From assembly GCA_002898555.1 (NCBI GenBank), contig BEHR01000034.1:1-34579 (forward strand): DNA of 34,579 bases. Reading direction: 5' to 3'. The stretch's first letter is position 1, and each line of letters opens with the position of its first letter. Below the pieces are notes generated by a model. That model searched no databases and was not told the origin of the DNA. It saw nothing but the letters and a program-made list of their open reading frames with translations. Position numbers and translations under genes: made by a program. Source of the stretch: a bacterium HR15 (GTDB lineage Bacteria > Armatimonadota > Fimbriimonadia > Fimbriimonadales > GBS-DC). Positions 1 through 34,579 of this stretch are shown here, piece after piece.

Positions 1-115
1 AGAGAAAAAATTTCAGGAAAAATTTTTTCTCTGGGGTACTCCAAAATTTTCTTCTCCGACCCAGACGGGTACCCCGGAGAAGAAAATTTTGAGCGCAGCG
101 GGGTCAGAGGAAACA
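1..115. repeat. Composite palindromic repeat cluster (PAL element)
   Basis: Two back-to-back perfect inverted repeats fill this stretch. Arms AGAGAAAAAATTT (1-13) and AAATTTTTTCTCT (20-32) are separated by 6 nt. Arms CAAAATTTTCTTCTCCG (42-58) and CGGAGAAGAAAATTTTG (75-91) are separated by 16 nt containing GGGTACC. The tail GCGCAGCGGGGTCAGAG (93-109) is the exact reverse complement of 2041-2057 in the next copy. The same building blocks recur at least seven more times in the window. The cluster may continue to the left of the window. Confidence 0.85.
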
Positions 116-145
116 TTTCATCGGAGAGAGGTAAACTCTTGCTGA

Positions 146-904
146 ATGGAAGGCATTGTTGCGGTGATGTTGGTGTGGCTGCTGGCGGCGCTGTGGATAT
201 TTGCACTGGTGATGATGGGCATCACAGGCGATGTGACACCGACGGAGGCGATTCTGGGGTCGGTGGTGGCGCTTCTGCTGGCGTTCGCGGCAGCACGCCA
301 TGCATTTCCCTACGCGGCGTTGTTTGGGCTGCTTACTTTGGGGATAGGCGCGGTCGCCCTCCCGATGGTGCGCCATTATCTGAATCGCCAGGCGCATGCG
401 CAAATGGATGCCGAGCTGATCGAGCAAGCGTGCCGTGCCGTCGAGTTCGACCCCAAGAACTGGGGCGCTCTCATCCAGCTGGCAACATGGTGCTATCGGC
501 ACGACCTGATGGAACATGCCGTGCATTATCTGGAGCAAGCCGTGCAACAAGCCCCCCTCTATACCTACAACGAGAAGCGCATGCTGCGCGACTGGCAGCA
601 TGAGCTGCAACATTTCGGCAAGCGATGGGGCTATACACCCTGTCTCAATTGTGGGGCGCGCAACCCTGTCGGTCCGTTGCGATGCGAGCGATGTGGCGAA
701 CTGTTGCTGCCGATGCTGGTGCAGGGGCGGTGGATTCCGAAGCAGTTGGTGCAGAAAGTGGTGCGCGTGTGGGTCATCAGCACGATAGGCATGGCGCTGA
801 GCCTCGGAGTAGCGGGTCATCTGTCGGGCAGCGCAGCGGTGGTGCTGGTACCGTTGATTATTGGGCTCACAGGGGGGATGATTCTATGGGTGCTGCGCAA
901 GTAG
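146..904 (+). CDS. Membrane protein with TPR-like segment and zinc ribbon
   Basis: A 252-residue protein of unknown function. The first ~75 residues form two or three hydrophobic segments. A helical repeat-like stretch follows at about residues 105-145 (WGALIQLATWCYRHDLMEHA, then a YLEQAVQQAP turn), typical of a tetratricopeptide pair. A four-cysteine zinc ribbon comes next (CLNCGARNP then CERCGE, about residues 169-190), and the C-terminus is again hydrophobic with two predicted membrane helices. A purine-rich GGAGAGAGG lies about 15 nt upstream of the ATG, which is rather far. The gene overlaps the following lptF/G start by 19 nt, so the two are probably co-transcribed. TPR plus zinc ribbon suggests a protein-interaction role at the membrane; no family name is assigned. 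Confidence 0.75.
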   Translation: MEGIVAVMLVWLLAALWIFALVMMGITGDVTPTEAILGSVVALLLAFAAARHAFPYAALFGLLTLGIGAVALPMVRHYLNRQAHAQMDAELIEQACRAVEFDPKNWGALIQLATWCYRHDLMEHAVHYLEQAVQQAPLYTYNEKRMLRDWQHELQHFGKRWGYTPCLNCGARNPVGPLRCERCGELLLPMLVQGRWIPKQLVQKVVRVWVISTIGMALSLGVAGHLSGSAAVVLVPLIIGLTGGMILWVLRK

Positions 905-2025
905 GAGCACGCCTTGTAGGGGCACTGAGCCGACACCTTCGAACATTGCCACCCTTCACGCGGTTGGATCGCTATCTCCTGCGTGAGATGCTGGTGCCGC
1001 TGGGCATCGGCACAGGCGCGGTGACGCTGATGCTTATCGGCAACCTGCTTTTTAACTATGCGCAGCTCTTTTTCAGTTATGGCGTGCCGTTGGTCGCGGT
1101 GGCGCAGATGGTGATGTACTACACGCCCTATTTATTGGTGCTCAGTTTGCCGGTGGGCACGGCGGTGGCGGTCTCGCTGACCGTCAATCGCCTGACGCGC
1201 GACAGCGAGATTACCGTGATGCGCATGGCAGGTATCAGCCTGCGTCGAATCTTTTTGCCGTTGCTGCTGATGGGTGCACTGCTATCGGGGCTGAACTACT
1301 GGCTGAACGAGCGTGTCGTGCCGCCTGCCATGCGCGAGTTCTATCGGCTGCGCAACCGCATGTTTTTGCTTGCACCTGTGCCCAATATCACCAGCAATGC
1401 GGTGCTGAAGGTGCAAAACTATGCGGTGGTGATTGGCACGGCGCAGGAAATGGGTGGGCGCGTGCTGATGGAGGATGTGCTGATGTTCGAACAGCGTGCG
1501 CGCGGTGAATGGCTGGTCATCCACGCGCCGCGCGGTCGCTATCAAGAGGGCATCTGGGAGCTGGAGCGTCCGCAGCTCCATTTCTATCGGGCGGATGGCA
1601 CGGTGCTGGATGTACGCTCCCAGCAGAAGCTGGTGCTGAACCTGCAGGTCGCGCTGCAGGACTTTTTCGCCACGCCGGAGCCGGAGGAGCAGACCCGCGT
1701 GCAGTTGGGGGAACAGATCGAACGCAACCGCCAGATGGGTTATCGTAACTTGCGGCTGGAAGTGAGCTATCACCTGAAGGTCGCTGTGCCCGTGGCATGC
1801 TTTGTGCTGGCGCTGTGCAGCCCGATGTTGAGTCTATGGCTGGCACGCGCGGGCAGCTTCGTGGGCGTGTTGCTGGCGATTGTGCTGGTGTTTGTGTTCT
1901 GGAACACTTTACTACTGTTCCAGATTCTGGGCAATCAGGGCTTTCTGCCACCATTGCTGGCAGCATGGATGCCGAACCTGCTCTTCGGGGTGGGTGGCTT
2001 CTACCTGCTCTACCGCTCCGAATAG
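886..2025 (+). CDS. LptF/LptG family permease (YjgP/YjgQ)
   Basis: A 379-residue inner-membrane permease of the LptF/LptG family. These proteins form the transmembrane part of the LptB2FG ABC transporter that extracts lipopolysaccharide from the inner membrane and passes it to the LptC-LptA bridge. The family layout is visible: FTRLDRYLLREML, a first helix at about residues 38-62, two further N-terminal helices (YYTPYLLVLSLPVGTAVAVS and the RIFLPLLLMGALLS region, with the conserved-looking EITVMRMAGIS between), a long periplasmic beta-rich domain, and a C-terminal three-helix block. The ATG at 886 was chosen because AGGGGGG (871-877) sits 8 nt upstream; the frame is open further upstream but only as a shadow of the preceding gene. 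A single gene is seen here, so it cannot be called F or G. It implies a diderm envelope. A palindromic repeat begins 5 nt after the stop. Confidence 0.9.
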   Translation: MGAAQVGARLVGALSRHLRTLPPFTRLDRYLLREMLVPLGIGTGAVTLMLIGNLLFNYAQLFFSYGVPLVAVAQMVMYYTPYLLVLSLPVGTAVAVSLTVNRLTRDSEITVMRMAGISLRRIFLPLLLMGALLSGLNYWLNERVVPPAMREFYRLRNRMFLLAPVPNITSNAVLKVQNYAVVIGTAQEMGGRVLMEDVLMFEQRARGEWLVIHAPRGRYQEGIWELERPQLHFYRADGTVLDVRSQQKLVLNLQVALQDFFATPEPEEQTRVQLGEQIERNRQMGYRNLRLEVSYHLKVAVPVACFVLALCSPMLSLWLARAGSFVGVLLAIVLVFVFWNTLLLFQILGNQGFLPPLLAAWMPNLLFGVGGFYLLYRSE

Positions 2026-2029
2026 TCCC

Positions 2030-2082
2030 TGAAATTTTTTCTCTGACCCCGCTGCGCGGAGTACCCCAGAGAAAAAATTTCA
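2030..2082. repeat. Palindromic repeat (PAL element) after lptF/G
   Basis: Perfect 16-bp arms TGAAATTTTTTCTCTG (2030-2045) and CAGAGAAAAAATTTCA (2067-2082) enclose a 21-nt loop with ACCCCGCTGCGCGG and GTACCCC. The hairpin could also stop transcription in either direction because the arms contain T and A runs, but there is no separate U-tract after the stem. Confidence 0.85.
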
Positions 2083-2123
2083 AGTCTGCGAAAACAGGCG
2101 CCGCGTGCCGATAATCATCCTCG

Positions 2124-3269
2124 ATGGCAAGTGGCAAATGGCGAATGGCAAATGAAATTTTTTCTCTGCTGGTCATCATCGCGACGGGATGGATAGGATT
2201 CAGCTGGGGGCAAACGGCTTCCCAGATGCCCACAGTACGCTTGAAGGATGTCGCCCAAGTGCGCGGTGTGCGCAGCAACCAGCTCATTGGCTACGGGCTG
2301 GTCGTTGGGTTGGAAGGCACGGGCGATAGCAAGGGCGCGCTTTTCACCGTGCAGTCCATCGCCAATATGCTGGAACGGTTCGGTATCACCATCCCAGCCG
2401 AGACGCTCAAGGTCAAAAATGTCGCCGCGGTGATGGTCACGGCGGAGCTGCCTCCCTTTGCCCGTGCAGGAAATCGCATCGATGTGGTGGTTTCCAGCAT
2501 CGGGGATGCGCGCTCGCTCCAAGGGGGCACACTGCTGCAGACGCCTTTGCGCGGTGCCGATGGGCAGGTGTATGCCGTCGCTCAGGGACCCCTCTCCATC
2601 GGCGGGTTCAATTTTGGCGCAGGGGCTTCCACGGTGCAACGCAACCACACCACCGTCGGACGCATTCCGAACGGCGCGCTGATCGAACGCGAAGTGCCCA
2701 GCCAATTCCTGCAGGCAGATAATTCGCTGATTATTCAGCTCCATCAGCCCGATTTCACCACTGCCGCGCGCGTGGTCAGCACCATCCGAAGCGCGTTCCC
2801 CAGCCTGCAAGCGCGGGCGATAGACCCGGGCACCGTTCGTGTCACGCTCGATCCTCAAGGTGCGTTAGACCCCATCATGTTGATTGCCCAGTTAGAATCG
2901 TTACCCGTGGTGCCCGATATCACTGCTCGCGTGGTGGTCAACGAGCGTACAGGAACCGTAGTGGTGAACGGCGAGGTGCGAATCGCGCCCGTTGCCATTG
3001 CGCATGGAGGCATTACCGTGCGTATCCAAACCACCTATGAAGTATCGCAACCTCCGCCGCTCAGTCAGGGGCGGACGCAGGTGGTACCGCAAACCCAAGT
3101 AGACGCCCAAGAAGAGCCTGCGCGGATGGTCTATTTCAAAGAGGGCGCGTCGGTCGAATCCCTGGTCAAGGCACTCAACGCATTAGGGGTCAGCCCGCGT
3201 GATTTGATTGCGATTCTCCAAGCGCTCAAGGCAGCGGGTGCGCTCCATGCCGAGGTGGAGGTGCAATAG
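2124..3269 (+). CDS. flgI: Flagellar P-ring protein FlgI
   Basis: FlgI assembles the periplasmic P ring around the flagellar rod. The protein has 381 residues from this ATG, or 374 from the second ATG at 2145; the family is usually about 365-380. Family features are VRLKDVAQVRGVRSNQLIGYGLVVGLEGTGDS at the mature N-terminus, the NVAAVMVTAELPPFARAGNRIDVVVSSIGDA core and the C-terminal LVKALNALGVSPRDLIAILQALKAAGALHAEVEVQ. A signal peptide is present (FSLLVIIATGWIGFSW, cleavage probably near GQTAS). Oddly, the first ~15 codons are made of dispersed repeat DNA: TGGCRAR heptamers (2125-2153) followed by GAAATTTTTTCTCTG (2154-2168), the end of a PAL element, so a repeat supplies part of the signal peptide. 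The L-ring gene flgH and flgA are not in the window. The protein implies a diderm flagellum. Confidence 0.95.
   Translation: MASGKWRMANEIFSLLVIIATGWIGFSWGQTASQMPTVRLKDVAQVRGVRSNQLIGYGLVVGLEGTGDSKGALFTVQSIANMLERFGITIPAETLKVKNVAAVMVTAELPPFARAGNRIDVVVSSIGDARSLQGGTLLQTPLRGADGQVYAVAQGPLSIGGFNFGAGASTVQRNHTTVGRIPNGALIEREVPSQFLQADNSLIIQLHQPDFTTAARVVSTIRSAFPSLQARAIDPGTVRVTLDPQGALDPIMLIAQLESLPVVPDITARVVVNERTGTVVVNGEVRIAPVAIAHGGITVRIQTTYEVSQPPPLSQGRTQVVPQTQVDAQEEPARMVYFKEGASVESLVKALNALGVSPRDLIAILQALKAAGALHAEVEVQ
2125..2168. repeat. TGGCRAR heptamers plus PAL half inside flgI
   Basis: Four consecutive 7-bp units of the form TGGCRAR (2125-2152) are followed by GAAATTTTTTCTCTG (2154-2168), identical to the left arm of the PAL copy at 2031-2045. 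The block lies within the flgI reading frame and encodes ASGKWRMAN followed by EIFSL. Confidence 0.8.
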
Positions 3270-3424
3270 ATGGCGAGTCGCGAGTGGCGGGTAGGGGCAG
3301 ACCCCTGTGTCTGCCCGCAACTGATAGGGGCAGACTCCTGTGTCTGCCCGCAACTGATAGGGGCAGACCCCTGTGTCTGCCCGCAACTGATAGGGGCAAA
3401 CCCCTGTATCTGCCCCTACCCGTG
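3270..3424. repeat. Heptamer remnant plus 33-bp tandem repeat array
   Basis: Directly after the flgI stop come about three degenerate TGGCRAR heptamers (3270-3290), then four copies of a 33-bp unit beginning AGGGGCAGACCCCTGTGTCT at 3293, 3326, 3359 and 3392; the last copy diverges at its end. Each unit contains a small hairpin, GGGCAGAC/GTCTGCCC with a 4-nt loop (ACCCCTGT region). A fifth unit lies inside flgJ at 3706-3738. The period is exactly 11 codons, so the array stays open in frame. There are no unique spacers, so this is not a CRISPR array. Confidence 0.85.
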
Positions 3425-3442
3425 AGGCACAGGAAGAGAGCG

Positions 3443-3781
3443 ATGAAGACACTTCAGCCCGTGAGGTCACCTGTTCCATCAGCGAACCCCATCAATGGGG
3501 TTCACGCTGAAGATGAGCGGTTGCGCGAAGCCTGTCAGCAGTTCGAAGCCGTCTTTCTGCTGCAGCTCTGGCGGGCGATGCAGCGCACCGTTCCTCAACA
3601 GCGCCAAACCCTCAACTATGCGGAGATGTTCGACCTGACCTTTGCCGAATATCTGGCACGGTACGGACAGTTTGGCATCGCTGAAAAGCTCTATGAGCAA
3701 CTGATAGGGGCAGACCCCTGTGTCTGCCCACAACTGACGGCGGGGCTACCCGCCGAGCCGAATAGGGATGAAATGCCATGA
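3443..3781 (+). CDS. flgJ: Rod-binding protein FlgJ, N-terminal domain only
   Basis: A 112-residue protein matching the rod-binding (FlgJ N-terminal) domain, which helps assemble the flagellar rod in the periplasm. The family core is LREACQQFEAVFLLQLWRAMQRTVP, then YAEMFDLTFAEYLARYGQFGIAEKLYEQL. The muramidase domain of proteobacterial FlgJ is absent, as in many phyla that use a separate hydrolase. The ATG at 3443 has AGGAAGAG just upstream; longer in-frame starts run into the tandem repeat array. The C-terminus is odd: after EQLI the frame enters a copy of the 33-bp repeat (3706-3738, encoding GADPCVCPQLT) and then a GGCTACCCGCCGAGCC motif before stopping, so the last ~23 residues are repeat-derived. 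The stop overlaps the next start (ATGA at 3778). Confidence 0.88.
   Translation: MKTLQPVRSPVPSANPINGVHAEDERLREACQQFEAVFLLQLWRAMQRTVPQQRQTLNYAEMFDLTFAEYLARYGQFGIAEKLYEQLIGADPCVCPQLTAGLPAEPNRDEMP
3706..3738. repeat. 33-bp repeat unit inside flgJ
   Basis: One unit, nearly identical to the array at 3293-3424, lies in frame at the end of flgJ and encodes GADPCVCPQLT. It joins the gene at CAACTGAT, which is also the 3' end of the array unit. Confidence 0.85.
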
Positions 3782-4176
3782 CAGACCACTGGCTGAATCG
3801 ATGGACTCAGGAAGGCAGGCGCGCATTAACGCTCCTGAAAGCGTGGCGTGACGCGCTTGTGCGACGCGACCTTGCTGCCATCGACACCCTCCACGCCCGT
3901 TTGGAGCCTATCCTGCAGCGATTCGAACACCTTAAGACCGCGCTGTCCCACCAGTCTGCCCAACCCGACCCGCTTGATACCGCCACCCTCCAAGAGGCGT
4001 TGGAAATCGCCCGCGCCATCGACGAGGTCATCCAGAGCGCGTACGACATCATCCTGAACGAGCTGGACTATACCCATGCGCTGATGGCGATGCTCACACG
4101 TGCTGCCGAGCCGGAGCATTATGCACCTTTGAACGCGCCCCGCACCGCATCCACCATGTTGAATATGGAGGTCTGA
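3778..4176 (+). CDS. Putative FlgN-type flagellar chaperone
   Basis: A 132-residue, mostly helical soluble protein lying between flgJ and flgK, the usual position of flgN. FlgN-type proteins bind the hook-filament junction proteins FlgK and FlgL before export. The sequence has the expected long amphipathic helices with heptad-like spacing (LLKAWRDALVRRDLAAIDTL, LEPILQRFEHLKTAL, LQEALEIARAIDEVIQSAYD), comparable to FlgN in length. There is no strongly diagnostic motif, so the call rests on size, helical content and position. Its start overlaps the flgJ stop (ATGA), and its stop is 4 nt before flgK, which indicates translational coupling. Confidence 0.55.
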   Translation: MTDHWLNRWTQEGRRALTLLKAWRDALVRRDLAAIDTLHARLEPILQRFEHLKTALSHQSAQPDPLDTATLQEALEIARAIDEVIQSAYDIILNELDYTHALMAMLTRAAEPEHYAPLNAPRTASTMLNMEV

Positions 4177-4180
4177 GCCG

Positions 4181-5542
4181 ATGTCCAGCTTCTATGGGAT
4201 TGAGTTAGGGATTCGCGCCCTGCGTGCCTTCCAGATAGGACTGGATGTGACGGGGCACAATGTGGCGAATGTCAACACGCCGGGCTACACACGCCGGCGC
4301 ATCCTGTTCGCGCCCACGCCGGAATATGCGATAAACCCGCGCTTGCGCGTCGGCAGCGGTGTGATGGCGCAAAGCATTCAGCGACTGCGCGATATGATGT
4401 TGGAGCAGCGCATCGATGCAGGCGCTGCCGACTTCGCGCGGCTGGACACCCTGCGCGAACAGTTGCAACAGATTGAAGGGCTATTCAACGAGCCAGGGGA
4501 ACTCGGCATCAGCGCGCGGTTGAATGCCCTGTTCAACGCCTTCGAGGAGCTGGCGACCCGTCCTGATAGCATGGCAGCCCGTCAGAGCGTGCTTCAAGCC
4601 GCCACCGCGCTGGCTGATGCCTTTCGTAGCCTGCACCGCGAGATGACCACCAAAGAGAGCCAGTTGATGGAGCAGGCACAGGCGCGAATCGCGGAAGCGA
4701 ACCAGCTGGCAGCGCAACTGGGGAGGCTCAACGAGCAGATTCGCGCGGCAACCTCCAGCGGGGCAGAACCCGGCGACCTGCTTGACCAGCGCGACCAACT
4801 TATCGCGCGCCTGAGCGAGCTGGTCGGTGCGCGCGCCCACTATGCACAAGACGGCTCGGTGATGGTCTATGTGGACGGGCATACGCTGGTGCAGGATGGT
4901 GCTGCGTTTCCCCTGCCTACCACGCTCGATATCGCCAACCGCGCGCTGGACAACACACCCACCGACATCCGCATCCAATCGGGTGAGCTGCGCGGACTGA
5001 TGGATACCATCGCCAATCTGCAGAGTTATCGTGCCGAGCTGAACACACTTGCCAGCACGCTCATTACACAGGTGAACGCCATCCACTCGACGGGCTACGG
5101 GCTGGACAATAACACAGGCTACCTCTTTTTTGACGGCACCGACGCTTCCAACATCACCCTGCACGCCGATCTCAGCGATCCGACCCATATCGCCGCAGCC
5201 TCTGTGCCCGATGCGCCGGGGAATGGAGGCGTGGCACGCGCTTTGGCAGACCTGCGCACCACGCCACAGGGCGCGTTAGGCGGTATGAGCATAACGCAGT
5301 TCTACCGTAACCTTATCGGGCGCGTGGGCAGCGACGCACAGATCTCCAAAAATCGTGCCGAAGCGCAACAATTAACGGTGGAGCATTTGCGCATGTTGCG
5401 TGAATCGGTCTCTGGGGTCTCACTGGACGAGGAAGCAGCGAACCTGGTGAAGTACCAGCGCAGCTATCAAGCGGCAGCGAAGATGATTAGCGCCTTCGAC
5501 TCGCTGCTGGAGGATGTGCTGCAGTTCGTCGCGCCGAGATAA
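4181..5542 (+). CDS. flgK: Flagellar hook-associated protein 1, FlgK
   Basis: FlgK (453 residues) forms the first hook-filament junction zone outside the cell. The N-terminal rod/hook signature is clear: LRAFQIGLDVTGHNVANVNTPGYTRRR. The D0/D1 coiled-coil zone follows (residues ~70-190, rich in Gln, Glu and Ala). The C-terminal family motif SLDEEAANLVKYQRSYQAAAKMISAFDSLLEDVL is complete. At 453 residues it is close to the shorter FlgK proteins and lacks large surface insertions in the middle domain. It starts 4 nt after the flgN-like gene and is followed 52 nt later by flgL, so the three belong to one unit. Confidence 0.96.
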   Translation: MSSFYGIELGIRALRAFQIGLDVTGHNVANVNTPGYTRRRILFAPTPEYAINPRLRVGSGVMAQSIQRLRDMMLEQRIDAGAADFARLDTLREQLQQIEGLFNEPGELGISARLNALFNAFEELATRPDSMAARQSVLQAATALADAFRSLHREMTTKESQLMEQAQARIAEANQLAAQLGRLNEQIRAATSSGAEPGDLLDQRDQLIARLSELVGARAHYAQDGSVMVYVDGHTLVQDGAAFPLPTTLDIANRALDNTPTDIRIQSGELRGLMDTIANLQSYRAELNTLASTLITQVNAIHSTGYGLDNNTGYLFFDGTDASNITLHADLSDPTHIAAASVPDAPGNGGVARALADLRTTPQGALGGMSITQFYRNLIGRVGSDAQISKNRAEAQQLTVEHLRMLRESVSGVSLDEEAANLVKYQRSYQAAAKMISAFDSLLEDVLQFVAPR

Positions 5543-5594
5543 CGGGCGCAACCGATCCTGCTTGGCATGCTCGACAGGTCGAACCGAGAAAACC

Positions 5595-6482
5595 ATGCGA
5601 ATCAGCACAAATTGGCAGTTCTGGCAGATGGAACGCGCCATTGGGCAAGCGAGTGATCGCCTAAGCCTGTGGCAACGGCGCGTCAGCACCGGGCGACGCA
5701 TTGAACAGCCTTCCGATGACCCGGTGGGAAGCGTGCATGCGCTTGCCATTCGCCAGAGCCTGCAACAGATTGAGGGGTACGGGCGCAACATTCGTGAGGC
5801 GCGCCTCTTCCTGCAAGCCACTGAACAAGCTCTTGCCGATATCGGCGCCCTGCTGGGAGAAGCGCGCCAAATTGTTACCCAAGGCGCGAATGACACCATC
5901 GATGCAGACGCCCGCGACGCGCTTATCCAACAAATTCGGCATCTCAAAGAGCGGCTGATGCAGCTGGGCAACCAGCGCGTGGATGGAGAACGCTCTCTGT
6001 TTAGTGGGCAAAAAGTGAATACACCGTCTTTCAACCTGTCGGGTGGAGTGCTGACCTATGTGGGTGATGGCAATCCGTTGCTGGTCAACATCGCCCCTGA
6101 CCGGGCGATCCCCATGAACTTCACGGGGGCAGCGCGTATTGCCGACCTCTACAACAAACTGACGGATATCGAGAACCACCTGCTCACAGGCGATTCGGAC
6201 GCGCTCTCCCGTATCGATCTGCGCGACATCGAGGCGTTCCAGTCAGAGTTTCACCGTTATCGGGGCGAGATGGGCGTGCGCCTGCGGGAACTGGAAAACT
6301 ACGAGACCCTCTATGCCGCGCGCAGGGAGCAACTTCAAGCCAATCTGGCAGAGATTGAAGAGATCGATTTGACCGAAGCCATCAGCCAGCTGCGCCAGCA
6401 AGAACTCAGTTATCAAGCAGCGCTGCAGGTATTTACACGCGTACAAGCAATTAACCTTTTTGATTTTCTGCGCGGAGGCTGA
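5595..6482 (+). CDS. flgL: Flagellar hook-associated protein 3, FlgL
   Basis: FlgL (295 residues) forms the second junction layer between FlgK and the flagellin filament. The N-terminus has the flagellin-like pattern MRISTNWQFWQMERAIGQAS with SLWQRRVSTGRRIEQPSDDPV, followed by IRQSLQQIEGY and ARLFLQATEQALADIGALL. The middle shows GERSLFSGQKVNTPSFNLS, typical of FlgL, and the C-terminus ends in ISQLRQQELSYQAALQVFTRVQAINLFDFLR. ATG 5595 is preferred over upstream in-frame starts because the protein aligns with the flagellin N-terminus from this Met; no strong ribosome site is visible (GAACCGAGAAAACC precedes it). fliW begins 6 nt after the stop. Confidence 0.95.
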   Translation: MRISTNWQFWQMERAIGQASDRLSLWQRRVSTGRRIEQPSDDPVGSVHALAIRQSLQQIEGYGRNIREARLFLQATEQALADIGALLGEARQIVTQGANDTIDADARDALIQQIRHLKERLMQLGNQRVDGERSLFSGQKVNTPSFNLSGGVLTYVGDGNPLLVNIAPDRAIPMNFTGAARIADLYNKLTDIENHLLTGDSDALSRIDLRDIEAFQSEFHRYRGEMGVRLRELENYETLYAARREQLQANLAEIEEIDLTEAISQLRQQELSYQAALQVFTRVQAINLFDFLRGG

Positions 6483-6488
6483 AAACCG

Positions 6489-6953
6489 ATGGAACTTCAC
6501 ACCACACGATTCGGTACAATACCTATAGATGAGGAGGACATCATCACCTTCCCGGATGGGCTGGTGGGGCTGAGCCATCTGAAGCGGTTCGTGCTGATTC
6601 GACATGGCGATGACAGCCCGTTCCGCTGGTTGCAGTCGGTGGACGAGCCGAGCTTTGCGATGCTGATGATTGACCCGTGGTTTTTCCGTCCCGATTACGA
6701 GGTGGTGCTGTCCGACATCGATGTGGAGCGCCTGCAGCTGAGCGACGAGACGATACGATGGGTCTATGTGACGGTCTCGATCCCACCGGGCAAGCCGCAC
6801 GCGATGACCGCCAACCTGTTGGCGCCCATCGTGATCAACGGCAACGCGCGACGCGGGCGGCAGGTTATCCTGGACGACGAACGCTATTCTACGCGCCACC
6901 CAATCCTCCAGGAGATGTGGCGCTCAGTTCAGACTCAGGAGGCGGCAGGATGA
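6489..6953 (+). CDS. fliW: Flagellar assembly factor FliW
   Basis: FliW (154 residues) binds flagellin and, when free, sequesters CsrA, thereby relieving CsrA repression of flagellin mRNA. Family signatures are the N-terminal [28 protein letters not shown], the [21 protein letters not shown] block and the [25 protein letters not shown] block, followed by [17 protein letters not shown]. The length is normal. It sits between flgL and csrA with 6 and 28 nt spacing. This flgL-fliW-csrA order is the classic arrangement in non-proteobacterial flagellates. Confidence 0.95.
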
Positions 6954-6981
6954 CGCCGCCCGCCACGGAGGGCGAAATATC

Positions 6982-7227
6982 ATGCTGGTACTTACACGCA
7001 AGGTCAACCAGAGCATCATGATTGGCGACGATATCGAGGTTATCGTGCTGGAGGTGCGTGGAGAGCAGGTGCGCCTCGGCATCAAGGCACCACGCGAGAT
7101 TGCGGTGCACCGGCGCGAAATCTATGAGGCAATCCAGCGCGAGAACCTGATGGCAGCGCAAGCCAAGCCTGAAGATGTGCCCCCCTCATCCCCACCCCAA
7201 GAAAAGAAGTCGGTGCGCTCGGCATAA
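6982..7227 (+). CDS. csrA: Carbon storage regulator CsrA
   Basis: CsrA (81 residues) is a dimeric RNA-binding regulator that recognises GGA motifs in leader RNAs. The full core is present: [39 protein letters not shown], with the RNA-contact residues L4 and R44. After residue ~60 there is a 20-residue Ala/Pro/Ser/Lys-rich tail ([19 protein letters not shown]) beyond the usual length. The start is preceded by GGAGGG (6967-6972) at about 9 nt. The gene follows fliW, its protein antagonist, within the flagellar operon and ends 4 nt before the stop of the convergent scpA. Confidence 0.96.
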
Positions 7228-7231
7228 CCGT

Positions 7232-7975
7232 TTACGCGCCAGCAGGTTGCCCACCGCTCACAACCATGATCTCGCCATTTTGCACTTGCACCTCGACCTG
7301 ACCTAATCGCCAGAGTTCGAGCAGGGCGAGAAAGTAGACCAGTAGCTCCAGCACAGAGCGGGCAGGACGGGCAAGCGTTTCGAACGGCAGCGGGGTGTTC
7401 GCTCGGCGCACCTGCTCCTGAATCTCCACCATGTGGGCATGAATGGAGAAATAACGCCGTTCGGGAATCGCGTCGGGGATCGGCGCAGCACGCTGCAACA
7501 GCCGACGCAAAGCGAGCCAGAGCTGATCGGGCAGCATGGCACCCCAGGGCAAAGGCGATTCATACGCTGCAGGGTCAGGCGACATCCCGCGGAAAAAGAG
7601 CTGCGATCGGGCTGCCTCACGCTCGCGCAAGTATTCGATCAAGGGTATATAGCGCTCAGGCAAACAAAGAGCGACCGGCTCCGCCTCCTCAACAAGTTCA
7701 GACACGGGCGGTTCGGGCATCAGCAGCCTTTCTGCTTTGCGCTCCATCAGATACGCCAGCACCGCCAGCGCGTCCGCTGCCTCGTCCAGATCGCCCACCG
7801 TGCGCCAATAGTCGTAGCATGCCTGCGCGATGGGGGCAAGCGCGACCTCCAACACATCGAGCTTCTGCCGACGAATGAGCGTAATCAGCCAGCCGAGCGT
7901 GCCGGAGCCAAGGGGCAACTGCAACGGTACACGCGGCGGCGACCATTCAGGTTGACCAATATAGAAACGACGCAT
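7232..7975 (-). CDS. scpA: Segregation and condensation protein A
   Basis: ScpA (247 residues) is the kleisin subunit that bridges the SMC dimer in the bacterial condensin complex. The N-terminal SMC-neck-binding part shows GTLGWLITLIRRQKLDVLEVALAPIAQACYDYW, then DEAADALAVLAYLMERKAERLLMP, the common ScpA pattern (usually LVxAAxLxxxKSxxLLP). The C-terminal winged-helix kleisin end is VLELLVYFLALLELWRLGQVEVQVQNGEIMV. The start has GAGGATGTAAGG directly upstream. The partner scpB is not in the window. It lies convergent to csrA and divergent from the vapBC-like pair. Confidence 0.92.
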   Translation of the reverse strand: MRRFYIGQPEWSPPRVPLQLPLGSGTLGWLITLIRRQKLDVLEVALAPIAQACYDYWRTVGDLDEAADALAVLAYLMERKAERLLMPEPPVSELVEEAEPVALCLPERYIPLIEYLREREAARSQLFFRGMSPDPAAYESPLPWGAMLPDQLWLALRRLLQRAAPIPDAIPERRYFSIHAHMVEIQEQVRRANTPLPFETLARPARSVLELLVYFLALLELWRLGQVEVQVQNGEIMVVSGGQPAGA

Positions 7976-8054
7976 CCTTACATCCTCAAACGCTTTGAGT
8001 TCGACGCGCCAGTGGAAAGTTCCTGCCCCATGCGCATCGCCATCCTGATTGAGG

Positions 8055-8060
8055 TATAAT
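8055..8060 (+). promoter_or_regulatory. -10 box of the vapBC-like pair, probably leaderless
   Basis: A perfect TATAAT ends 8 nt before the ATG of the antitoxin gene, so a start at the normal distance would place the 5' end of the RNA within 1-3 nt of the start codon. No convincing -35 hexamer is visible 16-18 nt upstream. Confidence 0.5.
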
Positions 8061-8068
8061 CATACTGG

Positions 8069-8368
8069 ATGCCCAAGGTGCTGCTGGAGTTGAGCGAGGA
8101 GGAATATCGCCAGCTGGAGGCGTTATCGCGCGAACAGGGTCAGTCAGTGGAAGCATTACTGCGCGAGACCCTGCGCCCACTCTTGATGCCTCTGAGGCGC
8201 CGTCGCGCAAGGCGTAAGCGTCGCCTATTTGCCTTGTCGCCGGGGGAATATGCCCACCTGCGTCGCGAATCTGCCCGTGCCTTAGAGGAGTTGCATCGCC
8301 GCATCGGTGAGCCTATATTCAGCGATTCGGCACCGCTCATTCGTGAGCTTCGAGAGCGTGATGCGTGA
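8069..8368 (+). CDS. Putative VapB-like antitoxin
   Basis: A 99-residue basic protein directly upstream of a PIN-domain gene. The N-terminus, MPKVLLELSEEEYRQLEALS followed by REQGQSVEALLRETL, has the beta-strand plus two-helix pattern of ribbon-helix-helix antitoxins. The segment after it is very basic (LRRRRARRKRR), and a second copy-like helical segment, SPGEYAHLRRESARALEELH, follows. Its end overlaps the toxin start by 8 nt, the normal translational coupling of TA pairs. The antitoxin would bind the operator of its own operon and neutralise the PIN ribonuclease. A 56-bp stretch of this gene (8081-8136) is repeated after the toxin gene at 8881-8936. Confidence 0.68.
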   Translation: MPKVLLELSEEEYRQLEALSREQGQSVEALLRETLRPLLMPLRRRRARRKRRLFALSPGEYAHLRRESARALEELHRRIGEPIFSDSAPLIRELRERDA

Positions 8369-8858
8369 GATAGTGGTCGATGCCAGCGTGGTGATGAAAT
8401 GGATTATCTCCGAGGAGCACTCCAGCGAGGCGCGTCTGTTGCTCACCAGTGATGGAAGCGATCATGAGCATAACCTATTCCTCATTGCGCCCGATGTGAT
8501 GCTGGCGGAGGTTGCTCACGGCTTACGGCGGCTGGTCAGTCGTGGTGTCGTTAACCCTGCGCAAGCTGAGTCGCTTTTCGATTTCGTGCTTGTTCACGCT
8601 CCGGTGGAGCTGTTTGGGATCTATGGCGATGAACAGTATGATCCCCAAGGAAGCATGGTGCGCGATGCGCTTCAGCTTGCCAACCGATATCTTTGTTCAC
8701 TCTATGATGCGCTCTACATATGCCTTGCTTTAAAGCGGTCGGCGGGCTTCGTAACAGCAGACCTCAAGCTTTACAATAAGTCCCTACCCCTAACGGCAGG
8801 GCGAAGCCTGATCTGGGTAGCTGACCTCCCGCAATGGTTGGGCACTCACTCCACATAA
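8361..8858 (+). CDS. PIN-domain ribonuclease, VapC-like toxin
   Basis: A 165-residue PIN-domain protein. The four acidic residues that bind the catalytic metals are visible: D7 (MREIVVDASVVMKW), E50 (APDVMLAEVAHGL), D116 (SLYDALYICLAL) and D134 (FVTADLKLYNK). VapC toxins cleave tRNA or rRNA and are held inactive by VapB. The start at 8361 was chosen because D7 then falls at the usual position and the gene overlaps the antitoxin by 8 nt; the frame stays open upstream to 8307. The length is slightly above the typical 130-150. Confidence 0.88.
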   Translation: MREIVVDASVVMKWIISEEHSSEARLLLTSDGSDHEHNLFLIAPDVMLAEVAHGLRRLVSRGVVNPAQAESLFDFVLVHAPVELFGIYGDEQYDPQGSMVRDALQLANRYLCSLYDALYICLALKRSAGFVTADLKLYNKSLPLTAGRSLIWVADLPQWLGTHST

Positions 8859-8880
8859 TCACCCCAGATACCCATCAATG

Positions 8881-8936
8881 CTGCTGGAGTTGAGCGAGGA
8901 GGAGTATCGCCCGCTGGAGGCGTTATCGCGCGAACG
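8881..8936 (+). pseudogene. Duplicate fragment of the vapB-like gene
   Basis: Positions 8881-8936 match 8081-8136 with only two differences by eye (54 of 56). The match continues weakly upstream (ATAATCA and CCCA are shared, with a 1-nt offset). The offset of the two copies is exactly 800 bp. Only the first ~20 codons of the antitoxin are represented, and the segment runs straight into the stop of the convergent acyltransferase gene. Confidence 0.85.
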
Positions 8937-8938
8937 AA

Positions 8939-10117
8939 TTACCCCAGCCCCTGCTGCATCAGCTGTTCCGCATTTTCGAGGTTGCGGGCGACCTCGTTCA
9001 GAAACTCTGCGCCACCCACGCCGTTAATCAGACGATGGTCAAAGGTTAACACGAGATTCACATGGGGCACATCGTCCACCAAAAAGGTATCACCCGCAAA
9101 GAGGATGGCAATTGCGGGTGCAACCAGCACGGGGATGGCATCGATCATTTGATAGCCGCCCATGTAGGTCAACAGCAGCTGGATGCTGGCATCCGCTTGA
9201 TCCTCGCCCTGTCGTGCGCGGCGGATCTGCGCTTGCACCGCACGCACGAAGCTGACAAAATCGAGCGCGGACGCCTCTTTCACCAGGGCGGTGACCAGCT
9301 CGTCGCCTGGTCGCGCAACAGCAATGCCCAAATTCACATGCTTATACTCGCGCAGGGTGTCCTCGCCCACCAGTTGCGAGCGGAACTTCGGATGATTGCG
9401 CGTTGCCTGCACCACACAGTAGGCGAACACTTGAAACTCGGACGGCTGCACGGGGGCGTTCGCCTGCGACTTGAACTGCGCCACCACGCGTTGAACGGCG
9501 TCCCAGCGAGCGGGTCGCTTCAGCGTGGCAGGCACCACCACCTGGCTGCTGCGTTTGACCCGATAGATAAAGGTACGCTGCTGCGGGGACAGGGGATAAT
9601 CGATGTACTCCGCTTCCGCGATGGCAGTGGAGCGTGTCGCCAGATACAGATCGATATCTTCGGGCATCAGTTTTGTGCCGCTGGCGGGGATACGACGCAG
9701 CTCTTCTTCAGAGAGACCCTTCTCGCGGGCGTAGGCGCGTGTACGCGGTGGGATAATCACCTCGGTGCGCGGTCCCATCGACACCGGCTCGCGCGGTGGG
9801 GTGATCGTGGTTTCTCTGGGAACCGCGGCCTCCGCAGCGGGTGTAGCAGGTGCGACTGCGGGCATCTGCACCGCGCTTTCCACCTCGATTCGCACGATGG
9901 GGGCGCCAATCGGTAAGATATCGCCCTCCTTCGCCAGCCATTCCACAATTACCCCGCTGTAAGGGCTTTCTACCTCCAGCACCGCCTTGTCTGTCTCCAT
10001 CTCGTAAATATGCTCATCCCGCTTCACCGAATCGCCCGGCTGCTTCAGAAAGCGCAGAATGCGCACCTCTTGCAATCCTTCGCCCATCTGCGGCACCACC
10101 ACTTCCACAATCGCCAT
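8939..10117 (-). CDS. Dihydrolipoamide acyltransferase (E2), 2-oxoacid dehydrogenase type
   Basis: A 392-residue E2 component of a 2-oxoacid dehydrogenase complex, which moves acyl groups from E1-bound intermediates to CoA through a lipoyl arm. Domains in order: lipoyl domain (residues 1-80, EMETDKAVLEVES with lipoyl-lysine K44), an Ala/Pro/Thr-rich linker, an E3/E1-binding domain (about 115-160, PPRTRAYAREKGLSEEELRRIPASGTKLMPEDIDLYL), and an acyltransferase domain (about 170-392). In the usual active-site motif DHRxxDG the His is present (H361) but the Asp is replaced by Asn (N365, in DHRLINGVGG). E1 and E3 genes are not adjacent, so the substrate (pyruvate, branched-chain or other) cannot be told. 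Confidence 0.88.
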   Translation of the reverse strand: MAIVEVVVPQMGEGLQEVRILRFLKQPGDSVKRDEHIYEMETDKAVLEVESPYSGVIVEWLAKEGDILPIGAPIVRIEVESAVQMPAVAPATPAAEAAVPRETTITPPREPVSMGPRTEVIIPPRTRAYAREKGLSEEELRRIPASGTKLMPEDIDLYLATRSTAIAEAEYIDYPLSPQQRTFIYRVKRSSQVVVPATLKRPARWDAVQRVVAQFKSQANAPVQPSEFQVFAYCVVQATRNHPKFRSQLVGEDTLREYKHVNLGIAVARPGDELVTALVKEASALDFVSFVRAVQAQIRRARQGEDQADASIQLLLTYMGGYQMIDAIPVLVAPAIAILFAGDTFLVDDVPHVNLVLTFDHRLINGVGGAEFLNEVARNLENAEQLMQQGLG

Positions 10118-10151
10118 CGTCTTTGCCTCCGTTGCGCCTTTTATTGTACCC

Positions 10152-10165
10152 CATCGGGTATACTC
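10152..10165 (+). promoter_or_regulatory. -10 region with 14-mer shared with the terC promoter
   Basis: CATCGGGTATACTC contains a TATACT -10 box (10159-10164), 22 nt before the start codon of the LolA-like gene. The identical 14-mer occurs on the minus strand at 19659-19672 just ahead of the terC riboswitch. No good -35 is seen in either place. Confidence 0.45.
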
Positions 10166-10185
10166 TTCCCGTGAGGGACAAAACC

Positions 10186-10956
10186 ATGAGAACCATTGTC
10201 GCTTTTTCGATCAGTATCGCACTATTGAGCGGTCTGTTCGCTCAGGACGCCAAAGCACTGCTGAAGCAGGCACAGCAGAAGTATCGCCAGATGAAGTCGA
10301 TGGAAGCCGCCATCGAAATGAATGTAGAGATGGTGCGCGGTGGCAATAGCAACAAGATGCAGTTTAAATCGACGCTGGCGATGCAGAAGCCGAACAAGCT
10401 GGCGATGAAGGCGTCGGGGAGTGGACCCTTCGGCAACCAGGAAGCCTACTCGGATGGCAAAGAGCTGATCATCTATTTACCCGCGATGAAGCAATATATC
10501 AAGCAGCCCGCTCCCCCCGATTTTGAAGGACCTAACGCCGCGGTGCTGGGGCAGCTTGGCATGTTGCTGGGGTTTGCCAACGAGAACCTCGACAACCCAA
10601 ACTCTAAGGCGAGGTTCACCCTTAAGGGGAAGAAAAACATCAACGGCAAGCTGACCCACCTTGTGGAGGTATCGGAAAAGAGCCAAAGCGGCAGCAGCGT
10701 GATTCGCCTCTATGTGGGTGTGAACGACCTGCTGATTCATCGGCTGGAGATGGATCAGCGTGGACAGATGCCTGCCGGACAGCAGGGGCAACCGCCTCAG
10801 CAGCTTCGAATGAAGGTGGAAGCTAATATCCGCTATATCAGCTTCAATAAGCCCATCCCGGCGAACCGCTTCAAATTCACGCCACCAAAAGATGCAAAAC
10901 CGATGCAGATGCCCCAGCCTGGCACACCCACACCCCCGCCACAGGGTCAGAAATAG
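10186..10956 (+). CDS. LolA-like / DUF2092-type periplasmic protein
   Basis: A 256-residue exported protein. The N-terminus is a signal peptide (MRTIVAFSISIALLSGLFAQ, cleavage probably after FA). The mature part, QDAKALLKQAQQKYRQMKSMEAAIEM followed by alternating strands (KMQFKSTLAMQKPNKLAMKASG, EAYSDGKELIIYLPAMKQYIKQ) and LTHLVEVSEK plus LYVGVNDLLIHRLEM, has the layout of the LolA/LppX half-barrel superfamily (DUF2092-like). Such proteins bind lipids or lipoproteins in the periplasm. The C-terminus is a Pro/Gln/Met-rich tail (KDAKPMQMPQPGTPTPPPQG). A lipobox cysteine is absent, so it is soluble rather than a lipoprotein. The function in this organism is not known. Confidence 0.75.
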   Translation: MRTIVAFSISIALLSGLFAQDAKALLKQAQQKYRQMKSMEAAIEMNVEMVRGGNSNKMQFKSTLAMQKPNKLAMKASGSGPFGNQEAYSDGKELIIYLPAMKQYIKQPAPPDFEGPNAAVLGQLGMLLGFANENLDNPNSKARFTLKGKKNINGKLTHLVEVSEKSQSGSSVIRLYVGVNDLLIHRLEMDQRGQMPAGQQGQPPQQLRMKVEANIRYISFNKPIPANRFKFTPPKDAKPMQMPQPGTPTPPPQGQK

Positions 10957-10986
10957 GCAGTCGTGCATGGCGAAGGGCAAACTTAA

Positions 10987-13352
<2,366 letters not shown>

Positions 13353-13415
13353 CCCGCTCAGTGCCGAGCAACACGGGGCAGGAGTCCACACCCGTATAGG
13401 CGAATAGAGAAGGCG

Positions 13416-14891
13416 ATGCATAGACAGACCGCAACGCTCTTACTCGCTTGGTTTTGCCTTTCCCTGACGCTGGCGCAGTCGCCCACCTTATCGCAGGAGC
13501 TGGATCGCTTGCTTCGTGTTGAGTGGCTGAAATATGGCTCCTGCGGGGTCGTGGTGCGTGATATGCAGACGGGTGAAACGCTTTACGCCTTCGGCGCCGA
13601 GCACATGCTGATCCCCGCCTCCTGCACCAAACTCGTCATCACCGCCGCTGCGTTGCACCTGCTGGGCGCGGATTACCGTTTTCGCACGCAAGTCTGGGTG
13701 CACGGCAAGCTGGACGCGGCGGGCACACTGCATGGCAATCTGCTTCTGCAGGGCGGTGGGGATGCCACACTGAGCCTCAGCGATTTGAAGTCGTTGGCGC
13801 GGCAGGTGCATGCCGCGGGTGTTCACAGAGTGGAGGGTCTGCTGCTCTATGACGATTCGTGGCTGGATGCCGAGCGATATGGCTTCGGCTGGAATATCGA
13901 CGACGAGCCGTTCGGCTATCAAGCGCAGATGAGTGCGCTTTGTGTTGAACGCAACGCGGTGCGCCTATACGCCCGCCCTGGCACACAACCTGACGCACCT
14001 GCCCAGTTGCGCCTTGACCCACCGACCGATTATGTGCAGATAGTGAACCTCACACGCACAGTGGTGCGCGATCCGGGAGGGGCACGGCTCTCAGCCACGC
14101 GTGCGCACGCGCTCAACCGACTTATCGTGTCGGGCACGATCCTGTTGGGCGCAGAGGAGATATTCATCGGTCGCTATGCCGTGGAAAACCCCGCTCGCTT
14201 CACCACGACGCTCTTTCGGGATGCCCTGCGAGAGGCGGGCGTTGCCGTCTCGGACCGAATCACGCCGCTGTTGAGTGAGTGGCAACTGGGGGGTGAGGCT
14301 CCCGCCGAGCGGAGATCCGGGCGAATGGCAAATAGCGAATGGCGCATAGTCGCTACTCACCACTCGCCTCCCCTGCGCGAGATTATCGCGCTCATTAACA
14401 AGCCCAGCGACAACCTGCTGGCGGAGATAGTGCTGAAAGCGATGGGTAAGGAGCGGCGCGGACAAGGCTCGACCGAGGCGGGTATCGAGGTGGTACGCGC
14501 ATTTTTGCAGCAAGCGGGTCTGGAGATGGGCGCGGTGCATCTGGTGGACGGCTCCGGGCTGTCGCGCATGAACGCCATCAGCGCGGAGAACTTGGTGCGC
14601 CTGCTCCTCTTTATGGCGCGCTCCCCGCATTCGGAAGCCTATCGCGCCTCGTTGCCTGTGTTCGGTGTAGATGGCACGCTGCGCAACCGCTTGCACGATA
14701 CCCCTGTGCAGGGCAACGGTTTCGCCAAGACAGGCAGCCTCTATCGGGTCAGTGCGATTGCAGGCTACCTGACCACGCGCAGCGGGCGCAAGCTGGCGTT
14801 CGCGATTCTCATGAACAACTACAACGCCTCTGGCAGCGACGCCCGCGCCTTGCAAGACCAGATTGTGCGCTTGCTCTGGGAGCGGCTTTAG
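13416..14891 (+). CDS. dacB: D-alanyl-D-alanine carboxypeptidase/endopeptidase (PBP4, peptidase S13)
   Basis: A 491-residue PBP4-type low-molecular-weight penicillin-binding protein that trims peptidoglycan stem peptides and can cut cross-links in the periplasm. The signal peptide is residues 1-20 (TATLLLAWFCLSLTLAQ). All three active-site motifs are present: SxxK at S69-K72 (IPASCTKLV), SxN at S331-N333 (NKPSDNLLAE) and KTG at 438-440 (GFAKTGSL). The GNLLLQGGGDATLS and VHLVDGSGLSRMNAISAENL segments are typical of S13. AGAGAAGG precedes the ATG. At about residues 293-322 a repeat mosaic (14294-14352) is inserted in frame shortly before the SxN motif, encoding GEAPAERRSGRMANSEWRI. The conserved motifs on both sides are intact, so the enzyme may still work. 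Confidence 0.92.
   Translation: MHRQTATLLLAWFCLSLTLAQSPTLSQELDRLLRVEWLKYGSCGVVVRDMQTGETLYAFGAEHMLIPASCTKLVITAAALHLLGADYRFRTQVWVHGKLDAAGTLHGNLLLQGGGDATLSLSDLKSLARQVHAAGVHRVEGLLLYDDSWLDAERYGFGWNIDDEPFGYQAQMSALCVERNAVRLYARPGTQPDAPAQLRLDPPTDYVQIVNLTRTVVRDPGGARLSATRAHALNRLIVSGTILLGAEEIFIGRYAVENPARFTTTLFRDALREAGVAVSDRITPLLSEWQLGGEAPAERRSGRMANSEWRIVATHHSPPLREIIALINKPSDNLLAEIVLKAMGKERRGQGSTEAGIEVVRAFLQQAGLEMGAVHLVDGSGLSRMNAISAENLVRLLLFMARSPHSEAYRASLPVFGVDGTLRNRLHDTPVQGNGFAKTGSLYRVSAIAGYLTTRSGRKLAFAILMNNYNASGSDARALQDQIVRLLWERL
14294..14352. repeat. Repeat mosaic inside dacB
   Basis: GGCTCCCGCCGAGC (about 14298-14311), a motif also seen at the end of flgJ (GGCTACCCGCCGAGCC), is followed by TGGCRAR-type heptamers at 14322-14350. 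The encoded RMANSEW resembles the RMAN and ASGKW peptides made from the same heptamers in flgI and the GT-C gene. Confidence 0.65.
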
Positions 14892-14893
14892 CC

Positions 14894-17122
14894 ATGAGGG
14901 TAAAATCCTTTATCATGCAAGGTGTGCTGCCGATAGAGGAGCCGCCGTCGGAACCCATCCGTTCAGCTACATCCCAGGAACAGGAGCGTCTAAACGCGCT
15001 GATTTTCGGGAGCGATCCGACACCGCGCATCGTGGCGGTCGAAGCGGTGGACAGCACCATCTGGCTCTATGTTCGCGAGGGTGAGCAGCTGCACGTGCAG
15101 CAGGAACGGTTTCAGCCATGGCTGCTCAGCGACCAGCCCATGAGCCTCCCCGGCGTGCACTGGCAAGAGCTGGATGGCGATTTCGGCGACCGTCCCGCCC
15201 TGCGATATCTTGCACGCTGTGCTGACTACGAGGCTTTTGACCGGCTGCGTCAAGCGTTGCGCGATGAGCATCGCGCCACAATTGCCTATGGCTCCCTCGC
15301 TCGTCAATATCTTATGCTCACGGGCAAAACGCTTTTCAAAGGGATGACCTTCGACATGTTGCATCGCGTGCAGCTCGATATCGAGACCAGCACGCTCACG
15401 CCCGACCAGCCCGGCGCGCGCATCCTGATGATTGCCTTAAGCGACAACCGTGGCTACGAGGAGTTGCTGGAGGGCGAAGAGCCTTCGATTCTGAAGCGAC
15501 TTGTTGAGCGCATCCGAACGCTGGACCCTGATGTGATTGAGGGGCACAACCTGTTCGGATTTGACATCCCTTTCTTAGTTGCCCGCGCGGAGCATCACCG
15601 TATTCCGTTGACACTGGGCAGAGATGGCTCCCCTTTGCGGGTGGGATCGCCACGCGCTTGCGTGATTGGCGCCAATAGCCGCACTTTCAAGCCTGCTTTT
15701 ATCCATGGACGCCACCTGCTGGATACCTATCTGGCAGTACAGCGTTTCGATATCGGACGAGGCGAACTGGAAAGCTACGGGCTAAAGGAATCGGCACAGA
15801 GCCTCGGGTTAGCACTGGAGGAGCGCATCTATCTGGAGCGGGAGCAAATCCCTCACCTGTGGCAGAGCGACCCCGACACCGTGCGCCAATATTGCTTGCA
15901 AGATGTGCATGAGACGCGCCGCTTGGCGGAGCTGGTGCTGCCCACCGAGTTCTACCAGTGCCAGATGGTGCCCGACACGCTGCAGAATCTGGCAACTATC
16001 GGCACTGGGGAGAAGGCGAACTTGCTCTTTCTGCGTGCCTATTTGCAGGCGGGACACGCCATTCCGCTGCCTCAAGAGCCGCGCGACTATCCCGGTGGCT
16101 ATACCGAGGTGCGCATTGTCGGGCTGGTGCAGCGCGTGGTGAAAGCCGATGTGGAGAGCCTATACCCCAGCGTGATGCTCCAGTTCGGCATCAAACCCGA
16201 CGCCGACCGCTTGAATGTGTTTCTGCCCCTGCTGCGCGAGCTAACCCAACGCCGACTGGAGGCGAAACTGCGTGCCCGACAAAGCACAGGATCCGAAGCC
16301 AACTACTGGGATGGTCTCCAAGCCTCATTCAAAATACTTATCAACTCATTTTACGGTTATTTGGGAGCATCGTTTAATTTCAACGATTACGATGCTGCCG
16401 AAGCCGTCACGCTCAAAGGGCAAGAAATCGTGAAGCATATCGCCGCGGAGATTGAGGCGCGTGGCGGCAAGGTCATCGAGATCGACACCGATGGTGTCTA
16501 TTTTCAGCCACCTGAGGGCATCGAGAGTGAGGAGCAGGAGAAGGCGTTCGTCGCGGAGATTGCCCGCACCCTGCCGGAAGGCATTCGCTTGGTGCATGAT
16601 GGGCGTTATCAAGCGATGCTCTCGGTCAAGACCAAGAACTATGTGCTGCTGGGCTATGATGGCAGGCTCATCTACAAGGGCGCATCGCTGCGCTCGCGTG
16701 CCGATGAGCGGTTCGGGCGCGAGTTCATCAGCCAAGCCATTCAGTGGCTGCTGAAAGGGCAGCCGGAGCGCGTCTCGGAGGAGTACCGACGGCTCGCGAA
16801 CGCGATTCTGAACGGCGAGTTGCCAATTGAACATCTGTGCCGACGCGAGCGCATTACCGAAAAGAGCCACCAGCCCCATCACCCGCTGCGCGAATTGGCG
16901 GGACGCTTCCAAGTGGGCGACTACATCAATGTCTATCGCCGCAAAGATGGTTCCCTCGGCTTGCTGGAGGAGTATGCGGGCGACGAAGATCGCGAACATT
17001 ATGTGGAGAAACTCTACAAGTTCGCCTGTCGCTTGCAGGAACTATTTCCCGATTTCGAGCAGCTGTTTCCCAGGCCTCAAACACTCATCGCGACGCGCGA
17101 CCAGGCAAGCCTGTTTGATTGA
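14894..17122 (+). CDS. Family B DNA polymerase with 3'-5' exonuclease
   Basis: A 742-residue DNA polymerase of family B, the group that includes E. coli Pol II, probably acting in repair or translesion synthesis. Exonuclease motifs are all present: Exo I DIETS (D162, E164), Exo II GHNLFGFDIPFL, Exo III YCLQDVHET. Polymerase motif A is DVESLYPSVM (D419), motif B KILINSFYGYLG (K480) and motif C IDTDGVYF (D531, D533), where Gly replaces the usual Ser after DTD. A thumb-like region with LIYKGASLRSRADERFGREF follows. It is shorter than E. coli Pol II (783). The ATG is 2 nt after the dacB stop, so co-transcription is likely. No lexA-like operator was noticed. Confidence 0.93.
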   Translation: MRVKSFIMQGVLPIEEPPSEPIRSATSQEQERLNALIFGSDPTPRIVAVEAVDSTIWLYVREGEQLHVQQERFQPWLLSDQPMSLPGVHWQELDGDFGDRPALRYLARCADYEAFDRLRQALRDEHRATIAYGSLARQYLMLTGKTLFKGMTFDMLHRVQLDIETSTLTPDQPGARILMIALSDNRGYEELLEGEEPSILKRLVERIRTLDPDVIEGHNLFGFDIPFLVARAEHHRIPLTLGRDGSPLRVGSPRACVIGANSRTFKPAFIHGRHLLDTYLAVQRFDIGRGELESYGLKESAQSLGLALEERIYLEREQIPHLWQSDPDTVRQYCLQDVHETRRLAELVLPTEFYQCQMVPDTLQNLATIGTGEKANLLFLRAYLQAGHAIPLPQEPRDYPGGYTEVRIVGLVQRVVKADVESLYPSVMLQFGIKPDADRLNVFLPLLRELTQRRLEAKLRARQSTGSEANYWDGLQASFKILINSFYGYLGASFNFNDYDAAEAVTLKGQEIVKHIAAEIEARGGKVIEIDTDGVYFQPPEGIESEEQEKAFVAEIARTLPEGIRLVHDGRYQAMLSVKTKNYVLLGYDGRLIYKGASLRSRADERFGREFISQAIQWLLKGQPERVSEEYRRLANAILNGELPIEHLCRRERITEKSHQPHHPLRELAGRFQVGDYINVYRRKDGSLGLLEEYAGDEDREHYVEKLYKFACRLQELFPDFEQLFPRPQTLIATRDQASLFD

Positions 17123-17162
17123 CCTGGCCTGCCGGAGACTGTTCGAAAATTCACTTGTGGAA

Positions 17163-17212
17163 CCAAAATTTTCTTTTTCGACCCAATCGGGTACCCCAGA
17201 GAAAAAAATTGG
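17163..17212. repeat. Degenerate PAL palindrome
   Basis: CCAAAATTTTCTTTTTCG (17163-17180), then GGGTACCCCAGAGAAAAAAA and TTGG. This is the same architecture as the other PAL copies, but the arms pair imperfectly. It abuts the 3' end of the IS1595-type element. Confidence 0.7.
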
Positions 17213-17224
17213 TGATTCGTCCAT

Positions 17225-18079
17225 CTATTCCACCTTTAGGAGCCTCAAAAGCAAGTCATAAAGATCCTCTTCCCAGTGATTGTAGCGGAACTCCAGCTCC
17301 TTCAAAGAGTACGAAAACCACGGGGGCGAAAGTCCATGAGACGGCATAAGTCGCTCCTTCGCATAACTCCAGAACCCTTCGATCCCATCGAGGTAAACCC
17401 TCCCATTCCGAAAACGCTTCCCATCATCAATCCGCTCGTGGCGAAATCCATACATCACCAGACTATCATACCCTCTGAAGTGATCCGTATACACCAGGCT
17501 CCCCCGCTTCACCCTCCAGATCGCCTCCCCCAGCAGGGTTTCTGCTTTCACATCCCTCACGACATCCACCTCGACTTTCCCGCCCCGCTCCAGAATCCCA
17601 AACACCGCAATCTTCCCCTATGCCCCTCTCCCCCGCTTCCTCTTCCTTCGCCCCACAAAATAACTCTCATCCATTACGATCTCCCCCCACAGAAGATCAT
17701 CCCGCGCCGCTTCTCTCGCCATCCCCTCCCATAACCGCATGTCCAGGCGCCTTACCGTCTTGTACGCAAGCCCCAGCTCCTTCGCCGCACGCAGCCCCGG
17801 AACCTCCAGTTCAAACATCTTCAGAGCCAGCAAACAGGGCCCAAACTTCACTTCTGACCGCTCCAGCACGCTCCCTCTCCTCATCCCCCACTCCCGCTTG
17901 CACGCAGAGCACTTGTACGACTTCTTCCGCGCACGCTTGACCTGGTCGCTGCCACAATACGGACACAGGCGAAAGCTCTTGAGAATGCCCTTCTCGCGGA
18001 GAAACGCTTCCGCCTCCTTTTCCTCGCAGCAATCTTGCTCAATCGTACCAAATCCATCGTCTTCCTCCTCGCATGTCAT
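17225..18079 (-). pseudogene. IS1595-family transposase interrupted by an amber codon
   Basis: Reading right to left, an N-terminal zinc ribbon (LCPYCGSDQVKRARKKSYKCSACKREWGMRRGSVLE) is followed by a helical segment and the DDE domain: MDESYFVGRRKRKRG with the first Asp, VYTDHFRGYDSL with the second, and GIEGFWSYAKERLMPSHG with the final acidic residue, ending KELEFRYNHWEEDLYDLLLRLL. This is the ISXO2/IS1595 layout. A single TAG at 17618-17620 splits the frame after KRGRGA; the downstream part continues in the same frame (GKIAVFGILERGGKVEVDVV), so it is a nonsense mutation, not a frameshift. The start is ATG 18079, or TTG 18106. TCGTCCATC (17217-17225) and GATGGACGA (18158-18166) form a short inverted match that might belong to the ends, but the element boundaries are unclear. 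Confidence 0.85.
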
Positions 18080-18106
18080 GATACAGTGATGGAACCGTTT
18101 AATCAA

Positions 18107-18551
18107 TCACCTTTTATTTTGATGGAAGCGGGGCGCCCGTCGATTTGGCAAATTGGCGATGGACGAGAGGCTCCGCAGAAGGTTTTTGATATTTTCGATG
18201 GTAGAAATTATAATATGTAAAAATATTTTTTGAAAATTTAATAGTTGTATTCTAATGCAGATACAATAGTGATGAGGTTCGTGTGTGGAAGGGGGATTAT
18301 CTCAGTCAGCAGGAATATCGGTATGTGTGTCAGATAGGGTGTGGGGGGGTGTGTCGATGTGGATGTACAGTCGGGCGATAGGTGGAACGAGTAGGGCAAG
18401 CGTGGAGGACTACCTGCCTGCAGGCAACGCGCTGGGGTACAATCAGAATTGGCAGTATCGGCACACAGGCGGTGAGTTGCTGATGATGGGTGCTGCGGGT
18501 GAGTGTGTCAAATCGCACCAGCCATGCTGAGAGAGCAGGTGGTGTCGCTGC
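18107..18551. other. Gene-poor scar: AT-rich tract and possible RHS fragment
   Basis: Between the transposase and terC there is no convincing intact gene. Positions about 18180-18265 are strongly AT-rich, unlike the surroundings. From about 18358 to 18530 a frame on the plus strand encodes YLPAGNALGYNQNWQYRHTG, then GELLMMGA, which resembles the end of an RHS/YD-repeat core (typically WGYR..TGL..MGARYYDP), but the expected RYYDP continuation is missing. A TGCCTGCAGGCA palindrome lies at 18415-18426. It looks like decayed, transferred DNA. Confidence 0.4.
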
Positions 18552-19493
18552 TCATTCTTGCAACTCCTCTGCCTCAGATGCCTCTCTGGGTGGAAAGATC
18601 AGGGAAAGCGCGATAGTGATGCTCAGTACCATTGCAATCACCCCTAACGACCAGCCCACAGGAATCTTATAAATGGGTGACAGAATCATTTTGACCCCAA
18701 TAAACGCTAAGATGAGCGCTAACCCGTAGTGGAGATACGCAAATGCGCCGATGAATCGCGACAGCACAAAATAAAGCGAGCGCAACCCCAGCACGGCAAA
18801 CGCATTCGAGGTATAGACCACGAACGGGTCCTGCGAAATAGCCAGCGCCGCCGGGATCGAATCGAGCGCGAAGAGCAGGTCGGTGCTCTCGACGATCAAC
18901 AGGGTAATGAAGAGCGGGGTGGCTGCCAGTCGTCCGTGCCAACGCACGAAGTAGTGTGCCCCCCGATAGTCGGGTGTAATGGGGATCAGGTATCGTGCCA
19001 GCCTCAGCACCAGATTGCGCTCAATCTCCACCTCCTCCGATGGCTTCAGCACCAGCCGGAATCCTGTGAAGATTAGAATCGCTCCGAACACATAGACCAT
19101 CCAATGGAACAGTCGGAGCAGGGTCAACCCGACAAGGATAAAAATCGCACGCATCACCAGCGCACCTATCACGCCCCAAAACAGCACCCGGTGCTGATAC
19201 GCAGCGGGCACACGAAAATAGCGGAAAATCACCAGAAACACGAACAGGTTGTCCACGCTCAGCGAGAGTTCCACCAGATAGGCAGCGAGGAACTCCACCG
19301 CCCGTTGCTTACCGTGCCAGACATAGACACCCAGATTAAACAGCGCCGCCAGCACAATCCATGTAAGCACCCAGCCGAGCGCCTCACGGAATCGCACCGT
19401 GTGCGCCTCGCGATGAAACACGAACAGGTCGATGGCGATGCACACGCTCACCACCAAACCGAAGATGAGCCAGAAAACGGCCGTGATTTCCAT
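18552..19493 (-). CDS. TerC/Alx family membrane protein, probable manganese exporter
   Basis: A 313-residue protein with about nine membrane helices of the TerC family. The two family hallmarks are LSLSVDNLFVFLVIF (D81) and LLFALDSIPAALAIS (D211), which supply metal-binding carboxylates. TerC proteins such as Alx and YkoY/MeeF are linked to Mn2+ homeostasis and, in some cases, to metallation of exported proteins. Here the link is direct: the upstream leader contains a yybP-ykoY manganese riboswitch with a terminator, so the gene should be switched on by Mn2+. The C-terminus (PPREASEAEELQE) is acidic and cytoplasmic. The start is preceded by GGAGGAGCC on the minus strand. Confidence 0.92.
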   Translation of the reverse strand: MEITAVFWLIFGLVVSVCIAIDLFVFHREAHTVRFREALGWVLTWIVLAALFNLGVYVWHGKQRAVEFLAAYLVELSLSVDNLFVFLVIFRYFRVPAAYQHRVLFWGVIGALVMRAIFILVGLTLLRLFHWMVYVFGAILIFTGFRLVLKPSEEVEIERNLVLRLARYLIPITPDYRGAHYFVRWHGRLAATPLFITLLIVESTDLLFALDSIPAALAISQDPFVVYTSNAFAVLGLRSLYFVLSRFIGAFAYLHYGLALILAFIGVKMILSPIYKIPVGWSLGVIAMVLSITIALSLIFPPREASEAEELQE

Positions 19494-19516
19494 CCTTAGG
19501 CTCCTCCGTGTCCTGT

Positions 19517-19570
19517 AAAAAACAAAGCGAAACCGCCACTACCCATGCACAAGGGCAGTGGAGGTCTCGC
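19517..19570 (-). terminator. Intrinsic terminator of the terC riboswitch
   Basis: On the minus strand, GCGAGACCTCCACTGCCC (19570-19553) pairs with GGGTAGTGGCGGTTTCGC (19544-19527), giving about 17 pairs with one mismatch and two G-U wobbles, followed by TTTGTTTTTT. The 5' arm begins with the GCGAGACC that closes the aptamer, so aptamer and terminator compete. This is the expression platform expected for a metal-activated switch. Confidence 0.85.
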
Positions 19571-19658
19571 TGTTTTTACGATGGGCACCGGCTGCCGAAG
19601 CAGCGTCCTGACGATGCCCATCCCTGCTGTGACAGCAGGCGCTACTCCCCTCCAACAG
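19563..19658 (-). promoter_or_regulatory. yybP-ykoY manganese riboswitch
   Basis: The minus strand reads GGGGAGTAGC (19650-19641), a short P2-type hairpin (CCTGCTGTCACAGCAGG), ATGGGCATCGTCAGGACGCT, a GCTGCTTCGGCAGC hairpin, CCGGTGCCCAT and finally GCGAGACC (19570-19563). The paired conserved ends GGGGAGUAG and GCGAGACC are diagnostic of the yybP-ykoY class, which senses Mn2+. It lies in front of a terC gene, the most common target of this class. Confidence 0.9.
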
Positions 19659-19659
19659 G

Positions 19660-19665
19660 AGTATA
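19660..19665 (-). promoter_or_regulatory. -10 box of terC leader
   Basis: TATACT on the minus strand places the transcription start at about 19653, immediately before the riboswitch GGGGAGTAG. It lies within the 14-mer CATCGGGTATACTC also found at 10152-10165. No clear -35. Confidence 0.5.
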
Positions 19666-19694
19666 CCCGATGCCACAGGGTTCGCCCGCTGTCC

Positions 19695-19822
19695 TGAAAT
19701 TTTTTCTCTGGGGTACTCCAAAATTTTCTTTTCCGGGGTACCCTGCTGGGTCGGAAAAGAAAATTTTGCCGTCTGGGTCAGAGAAAAAATTGTGCATCTG
19801 GGTCAGAGAAGACAATTTCAAA
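19695..19822. repeat. Composite PAL repeat cluster
   Basis: CTGAAATTTTTTCTCTGGGG (19694-19713) is followed by a perfect 17-bp palindrome, CAAAATTTTCTTTTCCG (19719-19735) with CGGAAAAGAAAATTTTG (19752-19768), then two GGGTCAGAGAA half-units. It is a near match in order and content to the cluster at 1-115. The remaining stretch up to 19987 shows no gene. Confidence 0.85.
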
Positions 19823-19987
19823 GGGCAGATTCCCAGTCAGTGTTTGCGCATTCGGATCGATGTATGGGCAATTTCTCATTCCCGGTGCGTCTCGCACACT
19901 ACCGCGATTCGGGTTGGAAACCGATAATAGCAGGTATGAGAAACCTTTGACCGCGTGAACGGGTATCTAATTAATAGGGGCATAGCC

Positions 19988-21160
19988 ATGCGAGAGCATA
20001 CACAGGGCTTCTGGCTTTCGACCGACTCGTGGGATCTGTACCGCCGCGCGGAGAAGGATCGGCTGCGCCATAACGAGAAGGTCAAGGAGGTCATTCGGGA
20101 GAATCTGGGTGAGATTATCGCCCAGCAGGACATTATCACGGCGGAAGACGGTAAAATCGTCAAGATTCCCATTCGCGGGCTGGAGCTGCCTCACATCCGC
20201 TATGACCCGCATGGCAAGAAGGGCGTGGGGCAGGGCGAGGGGGGTAGCCAGCCGGGCGATGTGATCGGTCGCTCCGGTCAGCCTGGGCAGGGCGCGGGCA
20301 AGCAGGCAGGCACAGAACCGGGCGTCGACTTCTATGAGGCGGAATTCACCATCGAAGAGCTGGTGCAGATGGTGTTCGAAGACCTCCATCTGCCTAACCT
20401 GCGCGAGAAGGGCACGAAAGAAATCCTTGCGGATCAGGTGCGGTTCGACACCATCGCGCGACGCGGACCTGCTGCGAATCTGGATAAGCGGCGCACGCTC
20501 ATCGAAGCTTGGAAGCGTAACGCTCGCGAGGGACGCCCCAGCTGGGAAATTCGCGAGGAGGATAAACGCTTCAAAAGCTGGGAGATTGTGCCCGAAAAAC
20601 AGCGGAATGCTGTTGTGATTGCCATGCGGGATGTGTCGGGCAGTATGGGCGAGTTTGAAGCCTATATCGCCCGCAGCTTCTACTACTGGATGGTACGCTT
20701 CCTACGCACCAAGTACACCGCCACCGAGATTGTGTTCATCACCTGCCACACTGAAGCAAAAGAGGTGGATGAACATACTTTCTTCGCGGCGGGTGATTCG
20801 GGGGGTACGCGCCTCTCGGCTGCCTATAAACTCGCGCTGGACATTATCGAGAAGCGCTATAACCCGCGCGAATGGAACATCTATCCCTTTATGTTCTCCG
20901 ATGGCTACAATTGGGGCGATCACGAGGTGGTGGAATATATGCGCCGTCTGGTGGACTATTCGAATCTGGTCGGCTACGGTGAGATTGCGAATGACCTGTG
21001 GGGTCAGTCGGGCGGGTTGGCGCCGCTGGGTCAATCGTTGACCGAAGCCTTTGGAGACGACCCGCGCGTGGTGATTGTCAAAATCACCGCGAAGGAGGAT
21101 GTGTGGCCTGCTCTCAAACGCTTCTTTAGTAAGCACCCGGAGGTCGCTGCCATGCCGTAG
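19988..21160 (+). CDS. DUF444 / YhbH-YeaH family protein with vWA-like domain
   Basis: A 390-residue DUF444 protein. The N-terminus DLYRRAEKDRLRHNEKVKEVIRENLGEII with IPIRGLELPHIRYDP and a Gly/Gln-rich linker (GVGQGEGGSQPGD) is the family signature. A von Willebrand A-like domain follows with the MIDAS motif DVSGS (D215, S217, S219) and GGTRLSAAYKLALDII. Family members (YhbH in Bacillus, YeaH in enterobacteria) act with a PrkA-type kinase and SpoVR/YcgB in starvation or sporulation responses; neither partner is in the window. ATG 19988 has AGGGG (19975-19979) at 8 nt; GTG 19955 is less likely. Confidence 0.9.
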   Translation: MREHTQGFWLSTDSWDLYRRAEKDRLRHNEKVKEVIRENLGEIIAQQDIITAEDGKIVKIPIRGLELPHIRYDPHGKKGVGQGEGGSQPGDVIGRSGQPGQGAGKQAGTEPGVDFYEAEFTIEELVQMVFEDLHLPNLREKGTKEILADQVRFDTIARRGPAANLDKRRTLIEAWKRNAREGRPSWEIREEDKRFKSWEIVPEKQRNAVVIAMRDVSGSMGEFEAYIARSFYYWMVRFLRTKYTATEIVFITCHTEAKEVDEHTFFAAGDSGGTRLSAAYKLALDIIEKRYNPREWNIYPFMFSDGYNWGDHEVVEYMRRLVDYSNLVGYGEIANDLWGQSGGLAPLGQSLTEAFGDDPRVVIVKITAKEDVWPALKRFFSKHPEVAAMP

Positions 21161-21170
21161 GGAAGACGCT

Positions 21171-21212
21171 CTGAAATTTTCTCGCTGAGTACCCCAGAGA
21201 AAAATTTTTCCT
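21171..21212. repeat. PAL palindrome after the DUF444 gene
   Basis: CTGAAATTTTCTCGCTGAGT then ACCCCAGAGAAAAATTTTTC; the arms pair imperfectly. The placement 10 nt after a stop codon is like the copy after lptF/G. Confidence 0.7.
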
Positions 21213-21321
21213 GAAAAACCCGCAATCTCGCCTGTACCTCCCCCTGCCTTATCGGGAACAACCTTATCCGATGGCGCTGGCTTTGCCTGCGCCCACAATA
21301 CAGGGGAGGTGCTGACCGACA

Positions 21322-21411
21322 ATGTTATCTGCACTGGCATTAATGGTTGCAGCGGCATGCATTATCGGCGCGTACAATCTGTTGCGCGACGCGCTGGAGG
21401 ATATCTGGTAG
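21322..21411 (+). CDS. Possible 29-residue single-helix membrane peptide
   Basis: A very short frame, ATG to TAG, encodes MLSALALMVAAACIIGAYNL, then LRDALEDIW. The first ~19 residues form one hydrophobic helix and the tail is amphipathic and acidic. A purine-rich AGGGGAGGTG (21302-21311) lies about 10 nt upstream, a reasonable ribosome site in otherwise empty DNA. The gap 21213-21424 has no other gene. It ends 14 nt before the stop of the convergent feoA. The resemblance to other bacterial small single-pass subunits (KdpF, CydX type) is only in general form; no partner complex is nearby. It may be chance. Confidence 0.4.
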   Translation: MLSALALMVAAACIIGAYNLLRDALEDIW

Positions 21412-21424
21412 ATTCCACGACAGG

Positions 21425-21658
21425 CTACTCGCTGTTCGCGGGTATCGGCTCCACCTCGATCTGGGAGGCGAGCAGGTGGTCGAGGGCAATCATGGAGTAG
21501 CCAATTTGCAGCACACAGGTTGGAAGCTTCTGCACAAGGCGCACGGTGGCGCCGGGCGTGATGCCCAGCGCTGTGAGTTTGCGCCAGTGTCCGTCGGCAT
21601 CGTGGATGATGCGCACGATACGCGCGGTGTCGCCCGTTCGCAGCTGGGTCAATCGCAT
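21425..21658 (-). CDS. feoA: FeoA, small SH3-like partner of ferrous iron transport
   Basis: A 77-residue FeoA-domain protein: MRLTQLRTGDTARIVRIIHD, then LTALGITPGATVRLVQKLPT, LQIGYSMIALDHLLASQIEV. FeoA is a cytoplasmic SH3-like protein needed for full FeoB activity. ATG 21658 lies within the end of the zinc-ribbon gene (10-nt overlap), so it is translationally coupled. It is the last gene of the minus-strand operon feoB(GTPase)-feoB(permease)-zinc ribbon-feoA, a reversed order compared with the common feoA-feoB. Confidence 0.9.
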   Translation of the reverse strand: MRLTQLRTGDTARIVRIIHDADGHWRKLTALGITPGATVRLVQKLPTCVLQIGYSMIALDHLLASQIEVEPIPANSE

Positions 21659-21852
21659 CGTGGGGGTGTCTCCTGCCGGCGTCGCCGCGCCCATTCGACC
21701 AGCTTCTTGAGCCATTGCGGTTCCTGCGGCTGTTCGTAGCCGCAATAAGGGCACTTGATCAGGTGGCAGCCGCCGAACGCGCCACAGCCCTTGCACGCTC
21801 GCTCGATGCCCTCTTGCGTCAGCTCGCGCCCACAAAACGCGCACGCCCTCAT
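21649..21852 (-). CDS. Small zinc-ribbon protein of the feo operon
   Basis: A 67-residue protein with three cysteine pairs: MRACAFCGREL, ACKGCGAFGGCHLIKCPYCG, and a basic C-terminal helix (WLKKLVEWARRRRQETPP). Its ATG overlaps the permease stop (ATGA) and its end overlaps feoA by 10 nt, so it is made together with the transporter. FeoC of enterobacteria is also a small protein at the end of feoB and carries cysteines, but it is a winged helix; this one is not obviously homologous. It may bind zinc or iron and stand in for a regulatory subunit; this is inference. Confidence 0.8.
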   Translation of the reverse strand: MRACAFCGRELTQEGIERACKGCGAFGGCHLIKCPYCGYEQPQEPQWLKKLVEWARRRRQETPPRCD

Positions 21853-23345
21853 ACCCTCACCCCCAGCCACGCCAGCGCATGCGCAAGCAACAGCCCTGTG
21901 AGCAGCGCGATGCTCAACGCCAGCACAAACATGACCAGCGCCGCACGCAGCCCGCGCTCCTTGATGCTCACCAGGAACTGCGCCACGCAAGGCACGAACA
22001 GCGTTAGCACCACCGACGCTACCAGCAGCTGGTTGCCCGTGAGCAGTCCCTGCTCGTTAAGCCTGTAAAGCCCCGCCGCGCCATAGTCGCGGCGGAAAAA
22101 TCCGAACAGAAAAGCGACCGCTGCCTCCGAGGGCAGGCTCAGCGCCTGCACCACAGGGCGCATCCCGCGTATCGCCAAATCGAACAGTCCTGTCAGCTGC
22201 CCTATCCAAATCAGCACACTTGCCAGCAGAAAGAGGGGGAACACCTCCATGAAATACCAGTGCAGGCGCGCCAGCGTCTTAAGCAACACATTAGAGAGGC
22301 TGGGCAGACGCATTGGCGGCAACTCCATGTAAAAAGGGGCGGAACTCCCAGGCAGAACCTTCGCTGCTAACCAGCCAATCAACAGGAAGACCCCGACCAG
22401 CACCCCTGCCCAGAGAAGCAGCCCTTTCGGGTGTCTTGCCAGTAATGCCAGCACCACCCCCAGCTGTGCGGAACAGGGGATCGCCAATGTGAGCAGGAAG
22501 GTGGTCAGAATGCGCTCGCGACGAGTTTCCAAGATGCGCGTGACGACCGTCGCCATCGTGTCGCAGCCGAAGCCCAGCACAATGGGGATAACCGCCCGCC
22601 CGTTCAACCCCAACCACTTGAACGCCCGGTCAATCAGCATTGCCAAGCGCGGCAGATAGCCTGTATCCTCCAGCACAGCAAACACTAAGAAGAAAAAGGT
22701 CACGATAGGCAAAATCAGCGCGATGGCATAGGTGACTCCCAGCGTCCAGACACCATATTCACCCACCAACAACTCCTGAAGGGCACTCCATGGGATAATC
22801 GCGCGTACCAACCGCTCCACGAAGGGGTTGATATACTGCCCAAAGAGACCATTCTCCAGCCAATCCACCACAGTGCCCGCCCCAAATACCCCCACGAACT
22901 GATATAGCCCAAAGTAGAGCACCAACACCAGTATCGGGAAACCAGTCCACGGGTTCATACAAAGCCTACCGATATGCTCGGCAAGTGCGCCTGGTCGCAA
23001 AATGCGGGTGCGGAGTGTAGCCGAAGGATCGGAGGATTGAGAGAGCACATTGGAGGCAATCTGTTGGCTCCATCGCTGACGCTGCTGCTCGATTTGCCAT
23101 GCGATGGGAGTTTCACTGGTTGCTTGCAGCTGTTCGCACAGGGCACGGATGCGATCGAGGGTGACGGTGAATTCCTGTAGGCGCACTTCCTCCCAAATTT
23201 CAGGGTCGCCCTCAAGCAGCAGCAGTGCCAGCGTGCGCTCGCTCAGTGCATATGAGCCGCGCAAGAGCGACGCGATCTCCACTATCGCCTGCTCAATCGC
23301 CGGCGGATAGCGCCATCGCACTGTCTCGGCAGGTGAGCTGCTCAT
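21849..23345 (-). CDS. feoB: FeoB permease domain as a separate protein
   Basis: A 498-residue membrane protein equal to the C-terminal, membrane part of FeoB, the GTP-driven ferrous iron transporter. It starts MSSSPAETVRWRYPPAIEQAI, the usual linker after the GTPase, then has the LCMNPWTGFPILVLVLYFGLYQFVG first helix, VFAVLEDTGYLPRLAMLIDR, the gate motif IVLGFGCDTMATVVTRILETRRER, and LTLAIPCSAQLGVVLAL, ending with LTLFVPCVAQFLVSIKERG. The GTPase is encoded by the upstream gene in another frame; the two overlap by 53 nt. ATG 23345 was chosen (a TTG precedes it directly). As no conserved part is missing, a functional split is plausible rather than decay. Confidence 0.9.
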   Translation of the reverse strand: MSSSPAETVRWRYPPAIEQAIVEIASLLRGSYALSERTLALLLLEGDPEIWEEVRLQEFTVTLDRIRALCEQLQATSETPIAWQIEQQRQRWSQQIASNVLSQSSDPSATLRTRILRPGALAEHIGRLCMNPWTGFPILVLVLYFGLYQFVGVFGAGTVVDWLENGLFGQYINPFVERLVRAIIPWSALQELLVGEYGVWTLGVTYAIALILPIVTFFFLVFAVLEDTGYLPRLAMLIDRAFKWLGLNGRAVIPIVLGFGCDTMATVVTRILETRRERILTTFLLTLAIPCSAQLGVVLALLARHPKGLLLWAGVLVGVFLLIGWLAAKVLPGSSAPFYMELPPMRLPSLSNVLLKTLARLHWYFMEVFPLFLLASVLIWIGQLTGLFDLAIRGMRPVVQALSLPSEAAVAFLFGFFRRDYGAAGLYRLNEQGLLTGNQLLVASVVLTLFVPCVAQFLVSIKERGLRAALVMFVLALSIALLTGLLLAHALAWLGVRV

Positions 23346-23874
23346 CAATGAGCTCCTTCAGCTCCGGAATGCCACGCCCTGTCAGGCAAACGGTGGGCGC
23401 AACGGGAATGGCTAACTGCTGGCGCAGCATGTCGACCGAAATTTGCAACCCTGCTCGCTCCAGCTCGTCCATCATGTTCAGCACCAAAATCGTTGGAATA
23501 CCCAACTCGATCAGCTGAAGCGTCAGAGGGAGCATGCGCGCGAGGTTTTTTGCATCCACCACATGCAGCACTAAATCGGGATGTTCGTGAAGCAAAATAC
23601 GCCGCGCCACGCGTTCCTCCTCCGTGATGGGACTCAGTGAGTAGAGGCCAGGCGAGTCGATCACGGTGAACCTGCGCCCATTGTGGTGCATGATGCCACG
23701 CGTGATCTCGACGGTGGTGCCTGGGTAATTCGAAACCGTCACATAGCGTCCCGTGAGCCGATGGAATAGCACACTTTTGCCCACATTGGGCTGTCCTGCG
23801 ATGACAACGAGAGGCAGGCGGTGTGCCGCACCTTGCTCATCCTGTTTTCGCTCGATCCACATTGCTTGCGCCAT
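23293..23874 (-). CDS. feoB: FeoB GTPase domain as a separate protein
   Basis: A 193-residue G protein equal to the N-terminal domain of FeoB. The motifs are G1 GQPNVGKS (residues 27-34), G2 YPGTTVE, G3 DSPG in FTVIDSPGLYSLSPITEEE, G4 NMMD and a G5-like end at TVCLTGRGIPELKELI. It stops at DSAMALSAGD, while the permease gene begins in another frame 53 nt earlier. The start ATG 23874 lies 8 nt after the -10 box, so the mRNA is probably leaderless or nearly so. It is the first gene of the feo operon. Confidence 0.9.
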   Translation of the reverse strand: MAQAMWIERKQDEQGAAHRLPLVVIAGQPNVGKSVLFHRLTGRYVTVSNYPGTTVEITRGIMHHNGRRFTVIDSPGLYSLSPITEEERVARRILLHEHPDLVLHVVDAKNLARMLPLTLQLIELGIPTILVLNMMDELERAGLQISVDMLRQQLAIPVAPTVCLTGRGIPELKELIDEQLTCRDSAMALSAGD

Positions 23875-23882
23875 TTTCCATA

Positions 23883-23912
23883 AGTATACTCCTTAGCGTG
23901 GCTAAATGTCAA
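23883..23912 (-). promoter_or_regulatory. Promoter of the feo operon with internal inverted repeat
   Basis: On the minus strand TTGACA (23912-23907), an 18-nt spacer and TATACT (23888-23883) form a near-consensus sigma-70 promoter. The spacer contains the inverted repeat TTAGC-GTG-GCTAA (23893-23905), placed where a bound repressor would block RNA polymerase. Its form recalls DtxR/IdeR-type iron boxes (TTAGGTTAGCCTAACC type), but the match is partial. Confidence 0.75.
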
Positions 23913-23985
23913 GGGGGAATGGGGGCTTATATGTGGGCTTGTGGAACGGGGTGTACGGGTATGAGTCCATTCTGGAGCGGTCTTC

Positions 23986-25068
23986 TCAGGAGTTAAAAGA
24001 GCAGGCGTAGGTGGAGGCGTCCTGAAGCACATCGGCGATGCTCTGTAGCACTTCGTCCACCGTAATCCACTGGAGGCACTCGCGCCTCAGGCAGCGATCG
24101 GGCGGGCAGCGTCGGCACATTGGGCGTTTATACAGCACATGCGCACGCTGCCCGAAGGGACCCGTACGGTCGGGATTGGTGGGACCATAAAGCGCGACAC
24201 AAGGCACGCCGAACGCCGCCGCAAGGTGCGCTGTACCTGTATCCCCACAGATATGCACCGCCGATTGCGCCACCACTGCCATCACCTCCTTGATGCTGGT
24301 TCGCCCGATGAGGCTACGCAGGGGGTGTTGCTTAAGTCTGTGCAGCTGCTCTTCCAGCGGTTTATCGCCCGGTCCACCGACGAACACCACAGGGAGACCG
24401 AATGCTGCTTCCACACGGTCGGACAGCTCGGCAAAGTTGGCAATGTGCCACCGCTTCCACTCTCTGCCAGCGGACGGGTTCATCGAAACGAACGCTGCCG
24501 TGATGCCGAGTGGCAAGAGTTTGGTGCGCACGCTCTGGCGTGCTTCTTCGGGAATAAACAGAGGGAACTCGACGGGGAGTGGCTGTTCCACACCCAGCCA
24601 GCGTGTCGCTTCCAAGTATTGCAGCACCACATGCTGGTTAGGAAGATCGGGAATGGGCAGCCGCTTCATGAAAAGCCATGTGCCTTCGCGCATACGGTGT
24701 CCGCCCAGCCGCACAGGAACCTTGCCCAGCGCGCCCCAAATCGCGCTTTTGATTAGCCCTTGCAAATCCAGCGCAACCTGATACCGTTCCGCACGAATTT
24801 CGCGCACCAGCGAGCGAAACGCTTGCCATGCGGCACGGCTGAATGTTCGAAAATAAATCAGCTGATAGGGGATCTGGTGAAGCCTATCGATGCAGGGGGA
24901 GCCTTCCAGCACGCCAGTGAAGCGGTCTTCCACCACCCAGCCGATTTTGAGGTGGGGGTAGGCACGCTTCAGCGCAGCGGCGACCGGCGACGCATGCACA
25001 ATATCCCCCATCGAGGAGGTTTTCACAATTAATAACCGCTCCGCTTGGTTCAGATCGATCGGTTTCAT
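23986..25068 (-). CDS. Heptosyltransferase-like GT9 glycosyltransferase
   Basis: A 360-residue cytoplasmic glycosyltransferase of family GT9, which includes LPS core heptosyltransferases using ADP-heptose. The N-terminal domain shows ERLLIVKTSSMGDIVHASPVAAALKRAYP and WVVEDRF, then LDLQGLIKSAIWG. The C-terminal domain carries FVSMNPSAGREWKRWHIANFAEL, VVFVGGPGDK and the family motif CGDTGTAHLAAAFGVPCVALYGPTNPDRTGPFG. The end is cysteine-rich (CRRCPPDRCLRREC), often seen in this family. Its presence fits a diderm with LPS-like core sugars. It starts 52 nt after the dnaN stop, with a long hairpin in between. Confidence 0.88.
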   Translation of the reverse strand: MKPIDLNQAERLLIVKTSSMGDIVHASPVAAALKRAYPHLKIGWVVEDRFTGVLEGSPCIDRLHQIPYQLIYFRTFSRAAWQAFRSLVREIRAERYQVALDLQGLIKSAIWGALGKVPVRLGGHRMREGTWLFMKRLPIPDLPNQHVVLQYLEATRWLGVEQPLPVEFPLFIPEEARQSVRTKLLPLGITAAFVSMNPSAGREWKRWHIANFAELSDRVEAAFGLPVVFVGGPGDKPLEEQLHRLKQHPLRSLIGRTSIKEVMAVVAQSAVHICGDTGTAHLAAAFGVPCVALYGPTNPDRTGPFGQRAHVLYKRPMCRRCPPDRCLRRECLQWITVDEVLQSIADVLQDASTYACSFNS

Positions 25069-25081
25069 CTTCCAGGTCGGG

Positions 25082-25118
25082 AGGGATCAGGGAGGGGTCT
25101 CCCCAATCCCTGATCCCT
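25082..25118. repeat. Strong hairpin between dnaN and heptosyltransferase gene
   Basis: Perfect 12-bp arms AGGGATCAGGGA (25082-25093) and TCCCTGATCCCT (25107-25118), with GGGG-TCT-CCCC inside, giving a 16-pair stem with a 2-nt bulge. There is no U-tract on either side, so it is not a standard intrinsic terminator; it may act on mRNA stability or be another mobile palindrome. Confidence 0.75.
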
Positions 25119-25120
25119 CT

Positions 25121-26209
25121 TCAGAGCGCCATGGGCATAATCACGCACAGGTAGTCGCTTCGGTCAACGGGCTTGAACACGGCGGGACGCAGGGCTTCGG
25201 TCAGCTCAATCGCCACCCCTTCACTCTCCAACACATCCAAAACATCGAGGATGTATTTCGCGTTGAAGGCGATTTCGAGGTCGTCGCCCTCGCGCACCAA
25301 ATCAACCGCCTCTTTGGCTTCACCCGCGTCGCCCTGCGCAGTGATGACCAGCTTTTCACCGTCGGTGCGCAGATAGACCTTGTTCGCGTTGCTTTTGGCG
25401 ATGAGATAAGCGCGCCGTAATGCGTCCCGAAACTCGTCCACCATCAGCACCCAGCGGCGTGTGTACTCCTGGGGGATGACGCGTTGATAGTTCGGATATT
25501 GCCCTTCGATGAGCTGGGTCACCACACTGGCGTTCTCGCCGATAAACGCTGCCCGATGAGTACCCAGCTGCATGGTGAAGGTATCCGAGGTGGGCAGTTT
25601 TTGCAGCAGGTGGATCGCTTTGAGCGGTACAATCACGCTGGCTGGCTCGCCTCCATCGCCTATTTGGGCATCGCGCACTGCCAGCCGATGGGTATCCGTG
25701 GCGACAAGACGTAGGTTGGAGCCATCGTACTCCATTCGAATGCCCGTCAGCGTCAGGCGCACCTCTTCACGCGAGACAGCGAACTCCACCGAATCGACCA
25801 TTTCACGAAAGAGCTGGGCAGGTACTTGCAGCTCCGTGCCGCTCTCCAGTTCGGGGATGGGGGGATACTGGTCGGCGGGCAACCCCATGAGCTGGTAGCG
25901 CGAATCGCCCGCTTGCAAAATCAGTTGATGGCGGTCGCCCGTCTCCAGATTGACCTCTTCGGTGTTGAGCGAGCCGATGAGGTCGGTCAACAGTTTCGCG
26001 TTCGCAGTGGTTGCCCCTGTCTCCCCCACAAGGGCGGGGATACGGCACTCGACCCACTGTTCCATATCGCTGCCAAGCAAGCGCAAGCAATCTCCTTGCG
26101 CCTCCAGATACAGGTGGCTTAGGATCGGCAAGGTGGAGCGAGAAGCGGCTGCTTGCGCCACAACGCCTAACGCATCATCCAGTTGCTTCCGATTGCACTG
26201 TAGTTTCAT
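25121..26209 (-). CDS. dnaN: DNA polymerase III beta subunit (sliding clamp)
   Basis: DnaN (362 residues) is the ring-shaped processivity clamp. The start MKLQCNRKQLDDALGVVAQA with SRSTLPILSHLYLEAQGD, the central VATDTHRLAVRDAQI and the end DRSDYLCVIMPMAL (usual MPMRL) are diagnostic. Length is normal. It is preceded by AGAGGAGAGG. Neither dnaA nor recF is adjacent, so this is not a canonical origin locus. Its start overlaps the end of a small basic gene by 35 nt, which suggests that dnaN is transcribed with the two upstream genes and perhaps also from a weak internal promoter (TACAAT at 26241-26246, minus strand). Confidence 0.96.
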   Translation of the reverse strand: MKLQCNRKQLDDALGVVAQAAASRSTLPILSHLYLEAQGDCLRLLGSDMEQWVECRIPALVGETGATTANAKLLTDLIGSLNTEEVNLETGDRHQLILQAGDSRYQLMGLPADQYPPIPELESGTELQVPAQLFREMVDSVEFAVSREEVRLTLTGIRMEYDGSNLRLVATDTHRLAVRDAQIGDGGEPASVIVPLKAIHLLQKLPTSDTFTMQLGTHRAAFIGENASVVTQLIEGQYPNYQRVIPQEYTRRWVLMVDEFRDALRRAYLIAKSNANKVYLRTDGEKLVITAQGDAGEAKEAVDLVREGDDLEIAFNAKYILDVLDVLESEGVAIELTEALRPAVFKPVDRSDYLCVIMPMAL

Positions 26210-26474
26210 CCCTGTCCTCCTCTCCTCTGTGGTAGGATATATTGTACCCCCTTAAGGGGAAGCGCAGGCGCCAGTGCCGATCGCCCAGTCGCACGAGTCG
26301 CCCCGCGGCGCGGGCACGCTGAATGCGCCGCACTGCTATCTCGATGAGCAGTCGCTCCTCATCGGGATGGCGTGGGCGTGAACACGGCAGGCGCTTCAAC
26401 GCGCCCCGCTGCCATAGCAGTTGCCGTACCTGCCGATGACGCGCCCGTAACTCTTCCCAGCGGTAGTTAGCCAT
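26175..26474 (-). CDS. Small basic hypothetical protein
   Basis: A 99-residue protein rich in Arg: [20 protein letters not shown], then HPDEERLLIEIAVRRIQRARAAGRLVRLGDRHWRLRF. Helices with alternating charges suggest nucleic acid or partner binding, but no family is recognised. Its start overlaps the stop of the upstream nucleotidyltransferase-like gene by 8 nt and its end runs 35 nt into dnaN. The tight overlap with the upstream gene hints at a functional pair. Confidence 0.55.
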   Translation of the reverse strand: MANYRWEELRARHRQVRQLLWQRGALKRLPCSRPRHPDEERLLIEIAVRRIQRARAAGRLVRLGDRHWRLRFPLRGYNISYHRGEEDRDETTVQSEATG

Positions 26475-27000
26475 TTGACCGCGCTTCCTGCCACAGTTCA
26501 TCCAGTAGTGTGAGAACCCCTTCTTCACCAGCACGGGTACGCAGGTATTCGAGGTCCAGCTCGTTTTGATAGGCACGCAGCAGAGTGGCTACCCAGCGAT
26601 GATCCTCGCGTGAACCCCGATACACCGCCGCATTAAGGCGATCAATGAGCAGGTCCTCCAGCCCGATGCAATACACATGGTAGCCATCGATATCGACGAG
26701 GTTCACTCGCGCTATATCCCCTGCCAGATGGACACCGGGGATCTCCACCACGGTGTCCCAATAGGGATAATGCCATACGCGCCCCACGCGCTGAAAACCC
26801 ATTGCCTCCAGCACTTGAATCGCGCGCTCACGCTGAGCCACCACTAAGTCCACATCGTAGGTCTGATATTCGCCCGCCGAGTAGATTTCTACCGCGGTGC
26901 CTCCCACAATGATAGGGCGTATCCCCTCCGACGCCAAGTACCGTGTCAGTTCGCCCACGATGAGCAATTTCTTCTCCAATTCGGTCTGCGCGGTGCGCAT
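26467..27000 (-). CDS. Nucleotidyltransferase-like protein
   Basis: A protein of 177 residues from ATG 27000, or 191 from GTG 27042. The sequence [30 protein letters not shown] has the G-G-(T)A and DxD pattern of the minimal nucleotidyltransferase fold seen in AbiEii- and DUF6036-type proteins. The C-terminal part ([20 protein letters not shown] then [12 protein letters not shown]) fits this family, in which the helical region follows the fold. ATG 27000 has GAGGAG a few nt upstream; the longer start lacks a ribosome site. AbiEii members serve as toxins in some TA systems; here the partner could be the small basic gene that overlaps its stop, but that gene is downstream and not a known antitoxin type. 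Confidence 0.65.
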
Positions 27001-27135
27001 GCGCTCCTCGAAGCTCACATCGAGAGTGTACCCTGCCTGCACAGGGTATACTGCTTATGGAGCCGCGAGGTCGCGGCGAGTCGGTGGGGAGATCTTCCCC
27101 GTCTCAAAGCGGAGAATAGCTGGAGGAACAGAGCG

Positions 27136-28722
27136 ATGTTAGCCGAGATCGAAATGGTGCAAAGCGTGGAGAATCCCGAAATTGAGCATTTATTGGGGCA
27201 GGCGACACCCCTTTATCATAATCTTTCGGTCGCAACACTGGTGGAGCATGCACTTATCCGGGGCGAAGCACAGTTGGCATCGAACGGTGCCTTAGTGGTG
27301 CGCACAGGCAAATACACGGGACGCTCGCCCAAAGATAAGTTCATCGTTGCCCGCCCAGAGTATGAATCACTTATCGACTGGGGCTCGATCAATCAACGGA
27401 TGGAGGCGCACCGATTCGAGCAGCTGCTTGCGCGCGTCACAGCATATCTTCACAATCGTCCACTCTATGTGCAGGATTGCTTCGCAGGGGCAGACCCACG
27501 CTACCGCCTGCCTGTGCGCGTGATTACTGAGTATGCGTGGCATAATCTGTTCGCGAAGCAGTTGTTTATTCGCCCCTTGCGTGAGGAGCTGTCTGGGTTC
27601 CGTCCCGGCTTTACCGTGTTGTCCGCTCCCGGATTCAAGACCGATCCCGCTGTCGACGGCACGCGCAGCGAGGTGGTGATCGCGCTCGATTTTCGTCGGC
27701 GCATCGTGCTGATTGCGGGCACGGCGTATGCCGGCGAAATCAAAAAATCGATTTTCACGGTCATGAACTTTCTATTGCCGCTCCAAGGGGTGTTCCCGAT
27801 GCACTGTTCCGCAAATGTGGGCGCGTCGGGGGATGTCGCGCTCTTTTTCGGGCTGAGTGGCACAGGGAAAACATCGCTCTCCGCTGACCCGGAGCGCGGG
27901 CTAATCGGCGATGATGAGCATGGCTGGACGGAAGAGGGCATCTTTAACTTTGAAGGTGGGTGCTATGCGAAGTGCATTCGCCTCTCCCGTGAGAACGAGC
28001 CGCAAATTTGGGACGCCATTCGGTTCGGCAGCGTGGTGGAGAATGTGGTGGTGGACCCCGACACGCGCGTGCCCAACTACAACGACGATTCGATTACCGA
28101 GAACACCCGCGCCGCCTACCCGCTGGACTATATCGCGGGCGCGGTGATCCCCAGCGTTGCCGGTCATCCGCAGCACCTGTTTTTCTTGGCGTGTGATGCT
28201 TTTGGCGTGCTACCGCCCATCAGCCGTCTAAGCATAGAGCAAGCGATGGATATGTTTTTGCTTGGCTACACGGCGAAGGTGGCGGGTACCGAGCGCGGGA
28301 TTACCGAGCCGCAGATGACCTTCAGCGCATGCTTCGGCGCGCCCTTTTTGCCTCTGCATCCCCGTCGCTATGCGCAGATGCTGGGCGAGCGATTGGAGCG
28401 CCACGCCGCGCAGGCATGGCTGGTCAACACAGGTTGGACCGGCGGGCCCTACGGCGTCGGCTCGCGAATCCCCATCCGCTACACCCGGGCGATGATCCGT
28501 GCCGCCATGCGAGGTGCCCTTGATGCTGTGCCCTATCACCAGGACCCGGTTTTCGGGTTGGAAGTGCCGTTGGAATGCCCCGATGTGCCCGCCGAGTTGC
28601 TGGAGCCGCGCAACACATGGCAGGATAAGCACGCCTACGACCAGAAGGCGCACTGGCTGGCAGAGCAGATGCAGGCGCATTTGGACACACTGATGCCAGA
28701 CGATGAAGATGACAACGGCTGA
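27136..28722 (+). CDS. pckA: Phosphoenolpyruvate carboxykinase (ATP)
   Basis: ATP-dependent PEPCK (528 residues) converts oxaloacetate and ATP to PEP, ADP and CO2, the first committed step of gluconeogenesis. Family features are [19 protein letters not shown], the kinase-1a loop [26 protein letters not shown] (G239-T246 region, K245), [15 protein letters not shown], and the C-terminal [27 protein letters not shown]. The length is typical for the ATP enzyme. The start has TGGAGGAAC (GGAGG 27122-27126). It stands divergent from the nucleotidyltransferase-like gene. The 83-nt gap that follows before lemA holds no gene. Confidence 0.97.
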
Positions 28723-28805
28723 AAGCCACCCTGCCCGCCTGCAATCGGCGAGGGGTAGAGAATGACGGCATAAGGGGTATTATTATTCAGGAGGTTTAGC
28801 AGACC

Positions 28806-29396
28806 ATGACAGTTGCAACAGGGGAACTGCTCGTGAGCTTGATCTGCTTAGGCGGCGGCGCGCTCCTGCTCCTGGTCATCTTTATGGCGATGTACAACTC
28901 GCTTATTGCCAAAAAGAACCAGGTGGATTACGCCTACAGCGGTATCGATGTGCAGCTCAAGAAGCGACATGACCTCATTCCGAACCTGGTTGCCACGGTG
29001 CGCCAGTATATGGAGCATGAACGCGCCCTGCTGGAGCGTATCACCGAGCTGCGTGCACGAGCCATTTCACCGAATTTGCCCGATAGTGAGCGCATGCAGG
29101 TCGAAGCGGCATTATCGACCGCGTTGCGCAGCCTGATGGTCGCGGTGGAGAACTACCCGAACCTAAAGGCAAACGAGAACTTTTTGCACTTGCAGGCATC
29201 GCTGAACGAGATTGAGGAGCAGCTCGCGGCGGCGCGCCGTGCCTACAACGCCGCCGTCACCGACTACAATAATGCCATCGAGATGTTCCCGACCAACTTC
29301 GTCGCCTCGATGATGGGGCTGTCGCGCCGCACTGTGTTCGAAGCCAGTGAGGAGGAACGCGCAACCCCCGATGTGGCGCAATTGTTTAAGCAATGA
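28806..29396 (+). CDS. LemA family membrane protein
   Basis: A 196-residue LemA-family protein. One N-terminal membrane helix (SLICLGGGALLLLVIFMAMYN) is followed by the family signature NSLIAKKNQVDYAYSGIDVQLKKRHDLIPNLVATVRQYM and a helical domain, ending YNAAVTDYNNAIEMFPTNFVASMMGL. The function of LemA is not settled; it is a membrane-anchored helical bundle. AGGAGG (28791-28796) precedes the ATG at 9 nt. Its stop overlaps the next start by 4 nt (ATGA), linking it to the DUF3137 gene, a common pairing. Confidence 0.93.
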   Translation: MTVATGELLVSLICLGGGALLLLVIFMAMYNSLIAKKNQVDYAYSGIDVQLKKRHDLIPNLVATVRQYMEHERALLERITELRARAISPNLPDSERMQVEAALSTALRSLMVAVENYPNLKANENFLHLQASLNEIEEQLAAARRAYNAAVTDYNNAIEMFPTNFVASMMGLSRRTVFEASEEERATPDVAQLFKQ

Positions 29397-30388
29397 GCGG
29401 GTCGGCAGATGAATTCAGCCAGTTCTATCGGGAACAGTTGGAACCCATTCTGCGCTCGCTGGAGGCAGAGCGCCAGCAAGCCACACAGCGGTTCGGGCAG
29501 ATTACCCTCCTCAGTGTCGTGGTGGGCGGATTGCTCACCCTGCTGCTCGCGGCAGCAGAGGTGGGGCTGCTTGCTTTCCTGCCACTGGGCGGCGCGTTGC
29601 TGGTCATCCTCGTCGCCTATGGGGTTCTGGCGAGCGAGTGGTCACGCCAGTTCAAAGGGCGCGTGCTGACCCGGCTGGTGCAGTTTGTCAGCGCGGAACT
29701 GGAGTACCAGCCTGATCGCTATATCAGCGAGGAGGAATTTCGGGAGAGCCTGCTCTTTCAACGCGATCCTGACCGCTATCGAGGCGAGGATTTGATCGAA
29801 GGGCGTGTCGGGCAGACCACCCTCCGCCTTTCGGAGGTGCATGCCGAGTACGAAATCGAGCATTATGACTCGAAAGGCAACCGATATACCACTTGGCACA
29901 CCCTCTTCCGCGGGCTGTTTATCGTTGCCGACTTCAATAAGCACTTTCATGGCATTACGCTGGTGTTGCCCGATGTGGAGCAGAGCCTGTTGGGCTGGTT
30001 CGGGCAGACCTTGCAGGGGCTGAGTGCGAAACTTGGCATGCAGCCAGGTGAACTGGTCAAACTGGAGGACCCCGATTTCGAGCGCGCCTTCAAGGTCTAT
30101 TCCACCGACCAGATCGAAGCGCGCTATATCCTAACACCCAGCCTGATGGAGCGCATTCTGCACTTTCGCGAGCGCACCCAAAGCGAGATACGGCTCGCTT
30201 TCATCGCCTCGCGCCTCTATGTGGCAATCCCCACCACACACAACTACTTCGAAGCGCCCTCCCTCTTTGCCCCCGTGGGCGAGCTGCTGAAGCCCGAAAC
30301 GATAGGCAAGTATCTACACGAGCTGCAATTCGCTCTGGCAGTGGTGGACGAGTTGAATCTGAACACGCGTATCTGGACGAAACGGTAG
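29393..30388 (+). CDS. DUF3137 domain membrane protein
   Basis: A 331-residue protein. The first 40 residues are a charged helix (EQLEPILRSLEAERQQATQR), followed by two membrane helices (about residues 38-80, ITLLSVVVGGLLTLLLAAAE and LGGALLVILVAYGVLAS). The soluble remainder contains RYRGEDLIEGRVGQTTLRLSEVHAEYE, HTLFRGLFIVADFNKHFHG and EARYILTPSLMERILHFRERT, all typical of DUF3137. It is co-translated with lemA, a frequent genomic association, suggesting that the two proteins work together at the membrane. The biochemical role is unknown. Confidence 0.88.
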   Translation: MSGSADEFSQFYREQLEPILRSLEAERQQATQRFGQITLLSVVVGGLLTLLLAAAEVGLLAFLPLGGALLVILVAYGVLASEWSRQFKGRVLTRLVQFVSAELEYQPDRYISEEEFRESLLFQRDPDRYRGEDLIEGRVGQTTLRLSEVHAEYEIEHYDSKGNRYTTWHTLFRGLFIVADFNKHFHGITLVLPDVEQSLLGWFGQTLQGLSAKLGMQPGELVKLEDPDFERAFKVYSTDQIEARYILTPSLMERILHFRERTQSEIRLAFIASRLYVAIPTTHNYFEAPSLFAPVGELLKPETIGKYLHELQFALAVVDELNLNTRIWTKR

Positions 30389-30393
30389 AATTT

Positions 30394-31014
30394 ATGGCGA
30401 TGGAAACTTTGTTGCCTGAGGAGTTAGGCGTTCGCGCCACTTATGCGCTGATGATTAGCTGCATTGCTCCGCGCCCGATTGCATGGGTCAGCACCCTGTC
30501 GCCGGAGGGCGTGCCGAACCTTGCCCCATTCAGCTACTTTAATGCAGGGGGTGCAAACCCGCCCTCCATCGTGTTCTCCCCCACCAATTTCCGCGATGGG
30601 CGACCGAAAGACACCTTGCGTAATGTGGAGGCGACGGGTGAGTTCGTGGTCAACATCGCACCTTACGAGCTGGCACAGCGGATGAACGAGACCTCCGCCG
30701 ATTTCGAGTATGGCATCAGCGAGTTCGAACAGGTCGGGCTGACACCGTTGCCCAGCCGGTTTGTGAAACCCTATCGGGTGGCGGAAAGCCCCATTCAGAT
30801 GGAATGCCGCCTGTTTCAGGTGGTGCGGCATGGTACGGGCGCGCTCGCCGCGAACTATGTGATTGGCGAGGTGCTCTGCTTCCATGTGGCGACGCACCTG
30901 CTGAAAGAAGGTCCCATCGTGGACAATCGCATCGCGGACTTCATCGGGCGCATGGGTGAATCATGGTACTGCCGCGCCACACCCGAATCGATGTTCTGGC
31001 TCCCCCGCCCATAA
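30394..31014 (+). CDS. Flavin reductase-like, FMN-binding split-barrel protein
   Basis: A 206-residue protein of the flavin reductase-like (DIM6/NTAB) family. The strands MISCIAPRPIAWVSTLSPEGVPNLAPFSYFNAGGANPPSIVFSP and KDTLRNVEATGEFVVNIAPYEL, with LTPLPSRFVKPYRVAESPIQMECRLFQVV and ANYVIGEVLCFHVA, are characteristic. It probably binds FMN and may act as a flavin-dependent oxidoreductase; the substrate is unknown. It starts 5 nt after the DUF3137 stop, so it lies in the same operon, but two ATG codons (30394, 30400) are possible starts. Confidence 0.9.
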   Translation: MAMETLLPEELGVRATYALMISCIAPRPIAWVSTLSPEGVPNLAPFSYFNAGGANPPSIVFSPTNFRDGRPKDTLRNVEATGEFVVNIAPYELAQRMNETSADFEYGISEFEQVGLTPLPSRFVKPYRVAESPIQMECRLFQVVRHGTGALAANYVIGEVLCFHVATHLLKEGPIVDNRIADFIGRMGESWYCRATPESMFWLPRP

Positions 31015-31032
31015 TGGCGGGCGAGCCTCCGA

Positions 31033-31105
31033 ACGGGTAGGGGCAGATCGATGTGCAAAAATTTCTTTTCTGACCCAGTGGGGTAGCCCGGAGAAGAAAA
31101 TTTTG
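31033..31105. repeat. 33-bp repeat fragment joined to a PAL palindrome
   Basis: ACGGGTAGGGGCAGATCGAT (31033-31052) matches the start of the 33-bp unit, and is followed by CAAAAATTTCTTTTCTGACC (31056-31075) and CCCGGAGAAGAAAATTTTG (31087-31105) arms of a PAL element with the GTGGGGTAG loop. Two repeat families are therefore fused here. Confidence 0.75.
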
Positions 31106-31183
31106 TGGTTGGGGAGGATAATTTTGTGTGTTGGGTGTGGGTGGTGATTGTCTACGCGAATTTTCGAACACCCTCCCCACCCC

Positions 31184-31213
31184 TTGACTTTTTCGCATGC
31201 GATTGGTTATAAT
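31184..31213 (+). promoter_or_regulatory. Strong sigma-70 promoter of the str operon
   Basis: TTGACT (31184-31189), an 18-nt spacer and TATAAT (31208-31213). Predicted start about 31220, giving a leader of roughly 230 nt before rpsL. Confidence 0.88.
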
Positions 31214-31275
31214 ATAGGGCACAGGACATACGCCTGAGCTGGGCAGGCGTGTGTCGGGAGGTTCATGAGAAAACG

Positions 31276-31359
31276 ATGAACCGAACCGTGCATTGTGCGA
31301 ACGCACATAGGGCTTTGTGGAGGCGAGGACACCGCCTGCGGTGTCCGAAACCCGGCTGA
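31276..31359 (+). CDS. Possible 27-residue leader peptide of the rpsL operon
   Basis: A short frame encodes MNRTVHCANAHRALWRRGHR, then LRCPKPG, with six arginines. It overlaps (ATGA) a four-codon frame, MRKR (31265-31279), that lies just after GGGAGG (31256-31261). Translation would cover the GTGGAGG antiterminator arm. There is no homology support; it may be chance. Confidence 0.25.
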   Translation: MNRTVHCANAHRALWRRGHRLRCPKPG

Positions 31360-31386
31360 ATGCGCCTAAGAGCGTGTTGCCGAGGC

Positions 31387-31419
31387 AGCCCCTCCACCCT
31401 GTGTGTGAGGGGCTTTTTT
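31387..31419 (+). terminator. Intrinsic terminator in the rpsL leader
   Basis: AGCCCCTC (31387-31394) pairs perfectly with GAGGGGCT (31407-31414) around a 12-nt loop and is followed by TTTTTT (31414-31419). It lies 30 nt upstream of rpsL and downstream of its promoter, so it must be bypassed or regulated. Confidence 0.85.
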
Positions 31420-31449
31420 ATCCGCCCCGTAGAACAGGAGGCAAAGCGG

Positions 31450-31860
31450 ATGCCAACGATTAACCAGTTGATACGCAAGGGTCGAAAACCGAAGATACGC
31501 AAAACGAAGTCGCCTGCGCTGCAGGGCTGTCCGCAGCGGCGGGGTGTCTGCACCATCGTGCGCACCATGACGCCCAAAAAGCCGAACTCCGCCCTGCGCA
31601 AGGTGGCGCGCGTGCGACTGACCAACGGCATCGAGATCACCGCGTACATCCCGGGCATCGGGCACAATCTGCAGGAACACTCGGTGGTGCTGGTGCGCGG
31701 CGGGCGTGTCAAAGACCTGCCAGGCGTGCGCTACCATATCATTCGCGGCGCGCTCGACTGCGCCGGCGTCGAAGTTCAACCGACCACGCGCAATCAAGAT
31801 CGGCGCATGCAAGGGCGCTCCAAATACGGCTCCAAACGCCCCAAGCCCACCAAAAAGTAA
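31450..31860 (+). CDS. rpsL: 30S ribosomal protein S12
   Basis: S12 (136 residues) sits at the decoding centre of the 30S subunit. [55 protein letters not shown], the [34 protein letters not shown] block and a basic C-terminal tail ([16 protein letters not shown]) are complete. In the [10 protein letters not shown] loop the lysines whose change commonly gives streptomycin resistance are wild type. ATG 31450 has GGAGGCAAAG (31438-31443) at about 7 nt. The frame is open further upstream to 31360, but that would run through the terminator. First gene of the str operon. Confidence 0.98.
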
Positions 31861-31867
31861 GAGGTGA

Positions 31868-32347
<480 letters not shown>

Positions 32348-32365
32348 CAAGGAGGCTCAGACAAG

Positions 32366-34462
<2,097 letters not shown>

Positions 34463-34483
34463 ACACAAGGAGGAGGATGAACA

Positions 34484-34579
34484 ATGGCACGACAGAAATT
34501 TGAGCGTACGAAGCCGCATGTCAACATCGGCACAATCGGTCATGTGGACCACGGCAAAACCACTTTGACCGCCGCGATT
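34484..34579 (+). CDS. tuf: Elongation factor Tu, 5' end only
   Basis: The first 32 codons of EF-Tu: [20 protein letters not shown], then [12 protein letters not shown] with the P-loop GHVDHGKT. The window ends inside the gene. AGGAGGATG (34469-34477) gives a good ribosome site 7 nt upstream. EF-Tu delivers aminoacyl-tRNA to the ribosome. Last visible gene of the str operon. Confidence 0.96.

Follow-up and report, generated by a model that had tools for sequence, protein, structure and literature searches.

Attenuators in rpsL leaders reportedly go back to work by Merino and Yanofsky, which is said to be earlier than that of Naville and Gautheret. In 2010, Naville and Gautheret described rpsL attenuators in Listeria, Xanthomonas, Pseudomonas, Rickettsia, and streptococci, and their account of these leaders gives no sequence or structure that is common to them (PMC2965389). 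In E. coli, control of this operon by ribosomal protein S7 acts in the gap between rpsL and rpsG. Such control is unstudied in most phyla, and little work exists on regulation of the S12-S7-EF-G operon beyond enterobacteria (PMC10931766). Neither uS12 nor uS7 leaders are mentioned in a survey of 20 new ribosomal protein leaders (PMC7247131).

The window, meaning the whole stretch of 34,579 nucleotides analyzed here, carries in order a promoter, a leader of ~230 nt, an intrinsic terminator (positions 31387 to 31419), and the genes rpsL-rpsG-fusA (31450 to 34462). The features of this region are collected in Table 1. The original prediction had called the promoter near consensus, and the same TTGACT-18-TATAAT element (31184 to 31213) is kept in 13/13 close leaders, although a promoter of this quality is not significant alone (one such site in 2 kb, versus 0.7 expected). 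The leader DNA has no second copy in its own genome besides the one in front of rpsL. When the window and the leader were compared with Rfam 15, no family reached its gathering score (the best match, 13.8 bits, was to unrelated sRNA models), and none of the Rfam ribosomal protein leader families matches the rpsL leader. The view that the leader belongs to no described RNA class holds for Rfam families, but attenuators of this general kind in front of rpsL had been described in other phyla by Naville and Gautheret (PMC2965389).

Table 1. Features of the rpsL leader and its operon, in window coordinates
Feature	Position	Strand	Remarks
Sigma-70 type promoter, TTGACT-18-TATAAT	31184..31213	+	Conserved in 13 leaders; predicted start ~31220
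5′ hairpin P1	31225..31255	+	31225-31236 pairs with 31244-31255; relatives have a 5′ hairpin of different sequence here
Shine-Dalgarno-like GGAGG of leader ORF	31257..31261	+	Same in all 13 leaders; ATG 12-14 nt away
Hairpin GGTTCAT/ATGAACC, holds leader ORF start codon	31260..31282	+	Pairing kept in 98.9% of cells; G-U the only type of change
Leader ORF, 27 codons, MNRTVHCANAHRALWRRGHRLRCPKPG	31276..31359	+	Stop TGA at 31357-31359; conserved in family
Hairpin P3	31294..31307	+	3′ arm overlaps antiterminator strand; competing structure
Antiterminator 5′ strand, CGCACATAGGG-cuuug-TGGAGG	31302..31323	+	Codons 9-16 of leader ORF
Hairpin P4, GGACACCG/CGGTGTCC	31327..31346	+	Inside leader ORF; compensatory changes in relatives
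Hairpin P5	31351..31384	+	Between ORF end and terminator; predicted fold
Intrinsic terminator	31387..31419	+	Stem 31387-31414, then T-run; conserved in family
Antiterminator 3′ strand (terminator 5′ arm and loop), CCTCCACCCTGTGTGTG	31391..31407	+	Other orders share a GTGTG-type loop motif
rpsL ribosome-binding region, self-pairing ATCCGC..GCGGAT	31420..31449	+	Sequence; relatives L003-L014 have a similar short hairpin, ACGCTCC..GGAGGCGT
rpsL (S12)	31450..31860	+	Pfam PF00164
rpsG (S7)	31874..32347	+	Pfam PF00177
fusA (EF-G)	32366..34462	+	Pfam PF00009, PF03764

Several other elements of the window were noted. One copy of a ~48-bp palindromic, MITE-like dispersed repeat sits just upstream of the rpsL promoter (31057 to 31104). 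Further copies lie at 43 to 90 and 19720 to 19767, and degenerate ones at 12511 to 12549 and 17165 to 17212; its ends carry GAGAAGAAAATTTT in inverted orientation (16 hits versus 1.5 expected). On the minus strand at 17225 to 18106, an IS1595-type transposase with a DDE domain (PF12762) and a weak zinc ribbon (PF12760) is split over two frames and is apparently a broken insertion sequence. Amid flagellar genes, a near-perfect 33-nt tandem repeat, TAGGGGCAGACCCCTGTGTCTGCCCGCAACTGA, is located at 3292 to 3423, with an extra copy near 3705 (3704 to 3737).

The leader is predicted to fold far more stably than expected by chance, with an energy of -104.4 kcal/mol compared to -82.3 ± 4.5 for dinucleotide shuffles (z = -4.87; 0/200). 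The predicted fold has five hairpins upstream of the terminator, and not the three originally proposed. The terminator, formed by AGCCCCTCCACCCTGTGTGTGAGGGGCT and a T-run, has a predicted fold of -18.3 kcal/mol and was found in all 15 of the family leaders examined, which agrees with its original assignment to these positions. A simple scan of the window did not include 31387 to 31419 among its listed sites. Two additional pairings were considered. A pseudoknot between the P1 loop (31238 to 31244) and positions 31351 to 31357, noticed by visual inspection of the window alone, was dropped because the P1 sequence is not conserved, and a long-range pairing proposed by RNAalifold between the 5′ end and the region past the terminator is absent from the window sequence. 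Furthermore, the short hairpin that can close the rpsL ribosome-binding site in the window and in L003 to L014 is possibly a second, translational layer of control.

The antiterminator is predicted to pair nucleotides 31302 to 31312 with 31397 to 31407 and nucleotides 31318 to 31323 with 31391 to 31396, which yields 17 bp with a 5-nt bulge. The 7-nt pairing that was first recognized (31317 to 31323 with 31391 to 31397; GTGGAGG/CCTCCAC) is exact but is merely part of this longer structure. When folding of the nascent RNA was simulated, the antiterminator had a probability of 0.82 to 0.98 for RNAs ending at 31400 to 31412, and the terminator reached 0.96 from 31416 onward. Equilibrium predictions for the whole leader give -91.2 kcal/mol for the antiterminator state and -95.0 kcal/mol for the terminator state, and the predicted gap between the two switch states is only ~4 kcal/mol with the terminator arm out. 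Near-balanced energies of this kind, as modeled, are what would be expected of a switch. P3 competes with the antiterminator for the same strand, which gives the usual three-way arrangement.

Given that a short ORF covers the antiterminator 5′ strand, the reading that we favor, and consider reasonably probable, is that the rpsL-rpsG-fusA leader works by transcription attenuation and that its switch responds to the translation of a leader peptide. During transcription, nucleotides 31302 to 31323 would pair with the first half of the terminator (31391 to 31407) and keep it open. If this strand were occupied or outcompeted, the terminator stem (31387 to 31414) would form and transcription would stop before rpsL. 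A ribosome elongating over approximately codons 6 to 21 would mask the strand and lead to termination. A ribosome that is absent or held at the first codons would leave the strand free and permit read-through, and in the latter position it would also open the competing hairpin P3. The operon would be turned down by ribosomes that traverse, or are delayed on, the central part of the basic peptide's frame, such that abundant translation or slow decoding of basic codons would lessen ribosomal protein synthesis.

These expectations were modeled by barring a ribosome footprint of ~30 nt from pairing. With the ribosome at codons 2 to 4, the antiterminator is favored by 2.1 to 2.8 kcal/mol, and with the ribosome at codons 6 to 21, the terminator is favored by 4 to 18 kcal/mol or the strand is wholly blocked. 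A ribosome near the stop codon mildly favors the terminator. Ribosome movement on a short leader frame was among the inputs originally suggested, and the location of a conserved ORF (31276 to 31359) that overlaps the antiterminator makes it the likeliest input in the family. Translation of the ORF, the role of the ribosome footprint as the input, and the direction of control are, however, inferences. The ORF may be translated weakly or under regulation of its own, because its ATG is held in a stable hairpin and is a long way (12 to 14 nt) from the Shine-Dalgarno sequence. In most relatives the leader peptide is basic and rich in Arg and Lys, as exemplified by MNRTLYERGFARGTRHTKRRRKRRCESA in L007. 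The peptide of the window, which starts with MNRT, has diverged (6 Arg in 27 residues) and is without the KRRRKRR run, and therefore a conserved stalling sequence is not evident.

The 13 close leaders, the window included, share the promoter, Shine-Dalgarno sequence, start-codon hairpin, ORF, P4 hairpin, and terminator. Duplex prediction finds an antiterminator of 14 to 20 bp in 15/15 family leaders. Among the 13 closest leaders, 12 have energies between -26.7 and -33.2 kcal/mol, and the relative L014 has a weak antiterminator (-15.2). The sequences that form it differ: CGCACAUAGGG..UGGAGG in the window, GCACGCGGG..GAGGC in most leaders, and CACGCAGG..AGAGG in L010. Among seven divergent family members, own pairs beat swapped pairs (exact permutation p = 0.0018). 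The upper helix has a covariation score of 0.198 versus 0.154 ± 0.015 for shuffles, 4/500 of which did as well, and three of its pairs are changed on both sides. The original prediction had asked for rpsL leaders of relatives to be gathered, and the comparison of their antiterminators and terminators lends strong support to its claim that the two are mutually exclusive. Both structures exist, are conserved, and covary.

The same question was addressed across the order with a set of 102 leaders, of which 95 with a terminator were analyzed and 7 without a usable terminator were set aside. Where automatic detection failed, some terminators were placed by visual inspection. A leader tested singly against its shuffles gives a weak result, since GC-rich sequence pairs by chance, and a cross-genome permutation was used instead. 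For 80 non-redundant leaders of the order, the antiterminator strand prefers its own terminator (z = -8.1, p ≤ 5e-5; median rank of the own terminator, 18 of 80), and the preference is also seen without the family (z = -6.6). This strand is purine rich, has the consensus AGGAGGC, and is mostly located ~40 to 70 nt upstream of the terminator. Of 40 genomes from other orders of the phylum, 35 have a terminator; pairing with the own terminator is likewise preferred (z = -5.2, n = 32), and the GTGTG loop motif occurs in 18/35 terminators. The rpsL leaders of several other orders also have a conserved central domain. In one of these orders, seven leaders (L196, L199, L211, L217, L220, L223, and L229) share a central domain of the form GCGATTAGCACACCTT..CTCGT..GGGAACAA..AAGGTGGACTAACGCCC, which is a candidate protein-binding RNA.

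Outside the family, no excess of ORFs that cover the antiterminator strand was found, either in the rest of the order (19/80 versus 23.8 expected) or in the other orders of the phylum (10/35 versus 12.5 expected). Since the phylum-wide core exists without the ORF, the original input was probably something else, with translation added later. A ribosomal protein is a rival candidate for the input: S7, S12, or a complex might bind the folded leader and shift it from antiterminator to terminator, as in the B. subtilis L20 and L10(L12)4 leaders, with the family ORF being secondary. We regard this explanation as possible but somewhat unlikely. S7 and S12 were among the ligands first suggested, together with the idea that control may have moved to the leader from the rpsL-rpsG gap. 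A protein ligand would account for a core in which the ORF is missing but a purine-rich element is conserved, along with a central domain in several orders. Moreover, switching among terminator, antiterminator, and anti-antiterminator is known in B. subtilis L10(L12)4 (PMC10931766), and rpsL attenuators of other phyla are thought, in the account of Naville and Gautheret, to answer S7 or another ribosomal protein (PMC2965389). An E. coli-type S7 site, which is an extended structured region between rpsL and rpsG, is absent; as originally noted, this gap is short, measuring 13 nt in the window and 10 to 18 nt in those other members of the family that allowed it to be read. However, sequence resemblance between the leader and the 16S rRNA of the same genome is at the chance level (score 19 versus 20.8 ± 2.2 for shuffles, with none above chance), although the leader may yet mimic the rRNA in structure, and a protein ligand leaves a frame-preserving ORF unexplained.

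It is improbable, in our estimation, that this ORF is simply a by-product of hairpin constraints in a GC-rich RNA and that the attenuator, although real, is uncoupled from translation. The ORF overlaps P3 and P4, whose structure could mimic some codon conservation, and its start codon is sequestered. It is recognizably homologous only among the 13 closest leaders, and a search with the leader peptide through 113 genomes of the order gave matches in family leaders only; L015 and L016, which are the most distant members of the family, have non-homologous ORFs that could be due to chance. Despite these points, the ORF varies in the manner of a coding sequence. The ATG at 31276 is invariant in 13/13 close leaders, and the frame has 27 to 29 codons (84, 87, or 90 nt) and ends 25 to 31 nt before the terminator. 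Its indels are multiples of three whereas the adjoining noncoding stretches vary freely, and one relative has TAA in place of the TGA stop. Substitutions are distributed over the codon positions as 150:187:307, with the third favored. Changed codons have a mean BLOSUM score of +1.54 versus 0.17 ± 0.51 for column shuffles (p = 0.005), in a simple test whose null ignores RNA structure. Finally, an ORF that lies over the antiterminator strand and ends before the terminator is present in 15/15 family leaders, compared to 4.9 expected from shuffling. The leader ORF thus bears a coding signature at the sequence level and overlaps the antiterminator strand. Outside the family, three related leaders (L027, L028, and L039) have AGGAGG followed 8 nt on by TTG and a 6-codon frame ending in TAA (MGIGTG-like), which is a possible mini-ORF.

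Leader terminators can be fixed attenuators, and leader transcripts could act in trans. Nevertheless, it is very improbable that this terminator, which is favored in the full-length fold, is just a constitutive brake or marks where a separate small RNA ends, with no regulation by alternative pairing, because the antiterminator covaries across the phylum and the energies are closely balanced.

A broader and decidedly speculative extension is a ribosome-sensing attenuator found throughout the phylum, in which a free 30S subunit would bind the Shine-Dalgarno-like strand and cause termination, and a translating ribosome would do the same in the family. The AGGAGG (or AGGGGG) antiterminator strand, which usually has no start codon, could bind the 16S anti-Shine-Dalgarno sequence of a free 30S subunit, and this sequence is present in the 16S rRNA of this genome. 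AGGAGG occurs in 37/80 leaders of the order outside the family versus 3.7 expected. The longer AGGAGGC is found in 27/80, whereas AGGGGC, which is a better complement to the terminator, is found in 1. We rejected the possibility that, in leaders outside the family, AGGAGG simply serves a leader ORF as its ribosome-binding site, since start codons are under-represented (4 to 12 nt past GGAGG in 9/52, versus a background of 31%).

As an attenuator coupled to leader-peptide translation, the rpsL leader resembles the trp, his, and ilv leader-peptide attenuators. A short ORF, a competing hairpin, an antiterminator, and a terminator follow one another in the same order, the position of a ribosome can choose the structure, and a conserved in-frame short ORF overlaps the switch. 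Unlike in those systems, the operon is ribosomal, there are no repeated codons for an amino acid that its products synthesize, and the predicted sign is reversed because termination is favored when a ribosome is midway along the ORF. Without a codon run tied to the operon product, we do not file the rpsL leader under leader-peptide attenuators. The B. subtilis L10(L12)4 and L20 leaders likewise place ribosomal protein operons under terminator/antiterminator switching, but they have a known protein ligand and no leader ORF. The E. coli S7 autoregulatory site controls the same operon, but does so at the level of translation from between rpsL and rpsG, a gap of only 13 nt here.

The nearest relatives are the rpsL attenuators, which have a premature terminator and a putative antiterminator between the promoter and rpsL, ahead of rpsL-rpsG-fusA-tuf (PMC2965389). 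The present leader likewise has an intrinsic terminator between promoter and rpsL and an alternative antiterminator. In the account of Naville and Gautheret, the rpsL attenuators have no shared feature and no leader ORF is reported (PMC2965389). In contrast, the purine-rich antiterminator strand and the terminator-loop motif recur here throughout a phylum as a covarying switch, and one family has a conserved ORF over it. A vague attenuator thereby becomes a design open to testing: translating a tiny ORF would set ribosomal protein synthesis, so that the activity of ribosomes might feed back directly on their production. Thus, rpsL attenuators are known as a kind, and what is new is the conserved ORF that carries the antiterminator 5′ strand in this family.
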